Source: Candidatus Gastranaerophilales bacterium
Lineage (GTDB): Bacteria; Cyanobacteriota; Vampirovibrionia; Gastranaerophilales; Gastranaerophilaceae
Length of the DNA: 64,000 nt
Assembly (NCBI GenBank): GCA_944323255.1
Contig: CALURU010000003.1
Coordinates: forward strand, 1 to 64,000
Reading direction: 5' to 3'
In this document: piece after piece, positions 1 to 64,000 of the stretch
How the letters are laid out: every line of letters begins with the position of its first letter
Numbering within the stretch: position 1 is the stretch's first letter
Notes under the pieces: generated by a model
Databases searched by the model: none
What the model saw: only the letters and a program-made list of their open reading frames with translations
Told to the model about the DNA's origin: nothing
Made by a program: the position numbers and the translations under genes

Positions 1-41
1 ATCTACAAGCTTGCCATTATTATGCTAAGATTGATAATAAT

Positions 42-2927
42 TTAGGATTTCACAAAAAACTGTTTCAAATACTGACCTGTATATGAATTTGGATTCTTAG
101 CAACCTCCTGAGGAGTTCCGCAGGCAACAACTTCACCGCCGGCATCTCCGCCTTCCGGCCCCAGATCAATTATGTAATCAGCAACTTTTATCAAATCAAG
201 ATTGTGTTCTATAATCAAAATCGTATTTCCGTTATCCGCAAGCTGCTGGATAATTTTAATTAACTTATCCAGATCATGCCAGTGAAGCCCGACAGACGGC
301 TCGTCAAGAAGATAGAGTGTTTTTCCGGTAGCACGTTTGTTTAATTCGGACGCAAGTTTAATCCTTTGTGCCTCACCGCCTGATAGTGTTGTCGCACTCT
401 GACCAAGTTTAATATAATCCAAACCCACATCGTTTAAGGTTTTGAGCTTATTTGCAATTTGCGGAATATTTTCGAAAAACTCGTAAGCCTCTTTAACACT
501 CATCTCCAGAACGTCGGAAATTGTCTTGCCTTTGTATTTAACCTCAAGAGTTTCATTGTTGTAGCGCTTACCCTTGCAGACATCACATTTGACATATACG
601 TCCGACAGGAAATTCATCTCGATTTTCAAAACACCGTCGCCTGCGCAGGCTTCGCATCTGCCGCCTTTTACGTTAAAGCTAAACCTTCCCGGCTTATAAC
701 CTCTCATTTTTGCTTCGTTCGTTTTAGCATAAAGTTCTCTAATCGGTGTAAACACATCCGTATAAGTTGCAGGGTTTGAGCGAGGAGTTCTGCCAATCGG
801 TGATTGGTCAATATCAATAATCTTATCCAGATGCTCAAACCCGAGAATTTCATCCACACCCTGCGGTTTCGGTCTGTTTTTTCTAAGCTTATGAACGGCG
901 TATTCATAAATTAATTCCTGCATAAGCGTTGATTTTCCGGAGCCGGAAACACCTGTCAGGACTACAATTTTACCAAGCGGAATATCAAGGTCAACGTTCT
1001 TCAAATTATTCTTAAACGCATTTCTTATCTGGAGATAATTCCCGTTGCCTTCACGAACTTTTTTCGGGATCGGAATATTATACTCGCCGCTCAAATATTT
1101 TCCGGTAATAGAGTCTTTTGCTTTAATAATATCCTCAACAGTGCCCAGTGCAATGACTTCACCGCCGTTAACACCTGCTTTCGGTCCGATATCAACAATA
1201 TAATCCGCATTTCTTATTGTTTCTTCGTCATGTTCAACAACAATTAGCGAATTTCCCATATTTCTGAGTTTTAAAAGCGTCTTAATAAGCCTGTCATTAT
1301 CTCTCTGGTGCAAACCAATTGAAGGCTCGTCCAAAACATACAACACACCTGAAAGTCCGCTTCCAATTTGAGTTGCAAGCCGTATTCTCTGCGCTTCACC
1401 GCCTGATAGTGTTCCGGAGGTGCGTGCAAGGTTCAGGTAATTCAAACCTACATCGCACAAGAATTTCAACCTTGCACGCACCTCATCCAGAATTTGTTTA
1501 CCAATTTTCATCTGAAAATCAGAAAGCGTAAGATAAAGTTCGCTCACAAATTCGTACGCTTTATCCACCGGCATAAGACAAAATTCATAAATATTCAGCC
1601 CTCGGGTAGTGCCATACTCTCCCGCCCCTTGAGGGAGGGGGTTGGGGGGTGGGGTATTACCTATGCGCACGGCAAGCGGAAACGGTTTAAGCCTTGCGCC
1701 GCCGCATTTTTCGCACGGAGTCGTCACCATGTACTTTTCAATCTCGGCTTTCCAGTATTCGCTGTCAACGTTATAATGCTTCATCAAAAACGGAATTACA
1801 CCGATAAAGCGCTGAAGAGAAGTTCTGTATCTATGACTTCCGAACTCCTTAATCCTCATCGGAATTCTCTCGTCAGAGCCATAGAGAATAATATTTTGAT
1901 GCTCTTCCGGCAAGTCTTTGAACGGAATATCAAAATCTATTTTATAAGCAGTCTTTACAGCAGACAAAACATCTTCGTAATAAGAAGTTGAAGATTTACT
2001 CCAAGGGTAAATTGCCCCTTCGTTTATTGATTTATTTCTATCAGGGATAACTAAATCCGGATCGATTTTGAAATCCACACCGATACCGCCGCACTCATCG
2101 CACGCCCCGTACGGCGCATTAAAAGAAAAGATTCTCGGCGTCAGCTCTTCAAAACTCAAATTACAATCCGGGCATGCGAGTTTTTCGCTGTAAATTATTT
2201 CTTCACCGCCGATTACATCAATCGTTGTAACTCCGTCCGCTTTTTTTAGTGCAATTTGTACGCTGTCTGCAATTCTTGAGCGAGCTTCCGGCTTTACGAC
2301 AACACGATCGATTACAACCGAAATCGTATGCGCTTTTGTTTTGGCTAGCTTAATTTCATCCTCATCAAGGTTGTAAATCTCGCCATCTACTTTGACACGA
2401 ACAAAACCTTCCTGTCGTAATTCTTCAAAAAGTGATTGAAACTCACCTTTTTTGCCTTTCGCAATCGGTGCTAAAATCTGGATTTTTGTACCAGTCTCAA
2501 GTTTAAGAATACTTGATACAATCTCATCAATTGTTTGCGGCTTAATCGGTTTTCCGCATTTTGGGCAATAAGGCGTGCCGATTCTTGCATAAAGCAGCCT
2601 CAGGTAGTCATAGATTTCCGTAACCGTACCGACCGTTGAACGGGGATTATTGCTGGTAGACTTCTGATCAATGGAAATAGCAGGCGTAAGCCCGTCAATA
2701 TAATCCACATCCGGCTTATCCATCTGCCCCAGAAACTGGCGTGCATAAGTTGAAAGGCTTTCTATATATCTTCTCTGCCCTTCCGCAAAAATAGTATCAA
2801 ACGCAAGTGAGCTTTTCCCGGAGCCAGAAACACCCGTAAATACTACAAGCTCGTTTTTGGGGATTTCCAGCGAAACATTTTTGAGGTTATGTTCCCTCGC
2901 TCCTTTTACAACGATTTTATCACTCAT
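42..2927 (-). CDS. uvrA: Excinuclease ABC subunit A
   Basis: UvrA is the DNA-damage-sensing ATPase of nucleotide excision repair and works with UvrB and UvrC in the cytoplasm. The 961-aa protein is close to the usual ~940. Two ABC modules are visible: Walker [11 protein letters not shown] near residue 33 and [10 protein letters not shown] near 650, each with an LSGGEAQRI signature. Zinc-type Cys pairs ([24 protein letters not shown]) are present. One oddity is a Pro/Gly-rich stretch of about 18 residues near residues 422-442, encoded by a G+C-rich palindrome at about 1603-1660. It interrupts the region after the CEKCGGARL motif and looks like an in-frame repeat insertion. The ATG at 2927 lies 6 nt behind an extended -10 box, so the message is probably leaderless. 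No other nucleotide excision repair gene is nearby. Confidence 0.97.
1603..1660. repeat. G+C-rich palindromic repeat inserted inside uvrA
   Basis: The segment contains CCCGCCCCTTGAGGGAGGGG followed by a G-rich tail. It is compositionally unlike the flanking A+T-rich codons. It resembles the CCCCCTCAAGGGGGG-type repeats at 37801-38012 and 59517-59533. It encodes residues such as [15 protein letters not shown], which I do not expect in UvrA. The boundaries are approximate. Confidence 0.7.
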
Positions 2928-2933
2928 ACCAGA

Positions 2934-2942
2934 ATTATATCA
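2934..2942 (-). promoter_or_regulatory. Extended -10 promoter of uvrA
   Basis: On the minus strand this reads TGATATAAT, with only 6 nt to the uvrA ATG. Transcription would begin at or next to the start codon, and there is no Shine-Dalgarno sequence in between. Confidence 0.6.
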
Positions 2943-2968
2943 CCAATAAAATTAAAGGACTAATCAAG

Positions 2969-3141
2969 GGTTTGGGGATTTATATTGCAGTTTACACTAA
3001 AAAAGCTAAAATTGTCACCCTGAACTTGTTTCAGGGTCTTACCACCGGCAAGATTCCGAAACAAGTTCGGAATGACATTATAAATATATTATTTCAAGCA
3101 TATTTTGTGCAAAGTTGTATATAAGTCACTTGGTTTTGGGA
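2969..3141. repeat. Miniature inverted-repeat element, copy 1, with flanking direct repeats
   Basis: About 153 bp (2979-3131) matches copies at 42113-42260 and 47837-47981. It carries a 19-nt stem (3022-3040 with 3050-3068) around the loop ACCACCGGC. The outer ends are imperfect inverted repeats: GATTTATATTGCAGTTTACAC against the complement of the right end, about 15 of 21 matching. The flanks GGTTTGGGGA (2969) and GGTTTTGGGA (3132) look like a target duplication with one mismatch. It fills most of the gap between uvrA and the prepilin operon terminator. Confidence 0.85.
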
Positions 3142-3162
3142 GTTATTAAATTGGTAAGAAAT

Positions 3163-3185
3163 AAAGGCGCCCTGCGGGCGCCTTT
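3163..3185 (-). terminator. Rho-independent terminator of the prepilin operon
   Basis: A perfect 10-bp stem, AAAGGCGCCC / GGGCGCCTTT with a 3-nt loop, is followed on the minus strand by TTTATTTCTTA. It sits about 43 bp after the last prepilin stop codon. Confidence 0.85.
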
Positions 3186-3227
3186 ACAAACCTTAAAACC
3201 TAAAAATCTCAACAGAATCTACAGACC

Positions 3228-4277
3228 TTATCTATATTCATCGAGGAACACATAGCATGATTCCAGATCCTCATTAGAACAATTAAATGGTGCAGAGCTT
3301 TCGATTGCGAGCGGTTCTAGGTCGGTTGTGAAATTCGGGAAGTCCTTCAGGATATCGCTTGTAGGGTCTATAAGACTCCTTACGGCATCATTCATGGAGA
3401 ACGGCTCGTCAGGATTAAAGTCAAGCGGCTGCGGGTCAGAGCCGGTAGTATTGTAGTAGCCCCATGCTGCGCCTTTAGCCTGATAATAAGGCAGAGAGCG
3501 TTTTGTATACAGCGGGTCACCGTCTTCTGTATAATAGATGAACCTTGCTGTTAGGACGTTTGTATCGTATTCAGCAATTCCAAGAGGCATGACTCTACTG
3601 TTGTCCAGCATTGCAAACGCAAAAATATCAGGTTCAATTCTGTCTTTAGCTTCCTGCTTGATATCATCAGGATCAGTCATGTTGTAGTCACCGATTTCTT
3701 TTCCGCCCTTATAAGTATAGACGAGAGAATTTGGTTTATTCAAGCCGTTTACATCAACAAAAACTAGATAGAATTTAATATTTTCAGCCTCTGCGCCGGC
3801 ACCTACAGTACCTTGTATCAGATTAGAGATATAAAAGATCATGCCGTTTGTAGCGATAAATTGAACTCTATCGTCACGGTGGACTAATTCATCATCAACT
3901 TCTTCCATAAAATCTTCAGGTTTTGCAACCTGCGGAGTTATTTTGGTAGAAGAACAAGTTGAAGCATAGTCATGATCAGCAGTTCTTTCATTATCTTTCG
4001 TGTTAATAAAAGTAGTTAACCCCTGACAGAGAATTTCAGCTCCTGTATCTTCTGCTTCCGAGTGGACAGGGCTGTCCTCTTCCGTAAACGGATCATAACC
4101 TTGCAGAAGTCCGTTGTAGAAGGCTCTTGAGAGCGCTGAATAAGCGTTCATGTACTGGTATTTAAGAGCGGATTTTTCAGCGGGCTTCATGGTAGTAACG
4201 GCGAGAGCCGTTACAATACCGATGATAGCGAGTGCCATAAGCACTTCTGCAAGCGTAAATCCAAGCAATTTTTTCAT
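3228..4277 (-). CDS. Type IV prepilin-like protein (fifth of cluster)
   Basis: This is a predicted secreted or pilus-associated protein of about 349 aa. The N-terminus MKKLLGFTLAEVLMALAI is a class III prepilin signal: cleavage after Gly, Phe+1 and Glu+5, then a hydrophobic helix. The large C-terminal ectodomain has no recognised fold and contains several Cys. I chose the ATG at 4277, six bases behind GGGAG, over an upstream in-frame TTG at 4289. It is the last gene of a five-gene prepilin operon, 15 nt after its neighbour and before a strong terminator. No pilus ATPase, platform protein or peptidase is in the window, so the machine must be encoded elsewhere. Whether it is a minor pilin of a type IV or a type II-like system cannot be decided. 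Confidence 0.85.
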   Translation of the reverse strand: MKKLLGFTLAEVLMALAIIGIVTALAVTTMKPAEKSALKYQYMNAYSALSRAFYNGLLQGYDPFTEEDSPVHSEAEDTGAEILCQGLTTFINTKDNERTADHDYASTCSSTKITPQVAKPEDFMEEVDDELVHRDDRVQFIATNGMIFYISNLIQGTVGAGAEAENIKFYLVFVDVNGLNKPNSLVYTYKGGKEIGDYNMTDPDDIKQEAKDRIEPDIFAFAMLDNSRVMPLGIAEYDTNVLTARFIYYTEDGDPLYTKRSLPYYQAKGAAWGYYNTTGSDPQPLDFNPDEPFSMNDAVRSLIDPTSDILKDFPNFTTDLEPLAIESSAPFNCSNEDLESCYVFLDEYR

Positions 4278-4292
4278 ATCATCTCCCAAGGA

Positions 4293-4928
4293 TTAGAACG
4301 TAACATTTTTAGCATCTCTGGAAATTTCTACTCTGTTCAAGTATTCTTTTTCCATAACACCATCAACAGTAACTCTTCCGTCTTGATAAACTTTTATGTT
4401 AAATCTATCAGGTTTAGGACATTTATTTGCATCGTAGTCGCAGTTAGGTTTTTTGTTTCCGTTAACGTCTATATAGATGTTGTAAGCTGTAGTATCACTT
4501 GCGAAATTAGTAATAGGAAGAATCCATACAACGCCATCAGAAGCTGATAATGTACCAACAGGATTTGTGTTGTCACTAAATGAATGTGTAGAACAATCTA
4601 CCGCAGATGACCTGTTAAGTTTAGAAGCGAAGAGTTTGCAGAACTTGGTATCACCGTCATAAGTTTCACCTTTGATTGTAACAGATTCCGTGTTACCAAA
4701 GAAATTTGCCATAGATGGGTCATTCGGTTCAGGATACATGTCTTCGTCGTTAATCATTTCGTAGATAATTCTCTCTGCGAGTGAGTATGCTTTTTTGAAC
4801 ATAATCTGTTCCTGGTTAGGCTGCATACCTTTGAGCATCGGAAGCAGGACGACTGCGAGGAAGGCAACGACTGCAACCGTGACGGTCATTTCGCCCAAAG
4901 AGAATCCGTTTTTAATATTTTTTTTCAT
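4293..4928 (-). CDS. Type IV prepilin-like protein (fourth of cluster)
   Basis: The 211-aa protein starts MKKNIKNGFSLGEMTVTV, a prepilin signal with a short Lys/Asn-rich leader, a G|F cleavage site, Glu+5 and a hydrophobic segment to about residue 30. The ectodomain includes IYIDVNGNKKPNCDYDANKCP, a DVNGxKxPN motif common in bacterial pseudopilin-like ectodomains, and four Cys. The fifth prepilin has a related DVNGLNKPNS segment, so these two form a subfamily distinct from the three upstream prepilins. It is co-oriented and closely spaced with both neighbours. Confidence 0.87.
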   Translation of the reverse strand: MKKNIKNGFSLGEMTVTVAVVAFLAVVLLPMLKGMQPNQEQIMFKKAYSLAERIIYEMINDEDMYPEPNDPSMANFFGNTESVTIKGETYDGDTKFCKLFASKLNRSSAVDCSTHSFSDNTNPVGTLSASDGVVWILPITNFASDTTAYNIYIDVNGNKKPNCDYDANKCPKPDRFNIKVYQDGRVTVDGVMEKEYLNRVEISRDAKNVTF

Positions 4929-4954
4929 AAAGCGTTACCTCTCTTATTTATATT

Positions 4955-7156
4955 TTACCACGAAATAATTATAGCACCACCCGATCCGGATGAAGCCGGT
5001 ATAGGTTTAACATCTTTTGAAGGATCACAACCTCCGCCAGTACTTGATACAGTATATTTCGGCAAAGTTTTTGTGCTTCCATTATCACGAACAAGTGTAT
5101 GAGTATAGGTACCGTATACCTCGGTACATCCGTCTCTTAGACCTGTACCGTCACCACCTTCACCAAAATTCGTTGTTCCAATAGTATATTTTGTATAGAT
5201 ATCATTTGGGCTATATGGGGAACTTCCGCCACCATGTGATGAAACATGCTCTGGCGGTGGTTCCGCAACACCAGTAGTCAAATTGACATAATTAAAACCA
5301 CTATAATGTTGATTGTCTTGAGACAAATTATAATACCCTCCATCAGCACTCAACCTTAATGTACCTTCATTGCAAGTCATTGTGGTCGCCAATGATTCTT
5401 GTAATGCAGCAGCATATGAAGCCCCGGCATTAATACTTAATACAGGACCACCATATGGCACACTAAAAGTACAATCACTATCAAGGTTTGAAATATAGTA
5501 AGTTCTATATGAGCCAGAACCGCCGCCATAACCAATATTATAATGATTTCGCTGGGATAATTCTGTTTCAATTAAAGCACTCGGAATTTTACGAGAATCA
5601 GATACTCTATCAAAAATGTAATTTGGTATGAGAGGAGCGACTAAACCTCCTGCATCTTTTCCAGGGTTCAATGCAGCCTCTGCACCTGTTGTTGATGTAA
5701 TTTGCATTCCATTATTACGAATCCAACCACCATCGCCACCTTCAGCGCGTACTGTGTTTGTAGCACATTTATCCCAGGCTTTGATTGCACCATAATAGAG
5801 TACATCATAACCTAATTTACCTTCTGAAAAAGCATCAGTGTTAGACAAGTTCAAATTTTTCGTCGGTTCACGCTCACTCATATGAGCACCATTATGTTCG
5901 TTCTTTTCGTTATACCCCCAGCCTATACATTGTGGTCCTATTTCTTTCGTTGTTCCGGTTACTATATAAGAACTGAACAAACTTTGGAGATAAGCATCTA
6001 CATTATCTTTTTCTACACATCTCGGATCACGTGCAGCAGTGATTTGAGCACAATTACCTCCACATCCTCCCGGATGTTCCTTATAATTGCAAAAATCGAT
6101 TTTACTCTTAAGCCTTAATGGTGAAGCTGCCCCGCCAGGCGCACCACTTCCTGTTGCTGAAGTACCAAACCCGAAGTCCGGCACAGATATTGAACCATTA
6201 GGATTTGTTGCATTATATGCTTGTTGTTGAAACGCAGAAACTAAACTACCATAAGCAATTGTTTTACAAGTTATATCAGTCGTACTACCACAATCAACTT
6301 GAGACATAATATCTGCATGTATTTTATTTGCCTCAGTATGCCAATCAGAACATTCCTCTTTTTTGGGACCTTCGACAATACCGTCTCTGTCCCAATCACC
6401 ATTTTCTGTCATTTTTGTACAACCGTATCGAGTTTCTTCATGAGTCCTCTGGACACAAGTCTCCTCAGGATTACCATCAGCATCAAGAATTGGATTACCA
6501 TCTGCATCAAGCTTTGGAGTACAATCATATATACAATTGCCATCAGCATCTTCATCACATACTGTCACTTTATATTCACACCAATCAGCCCAATATGATT
6601 CAGACGAAAAACAGCCCGATTCATCAACAGTTATATGCGGAGACGAAATTCCTGTATAGTGTCTTGTTACACTTCCTCCATGACCTCCGGCACCACTTGT
6701 TTGAACTATTGTAAAGTCCGCACCGTGACCACCATCACCAAATATTGCTATAAGCTGTGGTCCTGTCGGATTTATTGAACGTTTTCCATATGGTCCACCC
6801 GGCAGAGAATAACCTCCGCTTTCGCTATGCATTGTAGTATCTGCATAGGGGCTTGTACTGGTACCGCCTGCGCCGGCACCGATAAGCTCAATCTTAAACA
6901 AAGCATTCTTCTTTGGCGGTTTAAATTCGCATTGCGAGACGCTCTCTGTTGAAATCAACTTTGTAGCATTATAATAAACCTGTGTATGACCGCCGTTATA
7001 ACACATAAATTTACCGTGTCCGACTCTTTCCGGAATATATTTTACCCTCTTGGTTATTATCGGAGCAGATGCTGCCAATACAAGAGAGACAAATACAAAA
7101 AAGACCATTAATTCAACAAGGGTAAAACCCGTTTTCTTACTGTTGTGTTTCATCAT
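4955..7156 (-). CDS. Large prepilin-like protein with Gly-rich ectodomain
   Basis: The 733-aa protein begins with a prepilin signal (KKTGFTLVELMVFFVFVS). A short module follows, HGKFMCYNGG...QCEFKPP, that is also present in the next two upstream prepilins. From about residue 88 (FKIELIGAGAGG) the protein is Gly/Ser-rich and ends SGSGGAIIISW. That start and end are the hallmarks of the bacterial Gly-rich domain found on surface proteins. A Cys-rich insertion near residues 200-230 contains tandem DADGNP motifs that could bind calcium. It has many Cys, which is unusual for a pilin. It probably sits on a pilus tip or is a displayed adhesin; the function is inferred. Confidence 0.83.
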   Translation of the reverse strand: MMKHNSKKTGFTLVELMVFFVFVSLVLAASAPIITKRVKYIPERVGHGKFMCYNGGHTQVYYNATKLISTESVSQCEFKPPKKNALFKIELIGAGAGGTSTSPYADTTMHSESGGYSLPGGPYGKRSINPTGPQLIAIFGDGGHGADFTIVQTSGAGGHGGSVTRHYTGISSPHITVDESGCFSSESYWADWCEYKVTVCDEDADGNCIYDCTPKLDADGNPILDADGNPEETCVQRTHEETRYGCTKMTENGDWDRDGIVEGPKKEECSDWHTEANKIHADIMSQVDCGSTTDITCKTIAYGSLVSAFQQQAYNATNPNGSISVPDFGFGTSATGSGAPGGAASPLRLKSKIDFCNYKEHPGGCGGNCAQITAARDPRCVEKDNVDAYLQSLFSSYIVTGTTKEIGPQCIGWGYNEKNEHNGAHMSEREPTKNLNLSNTDAFSEGKLGYDVLYYGAIKAWDKCATNTVRAEGGDGGWIRNNGMQITSTTGAEAALNPGKDAGGLVAPLIPNYIFDRVSDSRKIPSALIETELSQRNHYNIGYGGGSGSYRTYYISNLDSDCTFSVPYGGPVLSINAGASYAAALQESLATTMTCNEGTLRLSADGGYYNLSQDNQHYSGFNYVNLTTGVAEPPPEHVSSHGGGSSPYSPNDIYTKYTIGTTNFGEGGDGTGLRDGCTEVYGTYTHTLVRDNGSTKTLPKYTVSSTGGGCDPSKDVKPIPASSGSGGAIIISW

Positions 7157-7179
7157 TATCCTCTATAAATTACCATTAA

Positions 7180-7728
7180 TTACCAGCTTATTAGCACACC
7201 GTCTCTTATAGTTCCGCCATTATACATGTTTGTGTCACTATAAAGAGATTTAAAAAATAATTCTTGTTCCGAACGCTTAGCGTTATCACCCAAGTCCATA
7301 GATCTGCCGTTGGATGAACTAATCCTGAAAGAATTAGCAGTTTTTGTTATACTTAATTCTGTACTTATATTTGGTTCAAAGTGGGAATAATATATCCCGT
7401 CATCATCAAGTACGATTGGCGGTGTAACAGTATTGTCAACGCTTGTAGGTGTTGTACCCCGTTTAAAAGAATTTATGTTATAAAAAGCTACACCTGATAT
7501 AGGCTCAAAATGACATTGCGCAACACTCTCAAGAGGCGTGGAAGCACCATTGCGTACATAACGCTGCTTAAGTCCGCCATCGACATAGCACTCAAAATAC
7601 CCGTGCATATTGGTTTGTTTAGGTTTTTCCGGACGTGTTGTTATTACCTTTGCAACTGCTGCAAAGAGTATTGATATAATAGCCATTACTACTAATGCTT
7701 CTGCTAAAGAAAAACCTTGTTTTACCAT
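7180..7728 (-). CDS. Prepilin-like protein sharing the Cys module (second of cluster)
   Basis: The 182-aa protein starts MVKQGFSLAEALVVMAII, a minimal 5-residue prepilin leader. It then carries MHGYFECYVDGG...AQCHFEPISG, homologous to the modules of the large prepilins on each side, and ends RDGVLISW. It looks like a version of the Gly-rich prepilins without the Gly-rich core. Its start overlaps the 3' end of the upstream prepilin gene by 7 nt, implying translational coupling. Confidence 0.83.
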   Translation of the reverse strand: MVKQGFSLAEALVVMAIISILFAAVAKVITTRPEKPKQTNMHGYFECYVDGGLKQRYVRNGASTPLESVAQCHFEPISGVAFYNINSFKRGTTPTSVDNTVTPPIVLDDDGIYYSHFEPNISTELSITKTANSFRISSSNGRSMDLGDNAKRSEQELFFKSLYSDTNMYNGGTIRDGVLISW

Positions 7729-9314
7729 GATACTATCACTGCTCCTTGAGACCCAGAATTATTCGTTCCACCACAAACAGAACCAATTTTAGAAATTCCA
7801 ATGCAGTTTCCACCACCTGACACCGGCGCTAATGGTGCGCTACCAACATGTGTACCATTCAACATATGATAAGAAGTCCCGCTTACATGGGTAATTAGCG
7901 GATGCGTCCCACCACCAGACGCTCCCGGAGAGATACCTCTTCTAACAAGTTCACTTTTATAACCATGTCCGGATGCTACTGAAATCTCTGCAATTTGCGG
8001 TTTAAAACTTTCAGGATACAATGAAGCAGGGAACGGCAAATCACCAGCTTCTATAGGGAAAGTATTAGTCGTCATATACCCGCTAGAACCTGAACCGACG
8101 TCCATCAATAAATCCCAACCGCCAGCATCATTCTCAATATATATATAAGAACGTTCTGAAGTACTTTTAGAAGGGATTAGTTTTAATCTTGTACCTTCTG
8201 GGATTTTCTCTACTATTTTCATTGAACTTTGCCCCGGTGTTCCTGCCAAACCATATCGGGCATTTACAGCCAAAACAGACGCAGAATAAGGTATACCGCC
8301 AGAAGTATGATCCGTAATCGTAGAATATAAACCGGGTATAGCATCATTACCTTTTGAATCCTCACAAGTAGTTGCGCCTTCTTGTCCTTCGCGTCCAGCC
8401 ACCGGTCCAAAAAGTGTTATTGTAATTGGACCGGATTTTTCTAAATAACTCATACTATATGGTTCACCATTTACACCAGGAACAGGATTACCAAACTCAT
8501 CATTATCACCGTCTCTTCCATAATCAGAAGCCTTCAAAGCAATATATTTTCCTGCATTAAACGAAATTCGAGCTTCAGTAGAGCCTACTGATATTTGGAC
8601 ATCATCCTTACTCCCATCCGGATCGTATTGCAATGGAACTTCAAAACTTGCACTATAACCATCTGCCGACTTACCTCCTGGAACCGGAATGTCATGTCGG
8701 CACTCAGACGGACAGTTCTCTTCTGTAATATTAAGTTCTCCTTTACACATATCTTTGCATCCCTCTGTATTTTTTCGCCAAGGAATACAATCTGCATCAC
8801 CAGCTTTTCCAACCGGAGATATTAAAGCATACTTAGCAACAGGAGATACACTATTCCAATTCTCACGTACCCAGTCAGGTGTAATATCAGAGTTCATATC
8901 ACCAAGAAATCTCTCATCAGTGTGTATGTATCCAGTTTGCGATACCGTTGTGTCAAAATAACTTGCAGTACCCGAACCAACAGCTCCATTACCGCCAGTC
9001 CCAACTGCCTGTAGAACTAATATATTAGCTTGCGGTGCACCGAAATAACAAGCTCCGTCAGAACGTACTGTAAGCTTGCCATTCACCAACTCGCCATTAT
9101 TCGCCTCGTACTGGTATAGTGTACTGCCATCATAAAAACACTCCATCGTACCGTGGCGTGCTTTAACCTCTGCCGGGTGTTTTAACTTCGTCTGACCAAG
9201 CATCGGGATACCCAATGCTCCAATAAAACCTATAATTACAAGAGTAATGAGGACTTCAGCTAATGTGAAACCTCCAGCTCTTCTTATTCTTAGTCTATAG
9301 CCTGTGTTTTGCAT
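7722..9314 (-). CDS. Large prepilin-like protein, first gene of cluster
   Basis: The 530-aa protein has a 16-residue basic leader and then GGFTLAEVLITLVIIGF, a standard class III signal. The shared module reads HGTMECFYDGS...CYFGAPQANILVLQAVGTGG and leads into a Gly/Ser-rich ectodomain that ends GSQGAVIVSW. A Cys cluster (CIPWRKNTEGCKDMC, CPSEC) lies near residues 190-220. The start ATG follows GGAGA. The gene leads a minus-strand operon of five prepilins, and a promoter is expected in the A+T-rich stretch at 9340-9390. Confidence 0.84.
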   Translation of the reverse strand: MQNTGYRLRIRRAGGFTLAEVLITLVIIGFIGALGIPMLGQTKLKHPAEVKARHGTMECFYDGSTLYQYEANNGELVNGKLTVRSDGACYFGAPQANILVLQAVGTGGNGAVGSGTASYFDTTVSQTGYIHTDERFLGDMNSDITPDWVRENWNSVSPVAKYALISPVGKAGDADCIPWRKNTEGCKDMCKGELNITEENCPSECRHDIPVPGGKSADGYSASFEVPLQYDPDGSKDDVQISVGSTEARISFNAGKYIALKASDYGRDGDNDEFGNPVPGVNGEPYSMSYLEKSGPITITLFGPVAGREGQEGATTCEDSKGNDAIPGLYSTITDHTSGGIPYSASVLAVNARYGLAGTPGQSSMKIVEKIPEGTRLKLIPSKSTSERSYIYIENDAGGWDLLMDVGSGSSGYMTTNTFPIEAGDLPFPASLYPESFKPQIAEISVASGHGYKSELVRRGISPGASGGGTHPLITHVSGTSYHMLNGTHVGSAPLAPVSGGGNCIGISKIGSVCGGTNNSGSQGAVIVSW

Positions 9315-9488
9315 ATATTACGTATCTCCAGCGCTGCATAAAAGTATGCTTAAATATATAATAACATATATACTCCTCTTTGTAAACCCACCCCCCTCAT
9401 CTTTATAGTGGATTTGTAAGAAATTCTGGCGCCACACTACTTGAGTGGAAAATTAATGGACGGACGAAAGAAAGAAAAACAGATTTTA
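9315..9488. other. Intergenic region upstream of the prepilin operon
   Basis: A+T-rich leader and promoter region for the prepilin operon (TATTATAT-type boxes near 9350-9365 on the minus strand). I see no gene here. Confidence 0.4.
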
Positions 9489-9512
9489 TAATGTCGACCC
9501 GTTAAAATCAAT
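9489..9512. repeat. 24-bp direct repeat, left copy
   Basis: TAATGTCGACCCGTTAAAAT followed by CAAT is repeated exactly at 9843-9866. The two copies bracket the small-RNA/small-ORF module between them. Confidence 0.9.
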
Positions 9513-9569
9513 CTGCAATTATCAAACCGTCCCTTAGCAGCAAATATAATGTATTTCTCCCCAAAAAAC

Positions 9570-9598
9570 TTGAAAAAAACTATTACATAAGGTATAAT
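9570..9598 (+). promoter_or_regulatory. Sigma-70-type promoter of small RNA 1
   Basis: TTGAAA (9570-9575), a 17-bp spacer and TATAAT (9593-9598) form a near-consensus promoter with no plus-strand protein gene downstream. Transcription should start near 9605. Confidence 0.8.
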
Positions 9599-9604
9599 TT
9601 AAAA

Positions 9605-9708
9605 AGGGAAAAGCCTTAAAGGTGGCATTACCTCTAAGGCTCTCTTAACTCCCTATTTTGCAAATGCGAGCGCTATTATTATCAATAAGATAAGAAATAG
9701 CGCTTTTT
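9605..9708 (+). ncRNA. Candidate antisense RNA 1 (type I-like antitoxin)
   Basis: The ~104-nt predicted transcript starts at a strong promoter. It folds a 5' domain (GGGA/TCCC outer pairs, AGCCTTA/TAAGGCT stem, AGGT/ACCT inner hairpin) and ends in an intrinsic terminator, AGCGCTATT / AATAGCGCT followed by T5 (9669-9708). It is antisense to nearly all of the small ORF at 9653-9727. A second RNA at 11024-11130 has the same layout and shared blocks such as TTTGCAAA. The antitoxin role is inferred from the arrangement. Confidence 0.65.
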
Positions 9709-9727
9709 CAGTTACGCTAAATTGCAT
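9653..9727 (-). CDS. 24-aa hydrophobic peptide, candidate type I toxin
   Basis: The ORF starts at the ATG at 9727, seven bases behind AGGTGG. The peptide is MQFSVTEKALFLILL, then IIIALAF, then AK: one membrane-spanning segment with a Lys tail. Much of the hydrophobic part is encoded by the other strand's terminator palindrome. The predicted mRNA starts near 9797 (TGGACA, 17 bp, TAATAT). It contains CCACCT at 9774-9779, complementary to the ribosome site at 9735-9740, so the leader can hide the start. It ends in a hairpin followed by TTTTTs near 9600. This matches the layout of small membrane toxins such as BsrG/TxpA, but no sequence homology is claimed. Confidence 0.6.
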   Translation of the reverse strand: MQFSVTEKALFLILLIIIALAFAK

Positions 9728-9773
9728 TTCATCACCACCTTTCCGTATGTTCCTCTTAACTAGTCTGTGTCGG

Positions 9774-9779
9774 AGGTGG
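9774..9779 (-). promoter_or_regulatory. Anti-Shine-Dalgarno element of module 1
   Basis: CCACCT on the minus strand is exactly complementary to AGGTGG (9735-9740), the ribosome-binding site of the 24-aa ORF. The pairing may extend through CCG/CGG. The matching element in module 2 is at 11198-11204. Confidence 0.6.
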
Positions 9780-9803
9780 CAAACAGGAGCTTACCCTTTG
9801 CTC

Positions 9804-9832
9804 ATATTAATACAACACAAAATTATTGTCCA
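9804..9832 (-). promoter_or_regulatory. Promoter of candidate toxin mRNA 1
   Basis: Minus-strand TGGACA (9827-9832), a 17-bp spacer and TAATAT (9804-9809). The start near 9797 gives an RNA beginning AAGGGTAAGCTCC, similar to AAGGGATAGCGCC in module 2. Confidence 0.55.
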
Positions 9833-9842
9833 TTGCATACGT

Positions 9843-9866
9843 TAATGTCGACCCGTTAAAATCAAT
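9843..9866. repeat. 24-bp direct repeat, right copy
   Basis: An exact copy of 9489-9512, lying just after the 3' end of the acyltransferase gene (stop codon at 9873-9875). Confidence 0.9.
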
Positions 9867-9872
9867 TTTAAC

Positions 9873-10958
9873 TTATATTTTACCTAAACCTTGCAGCAAA
9901 CAACGCTTTATCCATTTTAAAATTACGCCCGTATATGTCGTAACAACCATCGTTATTACAAAATACAAATAAGTATTCTGAACCGGATTGTAAATCCAAT
10001 ATATATCATGCAAAGCACGCTCGCTTATCGGAATACCGTTTATCTTCATTATCAATGCCGTTATCAAATACATTACAAAAAGATGGTTCGCCATTATGTG
10101 ATATGTGTTCTCGCCAACTAGCTTGATAAAATTAATTCCCTTTAAGTAATTATACGTTACATGTATAAAAAACAAAGAAAACCAAATTCCCGTAATACTC
10201 GTAAGCACCGGAACTATAATCTGGCTGTCAAACCTCGCCCAGACAAGTACATAGCTTAAACCAATTCCGTGCTCAGGATCAAAATCCCTGTTAAAATGCC
10301 ACAAAAACGCCTGAATACAAAGAACAATTCCAAGTATCTTCGGCGTAAATATGTTATAATTCCCGTGAATTTTCCTTATATAAAAATACCCCAAATAAAC
10401 GAAAAACAAAGAAAACATTGTCCTTATTATAACCAGATATACAGGAGTCAGAGGAAACATCTTTGACAAAGGTATTGCCAAAAACCCCATTAACGTATAA
10501 ATCGCCGTCTTTACCCTGATATCAACATTCCTGAGCATTCGCTCCAGGTATAAAAAAGTAACCATAGTCATAAATAATTGCGTCACAAACCACATCGGGC
10601 AGGATAAATCAAACTGATGACCGTTCAAAAACGGGGTGACAAAAAAATTGTACCAGCTTAACTCCATCCCCCAAAATTTGCCCGTAAGCTTTGCTATCGC
10701 AATCGTCACAACACAATAAAATGCGGAATATATAAAATACAATAGCAGCAAACTCTTTACACGGCGCTTAATAAACTCTACCACATTGTCCAAATACTTA
10801 TCCTTGAATAACATTCCAGATATAAAGAAAAACAACGCCAACTGAAATGAATACGGCGGAAACATATCAAACATCCGAAATTCTAAATGCCCAGATACAA
10901 CCAGAATTATCGCAAGAGCCTTTAATATATTTATTTTATCTGATAAAATCTTGTCCAT
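9873..10958 (-). CDS. Acyltransferase family 3 membrane protein
   Basis: The 361-aa polytopic membrane protein probably transfers acetyl or another acyl group to a surface sugar. The N-terminus INILKALAIILVVSGHLEF carries the family's early catalytic His, and about ten hydrophobic helices follow, including LALFFFISGMLF. The length and topology fit the OatA/WecH/O-antigen acetylase family without an extra SGNH domain. The start ATG lies 7 nt behind a TATAAT box (10966-10971), so translation may be leaderless. The gene stands alone, with a type I-like module on each side. The substrate cannot be told. Confidence 0.88.
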   Translation of the reverse strand: MDKILSDKINILKALAIILVVSGHLEFRMFDMFPPYSFQLALFFFISGMLFKDKYLDNVVEFIKRRVKSLLLLYFIYSAFYCVVTIAIAKLTGKFWGMELSWYNFFVTPFLNGHQFDLSCPMWFVTQLFMTMVTFLYLERMLRNVDIRVKTAIYTLMGFLAIPLSKMFPLTPVYLVIIRTMFSLFFVYLGYFYIRKIHGNYNIFTPKILGIVLCIQAFLWHFNRDFDPEHGIGLSYVLVWARFDSQIIVPVLTSITGIWFSLFFIHVTYNYLKGINFIKLVGENTYHIMANHLFVMYLITALIMKINGIPISERALHDIYWIYNPVQNTYLYFVITMVVTTYTGVILKWIKRCLLQGLGKI

Positions 10959-10988
10959 TAGTTTTATTATATAGTAAAAAAATACATC

Positions 10989-11017
10989 TTGAAAATTTGT
11001 TGAAATAAAGCTATAAT
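10989..11017 (+). promoter_or_regulatory. Sigma-70-type promoter of small RNA 2
   Basis: TTGAAA (10989-10994), a 17-bp spacer and TATAAT (11012-11017). The -35 sequence and spacing are identical to the promoter of small RNA 1. Confidence 0.8.
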
Positions 11018-11023
11018 ACTAAA

Positions 11024-11130
11024 TAAGGGAAGGCTGTCAAGTATGGCAGTACTTAAAAGCTTTATCACATCCCTATAAGAACAACGAAATAATTTGCAAA
11101 ATATGTCCTAAGACCGATAGGGCATATTTT
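11024..11130 (+). ncRNA. Candidate antisense RNA 2 (type I-like antitoxin)
   Basis: The ~107-nt predicted transcript has the same 5' architecture as RNA 1: GGGA/TCCC outer pairs and an AAGTA/TACTT inner hairpin with loop TGGCAG. It ends in an intrinsic terminator, AAATATGTCCTA / TAGGGCATATTT followed by T-rich sequence. Stem bases differ from RNA 1 on both sides, which supports a conserved structure. It is antisense to the small ORF at 11065-11145. Confidence 0.62.
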
Positions 11131-11145
11131 ATTATTTGCCTTCAC
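11065..11145 (-). CDS. 26-aa peptide of module 2, candidate type I toxin
   Basis: The ORF starts at GTG 11145, seven bases behind GGAGG. The peptide is MKANNKICPIGLRTYFANYF, then VVLIGM, less hydrophobic than the module 1 peptide. The ribosome site GGAGGTT (11151-11157) is exactly complementary to AACCTCC of the leader (11198-11204). Support comes mainly from the shared architecture; the ORF itself could be decayed. Confidence 0.42.
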   Translation of the reverse strand: MKANNKICPIGLRTYFANYFVVLIGM

Positions 11146-11197
11146 ACTTCAACCTCCAATCTGCCCCTTTGCTCACATTACAAGGGTGTGTGGCGTC

Positions 11198-11204
11198 GGA
11201 GGTT
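11198..11204 (-). promoter_or_regulatory. Anti-Shine-Dalgarno element of module 2
   Basis: Minus-strand AACCTCC is the exact reverse complement of GGAGGTT at 11151-11157. In module 1 the pair is CCACCT/AGGTGG, so both sides changed together. Both elements sit in a conserved CCTCCGAC context. Confidence 0.6.
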
Positions 11205-11226
11205 TTGGGCGCTATCCCTTAATTTT

Positions 11227-11255
11227 ATTATACACAAAATTTAATATAATTTCAA
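11227..11255 (-). promoter_or_regulatory. Promoter of candidate toxin mRNA 2
   Basis: Minus-strand TTGAAA (11250-11255), a 17-bp spacer and TATAAT (11227-11232). The RNA would start near 11220 with AAGGGATAGCG. Confidence 0.75.
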
Positions 11256-11437
11256 ATAATATCTAAAAATTTCCTCCCCTCTCCTGTAAGGAGAGGGAAA
11301 GGAATGCCGGTTTAAATACTCTTATACTGCTTTTGAAAGAATGAGGGAGAAATTTTTTCAACCAGAATCTTAACAAAAATTTTACTGGAAATGCAAAATC
11401 CCCTGTGATATTATAGTCACAATTGAGAGGGAAGAGA

Positions 11438-13189
11438 ATGAATACAGCCGATTATTTAGTAAAAAGACTTGAAGAACTTGGCATAAATGATTTTTTTGGA
11501 CTGCCGGGAGACTATAATTTTAATATCCTATATGCAATAGAAAACAATCCCAACACCCGTTGGATAGGCTGCACCAATGAACTTAACGCCGGCTATGCCG
11601 CAGACGGTTATGCAAGAATGCGAGGCTTCGGCGCTATCGTTACAACATACGGAGTCGGGGAATTAAGCGCAATTAATGCAATTGCGGGAAGCACTGCTGA
11701 AAATGTTCCGGTTATCAGCATAGTAGGAGTTCCGGCTACCAAAACCATTGAAAACAAAACAATGGTTCATCACAACTTTCAGGACGTAAATTATTATGCC
11801 TGCTACGAAGCTCACAAACCGCTGACAGCAGCCTGCGCCTATCTTACAAGAGACAATGCGAAACTGGAGATCGACAGAGTTCTAAAAACCTTTGTTAAAG
11901 AAAGAAAACCTGTATACATTGCAATTCCTATAGATATTGCCAAAATGGAAATCTCTGATAAAGACGTCTCTTACGACTGGACAAGCGATGAAGAAGTTTT
12001 GAAACTTGTTACAGGAAAAATTACTGCTAAAATTAACAACTCAAAAAATCCTGTAATCCTTGGCGACTTACTCGTTAAACGCTTTGATGCCAGAATTGAA
12101 TACAAAGAATTTGTCGAAAAAACCCGAATTCCGGCTACAAACTTCCTTATGGGGACTAATCTTATTGATATGGATTACGAACTCTATCTGGGCGGATATT
12201 ATGCTCAATTTGCCAACCCGATTGCTGAAAAATACATTAATAAAACCGATTGTCTAATCGCAGTAGGCCCTGTTTACACTGACCTTAATGCTTATGGTTT
12301 TAACCTGCCGTATAAGCTCAATGATCATATTGCAATTTACGGAACATACACCTACGTTGACGGAGCAAGGTATAACAACGTTAAAATGGCAGACGTTCTG
12401 GAGGCAGTTACCAAACTAATAGACCCGAAAAATATTACAATTTCCAAGCCGCAAATCGGATATGAGCACAAAGCAGCAAGTAACGAAGCACTAACTTCTG
12501 CCTACATTTACCCTAGATTACAGGAATTTATAAAAGATAACGATATCATTGTGGCTGAAACTGGAATTGTTCCTCACGGCATTGCGCCAATGAAACTTCC
12601 TGCTACAGTTGAGCTTCAGACCCAAACCCTTTGGGGTTCAATCGGATGGGCAACTCCTGCAACACTGGGAGTATGCCTTGCAAAACCAAATTCCAGAGTT
12701 ATTCTTATAACCGGAGAAGGGTCTCACCAGCTTACGGCAATGGAAATCGGGAATATGCTCAGGCGTGGAATTAAACCTGTTATAATAGTTTTGAACAATA
12801 AAGGTTATACTATTGAGCGAATACTATCAGATTCGCCGGATGACTGCTTCAATGATATTATGCAAATGAATTATTCTAAATTTGCAAGGGTTTTTGAAGG
12901 TGATGTCTGGTCAACTAAAGTTACAACAGCAGATGATTTTGACAAAGCCCTTAAAGTTACGCAGATAATGAATAAAATGTGCTATATAGAAATTTGCACT
13001 GAATCAATGGATATGCCTAAGCTCACTGAAGATTTAATAGCAAACTTCAGACAGAAAGCGGCAGAAAACAAAGCTCCGGAAGTTCAGACTAAACCACATG
13101 AAAAAGAAGAAATTGATACATTTAGAAATGACAGCTGCACTGAAAAATTTGAAACAGTTGTTCATAAAGGACTTTCGGAGGTTGAATGA
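11438..13189 (+). CDS. Pyruvate/indolepyruvate decarboxylase-like ThDP enzyme
   Basis: The 583-aa thiamine-diphosphate enzyme of the PDC/IPDC/KDC family decarboxylates a 2-keto acid to an aldehyde. The N-terminal domain has the catalytic Glu in TNELNAGYAADGYAR and the His pair in MVHHNF. The C-terminal ThDP motif is GEGSHQLTAMEI...LNNKGYTIE, with GEG instead of the commoner GDG. A charged tail of about 45 residues is extra. I prefer the ATG at 11438 (behind GAGAGGGAAGAG) to the TTG at 11423. A TGATATTAT box at 11406-11414 is the likely promoter. Whether pyruvate, indolepyruvate or a branched keto acid is the substrate cannot be told. The stop overlaps gmk by 4 nt. Confidence 0.9.
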   Translation: MNTADYLVKRLEELGINDFFGLPGDYNFNILYAIENNPNTRWIGCTNELNAGYAADGYARMRGFGAIVTTYGVGELSAINAIAGSTAENVPVISIVGVPATKTIENKTMVHHNFQDVNYYACYEAHKPLTAACAYLTRDNAKLEIDRVLKTFVKERKPVYIAIPIDIAKMEISDKDVSYDWTSDEEVLKLVTGKITAKINNSKNPVILGDLLVKRFDARIEYKEFVEKTRIPATNFLMGTNLIDMDYELYLGGYYAQFANPIAEKYINKTDCLIAVGPVYTDLNAYGFNLPYKLNDHIAIYGTYTYVDGARYNNVKMADVLEAVTKLIDPKNITISKPQIGYEHKAASNEALTSAYIYPRLQEFIKDNDIIVAETGIVPHGIAPMKLPATVELQTQTLWGSIGWATPATLGVCLAKPNSRVILITGEGSHQLTAMEIGNMLRRGIKPVIIVLNNKGYTIERILSDSPDDCFNDIMQMNYSKFARVFEGDVWSTKVTTADDFDKALKVTQIMNKMCYIEICTESMDMPKLTEDLIANFRQKAAENKAPEVQTKPHEKEEIDTFRNDSCTEKFETVVHKGLSEVE

Positions 13190-13728
13190 AAAAATTATTC
13201 GTGATATCAGGCTCATCAGGCGTTGGCAAGGGAACTGTTATTAAAGAGTTTTTGAAAAGACACCCGGGGTTTAAACTCTCTGTCTCTTGCACAACAAGAG
13301 GAATTCGAGCAGGAGAAGTTCACGGAGAAAATTATTTTTTCTTATCAAAAGAAGAGTTTAAAAAATGTATTGAAAATGAAGAGTTTTTAGAATGGGCGGA
13401 ATTTTCGGGTAATCATTACGGCACAAAAAAGAGTTTTGTGGAGGAATGCCTCAAAAGAGGGGACAATCTCATTTTAGAAATTGACACAAAAGGTGCTTTG
13501 AACGTAAAAAAACTCATGCCGGATGCCGTTTTAATTTTTATAGCCCCGCCTTCAATGGAAGAATTGGAATCAAGATTAAGAGGCAGACACACCGAAACAG
13601 AAGAAGCTATTCAAAAACGCCTGGCATCAATTAAGCTTGAAATAGAAAATTCAAAAAAGTTTGACCATATTGTTGTTAATGACACGGTTGAAAATGCTGT
13701 TAAAGCTTTAGAAGAAATAATGATATAA
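13186..13728 (+). CDS. gmk: Guanylate kinase
   Basis: The enzyme phosphorylates GMP to GDP. The 180-aa protein carries the P-loop SGSSGVGKGTV (GKG, as is usual in this family), the GMP-binding segment SCTTRGIRAGEVHGENYFF, and the lid region RLRGRHTETEEAIQKRL. Its ATG overlaps the decarboxylase TGA (ATGA), with GGAGG upstream inside that gene, so it is translationally coupled to an unrelated fermentation enzyme. In many bacteria gmk sits with rpoZ or dfp instead. Confidence 0.95.
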   Translation: MKKLFVISGSSGVGKGTVIKEFLKRHPGFKLSVSCTTRGIRAGEVHGENYFFLSKEEFKKCIENEEFLEWAEFSGNHYGTKKSFVEECLKRGDNLILEIDTKGALNVKKLMPDAVLIFIAPPSMEELESRLRGRHTETEEAIQKRLASIKLEIENSKKFDHIVVNDTVENAVKALEEIMI

Positions 13729-14407
13729 GCCCCCCTCCCGGGGTAAATGTAACAAGGTCTGATGTAAGATTCCAAATCTAACGCAAGCCGAGGGGTGAGG
13801 GGGTTCACGCCAAATGTGCCACGTCATTCTGAGTCCAACATTTATTTAGGGACGAAGAATCTCTTTAACTTCGGAAGAAAAAGATTCTAAGGGCAAGAGC
13901 CATCAGAATTTTGTTTTATTTAGTAAAGTTTTAGGGATTCTTCGCCCCTGTATTGTTACCGGGCTCAGAATGACACAATAATTTATATAGATTTGTATGG
14001 TGGGTAAAGCGTAAGCGTGCCCACCAAAAAAAGAAAAGAAAGTTTTTGTCGGCTTAGTAAAGCCGACCTACAACTCAGAATGACAGCAATCCAGGAAAAA
14101 AGTAGGTCAGGTTTTACCTGACAATAACTCTAATAAACTATTAAACCCCTCACCCGAATTTCTAAGCTCACACGGGCTCGCTAAGAAATTCTACCCGCCC
14201 CTTGTGGGAGGGTCAAAATCTTTGATTTCGGGGAGGGGTTTTAAAACAAATATTGAACTGGTATTTTTTACTCCTAAAAATTATCTCGGACAGTACTGCC
14301 CGAAACGGGCGATGGAGAAAACAAAAAATAACCGGAGATAAACTCCGGCGATTTTTGATTTGCCAACCCTACATCTGCTTAACAAACTTTTTGAATCTTG
14401 ATTCAAA
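13729..14407. repeat. Island of nested palindromic repeats
   Basis: No gene is seen in this ~680-bp gap. It holds at least five inverted repeats: a CCCCCTC...GAGGGGG palindrome (13731-13806); a 150-bp element with 14-bp terminal inverted repeats GTCATTCTGAGTCC/GGGCTCAGAATGAC (13823-13974) and an inner pair around GACGAAGAATC; GGTGGG...CCCACC (13998-14026); GTCGGCTT/AAGCCGAC (14048-14067) and GTCAGGT/ACCTGAC (14106-14122); and an AACCCCTC...GAGGGGTT palindrome (14143-14243). It separates the end of gmk from a convergent gene and may act as a terminator for both. Confidence 0.8.
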
Positions 14408-16699
14408 CTATAAGTTAAATATTCTTAAAATATAGCGGTCAATGTTTTCAGCAGTTTCTGTTGATATTAATGTATCAGGCTTCAAAGTTTCTTGAATCTT
14501 TAAAAGTTCTGTGAAACCTTCCTTGCTGTTTGTGCCATATTTCTCGCAATACCCAATTACTGCATCGACAATATGGATTATTAATCTCATTTTTTCTTCT
14601 GCATTTCTGCCTGATTCTGTTCTGATTTGTCTGATAATATCATCAGCCCCCCAGTTTTTATCTTCTTTATAACCCTGAATAACACTGTAAACATTGTCTG
14701 CATCAATTAAGTCAATATTATCAACTGCAGAACCCCACTCATCATCAGTGGTATACCATTCAAGAGCATCAACAATTTTCTTACCGATATCTACGCCTTC
14801 CTGGACTTCATTTTTTACAAATTTCTTGTCTAAAATGTCCTGAAGTTTTTTATCTTCTGCATCTTTTTTGTTTTTAGCATCTTGAACTCTGCGATTTTCA
14901 GATTCTGCCTTCATATCAGAAGCTAATATGTCAGAATTGCTGATTTCTTCAAAATCAGAATCTGTTAACTCTGCAAGTGTTTTACTCTGACCATTAATCA
15001 TTATCGTGCCGTTTGCCAAAACTTTGTCACATATAATTCTCATCAGTTTGTTATTTCTTACTACAAAATACTGATACTGTCCGTTTTCCTGTTTTCCTCT
15101 ACATCTGTACAATGTAGTATCGCCTAAAGTAGTACTGCATTTAACAAGTCTGCCATCTTTCTTCAAAGAAGCAATTCTTTCGAGAGTATTATTATAATCA
15201 ACAACATCCTGTGCTGATACTTCATTAGCTTCAACGTCTTTCAAAGCCTTTACTGTACCATCAACCATTGTGCAGTTGCCATCTTTATCAATAGATTTAA
15301 CGGCTTTAAGCTCTACAAGTTTATCATTTCTAATTGTATAAAATTTAGGAAGCTCATCCTGTGAAACTGTAGCAGTTGTGTAAACTCCTTCTTTATCTGT
15401 CTTTTTAAGTTCTTTTTCTTCTACCAAAGCTTCAACTTTTTCCTCAACAGTATCAACTCTTTCGTCAATATCAGAAATCTCTTCTTCATCTTCTGGCGGA
15501 ATATTGTCGACTTCAGGAATTACCTCAATTCCCTCTTTCTTCAAATCAGCTTCAGTTTCCTTAACTATTAATTCATCAGTTACAATATCTTTATCAGTTG
15601 AAGAAATATCATTCAAGAAGCCATATTTAGTATTGATTGTATTTCTGATTTTTTCAGCTTCCATCATTCTGAGCATTGCATAAAGAGTATCAAACTTATC
15701 GGCAAGTTTCATCAGATTTTCTTTTGTGAAATCTTTGTCAACATCTGTTAAAGCGTCAGAAACTGCTTCTTTTGCATCATCAAGTTTAGCAAAGTCGCCG
15801 TCTGTTGATGTCTTGAAATCCTCAACTTTATTAATCAAAGCCATTGCAATATTTTTAACACCTTCCTGCGGCTTTTTAAGTTCAGATTCTTCTTCCGGCA
15901 AGTTATTAGCTATTAATCTGATAATACCTCTGTTACCACTTTCATTGTATTTATCATTCCAATAGCTTACTATTCTTAAAATATAAGGATTATCTTCACC
16001 AGGGAAGAGTTCTATCAATTTATCAAATTTTGTACTCTTATTTGTTGTTGTAATACTTCTGTACAAACCGTTGATATCTTTTCCGAGTTTAGCATCCTCT
16101 TCCTTGTTTGTACCATTGAATCTATAACCTGCTGCTGAAAGCATTTCTTTGTATTCAGGGAAGTCTAATAATACTGCCTGCAATTTGTCCTTATTAAGCT
16201 TTTTATAAATTTCTCTTAAAGCTTCCAATTTTTCTTCCTGAGTACCGGTTTTATTCAAAGCAGCATCAATTTTATCCATAAGTGTAGTGCTTAAATTACC
16301 TTGTTTAAAATAATAATCTTTGTATTTTTTAATCAAATCTCTAAGAGTATTATATTCACTATTGCTGCCGGAAGTACTTCCGTCTGAGCTTCCGCCCCAA
16401 GGATTATTCCAAGGCATCTGCCAGTTATTGAAGAAATTATTCATACCGTTCATCCAGCTGCCATTCTGAAAAGCCTGCATTGTCTGCTGAACAGCAAGCA
16501 TCGGATTTAATAAATTATTTCCGTAAAGACCAAATTCCGGATATTCATAACCTATAGAAAAATTAAAGGTAGGAGTCATATACATTATAGAATTAGCAAT
16601 TGTTTTTTGATTCAATTGATTCCACAATATGTTCAGAGAACCGCTTGGTGTGCTCTGCGCTAATTCGTAATTTAAACTTGAAAAGTGAAATAATGACAT
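14408..16699 (-). CDS. Large hypothetical protein, coiled-coil rich
   Basis: I do not recognise a known domain in this 763-aa protein. Residues 1-110 are Asn/Trp/Met/Phe-rich without a clear signal peptide, followed by a Gly/Ser linker near 105-115. The rest is charged and helix-rich with Glu/Asp/Lys stretches (for example near 405-440) and a pair of related segments: ELPKFYTIRNDKLVELKAV and YQYFVVRNNKLMRIICD. Those look like a repeated beta module near 455-490 and 535-570. The start ATG follows GAGGATG; TATAAT lies just upstream at about 16717-16722. It is a monocistronic, probably structural or lineage-specific protein. Confidence 0.75.
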   Translation of the reverse strand: MSLFHFSSLNYELAQSTPSGSLNILWNQLNQKTIANSIMYMTPTFNFSIGYEYPEFGLYGNNLLNPMLAVQQTMQAFQNGSWMNGMNNFFNNWQMPWNNPWGGSSDGSTSGSNSEYNTLRDLIKKYKDYYFKQGNLSTTLMDKIDAALNKTGTQEEKLEALREIYKKLNKDKLQAVLLDFPEYKEMLSAAGYRFNGTNKEEDAKLGKDINGLYRSITTTNKSTKFDKLIELFPGEDNPYILRIVSYWNDKYNESGNRGIIRLIANNLPEEESELKKPQEGVKNIAMALINKVEDFKTSTDGDFAKLDDAKEAVSDALTDVDKDFTKENLMKLADKFDTLYAMLRMMEAEKIRNTINTKYGFLNDISSTDKDIVTDELIVKETEADLKKEGIEVIPEVDNIPPEDEEEISDIDERVDTVEEKVEALVEEKELKKTDKEGVYTTATVSQDELPKFYTIRNDKLVELKAVKSIDKDGNCTMVDGTVKALKDVEANEVSAQDVVDYNNTLERIASLKKDGRLVKCSTTLGDTTLYRCRGKQENGQYQYFVVRNNKLMRIICDKVLANGTIMINGQSKTLAELTDSDFEEISNSDILASDMKAESENRRVQDAKNKKDAEDKKLQDILDKKFVKNEVQEGVDIGKKIVDALEWYTTDDEWGSAVDNIDLIDADNVYSVIQGYKEDKNWGADDIIRQIRTESGRNAEEKMRLIIHIVDAVIGYCEKYGTNSKEGFTELLKIQETLKPDTLISTETAENIDRYILRIFNL

Positions 16700-16921
16700 A
16701 TAAACATCCTCAATATTATACTCTTATATATATAAAGTAGGTATAATTTCAAAAATTGCCTTTTATGTAAAGATTTGTAACGAGTTAGTTAAATTTGTTA
16801 ATATAAAACAGATATACTCTTGTAATAAATTTATTGTATGATATAATTAAGTATCACAGTAGGGGTAAAGTGTATTGTATGAACAGTAAAACTATGCTCC
16901 GCAACAGGAAAAGGAGGAAAT
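16700..16921. other. Divergent promoter region
   Basis: A+T-rich gap between two divergent genes. A minus-strand TATAAT near 16720 serves the large hypothetical. Plus-strand signals serve the ribbon-helix-helix gene, whose AGGAGG ribosome site is at about 16911-16917. A 23-codon overlapping plus-strand ORF from 16878 is probably fortuitous. Confidence 0.45.
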
Positions 16922-17110
16922 ATGGCAAGAGTACTAATATCAATGTCTAATGATTTTTTAAACAAGGTTGATAGTGTTGCCAACTCTGAACAAAGAACAC
17001 GAAGCGAATTAATTAGAGAAGCTTTAAGAGTTTATATTAAGCGTAACAAAATATCTAACAACCTTAAAGCAGAAGAAAATGCAACAATTTTAACGGATCT
17101 TTTAAGCTAG
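16922..17110 (+). CDS. Ribbon-helix-helix (CopG/MetJ-type) DNA-binding protein
   Basis: The 62-aa protein is a likely homodimeric transcriptional regulator. MARVLISMSNDFLNKVDSVA forms the beta strand and first helix, and RTRSELIREALRVYIKR the second helix, a typical CopG/NikR-like pattern. A short polar tail follows. It has a strong AGGAGG ribosome site. No toxin gene accompanies it, so it is more likely a stand-alone regulator than an antitoxin. The target is unknown. Confidence 0.85.
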   Translation: MARVLISMSNDFLNKVDSVANSEQRTRSELIREALRVYIKRNKISNNLKAEENATILTDLLS

Positions 17111-17177
17111 TACTTATACAGCAATGTAAGAATGCCGGCAGAACCTTTCTGAAGCTATCAGCACAAACCAAATAAAA

Positions 17178-17204
17178 ACTGACTCATAATTACCTTGAGT
17201 CAGT
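17178..17204 (+). terminator. Hairpin after the ribbon-helix-helix gene
   Basis: A perfect 9-bp stem, ACTGACTCA / TGAGTCAGT, is followed by GTAAGTTTT. The T-tract is poor, so terminator strength is uncertain. Confidence 0.5.
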
Positions 17205-17389
17205 GTAAGTTTTCTCTAATAATTTTGGGAGGAGATTTGGGGATAGTTGATACATGGCATGCTACTATAAAGTACAAAATCATGGTATCTCATGAGCAAA
17301 AATTTTTACAAAAATTTACAATTTGACAAGAATTACCATTACCGTATTTGCTTATTCACTTTAAAAAATTATTATAGTATTATGTTGTT

Positions 17390-19519
17390 ATGAAGAGAAA
17401 TTTTCTAGGGACAGTTTGTTGTTTAGCTATGTGTACAATGTTTTGTACACCCTGCGTAATTGCAGCCCAGCCTGGAGCATTTGCCCAGCATTATGATGCA
17501 GCACAGAATTATTTGATGCAAAACCAGTATTCTTCTTCGATTGTAGAATTTCGAAAAGCGTTGCGTATTAATTTTCTTGATAATTCTGCAAGAATCGGAC
17601 TTATAAATGCGTATCTTGCAAGAGCTACATACTATGCAAATCAGGAAAAAAATTATGAAAAAGCTGCCAATGATTTTAGAAGTGCAATTTTTTATTTGAG
17701 AATATATCCTGATAAAGATCAGACCGTACAGAATTCTGCTGCGATGATAACTTCTGCATCAGAAAATCTGAATCAGTGTTTGAAAGTAATAAGTTTTGAT
17801 ACAACTGCCGGTTCCAGATATAAAAAAGCAGAAGAGCTTCGTGCTATCGGGAATTTTTCGGCAGCTGCATACGAATTTTCTAAATCAGCAGAAAACGCAA
17901 AGCTTGCGGCTGATGCAAACGCACAGGTTGCAGATTTATTAAAACTGCTGGGAAATGAGCCACGTTCTGCGGACTATTATAAAACAGCGCTTGATCTAAA
18001 GCCAAATGACGGTTTATTAAGGATGAAATATGCCAGAACTCTTGATAAGCTCGGCAGATATGACGAAGCTGTCACTCAATACAATGAAGCTTTGGCAAAC
18101 TCTAAGGGTGATATGGAAGTTCTTTATGCCTTGGAGAGAATTTATTTAAAAAAACTTGCTATTACTCCGTCAGATGCGGAGCTGAATGCTAACCTCGGAG
18201 CTATAAAACAGGCACAAGGTGATTTTGAAACAGCATTAAGTTATTACGGCAAAGCCGAACAATTAAATCCATCAAACGTCACAACAAGGCTTAATGTAGG
18301 TACACTTTTCCAACAGAGGAAAGAATACCAAAAAGCAATCCAGTCGTATAATTCAGTCTTAACACTATATCCGAACAATACTCAGGCTCTTTTATACAAA
18401 GCTCAAGTTTATAAAGAAATGGGCGACAACAAAACAGCGCTTGATTTGTATAAAAAAATCTTATCTATTGACCCTAATAATTCCGGAGCAAAAGCGGAAA
18501 TAGGCGAGGTTATGAAAAACTCGCTTCCACCCTCCGAATATATTGCATTTCTTGCAAAAAATGGAAATGCAGATGAAATTTATGCTTACGCATATAAACT
18601 CCATCAGGAGAATAAAATTGATGATGCAATTGACGGCTATAAGGCAGTTATTGCAAAAGATTCGTCTAAAGTTGATGCATATGTCAATTTAGCTGTTTGT
18701 TATGCTGCAAAAAATGATTACAACAACGCTTCAGAAGTCTTAAATAATGCAAAAGCAAAATTTCCTGCAAATAACCTTGTTCTAAAAACTTTACAGAGTG
18801 TACAAAGCGATTCTGTTAATTCTAAGCTTGCCGCAGCCTCACAAAGCTACGAAAATAAGGATTACAAGCAGGCAATCCAGCAGTATCTTGCAATAAATCC
18901 TGCAACAGAAGATTCAACTCTCGGAGCAGCTGCATCTTATCAAGCATTGGGCGATTACAACAGTGCAATTGAATATTACAAAAAAGCCGAACAAATAAAT
19001 CCAAACAATGCTGAAATTCCATATTATATCGGATATTTATATTCAGAGCAGCAAAATTGGAGCCTTGCAGAAAACTATCTGAAAAAAGCTGTAGAGAAAA
19101 ATCCTCAATCAGAAGCTAAAGAACTTCTGGCATACGTAGTACAAAACGGTTCTGTTTCAGTTTTAAATGAAGGTATTGAACTTTATGAGCAAAATAACTA
19201 TCAGAATGCACTTGCAAAATTCAATGAAGTTCTAAAGAAAGAAACAAACAATGCTTATGCTTATTACTACAGAGGCTTAATCTATGATGAGCAGAAGCAG
19301 ACAAAACTTGCCATAAATGATTACCTGAATGTTTTAAAATATTCAAATGAATTTCCGATAGCAAACTACATGCTGGCTGTAGATTATGACACTTTAAGTA
19401 ACTATAAAGAAGCTTTCAAATATTATCAAAAATTTATTGCTAACTATACAACTGATGACGAGTACTTAAAGTACGCTAAATCCCGTGTAGAAGAATTAAA
19501 ACCTTTTGTCGGGGGCTAA
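17390..19519 (+). CDS. Secreted tetratricopeptide repeat protein
   Basis: The 709-aa protein has an N-terminal signal peptide (MKRNFLGTVCCLAMCTMF...IAAQ, cleavage probably after AA near residue 26). It then carries more than a dozen TPR units such as YYKTALDLKPNDGLLRMKYA, YYGKAEQLNPSNVTTRLNVG and YYKKAEQINPNNAEIPYYIG. Such proteins act as periplasmic or surface scaffolds. The ATG lies 6 nt behind TATTAT (17378-17383) with no ribosome site, so the message is probably leaderless. It is followed after 26 nt by dus in the same direction. Confidence 0.9.
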   Translation: MKRNFLGTVCCLAMCTMFCTPCVIAAQPGAFAQHYDAAQNYLMQNQYSSSIVEFRKALRINFLDNSARIGLINAYLARATYYANQEKNYEKAANDFRSAIFYLRIYPDKDQTVQNSAAMITSASENLNQCLKVISFDTTAGSRYKKAEELRAIGNFSAAAYEFSKSAENAKLAADANAQVADLLKLLGNEPRSADYYKTALDLKPNDGLLRMKYARTLDKLGRYDEAVTQYNEALANSKGDMEVLYALERIYLKKLAITPSDAELNANLGAIKQAQGDFETALSYYGKAEQLNPSNVTTRLNVGTLFQQRKEYQKAIQSYNSVLTLYPNNTQALLYKAQVYKEMGDNKTALDLYKKILSIDPNNSGAKAEIGEVMKNSLPPSEYIAFLAKNGNADEIYAYAYKLHQENKIDDAIDGYKAVIAKDSSKVDAYVNLAVCYAAKNDYNNASEVLNNAKAKFPANNLVLKTLQSVQSDSVNSKLAAASQSYENKDYKQAIQQYLAINPATEDSTLGAAASYQALGDYNSAIEYYKKAEQINPNNAEIPYYIGYLYSEQQNWSLAENYLKKAVEKNPQSEAKELLAYVVQNGSVSVLNEGIELYEQNNYQNALAKFNEVLKKETNNAYAYYYRGLIYDEQKQTKLAINDYLNVLKYSNEFPIANYMLAVDYDTLSNYKEAFKYYQKFIANYTTDDEYLKYAKSRVEELKPFVGG

Positions 19520-19545
19520 AGGGGTAAATATAGGGGGCAGTATCA

Positions 19546-20526
19546 TTGGCTGAAAGTAAAGCGATAAATCATAGAAATATAAAATCCCTCATTTCAAGCA
19601 GAGTTTCCCTGGCACCGATGGCAGGAATAACTGATTATGTTCTGCGCTCGCTTGTAAGAGAATATTCTAAAACCAGCCTTTTGACAACAGAAATGATAAG
19701 TTCAGAAGCTTTGACCCAGGTTAAGGATACAGATATTGTAGCAAGAGGCGAGAATCATTCACCTATATCATACCAGCTTAGCGGGCACAAGCCTCATATG
19801 ATAGCCGAATGTGCAAAGTATCTGGAAAAATTTGCGGATATGATTGACATAAACATGGGCTGTCCTGTTAATAAGGTAGTAAAAGGAACGGATGGTTGTG
19901 CACTTATGCGGAATCCAGATTTAGCACAGGAAATTGTAAGAACCGTTAAATCAAATATTTCCATCCCTCTAAGCGTAAAATTCCGGCTTGGATACACTTT
20001 TGATGAAATGAATTATATAGAATACGGCGAAAAAATGCAGGAAGCAGGAGCAGATTTCATAACAATTCATGCCAGAACCCGCTCTCAAATGTACGGCGGT
20101 AAAGCTGATTGGAAAAAGATTGCGGATTTAAAACGCAATGTTGATATTCCGGTTTTTGCAAACGGAGATATTGTATCACCTGAAACCGCAGCCGAATGCC
20201 TTGAGCAATCGCAGGCAGACGGAGTTGCAATAGGGCGGGGAGCTTTAGGCGACCCTTCATTACTTTACAGAGTGGAAGAATATATTAATAACGGTAAATA
20301 TATACCCCAGCCGACACTTGAAGAAAAAATAAGTATTCTGAAAAAACACCTGAATCAAGAAGTTGCCTTCAGAGGAGAAAATGTAGGAGTAAAATTTTGC
20401 AGAAAGTTTTATCCATATTATGTAAACAGTTTTGCAGGCGCTTCAAGACTTAGAGGCGAATTAGTTTTGATAGACAGTTTAAAAGAAATTATGAACAAAC
20501 TGGATCAAATATTAGTTCAAGTTTAA
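19546..20526 (+). CDS. dus: tRNA-dihydrouridine synthase
   Basis: The FMN-dependent enzyme reduces uridines in tRNA D-loops. The 326-aa TIM-barrel protein has LAPMAGITDYVLRSL (FMN site), the catalytic Cys in INMGCPVNKVVKGTDGCALM, TIHARTRSQMYGGKADW and GVAIGRGALGDP. The start is TTG at 19546, placed behind GGGGGC. It follows the TPR gene closely and ends just before a strong terminator pair. Which Dus subfamily (A, B or C) cannot be assigned; the sequence is closest in feel to DusB. Confidence 0.94.
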   Translation: MAESKAINHRNIKSLISSRVSLAPMAGITDYVLRSLVREYSKTSLLTTEMISSEALTQVKDTDIVARGENHSPISYQLSGHKPHMIAECAKYLEKFADMIDINMGCPVNKVVKGTDGCALMRNPDLAQEIVRTVKSNISIPLSVKFRLGYTFDEMNYIEYGEKMQEAGADFITIHARTRSQMYGGKADWKKIADLKRNVDIPVFANGDIVSPETAAECLEQSQADGVAIGRGALGDPSLLYRVEEYINNGKYIPQPTLEEKISILKKHLNQEVAFRGENVGVKFCRKFYPYYVNSFAGASRLRGELVLIDSLKEIMNKLDQILVQV

Positions 20527-20597
20527 ACCTCAAAGGGGGCGCAAAGCGCCCCCTTTGAGGTTTAAATTAAGGCGCCCGTTTGCAACGGGCGCCTTAA
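20525..20597. terminator. Double bidirectional terminator
   Basis: There are two perfect hairpins. AAACCTCAAAGGGGGCGC pairs with its complement over 18 bp around AAA (20525-20563). TTAAGGCGCCCGTT pairs over 14 bp around TGC (20567-20597). They separate dus (plus) from the convergent parvulin gene (minus). Confidence 0.9.
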
Positions 20598-20608
20598 AAA
20601 TCAATTCA

Positions 20609-21745
20609 TTATTTTGTTTCCGGTTTAGCTGCTTCTTTAGCTTCTTCCTTAGCTGCCGGTTTTTGTTCCTGCGTTTGCTTTACAATCTTTCTCGGATCGT
20701 AACTTTCATTCAGGTACTCTATTTTAGCATTCTTCATCAGACCTTGAGTAAGGTTTTTAAGAATTTCTATTTGTTTTTGAGTTTCAAGATAGAATTTAAT
20801 CTCGTCTTTTACCTTAGCGAAAGGAGTTGAGCCTGCAGCCATTCTGTCAGTAACCTTGATGATATGGAATCCGTAAGGTGATTGAACAAGCTTATCGCTT
20901 ATTGTATCAGGTTTCATAGAGAATGCAGCATTAGAAAATTCCGGCACCATAGCTTCTTTAGGGAAGAAGCCTAATTCACCGCCTCTTTCACCGCTTGCTT
21001 TATCATCAGATTTTTCCTGGGCAATTTTTTCGAAGTTATCAGGATTTTTCTTAACTTCTGCTAAAACAGCTTCTGCTTTTGCCTTTTGAGCAGCGATTTG
21101 TTCTTCTACTTTTTTATTTAGTTCAGTAGGATCAATATCCGGATTTTTAGCTTTTATTTGCTGAATCAATTCCAGCGTATTAGCTGATATTAAAATATGG
21201 GAAGCTCTTACCTGTTCACCGTGTGTAAACTCATTTTTGTGAGTATTGTAATATTTTTCCGCATCACCATCAGTTACATTAACTTTCTGGATTGAATCCA
21301 CAAGTTTTCTGATTTTTATCTGTGTTTTCAAATCTTCAGTAAACTGGGCATTAGAAACATCTCTTTGTTTAAGAAGTCTGTTCAGCTCTTCTTTTGAACC
21401 TACTTTATCAATAACTGTTTTTAATTCATTTTGAACATCTTCATCCGTTGCAGTAATACCACGTTTTGCAATTTCTTGATCAAGCAGAGATTTTACGATA
21501 AGTTCATGAACAATTTTATCTTTAAAAATTCCATACATAGGATTTTCATCTGATTTTACGAAATTTTTAGAACCGCCGAAGGATTTCAGAAAAGATTTAT
21601 CGATAGTCTTGTCGAAAGCCTGATCAAAATCCGCCTGCGTAATTACAGTATCATTAACCTTGATAATACCTTCTGATTTTTGAAACAGTGTGCAACCTGA
21701 CAATAGCACTGTAGATAATGCAATGCATGTAAGTAATTTTTTCAT
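20609..21745 (-). CDS. Parvulin-type peptidyl-prolyl isomerase lipoprotein
   Basis: The 378-aa envelope foldase resembles PrsA/SurA. The signal peptide MKKLLTCIALSTVLLSGC ends in a lipobox (LLSGC), so the protein is lipid-anchored. A SurA-N-like helical region (about 28-170) precedes a PpiC rotamase domain (about 175-315) with RASHILISA, GGELGFFPKEAMVPEFSNAA and SPYGFHIIKVTD. An Ala/Lys/Glu-rich tail ends the protein. It is co-oriented with mfd, 23 nt downstream. Confidence 0.92.
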   Translation of the reverse strand: MKKLLTCIALSTVLLSGCTLFQKSEGIIKVNDTVITQADFDQAFDKTIDKSFLKSFGGSKNFVKSDENPMYGIFKDKIVHELIVKSLLDQEIAKRGITATDEDVQNELKTVIDKVGSKEELNRLLKQRDVSNAQFTEDLKTQIKIRKLVDSIQKVNVTDGDAEKYYNTHKNEFTHGEQVRASHILISANTLELIQQIKAKNPDIDPTELNKKVEEQIAAQKAKAEAVLAEVKKNPDNFEKIAQEKSDDKASGERGGELGFFPKEAMVPEFSNAAFSMKPDTISDKLVQSPYGFHIIKVTDRMAAGSTPFAKVKDEIKFYLETQKQIEILKNLTQGLMKNAKIEYLNESYDPRKIVKQTQEQKPAAKEEAKEAAKPETK

Positions 21746-21768
21746 TTAATACTCCTTATATAAACTCT

Positions 21769-24700
21769 CTACCTGTATTTATTAATGGTTTCTTTTATAT
21801 AATAAAACAAACCAGTCAAAATGTTAAACATTTCTTCAAAAGTTAAGTTCTGATTATTTACAAGCAAGATAGATTTGCCGTCCTGACAGGATTTCGGAGC
21901 CACTGTAAATTTAACTCTTCTTAATATAGTTTTATCCAGACCGCCTTTTATAATGTTCCACTCATAAGGTGTGAATGGAGAGTAAATTCTAATATCGTTT
22001 CCGGCTTCACGTATAATTGTGATTCCGCACTCTGTTGCAGCAAGTCGTATTCTGATTAATTTAATCAAATTTTCAACCTCTTCAGGAATTCTTGAGAAGC
22101 GGTCTTTCCATTCAGAGACTATGTAATTAAGTTCAGTTTCGTTTTTAACATCAGAAAGCCTTTTGTATTCAATCATTTTTTGTTCGGTTGAGCCGACCCA
22201 TTCATCAGGAATGTAAGCAGTTATATTAATATCAACAATTGTAGGTCGGTTTGCTTTAACCGTTTCGCCTTTTAGTTCGTTTACAGTTTCTTCAAGAAGC
22301 TGGCAGTAGGTGTCAAATCCAACATTAATCATATGCCCGTGCTGTTTTGTGCCAAGAATATTTCCGACACCTCTAATTTCCACATCCCTCATTGCTATAC
22401 GATATCCGCTTCCGAGGGTTGTAAATTCTTTTATTGCTTTCAGCCTTTCCGTCGCTTCTTCCGAAAGCCCTTTATATTCAAGCTGCTGCGTTTTTCCGTT
22501 TTTATTCAGATTGTATTTACCCTTGTAGAAACAATAACAATATGCCTGCTTTTCACTTCTTCCGACTCTTCCCCTTAGCTGGTAAAGCTGTGCAAGCCCT
22601 AGTTTGTCGGCTTCGTGAATAATCATTGTGTTGGCGTTTGGAATATCAAGTCCGTTTTCTATAATTGTTGTACAGAGAAGAATATCGGATTCGTGGTTGT
22701 CAAACCCGATGATAACATCTTCAAGCTGCTTTTCGCTCAACTGCCCGTGACCTACTGCAATTCTTGCGTGCGGAACGAGTTTTTGAAGCTCCAGTTTAAA
22801 TTCTTCTATAGTTTCCACTCTGTTGTAGAGATAGAATACCTGCCCGTCTCTATCTAATTCATTAACAATAGCATTTTTAACCGTCTGTTCATTGTATTCC
22901 CCGACAAACGTTTTGATAGGAAGTCTGTTTTGAGGCGGTGTGTTGATTACGGAAATATCTTTGATTCCGGAAAGTGACATATAAAGCGTTCTCGGTATCG
23001 GAGTTGCTGACATTGAAATTATGTCGATATTTTCTCTGAACTCTTTTAATTTTTCTTTGTGTCTTACACCAAAGCGGTGCTCCTCGTCAATTACAAGCAG
23101 CCCCAAATCTTTAAACGTAACATTATCCTGCAAAAGGCTGTGTGTCGCAATTACAACATCACATTTCCCCGTTGCAAGATTTTTCAAAGTCTCTTTCCGC
23201 TCTTTTACGCTTCTGAAACGACAGAGAAGCTCGACATCAATTCCAAACGGTTTAAATCTTTCCGATACGGTTTGAAAATGCTGTAGTGCAAGAACTGTTG
23301 TCGGAACAATTACAGCAACTTGTTTTAGAGAAGTTACCGCCTTAAACATAGCACGCATGGCAACTTCTGTCTTACCAAAACCGACATCCCCGCACACCAG
23401 CCTGTCCATAGGATTCGGACTTTCCATATCAGCCTTAATCTGGTTGATTGCCTTTAGTTGATCCGGAGTCTCTATGTATTCAAAAGTATCCTCCATTTCC
23501 AATTGCAGAGGAGAATCCGGAGCAAATTCAATACCTGTCTGCATTTTTCTTCTGGCGTAAAGCCTCAATAAATCGTAAGCAATTGTCTCAACCTCTTTTT
23601 TAACTCTTGTTTTAGTGTTTTCCCAATCACTTCCGCCCATTCTGGAAAGCTTAGGTTTAACCTGCCCCGAACCTCTGTAGCGGCAGAGCATGTTTATCTG
23701 CTCAGCAGGAATATGGAGCTTATCCTTATTCGCATATTCAATTGTCAGATAATCTTTCAATTGTCCGTCAAACTCCTGCTTTGTAAGCCCCTTATAAATT
23801 CCGACACCGTGAATGGAATGAACTACATACTCACCTTCCTGAATATCATTAATATTTTCAATATATTCAGCCTTTTCTTTGTAATGTCTTTTTCTGTTTG
23901 TCGGAATCTCTTTCTGCCTTTTGTTGAAAAGTTCCCTATCCGTAAGCAGAAGTATTTTCCCGTCTTTTAATTCCGTCCCCTGAGAAGTTATGTTCCGAAT
24001 ATAGTTAATATCAAAAAAACCATAATCCGCAAAGACTTCCTTAACACGCTCCTGAAAATCTGTTGCAATAGTTATTTGAAAACCTTTATGCTCCTGAATA
24101 AATTTTGCCGCTTCATCCATATTGGCGTCAAAAATCTGAACATTTCTCGCATCAATATCAATAACTTCATTATTTTCATCAGACAAAAAGTTATTCAAAT
24201 AAATCTTCTGAAACCCTGCAATTTCGTTTGTAATTTCTGCAAAAATAAAATGATTGAGTTCCTTCAAAGGGTAAATCAGTTGTGTTTTAAGAGCCTCGTT
24301 ATAACTGTTTATAAAATTATCATCAATCTGTCCGTACTTGGCAGAAACTTCTGCATACTCATCAACAACAATAATGTAATCTCTAAAATACTCAAAAATA
24401 CTCACTAAATTATCGTTGAAATAAGACTGGTAAACATTTATTCCCTCAAAATACCCTTCATTATCAAACTGCTCCTTTAATTCCGGCGGAAAACCCTCCG
24501 GCAGCTTGTCCGGCAAAACAAATTTATACAAAGGTCTGATATTTACTTCTTTAATTTTTTCGATAGATTTCTGAGTCTCATTATTAAAAAATCTTATATC
24601 TACAATCTCATCCCCCCAGAACTCAATCCTCACCGGATTTTCTTCCAGCGTATATATATCTGCAATATCCCCTCTTATACTAAATTCACCTATATCAGAA

Positions 24701-25170
24701 ACCATAGTGGAGCGTTTGTAGCCGAGTTTTATGAACCTTTGGAGCAATTCTTGCTGCGAGATACTGTCACCAATTTTTAAAGTAAAAGAATTTTCTTCGA
24801 GGAATTTACCGGAAGGAAATTTTTCCAATAATACTTTGACAGGCGCTATAACAATATCAGGTTTATCCGTAAGTGTTTTTATCTGTTTTTCATAGTCATA
24901 CAAACTCCCCGCAACCGCTTCATAAGGCGAAATATTTTGATAAGGAATTGTAGCGGCTTCCAGCTCAAATAACCTCTCTAAATCTGCAGAATACTTTAGA
25001 GCAGCTTGCTCTGTAGAAGTTACAAACAAAACCTTCCTGCCTGAGAGTTTGTAAATGTATTTTAAAAGCAACAAACGGCTGAATGTCGTCAGCCCTGTGA
25101 GTGTAAAACTTTTACCTTTTTTTACGTTTCTGACAAAACTGTCAAAAAATGAAGCAAATTCTAATTTCAT
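21769..25170 (-). CDS. mfd: Transcription-repair coupling factor
   Basis: Mfd removes stalled RNA polymerase and recruits UvrA. The 1133-aa protein has the UvrB-homology N-terminal region, the RNA-polymerase-interacting region around GEYVVHSIHGVGIYKGL, helicase Walker A GDVGFGKTEVAMRA, the DEEH box VIDEEHRFGVRHKEKL and motifs up to QLYQLRGRVGRSEKQAYCY, and a TRCF C-terminal domain. Its ATG overlaps the upstream small gene's TAA by one base (TAATG). It sits in a murA-small gene-mfd-parvulin operon. Confidence 0.97.
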   Translation of the reverse strand: MKLEFASFFDSFVRNVKKGKSFTLTGLTTFSRLLLLKYIYKLSGRKVLFVTSTEQAALKYSADLERLFELEAATIPYQNISPYEAVAGSLYDYEKQIKTLTDKPDIVIAPVKVLLEKFPSGKFLEENSFTLKIGDSISQQELLQRFIKLGYKRSTMVSDIGEFSIRGDIADIYTLEENPVRIEFWGDEIVDIRFFNNETQKSIEKIKEVNIRPLYKFVLPDKLPEGFPPELKEQFDNEGYFEGINVYQSYFNDNLVSIFEYFRDYIIVVDEYAEVSAKYGQIDDNFINSYNEALKTQLIYPLKELNHFIFAEITNEIAGFQKIYLNNFLSDENNEVIDIDARNVQIFDANMDEAAKFIQEHKGFQITIATDFQERVKEVFADYGFFDINYIRNITSQGTELKDGKILLLTDRELFNKRQKEIPTNRKRHYKEKAEYIENINDIQEGEYVVHSIHGVGIYKGLTKQEFDGQLKDYLTIEYANKDKLHIPAEQINMLCRYRGSGQVKPKLSRMGGSDWENTKTRVKKEVETIAYDLLRLYARRKMQTGIEFAPDSPLQLEMEDTFEYIETPDQLKAINQIKADMESPNPMDRLVCGDVGFGKTEVAMRAMFKAVTSLKQVAVIVPTTVLALQHFQTVSERFKPFGIDVELLCRFRSVKERKETLKNLATGKCDVVIATHSLLQDNVTFKDLGLLVIDEEHRFGVRHKEKLKEFRENIDIISMSATPIPRTLYMSLSGIKDISVINTPPQNRLPIKTFVGEYNEQTVKNAIVNELDRDGQVFYLYNRVETIEEFKLELQKLVPHARIAVGHGQLSEKQLEDVIIGFDNHESDILLCTTIIENGLDIPNANTMIIHEADKLGLAQLYQLRGRVGRSEKQAYCYCFYKGKYNLNKNGKTQQLEYKGLSEEATERLKAIKEFTTLGSGYRIAMRDVEIRGVGNILGTKQHGHMINVGFDTYCQLLEETVNELKGETVKANRPTIVDINITAYIPDEWVGSTEQKMIEYKRLSDVKNETELNYIVSEWKDRFSRIPEEVENLIKLIRIRLAATECGITIIREAGNDIRIYSPFTPYEWNIIKGGLDKTILRRVKFTVAPKSCQDGKSILLVNNQNLTFEEMFNILTGLFYYIKETINKYR

Positions 25171-25502
25171 TAACTACGATTAGGGCTTTCATATTCTATG
25201 CCCATTTCCTTTAATGCGTTGATAAATCTTTCGGCACACGCACTCTGAACCTCAGGAGGTACAACCCTCAATATCTCAACTGTTTTAGAAATAATAGGAT
25301 CTTTGTCGTACCAGCGGGAACCATTTACCGGCTTTACTAAATCGTAAAAGCGATCCAGAGCTTCTTTAGAAACCTTTTGCTCCAATTTATCAAGAAAAAC
25401 TACAGCATGCTCCTTGAGTTCATCCTGATAATTTTTCAACAATTCGATAACCTCCAGAAGTTTCGGGTCATGGTCATACCATCTTTTATAAGCGGGACTC
25501 AT
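25170..25502 (-). CDS. Small protein with duplicated RWYDxDP motif
   Basis: The 110-aa cytoplasmic helical protein of unknown function has two related segments: RWYDHDPKLLEVIELLK near residue 7 and RWYDKDPIISKTVEILR near 63. It is an internal duplication of about 55 residues. The gene overlaps the murA 3' end by 17 nt and mfd by one base, so it is tightly coupled to both. It starts behind GGGGGTATTGA inside murA. I know the type from cyanobacteria-like operons only vaguely and assign no role. Confidence 0.8.
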   Translation of the reverse strand: MSPAYKRWYDHDPKLLEVIELLKNYQDELKEHAVVFLDKLEQKVSKEALDRFYDLVKPVNGSRWYDKDPIISKTVEILRVVPPEVQSACAERFINALKEMGIEYESPNRS

Positions 25503-26802
25503 TCAATACCCCCTTTACTTGGTTCTCTACTTCATCATTGTACCTGTAAATCTTACCGCCAAGTTTTTGAAGCTTCAATTCAAATTCTTCATAACCTCTG
25601 TCAATATGGTGCAGTTTTTCAACAATAGTTTCACCTTCTGCCATCAAACCTGCTATAACCAGCGCAGCACCGGCTCTTAAATCACTGGCGGCAACTGTCG
25701 CACCTGTTAAGTTCTTAACCCCTTTTACAATTGCATGATTTCTGTCCTGATGAATATCAGCTCCCATTCTTCTCAAATCCGGAACCTGCATAAAGCGGTT
25801 TTCATACAGACTTTCAGTAATAATACCTACTCCGTTTGCTGTGGTTAAAAGTGTCATCGCAATAGCCTGCAAATCTGTAGGAAAACCCGGATAAGGCTGA
25901 GTAACAAAATTAATAGAACTCAGGCGGCTTTTACAATTTACCTCAATTGTAGTTGGCTCAATAAGTTTTATATTTGCCCCCATTTTAATCAATTTATCGT
26001 TAAAAAAGGTCAAATGAGCAGGAAAAACGTTTCTTATAACAGCTTTACCCTTTGTAGCAACAACTGCTGCCATAAAAGTTCCAGCTTCGATTCTATCCGG
26101 AATCGTTGTATACTCAGCTGAATGCAGATTTTCAGCCTTTACACCATTGATAATAATTTCAGACGTACCTGCACCTATAATATCCGCACCAATTGTGTTT
26201 AAGAAATTTGCAAGGTCGATAATTTCAGGCTCTTGTGCTGCATTTTGAATTCTCGTAGAACCGTCTGCAAGAACTGCTGCAAGCATTAAGTTTTCTGTTG
26301 CTCCGACAGACGGAATATCAAGATAAATATCCGTTCCGACAAGCTTTGAGGCCTTAGCGTGTACATATCCGTTTTCGATTTTAATCTTAGCCCCGAGAGC
26401 TTCAAGCCCCTTAATATGAAAATCTACTCTTCGCTCCCCTATGGCACATCCGCCGGGAAGAGCTACAATTGCTTCTCTGCACCTTGACATAAGCGCACCT
26501 AGAATAATAAACGATGCTCTCATTTTGCTTACAAGTTCATACTTAGCTGTGATTGAAGTTATATTGGAGGCATCAACCTCTACAGACTTTTCTTCTTTGT
26601 CATAAACATACTTTGCGCCCAAATCAGAAAGTACATTAAGCATAATATCAACATCTGTAAGCTGCGGGACATTGTATATTTTTGTTTTACCTTTAACAAG
26701 AATAGTAGCCGCAAGGTGTTTTAACACAGCATTCTTTGCGCCGCCTATTGAAACCTCGCCTTTCAGAGCCTCTCCGCCTACTATTTTGAACTTTTCTGCC
26801 AA
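25486..26802 (-). CDS. murA: UDP-N-acetylglucosamine 1-carboxyvinyltransferase
   Basis: MurA catalyses the first committed step of peptidoglycan synthesis, enolpyruvyl transfer to UDP-GlcNAc. The 438-aa protein has GGAKNAVLKHLAATIL near residue 20 (Lys-Asn pair), and LPGGCAIGERRVDFHIKGLEALGA, in which the Cys of GGCAIGxRP-type loops is retained. FPTDLQAIAMTL and DLRAGAALVIAGL follow. The start is TTG at 26802 behind GGAGGAATT. It heads the mfd operon. Confidence 0.96.
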   Translation of the reverse strand: MAEKFKIVGGEALKGEVSIGGAKNAVLKHLAATILVKGKTKIYNVPQLTDVDIMLNVLSDLGAKYVYDKEEKSVEVDASNITSITAKYELVSKMRASFIILGALMSRCREAIVALPGGCAIGERRVDFHIKGLEALGAKIKIENGYVHAKASKLVGTDIYLDIPSVGATENLMLAAVLADGSTRIQNAAQEPEIIDLANFLNTIGADIIGAGTSEIIINGVKAENLHSAEYTTIPDRIEAGTFMAAVVATKGKAVIRNVFPAHLTFFNDKLIKMGANIKLIEPTTIEVNCKSRLSSINFVTQPYPGFPTDLQAIAMTLLTTANGVGIITESLYENRFMQVPDLRRMGADIHQDRNHAIVKGVKNLTGATVAASDLRAGAALVIAGLMAEGETIVEKLHHIDRGYEEFELKLQKLGGKIYRYNDEVENQVKGVLNESRL

Positions 26803-26883
26803 AATTCCTCCAATCTACTTATAATAATACAATTATTAAGATTGAATGTAAAGTAGTATTTACAAATTGACAGCTAAAATGTT

Positions 26884-28269
26884 TTAACCTGCCTGTTTCA
26901 GATTTTGAAACTCATCCAGCCCTACTTTCCAACTGTCCTCATATTGAAAATCTCTTGAAGCTATGGAATCAGGAATACCGGCATGGTGAATCTTTGGCAG
27001 CAGGAATTTTTCACTCATTTCTATCGGTGCTGCAATATCATCGTCTGAATCCTGACATATAAACACACCCTCGCCGTCAGGTTTCACTTTATATCCGACA
27101 ATAGTTATTTCGTGACCTGCAAGTTTATTATCATTTTCCGGATCCGGCCAGGTATAGCCTATAATAATGTTATGCCCCATATTCAATGTATCCAGCAGTT
27201 CTTTCTTTATTGTCCCGAAATCTTTTTCATAACCTTTCAGCCTTCCGTTTTCATCCACAATTTGGTAAATTACGGAAGTTGTATTTTTATCTTCCACTAC
27301 TGATTCTACATATGTTTTTTCAAAATCTATAAGTCCGCCGTCCTCTTGTGTCCATGCATTAGGCGCACGTTTGTCCGTAAGCGAATTATAGGTTTGTTGT
27401 GAACCTAACTGCATTAAAGTTGACTGCATCAAAACATCAATCATGGAACGTTCGCCGGGATCTTTATGATGGTTCTGAATCCGTGCACGAATTATTGCAT
27501 TCTCGTCCGGCTTTAATAAAACCGTTGCAGTATCAAAATTATTTATTTGATGAGGAGTTTTAAATTTTGTCAAAAGCCAGATAGCTTCGGAAGATTTTTC
27601 TGAAAGGCTGTCCATTTTTATTGTTTTAACAACTTCATGCGCTGGAGAGGTCAAGCCTTCCACCATTCTGAAAAATTCCGCAGTATGTTTCGTTGCAAGA
27701 TCAAATTCAATACTAGCAGCCGGACATGTTCCTGTATGCATATTATCAAGTTCCCACTTGGCTTCTGCAATTTTTTTCGGATCTTCGGAAAGATTTGTAA
27801 TCAAACCTATAACCTGCCTTTTATATTGTGACGGAATATCTTCGCAGGTCTGGGTTATAACATAAGGATTAGCAAGAATATCCAGACATTCTTGCAGAAT
27901 ATTAATCTTGTCCAACCCCGGATCTCTTTCTTCTTTCAAAATTTTATACAAATTATCTAGAACCGTGCTCTTATCGTTAGAATTGTTTTTCAAAAGTAAG
28001 CCGGATTTTAGAGCAAACTCCAATTTCTTTCTGTAATCAAGATGCAGTTCGTTAGACAATTCTTCATATTTCTTTTTCTCATCTTTTGTTGTCAAAGAAG
28101 TTCTGACATTCAATACCGAAGTATACGCATCAGCCCTAAATGCCGGTTTTTGGCTTGGAGACTGCACTTGAGATACGGAATTTTCTGCGGGCAGTGTCTT
28201 TTTTTGAACCTTTGCCGCTCCATAAACATTATTATTAAGATTTTGAAATTCCACACTAACCATATACAT
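26884..28269 (-). CDS. Putative papain-fold protein (possible cysteine peptidase)
   Basis: I do not recognise the family of this 461-aa protein. It has no signal peptide, but its N-terminus has low-complexity Gln/Ser/Pro sequence and a KPAFRADAY motif. A Cys in MHTGTCPAASIEFDLA near residue 180 and a distant His in KLAGHEITIVGYK, followed by VFICQDSDDD, are spaced and styled like the Cys-His-Asp residues of papain-like enzymes. That assignment is an inference. It is transcribed divergently from the metallopeptidase-like gene at 28391. Confidence 0.6.
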   Translation of the reverse strand: MYMVSVEFQNLNNNVYGAAKVQKKTLPAENSVSQVQSPSQKPAFRADAYTSVLNVRTSLTTKDEKKKYEELSNELHLDYRKKLEFALKSGLLLKNNSNDKSTVLDNLYKILKEERDPGLDKINILQECLDILANPYVITQTCEDIPSQYKRQVIGLITNLSEDPKKIAEAKWELDNMHTGTCPAASIEFDLATKHTAEFFRMVEGLTSPAHEVVKTIKMDSLSEKSSEAIWLLTKFKTPHQINNFDTATVLLKPDENAIIRARIQNHHKDPGERSMIDVLMQSTLMQLGSQQTYNSLTDKRAPNAWTQEDGGLIDFEKTYVESVVEDKNTTSVIYQIVDENGRLKGYEKDFGTIKKELLDTLNMGHNIIIGYTWPDPENDNKLAGHEITIVGYKVKPDGEGVFICQDSDDDIAAPIEMSEKFLLPKIHHAGIPDSIASRDFQYEDSWKVGLDEFQNLKQAG

Positions 28270-28390
28270 ATATAAAAACTTATACGGTCAAAAACTTGCG
28301 TTATTGTTAAGAAATATTAAAATCCCGCAATTTTTAACGGTCATTTGTTTTATTATAAATAAAAGTGTAGTTTAAAGGTAATGTGTCTGA

Positions 28391-29176
28391 ATGGTAAATT
28401 CGTATTATTATAACGGAAATCAATATATTCCAAGCTCAGGCGGAGATTGGAACAAAGGTTATCTCATAGCTGGTGCGGTATCCGCCGGCATAATGGGAAC
28501 GTTACCATTGTTTGGCAAACCTTTTGAAAGACAACTGGCAAAAGAACATACACAAAATTATTTATATAAAGATGCTTTTTTAAACTCACTCAAAGTATCC
28601 GGACTTGACCGCAAAGGGGTCAGAATAATACCGATGCAATACAGCAAGATTCCCGACAGTTACTCCTCCGGTCAAAATGCGGCTTATTTCCCGAAAGAAA
28701 AGCTTGTTAAAATAAACACCGATAAGATTTCTATAGCCGGATTTCACGAACTTGGGCATGCAATGAATGATCTTACCGGGAAATTCGGAAAAATTTTAAG
28801 TAAACTCCGCTATCCAGGCATAATTGCAGCGGGGTGGATGGGTACAGTAGCGCTTTTTTCACGCTCAAAACCTAAAGAAGCACCAAGAAACGGATTTGAT
28901 TACGTAAAAGACAATTGCGGGAAAATTGCGTTTGCAAGCTTGCTTCCTATGGTTGTAGAAGAAGGGATGGCAAGTTATAAGGGTATTAAACTTGCAAGAA
29001 AAACCGGGCTTGCAGAACCGTTAATACAAAATATGAAAAAATTATACAAAAAAGCTCTTCTGACTTATATCGGAAAAGCTGTTGCAACAGGTTTAGCCGT
29101 TGGATCTGCAAGTATGATTATGGATAAATTTACACGACCGCAAAAGATAGAGACCCCGCAATACTATTTATTCTGA
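28391..29176 (+). CDS. Putative membrane-associated zinc metallopeptidase
   Basis: The 261-aa protein carries HELGH in IAGFHELGHAMNDLTG (about 118-133) and a downstream EEG in PMVVEEGMASYKGIKLAR that could supply the third zinc ligand, as in gluzincins. Hydrophobic stretches lie near residues 22-36, 143-156 and at the C-terminus (KAVATGLAVGSASMIMD), suggesting membrane association. The substrate is unknown. Its 3' end overlaps the convergent lipoprotein gene by 9 nt. Confidence 0.65.
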   Translation: MVNSYYYNGNQYIPSSGGDWNKGYLIAGAVSAGIMGTLPLFGKPFERQLAKEHTQNYLYKDAFLNSLKVSGLDRKGVRIIPMQYSKIPDSYSSGQNAAYFPKEKLVKINTDKISIAGFHELGHAMNDLTGKFGKILSKLRYPGIIAAGWMGTVALFSRSKPKEAPRNGFDYVKDNCGKIAFASLLPMVVEEGMASYKGIKLARKTGLAEPLIQNMKKLYKKALLTYIGKAVATGLAVGSASMIMDKFTRPQKIETPQYYLF

Positions 29177-30145
29177 TACAATTTCTTCTATCTCTTTGTT
29201 ATTGCCGTCAATAACTTTTATTGAAGTCCTTTTGCCATTTTCATATGAAGCTTCAAAAGTATTTTGAAGCTTATAATCAGAAGTATATATACTTTCTTTT
29301 ACCTTTTGCCCGTCTAAATACTCGTCCGTAACCACCACACTATTTTGCGGATCATCGGAATTATAATAAGTGAATCTTGTTATTTGCGGACCTTCGTAGT
29401 TTGTAGTCACATTGAGCTTTGTCTTACCATTTTCATCATAAACGAGGTTTTCTACACGTATATTACTTGCTCCATCCTGAATTTCTTTTTTTATAGATAA
29501 GGTTTTACCCTCCCCATCCTTTAATTCATACTTTACCGGATTTTCCGGAGAATAGTGCCAGAATTCTGCATACTCAATCTCTCCTTCATCATCATATCTG
29601 ACATGTCTTACAGGTAATTTTGTTTCTTCATCGAATTCCCAGGCATCATTATCATCATTGTCATCACTCACTTCCGCAAGCTGTATTACCTCTTTTTCTC
29701 CGTCATCCCGAACTTTTATAAGTTCAATTCCGTGACGTTGAAATTTTTCTGAATCAGAACTTGAAGCGACAATAAACGTCGCATCAGAGGAAGGTTTGAG
29801 AAAATAAATGGTTGTATTATCCAAATAATTATCTATAACTGATCTTGCTTCTGCTTTAACTCCGGCAATACTTGCTATTGCGGATAGAGGAAGCTCGTTG
29901 TTCTCCGAATACAGATCCGATACCCGGATTTTCTTTATCTCTGTTTTTGGTATTTCCGGAGTCTTTGAAACTGTTTTTTGAGACGAAACAGCAGCCTCAT
30001 TATTTTCCTGATTTTGAGAAGCAGCCGGTGCAGAAGCCTTTACAGGCTCAACCTCTTCTTTTTTTAAATTACCACAGGCAGAAAACATAAATACACATAA
30101 ACAACTCAAAATAATAAGATTTCTTTTTCCCATAAAAAACCTCAT
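29168..30145 (-). CDS. Lipoprotein with repeated beta-hairpin motifs
   Basis: The 325-aa protein has a signal peptide and lipobox (LIILSCLCVFMFSAC), then a Pro/Ala/Ser/Glu-rich linker to about residue 70. The C-terminal half has repeats such as VRYDDEGEIEYAEFWHY, VENLVYDENGKTKLNV and ASYENGKRTSIKVIDGNNKEI. These resemble the YDENGK-type repeats of bacterial surface lipoproteins (RHS/YwqK-like beta-hairpins). The start may be the internal Met at residue 5. The function is unknown. Confidence 0.75.
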   Translation of the reverse strand: MRFFMGKRNLIILSCLCVFMFSACGNLKKEEVEPVKASAPAASQNQENNEAAVSSQKTVSKTPEIPKTEIKKIRVSDLYSENNELPLSAIASIAGVKAEARSVIDNYLDNTTIYFLKPSSDATFIVASSSDSEKFQRHGIELIKVRDDGEKEVIQLAEVSDDNDDNDAWEFDEETKLPVRHVRYDDEGEIEYAEFWHYSPENPVKYELKDGEGKTLSIKKEIQDGASNIRVENLVYDENGKTKLNVTTNYEGPQITRFTYYNSDDPQNSVVVTDEYLDGQKVKESIYTSDYKLQNTFEASYENGKRTSIKVIDGNNKEIEEIVSE

Positions 30146-30216
30146 AAATACAATATGATTATAAACTTCCGCAGTAATTTAATCAATAGTTTTATTGTAC
30201 TTTGAAAACTTTTTCG

Positions 30217-30225
30217 TGATAAAAT
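30217..30225 (+). promoter_or_regulatory. Extended -10 promoter of nanE
   Basis: TGATAAAAT lies 6 nt before the nanE ATG with no ribosome site between, another likely leaderless start. Confidence 0.5.
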
Positions 30226-30231
30226 TTCTAT

Positions 30232-30912
30232 ATGGGAATTTTAGAAAATTTAAAAGGAAAAGTCGTAGTATCATCTCAAGCAATGCCTGATGAGCCTTTA
30301 TATCAAGAAGAGTGCATGCTCGCAATGATGAAATCTGTTGTAAATGGTGGCGCTGGCGGGCTTAGAGTAGCAGGCGCAAGAGATGTAAGGAATGCAAAAA
30401 AGTACTTTAATATTCCGGTAATCGGTCTTACCAAACCGGACAGGCTTCCTGACAACTGGAAGGAAATTGTCTACATAACTCCCGGACTCAAGGAAGTCAG
30501 AGATCTTATTGAAGCCGGTGCAGATATTATTGCTTTTGATGGAACGCTGCGCCCTCACGACGGATGTACAGTGGAAGAAATTATAAAAACTATACATAAC
30601 GCAGGACGCCTTGCGATGGCTGATATTTCAACATTAGAAGAAGGTCTTTACTGCGCAGATAGAGGTGCTGATATTATCTCCACAACTCTTGCCGGCTATA
30701 CACTTGAATCAGGAGAGCCAACAGAAGGACCTGATTATGAACTCTTGAAAAAACTTGCAGAAAAATTAGACAAACCTGTTATACTTGAAGGCAGAATCTG
30801 GGAACCGGAAGAAGTCAAAAAAGCATTTGAACTCGGGGCATACAGTGTAGTTATAGGTTCTGCAATTACCCGACCGCAGTTAATTACAAAAAGATTTGTA
30901 GAGGTATTATAA
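30232..30912 (+). CDS. nanE: N-acetylmannosamine-6-phosphate 2-epimerase
   Basis: NanE converts ManNAc-6-P to GlcNAc-6-P. The 226-aa TIM-barrel protein has VVSSQAMPDEPLY, GGLRVAGARDVRNAKKY, IGLTKPDRLPDNW, AFDGTLRPHDG and VVIGSAITRPQLIT, all typical of the family. The ROK kinase ATG follows its stop codon directly. The pair gives ManNAc kinase plus epimerase, the lower half of sialic acid or ManNAc use. No NanA lyase or transporter is visible in the window. Confidence 0.93.
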   Translation: MGILENLKGKVVVSSQAMPDEPLYQEECMLAMMKSVVNGGAGGLRVAGARDVRNAKKYFNIPVIGLTKPDRLPDNWKEIVYITPGLKEVRDLIEAGADIIAFDGTLRPHDGCTVEEIIKTIHNAGRLAMADISTLEEGLYCADRGADIISTTLAGYTLESGEPTEGPDYELLKKLAEKLDKPVILEGRIWEPEEVKKAFELGAYSVVIGSAITRPQLITKRFVEVL

Positions 30913-31788
30913 ATGAAAAAAGCTCTGGCATTTGATATAGGCGGAACAAAAATTTACAATACAATAATTGATGAAAACGGGAAAATTATTGCAGAGATTG
31001 ATAAATTCCACACGCCTAAAACTATTGAAGGAATCAAAGAAATTTTAGCAAACCAGATTTCCAGATTTGAAGATGAAGTTGATGTTATTGCAATTTCTAC
31101 TGCCGGAGCGGTGAACAATGAAAACACTGCTGTAATAGGTTCAACAGGAAACCTTGTAAAAAATTACCGCACAATAGATTTCCAGAAATTAAGCAATAAA
31201 AAAGTTTTTCTTGAAAACGACGCAAATTGCGCAGCCTGGGCAGAGTACGAAATTGGCGTATCCAAAGGAACAGCAGTTTCCATAATGCTTACATTGGGTA
31301 CAGGTGTTGGCGGCGGAATAATTATTAATGATAAACTTCTCAAGGGTAAATCAGGCGCAGCTGGCGAAATGCATTTTAAAATGTTTACGGACAAACGCAG
31401 AAAATGCACATGCGGAAGCTGGGATTGTTTTGAGATTTATGCATCCGGAACAGCTTTAAAAATAGATGCGGAAGAAGCACTAAACAATCCTGAGGTTACA
31501 ACGTATGATGTCATAGACGGAGTAAAAAACGGCGATACAAAAATGACAGAGATATTTGAGCGCTGGCAAAACGATATTACGCAAGGGATTATAGGTCTTG
31601 CCAACCTTTTTGATCCTGATTGTGTTGTACTTTCGGGATCTATGGCTCAATTTGTTGATACAAAGAAGATTGAAGAGGAAGTAAACAATAATATCGTAAC
31701 TACTCCAACCTCAATTAGGCTTGCAGGTGCCGGAAACTATTCCGGCATGATAGGTGCAGCACTTTTGGCTTTCAGGAGTATAAAATAA
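30913..31788 (+). CDS. nanK: ROK-family sugar kinase, probable N-acetylmannosamine kinase
   Basis: The 291-aa ROK kinase has the phosphate-binding motif AFDIGGTKIYN, LENDANCAAWAEYE, GTGVGGGIIIND and the zinc motif CTCGSWDCFEIYASG. Specificity for ManNAc is inferred from its position directly after nanE; ROK kinases for glucose or GlcNAc look alike. A small hypothetical gene follows after 2 nt. Confidence 0.85.
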   Translation: MKKALAFDIGGTKIYNTIIDENGKIIAEIDKFHTPKTIEGIKEILANQISRFEDEVDVIAISTAGAVNNENTAVIGSTGNLVKNYRTIDFQKLSNKKVFLENDANCAAWAEYEIGVSKGTAVSIMLTLGTGVGGGIIINDKLLKGKSGAAGEMHFKMFTDKRRKCTCGSWDCFEIYASGTALKIDAEEALNNPEVTTYDVIDGVKNGDTKMTEIFERWQNDITQGIIGLANLFDPDCVVLSGSMAQFVDTKKIEEEVNNNIVTTPTSIRLAGAGNYSGMIGAALLAFRSIK

Positions 31789-31790
31789 CT

Positions 31791-32006
31791 ATGGGAAAAG
31801 CAAAACGAAGAAGCCTGAATTTAGGTGTTCGTGATAAGTTTAAATATATGACAAGAGAATCTGCTCTGGATTCAGTGGTAAAAAATATTACAAATAAAGA
31901 CGAAGTTATTGATACAATAACGCTTTTTGGATTTACTGCGGAAGAAATGCTGGAAGCGGGCGCAGCTTACGAAGATGTTATGGCTTTTGGCGGACTGGTA
32001 AGCTGA
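31791..32006 (+). CDS. Small hypothetical protein in nan operon
   Basis: The 71-aa protein is unrecognised. It has a basic N-terminus (MGKAKRRSLNLGVRDKFKY) and an acidic helical C-terminus with FGFTAEEMLEAGAAYEDV. No signal or membrane segment is seen. It starts 2 nt after the ROK kinase stop, so it is cotranscribed. Confidence 0.65.
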   Translation: MGKAKRRSLNLGVRDKFKYMTRESALDSVVKNITNKDEVIDTITLFGFTAEEMLEAGAAYEDVMAFGGLVS

Positions 32007-32101
32007 GATTTAGTTTTCTCAAAAATATTTTAGTCATTTTCTGGAGTGGACTTGATCTTGCTTGATATGGCAGGCGAAAGTTATAAATGCGGATACAGGG
32101 T

Positions 32102-33166
32102 TTATTTATCAAATTTACCTCTTAACAACACTTGAATAAGCGCTATTGCAGAAAACGGAACGCCTACAAAAAATTGCTCAATTTTAACCCGCAATGACGC
32201 TTCCGGGTCAAACAACTTATACAAATGTTTGTAAAACCTCAAGAGTTTGTAATTTGAGCTAATACTTGCAGAGGCTGGAATATAAGCGGAGTCGCAATAT
32301 TTTTCATAAAGTTCTTCAAACTTATGGAAAGTGTACAATTCGAGGTAAATATCGCCCGCAAACGGTTCATATTTGCTAAAAAGGTATTTCAGATTATGAA
32401 TTCCCGATTGCTTGTACTCTAAGAAAATAAAGTTATTAGCAAGACAAAGTCGTGATTTTTCGTTAATTTCGTCTGACAAATCCGCACAGTCCCGCATTTT
32501 TATATCATCAAAATACTTGTTGAAACACGAATAGCAGATGAACTGCTCCGGCGCAAATCTCCAGTCGAATTTTTCGAACGCTGATTTTTTAGCAGCGTTT
32601 TCAGGATATTCAAAGTAATTGGAGAAATACGGTTCTTCAACTGTAGTGGAAGAAAGCAGGTATTTTTTTATATCTTCCGTAAGCCCGAAGAACCACCAGT
32701 CTGAAACGTGGAACGGGATTTCAATTCCGTTTATGACGGTTTTGGAGAAAAGAGTGGAAGCGAGGATTCTCTGTTCAAAGAGCTTATATTTTTCGACTCT
32801 TTCGGGAAATTTTTCAAAAACATTCAAAAATTCTGTATTATCGATGCAGGAATCCGTTCGCAGCTTTAGAGTATATTTACGGCTTACTTTTTCAACTCCG
32901 CAGTTAGTTGAGACAATCATTCGATTGAGGTTATTAAATACTTTTTTGGAGGCAAACCCTTTTTGCCTGACGGCTCCGGGGTCTTTGCTGACAACGAGGA
33001 TGTCATAATCCAGATTGTCAGTGCGGCTTCCTTCCCACGTAGAGAGGATAATTTCAGCCTCCGGAAGGTATTTGCGGATGCTTTTGAGGCATTTTTTGGT
33101 TTTTACTTTGTGAATCGGACCTTGCACAACGACCGAAATATCTTTAGATTCTATTTTTTTCTGCAT
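32102..33166 (-). CDS. WavE-family surface-glycan protein, copy 2
   Basis: The 354-aa protein matches the WavE lipopolysaccharide-synthesis pattern. ISVVVQGPIHKVKTKKCLKSI leads, LPEAEIILSTWEG and DYDILVVSKDPGA follow, and NNLNRMIVSTNCGVEKVSRKY and LKLRTDS come next. The likely role is a glycosyltransferase-type step in surface polysaccharide. It is a paralogue of the upstream gene, which it overlaps by 16 nt, implying tandem duplication. The ATG at 33166 follows AAGGAG. Last gene of the glycan operon. Confidence 0.85.
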   Translation of the reverse strand: MQKKIESKDISVVVQGPIHKVKTKKCLKSIRKYLPEAEIILSTWEGSRTDNLDYDILVVSKDPGAVRQKGFASKKVFNNLNRMIVSTNCGVEKVSRKYTLKLRTDSCIDNTEFLNVFEKFPERVEKYKLFEQRILASTLFSKTVINGIEIPFHVSDWWFFGLTEDIKKYLLSSTTVEEPYFSNYFEYPENAAKKSAFEKFDWRFAPEQFICYSCFNKYFDDIKMRDCADLSDEINEKSRLCLANNFIFLEYKQSGIHNLKYLFSKYEPFAGDIYLELYTFHKFEELYEKYCDSAYIPASASISSNYKLLRFYKHLYKLFDPEASLRVKIEQFFVGVPFSAIALIQVLLRGKFDK

Positions 33167-34227
33167 AACAACTCCTTAATCAGTGCAGATAAAAATAAGT
33201 AAAAATAAAACACAACTGAAAAAAATTCAGCAAATTTTTTTGCAAGTCTTCCATACAATAAGCGGAAAAAATGTTTTCTTAATGCATCATAATATTGTAT
33301 ATTATACATTTTTTTTGTAAATTCACCTTCTTTAATAATGGCAGAAATATTACAATATTTTTTATAATCATGTAACTGTTCTATTTTTGAATAATATACA
33401 AAAGGGCTATTGATATACATTTTTATATCCTTGTATTCTTTTTTGAGTGTCGAAATTCCCCACTCTTTTTGAGAAAATACTCTGAAATTATTTATAATAA
33501 AATCTTCTGAAATCCCTACATTTTCGGGAGTTATGTCAAGGTAGTTATCGAATTTAAGGTTCTTGAAAACTTTTGCTGCATTAGAAGAGGTAAAATACTG
33601 TTCCGGTGACATTTTCCAGAGCCTTGTTTGATGAATATCATTTTCAGACTTAGGTTGGTTTTCAAAATACCTTGAGAAATCGGGTTCTTTGACTTGCGGG
33701 AGGTTAAAAAACTCCTGCAAATCTTCTTTAAGCCCAAAATAACACCAGTCGGAAATGTGGAAGAGCATTCGTTGCCGGATGCGTTTTTTTGTATCATATT
33801 TGATTGAAAAAATCTCATAAGCAAAAATTCTTTGGCGGAAGAGCGAAGCGGCGGGGTTTCTTTCCGGCAAATCGTCTTTTAGTTTAAGGATATTGTCGTT
33901 TTTTAATTCGAGGTCACTGCGGAGCCTGAGAACGTATTTGCGTGAAGCTTTTGCGATACCGTTTTTACTGGAGACAAGAATCCTGTTGAGATTGTTTAAT
34001 CTTTTGTCACTGTCATCGAAAATCACCGCCGACGGGTCTTTGTTAAGAACGGCAATGTCATAGAGCCCTTCAAGCCCATCGAGCTTAGCGCCTTCCCAGC
34101 TTGAGAGTATAATCTCTGCATCTGGCAGAAACTTACGGATGCTCTTCAGACATCTGCGTGTAATTCCATATTCAATTGCACCCTGAATAATAACAGAAAT
34201 GCTATTACTATTTAGTTTTCTCACCAC
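33151..34227 (-). CDS. WavE-family surface-glycan protein, copy 1
   Basis: The 358-aa paralogue of the next gene has ISVIIQGAIEYGITRRCLKSI, LPDAEIILSSWEGAKLDG, NNLNRILVSSKNGIAKASRKY and LRLRSDLE. A hydrophobic segment near the C-terminus (FFSVVFYFYLFLSALI) may anchor it to the membrane. The start is GTG at 34227, overlapping the previous gene's stop by 7 nt. Confidence 0.83.
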   Translation of the reverse strand: MVRKLNSNSISVIIQGAIEYGITRRCLKSIRKFLPDAEIILSSWEGAKLDGLEGLYDIAVLNKDPSAVIFDDSDKRLNNLNRILVSSKNGIAKASRKYVLRLRSDLELKNDNILKLKDDLPERNPAASLFRQRIFAYEIFSIKYDTKKRIRQRMLFHISDWCYFGLKEDLQEFFNLPQVKEPDFSRYFENQPKSENDIHQTRLWKMSPEQYFTSSNAAKVFKNLKFDNYLDITPENVGISEDFIINNFRVFSQKEWGISTLKKEYKDIKMYINSPFVYYSKIEQLHDYKKYCNISAIIKEGEFTKKMYNIQYYDALRKHFFRLLYGRLAKKFAEFFSVVFYFYLFLSALIKELLCRKK

Positions 34228-35285
34228 TGATTACACCATTCATTAATAAGTAAGGGAAAAAATGAAAAATTCTTTTTAACTGCGATTTTTTTATACATCC
34301 ATACATCATCTGTAGCACATATAATTTTAGTATTGAAGTCATAAATCATTTTTTTTATTATGTATCGTTTGTTTCTTTTTCTCATTGGGTATAAACGTAT
34401 AATTTGGCATTGATATTTATTTAAAAACTCTTTCCATATCTTTATATTACAAGTTTTGCCAAATTCAAATCCATGTATAGTAAATGGTAGATATTTACAA
34501 TTCCGCTGTTCCATTTTTTTCTTAATATTGTTCAATTCTTCTGGTTTAATCTTTTCAATAAGCATATTTTTAGAATTAACAAATTCATAATTATACTTGT
34601 CATTGTTGATTCGTATAAATTTATAATATAAAAGACATTCAAAAACAGCTTTATCAAACTCTTGTTTGCTTTTTGTATATTCATATATTGCATTAAAAAC
34701 ATCATCATTAAAATATTTAAACAAATCATTAATTATTCTTATATCATAAAACCAATGAAATCCTTCAAGATACAAACAATTATCTATTTCTGTATTCAAT
34801 AATTTTGCAACGCTTATGCTTGCCTTATAATCAAGTTTATTTTTATATTCTTCTTCTTTTGGCATATTTGAATAAAAAACATATGGTTTTTTAAAATAAT
34901 TATCAAATAACGTATTTAAATTTACCTTGCAACATATCAATGATTCAGAATCTATAATTAATGATTGGTCAAACTTTAAATAATGTATGGCATATAATTT
35001 TTTTATGGTTTGATAACTAAATTTTCCCAGCTCACTTAAAATATTCGACAAATCTAGCTTTATATTATATTTTTCTAAAATATCAATAATACTATAGCAA
35101 TTAATATTTTTTACATTGTAATGCTTTATAATCTGTTCCATCATCTCTTTTTCAATGGAATTACTTAAAATAAAATTGAGTGATATATTTTCTGAATTAT
35201 AAACATTTTTTTCATATGTAAACAAAAAATCTTTTATATAATCAAAATGATTAATAAATGTTGGTATTATGATTGCTCTTTTCAT
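34221..35285 (-). CDS. Putative glycosyltransferase-like protein, very A+T-rich
   Basis: I do not firmly recognise this 354-aa protein. RAIIIPTFINHFDYIKDFL at the N-terminus, LKFDQSLIIDSESLICC near residue 125 (a possible DxD-like site, here DSE) and LEGFHWFYDIRIINDLF suggest a GT-A-like fold of the DUF6492 kind. The codons are extremely A/T-rich and Ile/Asn/Lys-heavy compared with neighbours, suggesting recent acquisition. The ATG follows AAGGAG. Confidence 0.6.
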   Translation of the reverse strand: MKRAIIIPTFINHFDYIKDFLFTYEKNVYNSENISLNFILSNSIEKEMMEQIIKHYNVKNINCYSIIDILEKYNIKLDLSNILSELGKFSYQTIKKLYAIHYLKFDQSLIIDSESLICCKVNLNTLFDNYFKKPYVFYSNMPKEEEYKNKLDYKASISVAKLLNTEIDNCLYLEGFHWFYDIRIINDLFKYFNDDVFNAIYEYTKSKQEFDKAVFECLLYYKFIRINNDKYNYEFVNSKNMLIEKIKPEELNNIKKKMEQRNCKYLPFTIHGFEFGKTCNIKIWKEFLNKYQCQIIRLYPMRKRNKRYIIKKMIYDFNTKIICATDDVWMYKKIAVKKNFSFFPLLINEWCNQW

Positions 35286-35298
35286 CTTTTATCACTCC

Positions 35299-37047
35299 TT
35301 ATGAGGTTACAATATTAAAATGCTTTACAATTCTATTATTAGGGTATGCAAAATACTTAATAAGCTTTTCTCTGTAATTTCTCCTAATACGCTTTATAGG
35401 GATAAACAAAGTACATAATTTACTAAGAGTACGTATACTCTTTACATAATAACTATTATGGTAGGCTTTCCAATACTCTCCTTCATACCTTTTTTCAAGA
35501 AACATGTGACATAAATATCTATCATAATATTCACACCAATGATATTTATCTTCCAAATTATATTTTTGAATAAAATAAACAAAATACTCTTCTAACTTGT
35601 TATTTCTATTACATAAAATACAAGCCCACATAATAATACGATATACCATGTATGATTTATCTATGCCATTTCTAAGCTCAAATTCGTAATCAAAAAAATG
35701 ATATTTCATATTAGGTAGTTTTAAACAATTTTCTGCAGTACAATCAAATGCGATTGATTTCAAAAATTTACAGTTTTGGTTAAATTGTAATAAAACTTCT
35801 CCTATAAAAATTTCTAATTCATTTAAAAATTTTTCTTCACTTGTTTGGTTTTGCAGTATACTTAAAATATTTGCCCCTGCTTCAAAGTTTAAAAATTGTT
35901 CTTTATAATGCAATTTCAAATCTAACCATTCTGGAGCCGGTATTGTTTCTCTTGTATCAACATATACTCTATTTGAATCTTTAAGTGTTAAAACTAAGTC
36001 ACAATCTGGGTTATTATATTTTGTACCCAGTATTTTCCTTTTTATTATTAGTTTATCTTTTTCCAATTCAAATTTAGTACATACAAGAGCACAATATCTA
36101 TCTATACAAATAATTCCTAATGTATTTTTCTTAAATCTGCATATTATATCTTTAAAATATTTTTCATAACTTGTAAAGTTATAATCTTCAAAATGAAAAT
36201 CGTAATTTTTAATATCTTCTTTAGGTAAAAATTTATTCATATACCCTATAACTAATTCCGGATATTTAAATACTAATTCTTTCCTAATTGTTAAAGATCT
36301 ATCACTTGTTCTAAAATGTAAATAATCTGTTTGTAAGTTTTTATCTACGCCCAAAATCAGGTTATTTTTGTTGATACTATAATAATTACTCGCAAAAATA
36401 AAAGGTCTAAATGTTTTTTGATATGGTATAAAAACATAATTAATTTCAGTTGAAAAAGCAAAATCCTTTAAAAAATCATTATAACTATTAGGCAAGTATT
36501 TCGCCCAATGTAGAGTCTCTTCTCTTGTTGCAAGAACTCCTAACAAGATTTTACACTTTTTAGATAATTCTTTCATAATGGATATTGCATAATTATATCC
36601 ATAACCTTTATAATAAGTGACCTCTTCTTGACATAAATGATGAATTACACTAAATAAAAAAATAAAATCGTATTCATCATCTTGAATATTTTTGACAAAA
36701 TCATAATCTAAAAATTCTTTTCTAAAATCTACTGAAAATTTATTTTCCCTATTTAGATATTTACATATAGCAATATTTTTTTCTTCCAGATCAATGCCGA
36801 CAACTTTACAGCCTAATTCCGCAGCTTTTAGAGAATAATAGCCCTGTGCACAACCAATATCCAGCACTTTAATTGTAGTTTTTCCTGTCAGTTTTTTATA
36901 TTGATTTATTATATCTGCAATTTTTTCACCATTTTTTATGGTATCAATTCCTAGTACTGTCTCATCATATTCCGGATGCCCGTATATATTTTGATATTGA
37001 CAGGGTAAATCCGATATTAATGTCTCTATATGTACTGTATTTTGCAT
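35299..37047 (-). CDS. SAM-dependent methyltransferase with large C-terminal domain
   Basis: The 582-aa protein has a class I methyltransferase domain near residues 50-190: VLDIGCAQGYYSLKAAELG, VVGIDLEE, then DDEYDFIFLFSVIHHL. The C-terminal ~350 residues are unassigned and include AFDCTAENCLKLPNMKYHFFDYEFEL, reminiscent of sugar-kinase-like or chain-terminator proteins such as WbdD, which fuse a methyltransferase to a kinase. The HxD kinase motif is not evident. It is very A+T-rich. It probably modifies or caps a surface glycan. Confidence 0.7.
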   Translation of the reverse strand: MQNTVHIETLISDLPCQYQNIYGHPEYDETVLGIDTIKNGEKIADIINQYKKLTGKTTIKVLDIGCAQGYYSLKAAELGCKVVGIDLEEKNIAICKYLNRENKFSVDFRKEFLDYDFVKNIQDDEYDFIFLFSVIHHLCQEEVTYYKGYGYNYAISIMKELSKKCKILLGVLATREETLHWAKYLPNSYNDFLKDFAFSTEINYVFIPYQKTFRPFIFASNYYSINKNNLILGVDKNLQTDYLHFRTSDRSLTIRKELVFKYPELVIGYMNKFLPKEDIKNYDFHFEDYNFTSYEKYFKDIICRFKKNTLGIICIDRYCALVCTKFELEKDKLIIKRKILGTKYNNPDCDLVLTLKDSNRVYVDTRETIPAPEWLDLKLHYKEQFLNFEAGANILSILQNQTSEEKFLNELEIFIGEVLLQFNQNCKFLKSIAFDCTAENCLKLPNMKYHFFDYEFELRNGIDKSYMVYRIIMWACILCNRNNKLEEYFVYFIQKYNLEDKYHWCEYYDRYLCHMFLEKRYEGEYWKAYHNSYYVKSIRTLSKLCTLFIPIKRIRRNYREKLIKYFAYPNNRIVKHFNIVTS

Positions 37048-37099
37048 TATCTCTCCTTTAACTGTTTTCTAACTTCCTGCTTTCCTGTATCGGAGGGGA

Positions 37100-37375
37100 T
37101 TACCCCTCCAATACATCAAGCGTATCCAAAATCCCTTGCAAAATGCTTATAAAGGTTTTGATATCCCTCGGAGAATAGCTGCCACTTCCAAAGGAAGAGA
37201 ATCCAACATCTCTAAATCTCTTATACTGAGAAGATTCATCACCATAAATACTCGAAATTAGAGTTAGTGCACGCTCTCTGGTTGCTTCTATCTCACTGTT
37301 ATTTTGAAAATTTTCAACATATTTGTTTAACTTTTCTTTGAAAATCTTTATACTTTCTCCTGTCAAATTTTTCAT
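37100..37375 (-). CDS. Small hypothetical protein in glycan operon
   Basis: The 91-aa helical, soluble protein is unrecognised (MKNLTGESIKIFKEKLNKYV start, ILQGILDTLDVLEG end). Its ribosome site GGAGAGG overlaps the end of the HAD gene, so it is cotranscribed. The stop codon lies within a GGAGGGG/CCCCTCC hairpin at 37088-37106. Confidence 0.65.
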   Translation of the reverse strand: MKNLTGESIKIFKEKLNKYVENFQNNSEIEATRERALTLISSIYGDESSQYKRFRDVGFSSFGSGSYSPRDIKTFISILQGILDTLDVLEG

Positions 37376-37377
37376 AA

Positions 37378-37755
37378 TTACCTCTCCTTTGCTTGTTTCA
37401 ATACTTGTTCTTTATCCATTTTTTCCCAGCCATCGAATTTTATCACCCTGTCGTCTATCGTGATATCAGCATTCGGCTTGCCGAAGAAAATCTCATCATA
37501 CTGGATGCCGTTCGCCTCCAGCCAGTCAAGAGTGATTTTACCCACATTCTTCATAACCTTACCCACGTTATGCCCCTGTGTCTGCATATTGCGGGCGGTA
37601 TTGATAATTATCGTATGCCCGTCCGCTTTCAAGCTGTCTATAAACTCCTTCGCCCCCGGCATGACTTTTACATCCGCATAACTCTCGTCAGGCTTCTTTA
37701 TCGTGCATATCGTTCCGTCTAAGTCAATACATATTCTGAGCTTTTTGTCTTCCAT
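37378..37755 (-). CDS. HAD-family phosphatase of capsule type
   Basis: The ~125-aa protein starts MEDKKLRICIDLDGTICTI, where DLDGT is HAD motif I. It continues with IINTARNMQTQGHNVGKVM (motif II area), GKPNADITIDDRVIKFDGW (motifs III/IV; DD). Small HADs of this kind sit in Campylobacter-type capsule loci. I chose the ATG at 37755 (behind AAAGGAC) rather than an upstream start at 37824 that would read into the G+C-rich tandem repeat. Confidence 0.82.
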   Translation of the reverse strand: MEDKKLRICIDLDGTICTIKKPDESYADVKVMPGAKEFIDSLKADGHTIIINTARNMQTQGHNVGKVMKNVGKITLDWLEANGIQYDEIFFGKPNADITIDDRVIKFDGWEKMDKEQVLKQAKER

Positions 37756-37800
37756 TCGTCTGTCCTTTTCTTTATCGTTTAATTCTTTATTCAATTTACT

Positions 37801-38012
37801 CCCCCCCCTTCGGTCTCCGACCACTTCCCCCTCAAGGGGGGCAGGTGCGGGACTTGTTTACTGGTTTTTCTTACCCCCCTTTCCCCTTCGGGTACTTCCC
37901 CCTCAAGGGGGGCAGGTGCGGGACTTGTTTACTGGTTTTTTCTTACCCCCCTTTCCCCTTCGGGTACTTCCCCCTCAAGGGGGGGGCAGGTGCGGGACTT
38001 GTTTACTTGTTT
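37801..38012. repeat. Three tandem G+C-rich palindromic repeat units
   Basis: Three units of 71-74 bp share CTTCCCCCTCAAGGGGGG then GCAGGTGCGGGACTTGTTTA. The GCAGG landmark recurs at 37841, 37912 and 37986. Units 2 and 3 are almost identical; unit 1 is diverged at its left end. A related palindrome lies inside coaBC (59500-59540) and a looser one inside uvrA. It fills the gap between the kinase-fusion gene and the HAD gene. Confidence 0.88.
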
Positions 38013-39703
38013 CATTCCCTCCGACTCACCGCCACCAGAGTTTTGCCCTCCGAAACTCCCGCCGACAAAGCTTTCTTCCCCCGTTCGATACTCAAGTTCA
38101 AAAGCTCCACCGCCTTCAGATAAAAAATCTTCTGTCTGCTGAAATTGTCCTTGTGCAGCGGAATCATTGAAAGAAACAACAATCCTTCTATAAACTTTAT
38201 TTCCTGTGGATTATAACCGTTTAATGCCGCATATTTATCGAAAATTCTCTCTAGTATTGAGTAATCCGCAGAAGTCTTAATTTCGTATTCAAAGCCTGTT
38301 TTATCCTCTTTTAGCTTGAAAAGTCCATGAACAATAAAATCATAAAGTCCCGCAACACTATGACGAAGTTTTGCAATATCATATCTCGGATCACCATATA
38401 TTGTCGGTTCAGCATTTAACCTCCCTCTCGGATCTATCAATTTGAAACAATAATTACTTGAATCAAAAAGGATATTTGAAAAACAGTAATCGCCATGAAT
38501 AATGGTTTCTGTTCCAGTTTTGCAGAGCTCTTGAACACAAATATCAATACCGTCTTTTAAAGAGGCAACTCCTCTGTATTTTTTGCCATTTATATATTCA
38601 AATTCTCGGTCTAAAACTTTGTTCCAGTAAGGATTTTGTTTTCTTAAATCCCCTAATCGCTCTTTTGTTTTATCGTAATAAAGCCATTTGAGTGCGTTTG
38701 GATTAGTTTCTGAAGTATAGTTTTCAAATTTCTTATGCAGATTGAACAGCAATTTGATAATATAATTCCAGTCCTCAAGATTAACCTCGCCGGACAAATA
38801 CAGTTCCTGCAAAGACGGATAGCCGTATAATTCCTGCGTTAAACTTGCAGAAGAATTATCTTTATTGAAACTTACAAATCTCGGCGTGAAAATTTTTAAA
38901 TCATCAGGCAGGTTAAGATACCAGAGGGCTTCATCTTCAAGTTTCTGAACTTTTGTACTGGTTTTGGTAAGTAGCCCGCATTCTGTATCAACAGATATTG
39001 AATTGAAACATCTGGCATTAAAAAGCATGTTTTTGGCTTTAATTAATCCCGATGTATGCCCCAAATCGTACCAGTCATCAATGAGTTTTGTTTTAAGTTT
39101 GTGTTTTTCCTGATACATAATCAGAGCAGTCGAAATCTCTTTTTTTAGCATTAATCTTGCCTTCACACAGCAATTCAGAAGATATTTTGTATCCGAAAAA
39201 GCGTAATATCCAACAAGTGCCTCTTTATCTGCAATGTCAATATTTTTCTCTTTGTCATAAAAATGTCCGTTTTTATCAACAAGGCACCAGTTATCAGACG
39301 TAGTAATATCTTTTGAAGTAAAAATTACATCTTGAGCGTCATCAATACTTTTAGGAATCATTGTGTCACCAAGCAGAACTCTTGTCGGCAAATTCGGATC
39401 AGCCTTTTTAAGAGCGTATTTTAATGAACTTAAAATATTCTTTTTACTGTTAACTTGAACAAGTGTTATTTCAAACTTTTCGCTTAAGATACTTTTTATA
39501 TAATCCAGAAGTTTATAATTATCATTGCAGACAACAATAATAAATTTATTCAATCCGTATGACTCTTTGAGGTTTTCAAGCTGTCTTAAAATAACAGATT
39601 TACCTCTCAGAGGCAAAAGTGCCAGAGAAGAATAAAACCCTACCGGCATGTTTTCGTTTTTAGTTTCTCCTCCAAACAGGAGGATATTGTTAAATTCTTG
39701 CAC
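38012..39703 (-). CDS. Nucleotidyltransferase-like / small-molecule kinase fusion
   Basis: The 563-aa two-domain protein has an N-terminal half with an NTP-transferase-like fold: LALLPLRGKSVILRQLENL, then TRVLLGDTMI at the metal-site position. The C-terminal half is an aminoglycoside/choline-kinase-like domain: GTETIIHGDYCFSNILFD (HxD...N catalytic loop) and FKLIDPRGRL (metal site, DPR instead of DFG). The start is GTG 39703 behind AGGAGG. With the nucleotidyltransferase and HAD next to it, this forms a pathway to an activated phospho-group for surface glycan decoration; the substrate is unknown. Confidence 0.8.
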   Translation of the reverse strand: MQEFNNILLFGGETKNENMPVGFYSSLALLPLRGKSVILRQLENLKESYGLNKFIIVVCNDNYKLLDYIKSILSEKFEITLVQVNSKKNILSSLKYALKKADPNLPTRVLLGDTMIPKSIDDAQDVIFTSKDITTSDNWCLVDKNGHFYDKEKNIDIADKEALVGYYAFSDTKYLLNCCVKARLMLKKEISTALIMYQEKHKLKTKLIDDWYDLGHTSGLIKAKNMLFNARCFNSISVDTECGLLTKTSTKVQKLEDEALWYLNLPDDLKIFTPRFVSFNKDNSSASLTQELYGYPSLQELYLSGEVNLEDWNYIIKLLFNLHKKFENYTSETNPNALKWLYYDKTKERLGDLRKQNPYWNKVLDREFEYINGKKYRGVASLKDGIDICVQELCKTGTETIIHGDYCFSNILFDSSNYCFKLIDPRGRLNAEPTIYGDPRYDIAKLRHSVAGLYDFIVHGLFKLKEDKTGFEYEIKTSADYSILERIFDKYAALNGYNPQEIKFIEGLLFLSMIPLHKDNFSRQKIFYLKAVELLNLSIERGKKALSAGVSEGKTLVAVSRRE

Positions 39704-40460
39704 AATTTCCTCCTTTTAAATATTCCTGAAGCTGCTCTGGTGTCCCGACGCAGTCAAAATGAGCAATATCATAAATCCCGATTTTATCTTTAGTTTTTCT
39801 CAGGTGATTATAGACATTTGACATGTAAAACTCGCCTTTCTGTATGTCGCTTTCTACAACCAGATCAATCACCGCATCTTTAAAATCTTCCAAATTTTTA
39901 AAATAATACATGCCGCAAATGGCATGGTCTGAAATAACCTCTTTTTCCCTTGTTTCTATTAAGAGACCTTTGTCATCGGCTTTTGCGTAAGAAAAACAAG
40001 GATTAGAGGATTTAAAGGTCAACAGGGCACCGCTTAAATCTCTGCTTCTTACAGATGTTACAAATTTAAAAACATCTTCATCGTTAAAAATATTATCCGA
40101 ATCGGCAAAAATAATATCGTATTTGAAATTTATTGCCTTATGTGCCGCAAGGGCAGTAATCGCAGCCCCCATAGTGAGTTTTGGAACAGTTACAATAGTT
40201 ATTTTGTATTTTTCCTGTAATTTCTCAACCTGATTTTTTTGTTCTGAAAGAAACTTTTCCTGCATTATCAATGTAAAAACGGCATTTATGCGTTTGAATG
40301 AGGCTAAAACGTGCTCAATCATCATTTTCCCGTCGAATTCAATAAACGGCTTTGGGACATCATATCCCGCAACGGCAAAGCGGCTTCCTGCACCTGCCAT
40401 AGGAATAACAACATTTATTGGATTATCTAAAGAATTATAATTAATACTAAAAACTTCCAT
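39690..40460 (-). CDS. Nucleotidyltransferase for surface glycan precursor
   Basis: The ~256-aa protein begins near MEVFSINYNSLDNPINVVIP, followed by MAGAGSRFAVAGYDVPKPF, the glycine-rich NTP motif with its basic residue, then FADSDNIF (metal-binding Asp) and GTPEQLQEYLK at the end. This is the sugar-phosphate/phospho-small-molecule nucleotidyltransferase family. The start ATG at 40460 lies 5 nt behind AAGGAGAG; an upstream in-frame ATG at 40484 would overlap the recombinase-like gene and lacks a good site. It overlaps the following fusion gene by 14 nt. Confidence 0.85.
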   Translation of the reverse strand: MEVFSINYNSLDNPINVVIPMAGAGSRFAVAGYDVPKPFIEFDGKMMIEHVLASFKRINAVFTLIMQEKFLSEQKNQVEKLQEKYKITIVTVPKLTMGAAITALAAHKAINFKYDIIFADSDNIFNDEDVFKFVTSVRSRDLSGALLTFKSSNPCFSYAKADDKGLLIETREKEVISDHAICGMYYFKNLEDFKDAVIDLVVESDIQKGEFYMSNVYNHLRKTKDKIGIYDIAHFDCVGTPEQLQEYLKGGNCARI

Positions 40461-40470
40461 TAAACTCTCC

Positions 40471-41001
40471 TTATAAAACAACACCTTCTCTGTATCTCAA
40501 ATTCATATTCTCGTCTACATCAATAAACTTGAGAGCCAGTTTTATATTTGTCTGATTAAATAACCACTGCAGATAAGATAAATCTTTGTACTTCATGTAA
40601 TAGTGATAGGCAAATGTCTTTCTCCAGGATGCAACAGAATACTTATTACTTAGCCCGAGTTCGGAGCAAACATTCTTAAATGCATAAAATACTGCTGTTC
40701 TGTGCAATTTTTCGCCATTAGAATTACTAAACAAATAGCTGCAAAGTTTTTGTCCGGAAATTACCTCTCTAATTAATTCAAGAATTTCATCATTCAATGG
40801 AACTGTCTTATTTTTCCCGATAGTCAAATATAACTTGTCTTTTACATCTTTAACTCTTAGATTAAGCAGGTCTATCAGATCCATTCCCGTATTAATAGCA
40901 AGCGTAAACATAAGGAGTTCACTCATTTGATTTTTCCTCCTGTACAAATCCTTTATAGATTCTATTTCCGCTTTATTTTTTATCGGTAAACTGATGCCCA
41001 C
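40471..41001 (-). CDS. Degenerate tyrosine recombinase, probably catalytically dead
   Basis: The 176-aa protein is homologous over its length to the recombinase at 41274-41816 and keeps the fold (LLMFTLAINTGMDLIDLLNL; VASWRKTFAYHYYMKYKDLSY). The catalytic residues are changed. The first Arg is Asp (GMDLIDLL against GLRISDIL), the HxxR His is lost (VASWRKT against THTLRKT), the later His is Gln (FNQTN against FNHCS) and the nucleophile Tyr is Phe (KFIDV against RYIGI). The frame is intact, which argues for retained function, for example DNA binding without cleavage. The start is GTG 41001 with a weak ribosome site. It directly precedes the glycan operon. Confidence 0.8.
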   Translation of the reverse strand: MGISLPIKNKAEIESIKDLYRRKNQMSELLMFTLAINTGMDLIDLLNLRVKDVKDKLYLTIGKNKTVPLNDEILELIREVISGQKLCSYLFSNSNGEKLHRTAVFYAFKNVCSELGLSNKYSVASWRKTFAYHYYMKYKDLSYLQWLFNQTNIKLALKFIDVDENMNLRYREGVVL

Positions 41002-41140
41002 TGCCGCCTGACTACTTTCCGAGAAAAACCTGACCTTTTCAAAAGACCCTTGATCTCTACATAATTACAAAATTGTTGAAGTATTAAATCTTGCTATTAA
41101 TACCGGTTTTTCATTGATTAATTTAAAAAATTGCGAAATA

Positions 41141-41246
41141 AATTCAACATAATGTTTTACAATTATATTGAATATTTTTACTTTGTGATATAATTATTAC
41201 AAAGTTTTTAAAGAACAATTCAACACAATTGTAATTATGTTGAATT
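41141..41246. repeat. 13-bp inverted repeat flanking a possible promoter
   Basis: AATTCAACATAAT (41141-41153) and its exact complement ATTATGTTGAATT (41234-41246) are 80 bp apart. An ATTGAA...TATAAT pair (41167-41194) lies between. Inversion would turn the promoter toward the dead recombinase and the glycan operon. Confidence 0.55.
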
Positions 41247-41254
41247 GTTTTTTT
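41216..41254 (+). terminator. Rho-independent terminator
   Basis: CAATTCAACA pairs with TGTTGAATTG (10 bp) and is followed by seven T. It could also end the convergent recombinase message less efficiently. Confidence 0.75.
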
Positions 41255-41273
41255 GTTGAATTATTGCTTAAGA

Positions 41274-41816
41274 TTACAGTACAAAATTATTGTAGCTTTC
41301 ATCAATCATATCTTGATCTATGCCAATATAACGGAGTGTAACCTGAGGAGAGCAATGATTAAAAATCTTCTGCAAAACCGCAACGTCTTTAAATTTTTGA
41401 TAATGGTGATATCCAAAAGTTTTTCTTAAAGTATGCGTTCCAATTTTATAATCAATTCCGGCTTTTCTGCAAGCAGTATTTACAATTCTGTAACACTGCG
41501 TACGTTCCATTCGATTATTAAAAACAGACAAAAATAACGGTTCATCGATATTACGATTCTGCGTAAATTTTGCAAACATTGGCTTCAGCTTTGAATTAAT
41601 CGGAAAACGTTTGTATTTTCCGGTTTTCTTTTCTGTAATACTTATGTAATCTTTGTTTCTAACATCAGAAACATTAAGATTTAAAATATCCGAGATTCTC
41701 AAACCGCAATTTGTACCGACAGTAAAAAGCAACAAATCACGCAAACTCTGTTTTCTTAAAATATTTTCTATTTTTTGTAAATCACTTTTCTTTCTTATTG
41801 GCTCAACAATATTCAT
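41274..41816 (-). CDS. Short tyrosine recombinase, catalytic residues intact
   Basis: The 180-aa site-specific recombinase is reduced almost to the catalytic domain. Catalytic residues are visible: Arg in TNCGLRISDILNL, Lys in TEKKTGKYKRF, HTLRKTFGYHHY (HxxR), His in FNHCSPQVTL and Tyr in RYIGID. It lacks the usual N-terminal core-binding domain, like other ~180-aa integrase-family proteins that act on inverted repeats or small elements. The ribosome site is AGGAGAAATAGT. It may act on the inverted repeats just downstream; that is inference. Confidence 0.88.
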   Translation of the reverse strand: MNIVEPIRKKSDLQKIENILRKQSLRDLLLFTVGTNCGLRISDILNLNVSDVRNKDYISITEKKTGKYKRFPINSKLKPMFAKFTQNRNIDEPLFLSVFNNRMERTQCYRIVNTACRKAGIDYKIGTHTLRKTFGYHHYQKFKDVAVLQKIFNHCSPQVTLRYIGIDQDMIDESYNNFVL

Positions 41817-42006
41817 ACTATTTCTCCTTTCCTAATTCTGTCAGGAATACTTTTGAAATAGTAAAAACCCCTCAAAATTTAAATCTTACAAATACATCAA
41901 ATAAAAATTATACCAAATCAACCTCTCAATCGCATAAAAAAATGCAGTAGAATATTGTCGGTCAGGCAAACCTGAAGTGTACCCCAGCCCAGGGTTATAT
42001 TAATAA

Positions 42007-42117
42007 AACAAAGTCTATTTCAGAGAAAATTTTTTTGAACATACAATTACCTCGGAAGAAAAAGAATTAAATAAGCAAATCAATTACCTCAATTACAATC
42101 CTGTAAAAAAGGTATTT
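42007..42117 (+). pseudogene. Remnant of a Y1 (IS200/REP-associated type) transposase C-terminus
   Basis: After two stop codons the frame reads NKVYFRENFFEHTITSEEKE, then LNKQINYLNYNPVKK. This matches the C-terminal signature of REP-associated tyrosine transposases (F-x-EH-x-I, an acidic-leucine helix, Y-x-x-NPVK). The catalytic HUH and Tyr parts are absent. The frame is broken at NPVKK by miniature element copy 2; after the right-hand direct repeat it continues PVKKTCK and a stop, so the insertion site can be read off. Confidence 0.75.
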
Positions 42118-42272
42118 ATGTCGCAGTTTACACTAAAAAAGCTAAAATTGACACCCTGAACTAATTTCGGAATCTTACCACCGGCAAGATTCCGAAATTA
42201 GTTCTAAATGACATTATAAATATATTTCAAGCATATTTTGTGTAAAGTTGTATATAAGTCCCGTAAAAAAGA
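42101..42272. repeat. Miniature inverted-repeat element, copy 2, with flanking direct repeats
   Basis: About 148 bp (42113-42260) matches the copies at 2979 and 47837. Its hairpin is perfect over 19 bp (42158-42176 with 42186-42204). The stem sequence GAACTAATTTCGG differs from copy 1 on both arms. The flanks CTGTAAAAAAGG (42101) and CCGTAAAAAAGA (42261) look like a target duplication. Confidence 0.88.
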
Positions 42273-42420
42273 CTTGTAAATAATGTAAAAGACTGGCAGC
42301 ATACTTCTTTTTACAAATTTGTAAAACAAGATTTATATAAAATGATTGAGAGAGTACAATTGATATTATAAATATTAAAGATTTAGATTTTGAATAGTCT
42401 TTATCTTTGTTATTTTTTAG

Positions 42421-42888
42421 CTACTTTGTTACTACAACTTCTTCCGGATGCTCCAATTCCCGTTTTATATCCTCTACAGACACGTGAAGAACCGGCGAGT
42501 TGTCATCTTTTTTTAAGTACACATCAACGATTCCCGATTGTACAATAAATCTTTTGCAAAGGATACAAATAAAGTTATGACCGTAAATATACATTGATGC
42601 GCCCATACACCTGTCCTGACCAGCCTGAATAATTGCATTTTGTTCCGCATGAATAGATCGGCAGGTTTCATAACAGGTTCCGGATGGAATGTTGTTTTTT
42701 ATCCTGTAGCACTCACCTCTTTCATAACAGGATTCAACACCTGAAGGCGTACCATTATAACCGGTTGCCTTAATTTTCTTGTCCTGACCGACAATTACCG
42801 CACCAACCTGAGCTCGTAAACAATTTGAACGGGATGAGCAGGTTTTTGCCATATCCAAAAAATAATCAGTCCACGATTTTATACCCAT
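42421..42888 (-). CDS. dCMP deaminase family protein
   Basis: The 155-aa zinc deaminase either converts dCMP to dUMP in pyrimidine supply or is a ComEB-like paralogue. The zinc motif is SIHAEQNAIIQ with the downstream Cys pair in ICILCKRF. An extra Cys-rich insertion (CYERGECYRIKNN...TCYETC) is typical of the dCMP deaminase/ComEB type. The ribosome site is GGAGG, 8 nt upstream. It is divergent from comF, 58 bp away. Confidence 0.92.
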   Translation of the reverse strand: MGIKSWTDYFLDMAKTCSSRSNCLRAQVGAVIVGQDKKIKATGYNGTPSGVESCYERGECYRIKNNIPSGTCYETCRSIHAEQNAIIQAGQDRCMGASMYIYGHNFICILCKRFIVQSGIVDVYLKKDDNSPVLHVSVEDIKRELEHPEEVVVTK

Positions 42889-42930
42889 ATCCGATACCTC
42901 CGGTTTATATTATACTTTAAAAACTTCGTA

Positions 42931-42939
42931 TGATATAAT
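42931..42939 (+). promoter_or_regulatory. Extended -10 promoter of comF-like gene
   Basis: TGATATAAT is followed by 7 nt and the ATG at 42947. No ribosome site fits between, so the start is probably leaderless. Confidence 0.6.
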
Positions 42940-42946
42940 TCTATTT

Positions 42947-60657: not shown

Positions 60658-61737
60658 TCATCTTACGGTTTTATCTTCATATCCGGTAAGTTCGTTGTCC
60701 ATATCCGGAACTATTGAATAATATAAGCCCTTTCCGATATTTGGATCACCAACTTTTTTAACATCGATTGTGTAATATTTGTAGTCATATTCAAGTGTTT
60801 CCGGATTGTAATTATTTACTCTTAATGCACGAACTTCTTTTCCGTCCGGAGCAGTTAAAGTTACCTGATCAAAGGATGGATATTCTTCTATTATATTACC
60901 GTTTTCGTCCATTAATTTCTGGGAAGCATATCTGTCCGACCAGAATTTTTTTGCCTGAACATGATTAACATAGGCAAGATCTTTATTTATTTTATCAATT
61001 TCCGTATCAATTTGTGCAATTCTTTCCTGCCTTTGTGCTGTTTCTTCCGCTGTTAAATCACGCTCTTTTGTTTTTTTAAATAAACCTAAAAACCCTTTTG
61101 TTTCATATTGAACTTTTGTTTTTTGAAGCGAATGTTTTTCAATCGTTAAATCGGATCTTTTGCTTGTCAGAATATTAGCCCTCTCCTCGCCGCTCTTTCC
61201 GACAAGTTCAGGATTAGAATCCAGGTCGGCAATTATTTTTGCCTCTGCATAATCCGTATTTGTACCTGTTTTCTCCTCTTTAATATTATTAATATTGCTG
61301 CCGGCATTTGGTTTTATTTCTTCTGCCATCTCGGCTTGAGGAGTAGGAATATCAACTTTAGCTTTCAGAGGTTTTGCAACAGCCTCTTGCGGCATTTTTG
61401 TTTTTTCTTCTTCTTTTAGAACATACCCCGCCGATTCGGCAAGCCTTATAAAATCATTATAGCTGTATTCCGTCTTTGTTCCAGTGAGCATGCTGTGAAA
61501 ATCCGTACTGTAGTTGTGTTCTTTATGAATCTTTAATAACTCTTTCTCCAGAGCCGCTTTTTCGGAATTGGTGAATCCATCACCTTTTGTGTCTACAAAT
61601 ATTCCCTGATCAACAAACTCGTTTAATTTGTCCATATAATCATAAGAAATTCCGGAACGCTGTTTTTCGCCTCTGTATTTCAAAATATTTGTGTAACCAT
61701 TTTGTTTAATTGCCTCAAAATCTGATAAATTCCCCAT
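60658..61737 (-). CDS. Hypothetical protein with coiled-coil middle
   Basis: I do not recognise this 359-aa protein. It has no signal peptide (MGNLSDFEAIKQNGYTNILK start). VDTKGDGFTNSEKAALEKEL near residue 49 looks like a degenerate EF-hand or dockerin loop. A Pro/Ala/Glu linker (about 115-165) precedes a Lys/Glu/Gln-rich coiled coil (about 195-260) and a beta-like C-terminal region (YPSFDQVTLTAPDGKEVRAL). GGGGAAAA is a weak ribosome site. It stands alone between coaBC and the divergent anmK. Confidence 0.7.
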   Translation of the reverse strand: MGNLSDFEAIKQNGYTNILKYRGEKQRSGISYDYMDKLNEFVDQGIFVDTKGDGFTNSEKAALEKELLKIHKEHNYSTDFHSMLTGTKTEYSYNDFIRLAESAGYVLKEEEKTKMPQEAVAKPLKAKVDIPTPQAEMAEEIKPNAGSNINNIKEEKTGTNTDYAEAKIIADLDSNPELVGKSGEERANILTSKRSDLTIEKHSLQKTKVQYETKGFLGLFKKTKERDLTAEETAQRQERIAQIDTEIDKINKDLAYVNHVQAKKFWSDRYASQKLMDENGNIIEEYPSFDQVTLTAPDGKEVRALRVNNYNPETLEYDYKYYTIDVKKVGDPNIGKGLYYSIVPDMDNELTGYEDKTVR

Positions 61738-61850
61738 AAATTATTTTCCCCAAAATTTAAAAAATATCCTTACTATATTTATTAAAAGTTTTTATTTCGA
61801 AAAAAATTGCCTGGTTTGTAAAGAAATATAACAATCTAATTCAAAAATTG

Positions 61851-61859
61851 TGCTATAAT
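61851..61859 (+). promoter_or_regulatory. Extended -10 promoter of anmK
   Basis: TGCTATAAT with 7 nt to the ATG at 61867 and no ribosome site between. Confidence 0.6.
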
Positions 61860-61866
61860 TCATTTT

Positions 61867-62982
61867 ATGGAAGAGAAAGAAACAAAGCGTGTAATAGGTT
61901 TAATGTCGGGAACGTCCTGCGATTCTGTGGATGCAGGATTGTGTGAAGTAAATCCCGATATGTCAGTAAAGCTTATACAAGGAATAAATTATTCATATCC
62001 GGAACATATAAGAGCAAAAATTTTTGCAGCTTTTAGAGGAGAGATTTCCATTAAAGAATTATGCCAGCTTAACTTCGCTGTCGGAAAATGCTTTGCAAAC
62101 GCAGCTAAAGTGCTTATTGAAGAATTTGGGAAACCAGATCTGATTTCAAGCCATGGACAGACGGTTTATCACTATCCTTATGACGAAAAACTCGACAACA
62201 TTCCGTTAAAAAGTACATTACAGATAGGGGAAAGCTCAATCATAGCAAAAGATACCGGCTGTATGGTTGTATCAAACTTCCGGGAAGCCGATATAGCTTC
62301 TGGCGGTCAGGGAGCACCACTGGTTTGTTTTGCTGATGAAAAATGGTTTAAAAATTCGCTTGTACAAAATATCGGAGGAATTTCCAATGTAACGGTAGTT
62401 TCTGATGATTGCGAAACTTTCGGTTTTGATACAGGATGCGGGAATATTATGATAGATTATTGCGTTCAAAAGTTTTTCTCGCAAAAATACGATAAAGACG
62501 GTGAAATAGCAGCTTCAGGAAATATTTGCGAAAGTTGGCTTGATTGTCTGCTTCAGGATGAATATTATTTTTTGGATCCGCCAAAAACTACCGGAAGAGA
62601 ATATTTTTCAAACAAATACATTGAAAATATCTTAAAAATTGCGCCTTCTGAGCCGGCAGATATCATTGCAACATTGACCGCCCTAACTGCTAAAACTATT
62701 GCTCAGGCATATGAAAGATTTGTTTATCCAAAGGTGCATGCCGATAAAGTTATAATCGGAGGAGGCGGAGCTTATAACAAAACAATGATGCGGTTTTTGA
62801 GAAGCTATATTCCAAAGCGTATTGAAATTAAAACTCACGAAGATTATGGAATTTCCAATAATTTTAAAGAAGTAATGGCTTTTGCACTTCTCGGCTATTG
62901 TACCTATTATGGCATTCCGAATAACGTACCATCTTGTACAGGGGCTGACAGACGTACTGTTATGGGGAAAATCTCGTACTAA
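61867..62982 (+). CDS. anmK: Anhydro-N-acetylmuramic acid kinase
   Basis: AnmK phosphorylates and opens 1,6-anhydroMurNAc during cell-wall recycling. The 371-aa protein has VIGLMSGTSCDSVDAGLCEV, DLISSHGQTVYHYP, NFREADIASGGQGAPLV, NIGGISNVTVVS, FDTGCGNIMIDY and GGGGAYNKTMMRFL. With nanEK it suggests amino-sugar salvage, although MurQ is not in the window. The second ketosynthase gene is convergent, with a 23-bp gap. Confidence 0.95.
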   Translation: MEEKETKRVIGLMSGTSCDSVDAGLCEVNPDMSVKLIQGINYSYPEHIRAKIFAAFRGEISIKELCQLNFAVGKCFANAAKVLIEEFGKPDLISSHGQTVYHYPYDEKLDNIPLKSTLQIGESSIIAKDTGCMVVSNFREADIASGGQGAPLVCFADEKWFKNSLVQNIGGISNVTVVSDDCETFGFDTGCGNIMIDYCVQKFFSQKYDKDGEIAASGNICESWLDCLLQDEYYFLDPPKTTGREYFSNKYIENILKIAPSEPADIIATLTALTAKTIAQAYERFVYPKVHADKVIIGGGGAYNKTMMRFLRSYIPKRIEIKTHEDYGISNNFKEVMAFALLGYCTYYGIPNNVPSCTGADRRTVMGKISY

Positions 62983-63005
62983 ATGTGAAACTTTACAGGA
63001 AAATT

Positions 63006-64000
63006 TTATGAATTATTTTTCAGTACAATTGCGCAATTTGTACCACCAAAGCCAAACGACAAGCAAAGAGCATATTTATTTTTTCTATATAATGTTTTAT
63101 CTGCAAGCTTTATTTGGGGTAAAGTATCATCATATTCGCCGTCATAAATGTGAGGGTAAACACGTTTCTCTCCGCTATCTAAAAGTTTGCAGCAAAGAGC
63201 GGTTTCTATGCTTGCAGCTGCTCCTAGGCAATGTCCGGTAAGCGGTTTTGTTGAACTTGCAGGAACTTTGTTCTCAAAAACATTGCTGACTGCCCTTGCT
63301 TCCATCAGATCATTTGCAATTGTGCCGGTTCCGTGCAGATTAATATAACTAATCTCTTCCGGGTTAAGATTTCCAAGCGCCAGTCTTATCGCTCTTTCCG
63401 GCTCAACTGCCTCAGGATCCGGCGTTGTTGAGTGATAAAAATCTGTCGATTCACCTATTCCCGTTACTTCTATTCCCCCGCCTTCTTTTTGGAGTATAAA
63501 TACTGCTGCCCCTTCACCTATATTAATCCCTTTTCTGTTTTTACTAAAAGGATTTGAAGGAATATTATTTAAAACCTCCAGAGCATGAAACCCGTAAACA
63601 GGTACTTTTGATATTGAATCACATCCGCCTGCAATTACCGTATCAGCAATACCGGATTCCAGAAGCTCTGATGCTATTTTAAAAGCTTTTATTCCAGAAG
63701 AACAGGCGGTAGAAACAGAAGTGTAAAAATTTTTAAATCCGTAATGTTTGTATAAAAATTCCGCAGGATTACCTATCTGATAGTGTTTATGATTATGGCT
63801 TATTTCATATTCATCTACCCCGGAATTTGAAGTAGCTATTACTATTGCGGTTCTTGTCCTGTCATATTGCTCAATATTTAATGGCTCTAATGCTTTTAAT
63901 AAAAGTCTGTTACACCTTAGATTATAATCTTCTTCTTTAATTTCCGGCAGTTCAAAATCTACAATTCCAAGGCGTGCAAAATCTTTCTGCACAAACTTTC
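63006..64000 (-). CDS. Beta-ketoacyl synthase, 5' end beyond the window
   Basis: At least 331 residues are visible. It lacks the usual N-terminal VTGxG segment, and the frame is open to the window edge, so the start lies outside. Active-site residues are present: Cys in STACSSGIKAFKIA, His in NLHGTGTIANDL and His in LTGHCLGAAASIE. It is a divergent paralogue of the synthase at 55067-56290. The likely partnership is with that operon in a type II polyene-like pathway. A GTG at 63992 would give a truncated enzyme and is not favoured. Confidence 0.88.
   Translation of the reverse strand, partial: KFVQKDFARLGIVDFELPEIKEEDYNLRCNRLLLKALEPLNIEQYDRTRTAIVIATSNSGVDEYEISHNHKHYQIGNPAEFLYKHYGFKNFYTSVSTACSSGIKAFKIASELLESGIADTVIAGGCDSISKVPVYGFHALEVLNNIPSNPFSKNRKGINIGEGAAVFILQKEGGGIEVTGIGESTDFYHSTTPDPEAVEPERAIRLALGNLNPEEISYINLHGTGTIANDLMEARAVSNVFENKVPASSTKPLTGHCLGAAASIETALCCKLLDSGEKRVYPHIYDGEYDDTLPQIKLADKTLYRKNKYALCLSFGFGGTNCAIVLKNNS

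What the first reader, a model, noticed from the sequence alone, without database searches (positions are those of the whole stretch)
40471..41816. Catalytically dead paralogue beside an intact short tyrosine recombinase
The gene at 40471-41001 keeps the fold and frame but has replaced Arg, both His and the Tyr nucleophile (to Asp, Ser/absent, Gln and Phe). The neighbour at 41274-41816 has all of them. An intact frame after losing every catalytic residue suggests selection for a DNA-binding or regulatory function, for example a directionality factor or operon regulator. It directly precedes the glycan operon.
Basis: partly seen in the sequence, partly recalled or inferred. Interest (0 to 1): 0.62.

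Follow-up and report, generated by a model that had tools for sequence, protein, structure and literature searches.

The report
Dead recombinase heads invertible-promoter glycan operon
A gut cyanobacterial relative appears to switch a surface-sugar operon on and off by flipping its promoter with a small recombinase, and the operon's first gene is a recombinase copy that has lost its cutting chemistry but is kept by selection, probably as a regulator of the switch or of the operon.

Summary
The gene at 40471-41001 (minus strand) is a short tyrosine recombinase that has lost R-I (D41), the beta-hairpin Lys, H-II (A124), H-III (Q150) and Tyr (F159). It keeps R-II (R127), so not every catalytic residue is gone. 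Its neighbour at 41274-41816 is intact. It is not a decaying gene: it belongs to one clade (40 sequences, 100/100 support) confined to one Gastranaerophilales family. All 40 lack H-II and none has the full catalytic set; all 53 active paralogues are intact; dN/dS is 0.03-0.16.

The 272-bp gap holds a 188-bp invertible promoter (41056-41243) bounded by inverted repeats. Such repeats lie upstream of about 30 of 38 dead-type genes. The inner segment runs in opposite directions at five or six pairs of related loci. The repeats track the active recombinase, not the dead one. The dead gene is the first gene of a co-directional surface-polysaccharide operon at nearly every locus.

So this is a fim-like phase switch on capsule-type operons, with an added pseudo-recombinase in the position that UpxY/UpxZ hold in Bacteroides. 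The switch is well supported. What the dead protein does (ON-state feedback on inversion, or operon regulation) is inferred. Dead-less switches show that it is accessory.

The parts
41274..41816 (-). intact 180-aa tyrosine recombinase, catalytic domain only (R40, K64/K67, H128, R131, H154, Y163); presumed invertase
   Evidence: 53/53 paralogues keep all residues; inverted-repeat sequence tracks this protein
41056..41243 (.). 188-bp invertible element (putative phase switch) between the two recombinase genes
   Evidence: inverted repeats above all 100 shuffles; opposite orientation of the equivalent segment between related loci
41219..41243 (-). inverted repeat / crossover site next to the active gene (TCAACATAATTACAATTGTGTTGAA on the minus strand)
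   Evidence: the two arms are the only genome matches with up to 3 mismatches
41056..41080 (+). inverted repeat / crossover site next to the dead gene (TCTACATAATTACAAAATTGTTGAA)
41182..41194 (+). extended -10-like motif TTTGTGATATAAT, pointing away from the operon: OFF orientation in this assembly (moderate confidence; a competing sigma-70-like match at 41189-41162 points to the operon)
   Evidence: motif in 19 of 36 loci against 0.8 expected from shuffles; orientation
41141..41173 (+). extra site-like sequence inside the element, just upstream of the extended -10 motif
   Evidence: sequence; repeats D14, I7 and I10
40471..41001 (-). catalytically dead recombinase paralogue (D41, A124, R127 kept, Q150, F159); first gene of the operon
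39690..40460 (-). sugar nucleotidyltransferase-like gene (start taken at ATG 40460 behind AAGGAGAG)
38012..39703 (-). gene with NTP-transferase plus choline-kinase/APH-like relatives (same protein cluster as L067 and L070)
37378..37824 (-). HAD-like hydrolase
35299..37047 (-). methyltransferase-domain protein
32102..34227 (-). two WavE-type LPS synthesis genes at the far end of the operon

Best explanation
The locus is a phase-variable surface-glycan operon. The intact recombinase (41274-41816) inverts the promoter-bearing 41056-41243 segment by recombination between its inverted repeats, connecting or disconnecting the promoter from the operon that starts with the dead paralogue. The dead paralogue would therefore be made only in the ON phase, as the operon's first product. 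I propose that it is a non-catalytic regulator that keeps the recombinase DNA-binding/assembly fold. Most likely it joins or competes with the active recombinase at the crossover sites, forming non-productive complexes that bias or stabilise the ON state (feedback). Shown: loss of catalytic residues by sequence, purifying selection, repeats, orientation differences between related loci, operon position, and repeats tracking the active enzyme. Inferred: that the AT-rich motif is the promoter, that the neighbour is the invertase, ON-only expression, and the dead protein's molecular role.
For: Inverted repeats upstream of 20/24 dead genes beat all 100 shuffles each; of 170 control upstream regions only one lying outside the switch regions themselves scored similarly. 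The prediction was repeated in 13 independent new loci, 9 with repeats scoring 39 or more, plus L077. Inverted orientation between related loci: L048 vs L049/L069, L050 vs L066, L042 vs L043/L064, L041 vs L074, L072 vs L106, and probably L107 vs L074; the L048/L049 inverted block spans exactly the repeats. Two contigs of genome G080 both stop at the same crossover site, with the inner segment in neither. Repeats correlate with the active recombinase (Mantel r 0.36, p 0.0006), while active and dead do not co-vary (r 0.06). Loci lacking a local active gene have a matching-type one elsewhere in the genome (L072/L077, L073/L080). The dead gene is first in co-directional glycan operons. dN/dS 0.03-0.16. 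Dead clade 100/100. Dead proteins stay basic, median pI 9.3; R-II invariant.
Against: No within-species pair of orientations was seen; one genome per species was available. In the window a competing promoter-like match points toward the operon, so OFF is not certain. The repeats are imperfect here (20/25 identical). If the dead protein read the crossover sites its sequence should track them; the correlation is weak (r 0.20, p 0.03) next to that of the active enzyme. Switch-like loci in genomes without any dead gene (G004, G002) show that it is not needed for switching. No binding or expression data exist.
Confidence: 0.62

Rival explanations
1. The switch is as described, but the dead protein is a transcription-level regulator (operon activator, antiterminator or cross-locus repressor), the functional counterpart of UpxY/UpxZ, which are often the first genes of Bacteroides capsule operons under invertible promoters. 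It does not touch inversion.
For: Always first gene of the operon, including loci without a local active recombinase; dead and active genes reassort freely and repeats do not track the dead protein; several genomes carry two dead-headed operons, where cross-locus control would make sense. The Bacteroides arrangement is described in PMC12632263.
Against: It is a recombinase fold, with no NusG/UpxY-like domain; no leader motif shared by the whole clade was seen by eye upstream of the dead genes.
Confidence: 0.3
2. The dead gene is a relic: a former invertase duplicate decaying at the head of the operon.
For: Catalytic residues are lost stepwise (Tyr kept in 19/40, H-III in 4/40, R-I in 2/40).
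Against: dN/dS 0.03-0.16; open frames in essentially all copies across about 12 genera; invariant clade-specific residues such as W146 and R169; basic charge kept.
Confidence: 0.02
3. The dead-type protein still recombines DNA with an unusual active site, alone or as one half of a heteromer in which the active paralogue supplies the chemistry.
For: R-II is invariant in 40/40, and Tyr is kept in about half of the clade; heteromeric tyrosine recombinases (XerCD) are known.
Against: The window protein lacks R-I, the hairpin Lys, both His and Tyr; related proteins switch between Tyr and Phe (L073 vs the window protein), so Tyr is not under constraint.
Confidence: 0.06
4. The inverted repeats are terminators or regulator-binding palindromes, not crossover sites, and the orientation differences are chance or assembly artefacts.
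For: Repeats near gene ends are common; the genomes are MAGs; each arm is itself partly palindromic.
Against: Arms lie about 70-300 bp apart and are often perfect over 29-34 nt; several pairs of related loci are flipped between the arms; the sequence changes with the recombinase type.
Confidence: 0.05

Closest known systems
E. coli fim switch (fimB-fimE-fimS-fimA)
   Same: Short recombinase gene directly upstream of an invertible promoter segment that faces a surface-structure operon; inverted-repeat crossover sites; the 3' end of the recombinase gene abuts the switch (fim details: PMC9993118).
   Different: In fim both paralogues are active and lie upstream; here the second paralogue lacks the catalytic residues, lies downstream as first gene of the switched operon, and the operon makes glycans. 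The element is 188 bp with 25-nt arms against 314 bp with 9-bp repeats.
Bacteroides capsule loci (Mpi-controlled invertible promoters with UpxY/UpxZ)
   Same: Several polysaccharide operons under invertible promoters, a trans-acting invertase plausible for loci without a local one, and a locus-encoded regulator as first gene (PMC12632263).
   Different: A tyrosine recombinase instead of the serine invertase Mpi (from general knowledge); the first gene is a dead recombinase, not a NusG-like antiterminator.
phrog_216-type short integrases of phages and plasmids
   Same: The active protein is a close match of this family (E 5.8e-60) and the dead protein a weaker one (3.2e-29).
   Different: Here they are chromosomal and tied to invertible promoters; no relative over 60% identical to the dead protein was found in phages or plasmids.

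Membership tests
Tyrosine recombinase (PF00589) | Catalytic-domain fold | tested here: met
   Pfam E 2.6e-16; AF2 model matches XerA, Cre and Tn1549 Int
Tyrosine recombinase (PF00589) | Catalytic residues R, K, H, R, H, Y in the dead protein | tested here: not met
   Only R-II kept; D41, A124, Q150, F159, hairpin Lys absent
Tyrosine recombinase (PF00589) | Catalytic residues in the neighbour 41274-41816 | tested here: met
   All present, as in 53/53 paralogues
Invertible promoter (inverton) phase switch | Inverted repeats flanking a promoter-sized segment | tested here: met
Invertible promoter (inverton) phase switch | Segment found in both orientations | tested here: met
   Between related loci of different species; contig ends at the site in G080. 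Not shown for the window locus itself nor within one species
Invertible promoter (inverton) phase switch | Promoter activity depends on orientation | not testable with these tools
   Only a recurrent extended -10-like motif
FimB/FimE-type DNA invertase | NCBIfam tyrosine-type DNA invertase models above cut-off | tested here: not met
   NF007371 43.5 bits (cut-off 222) and NF007370 35.9 bits (cut-off 221) for the active protein; none listed for the dead one
Recombination directionality factor | Biases the direction of recombination | not testable with these tools
   No assay; crossover sites track the active enzyme, not the dead one
UpxY/UpxZ capsule-operon regulators | First gene of an invertible-promoter capsule operon | tested here: met
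   Position met
UpxY/UpxZ capsule-operon regulators | NusG-like (UpxY) protein family | tested here: not met
   Only PF00589 found

The most novel reading that the evidence does not exclude
A family-wide class of pseudo-recombinases, evolved from an invertase, that is produced only from the ON orientation and feeds back on the inversion of its own and sister glycan-operon promoters: a catalytically dead paralogue as a built-in memory element of a DNA switch.
Probability: 0.4. Interest if true: 0.82.

Novelty: new variant of a known kind. Interest (0 to 1): 0.66.

Why it matters
It adds a non-photosynthetic cyanobacterial gut lineage to the bacteria with promoter-inversion control of surface glycans; I found no paper on this in the library searched. 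It also gives a clean natural case of an enzyme family splitting into an active invertase and a conserved dead paralogue placed inside the circuit that the invertase controls. Shared half-sites with locus-private spacers suggest how one recombinase could serve several switches without scrambling them. The role of the pseudo-recombinase is directly testable by reconstitution in E. coli.

Tried and rejected
Decaying pseudogene: rejected by dN/dS and clade-wide open frames. Rfam element in the gap: none. Clade-wide leader motif upstream of the dead gene: none seen by eye; a CTTTCTCRGAAAG-like palindrome occurs in some window-type relatives only. Generic promoter/terminator scan of the gap: hits no better than shuffles. 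Dead type outside the family: not found in 286 order-level and 194 class-level genomes at the clade's score level; only ordinary-identity relatives in phages, plasmids and viral contigs. Literature: no paper on Gastranaerophilales invertons or on dead tyrosine recombinases in invertons found; subscription journals are largely not held.

Full report
OBSERVATION. The two ORFs are real and both lie on the minus strand: intact recombinase 41274-41816, then a 272-bp gap, then the dead paralogue 40471-41001, then a co-directional operon. Both are PF00589 proteins consisting of the catalytic domain only. In the dead protein R-I is Asp41, H-II is Ala124, H-III is Gln150, Tyr is Phe159, and the beta2-beta3 hairpin carrying the catalytic Lys is shortened; R-II (Arg127) is kept. 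The AF2 model (pLDDT 86.5, pTM 0.82) matches XerA, Cre and Tn1549 integrase.

SELECTION AND DISTRIBUTION. Relatives are Gastranaerophilales MAGs. A profile of dead-type proteins separates them (196 bits or more for full-length copies) from active ones (157 bits or less) in the order. All dead-type hits fall in one family and about 12 genera; none lie elsewhere in the order or class samples. A 93-sequence tree puts all 40 dead sequences on one side of a 100/100 branch and 53 active ones on the other. All 53 active proteins have R, K, K, H, R, H, Y. None of the 40 dead ones has the full set: H-II is lost in 40/40, R-I in 38/40, H-III in 36/40, Tyr in 21/40, while R-II is kept in 40/40. Pairwise dN/dS where dS is not saturated is 0.03-0.16, close to the 0.03-0.06 of the active paralogues. 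The clade has its own invariant residues, e.g. W146, Q150 (in the 24-sequence set) and R169. This is a conserved non-catalytic protein, not debris.

THE MISSED FEATURE: AN INVERTIBLE PROMOTER. The gap contains inverted arms 41056-41080 and 41219-41243 (20/25 identical), found nowhere else in the genome with up to 3 mismatches. Upstream of 24 dead genes, 20 have arms that beat all 100 dinucleotide shuffles; many are perfect over 29-34 nt. Of 170 control upstream regions, the only strong scores were three that share a dead gene's own upstream region and one other. The prediction held in 9 of 13 new independent loci and in L077. Between related loci the inner segment is flipped: L048 vs L049 and L069, L050 vs L066, L042 vs L043/L064, L041 vs L074, L072 vs L106, and probably L107 vs L074. 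For L048/L049 the flipped block runs exactly from arm to arm. Two contigs of genome G080 both terminate at the same crossover site, with the inner segment in neither, as expected if both orientations were present (an inference, since short-read assemblies can break for other reasons). A recurrent extended -10-like motif TTTRTGNTAWWAT lies inside the segments (19 of 36 loci against 0.8 in shuffles), facing the operon in some loci and away from it in others. In the window it faces away (OFF), though a competing sigma-70-like match faces the operon.

WHO FLIPS IT. Among 16 loci with a neighbouring active gene, arm similarity follows active-recombinase similarity (Mantel r 0.36, p 0.0006; partial 0.35) better than dead-protein similarity (r 0.20, p 0.03; partial 0.19). 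Active and dead proteins do not co-vary (r 0.06). L070 is telling: its dead protein is 84% identical to the window's, but its active protein and arms are of the L041 type. Loci with no adjacent active gene have a matching-type one elsewhere in the genome: L072 with L077 and L073 with L080. Within one genome, loci share half-sites but differ in the spacer (G090: L072 vs L077; G080). For a tyrosine recombinase, where spacers must match, this would let one enzyme serve several switches without crossing between them (mechanism from general knowledge).

WHAT IS SWITCHED. The dead gene is the first gene of a tightly packed co-directional run in nearly every locus. The run encodes sugar nucleotidyltransferases, glycosyltransferases, sugar aminotransferase and dehydratase, UDP-galactopyranose mutase, undecaprenyl-type sugar transferase, capsule synthesis protein, TupA-type ATP-grasp and WavE proteins. 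Exceptions are L040 (radical SAM and acyltransferase first), L047 (a transposon module inserted) and L063 (a displaced copy without the usual upstream region).

WHAT THE DEAD PROTEIN DOES. Position implies ON-phase production. It stays basic (median pI 9.3 against 9.7 for the active) and keeps R-II, consistent with retained DNA binding. Its C-terminal tail is conserved but differs from the active one, consistent with altered protein contacts. My preferred model is ON-state feedback through non-productive assembly with the active recombinase. The main rival is an UpxY/UpxZ-like operon or cross-locus regulator: in Bacteroides those genes are often first in invertible-promoter capsule operons (PMC12632263). 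Genomes with inverted-repeat switches but no dead gene (G004/L033, G002/L024) show that it is accessory. The fim comparison (PMC9993118) fits the geometry: a recombinase gene upstream, a promoter-bearing element, and the surface operon downstream. Neither route is proven here.

VERDICT. Observation confirmed; interpretation partly supported and extended. The invertible promoter is a known kind of system in a lineage where I found no earlier report. The conserved dead paralogue as operon leader is, to my knowledge and in the literature that I could search, a new variant.

Noticed in passing
window 37823-38012: GC-rich 71-bp tandem repeat (2.6 copies, 95% match) inside the glycan operon, between the NTP-transferase/APH-like gene and the HAD-like gene.
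   Followed up: no
window 42158-42204: Strong hairpin (22-nt arms, 95% complementary, 3-nt loop) between the dCMP-deaminase-like gene and the active recombinase gene.
   Followed up: no
L070 1360-4838, L074 about 33-3543, L021, L047 6565-9428: TniA-like (Mu-transpos_C/rve), TniB-like and a 222-aa ORF lie directly upstream of an active recombinase (L070, L074; L021 partial), or TniA/TniB lie downstream of the dead gene (L047): Tn402/Tn7-like modules next to these switches, a possible vehicle for the observed reassortment of active and dead genes.
   Followed up: partly
L074 upstream of 6001; L050 and L048 upstream regions: More than two site-like sequences and a second, reversed extended -10 motif upstream of the dead gene: possible multi-site switches.
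   Followed up: partly
G080 contigs C26 (end) and C30 (start), loci L065/L129/L131: Two contigs stop exactly at the same crossover site, with the inner segment missing from both, as if both orientations were present in the sequenced population.
   Followed up: partly
L033, L024, L021, L027, L026: Active recombinases of the same family beside inverted repeats with no dead gene; in L026 the repeats flank the recombinase gene itself.
   Followed up: partly
L111, L112, L113, L114: Dead-type proteins that still carry His-III (FGH/FNH) while lacking R-I and H-II: intermediate states of catalytic loss.
   Followed up: no
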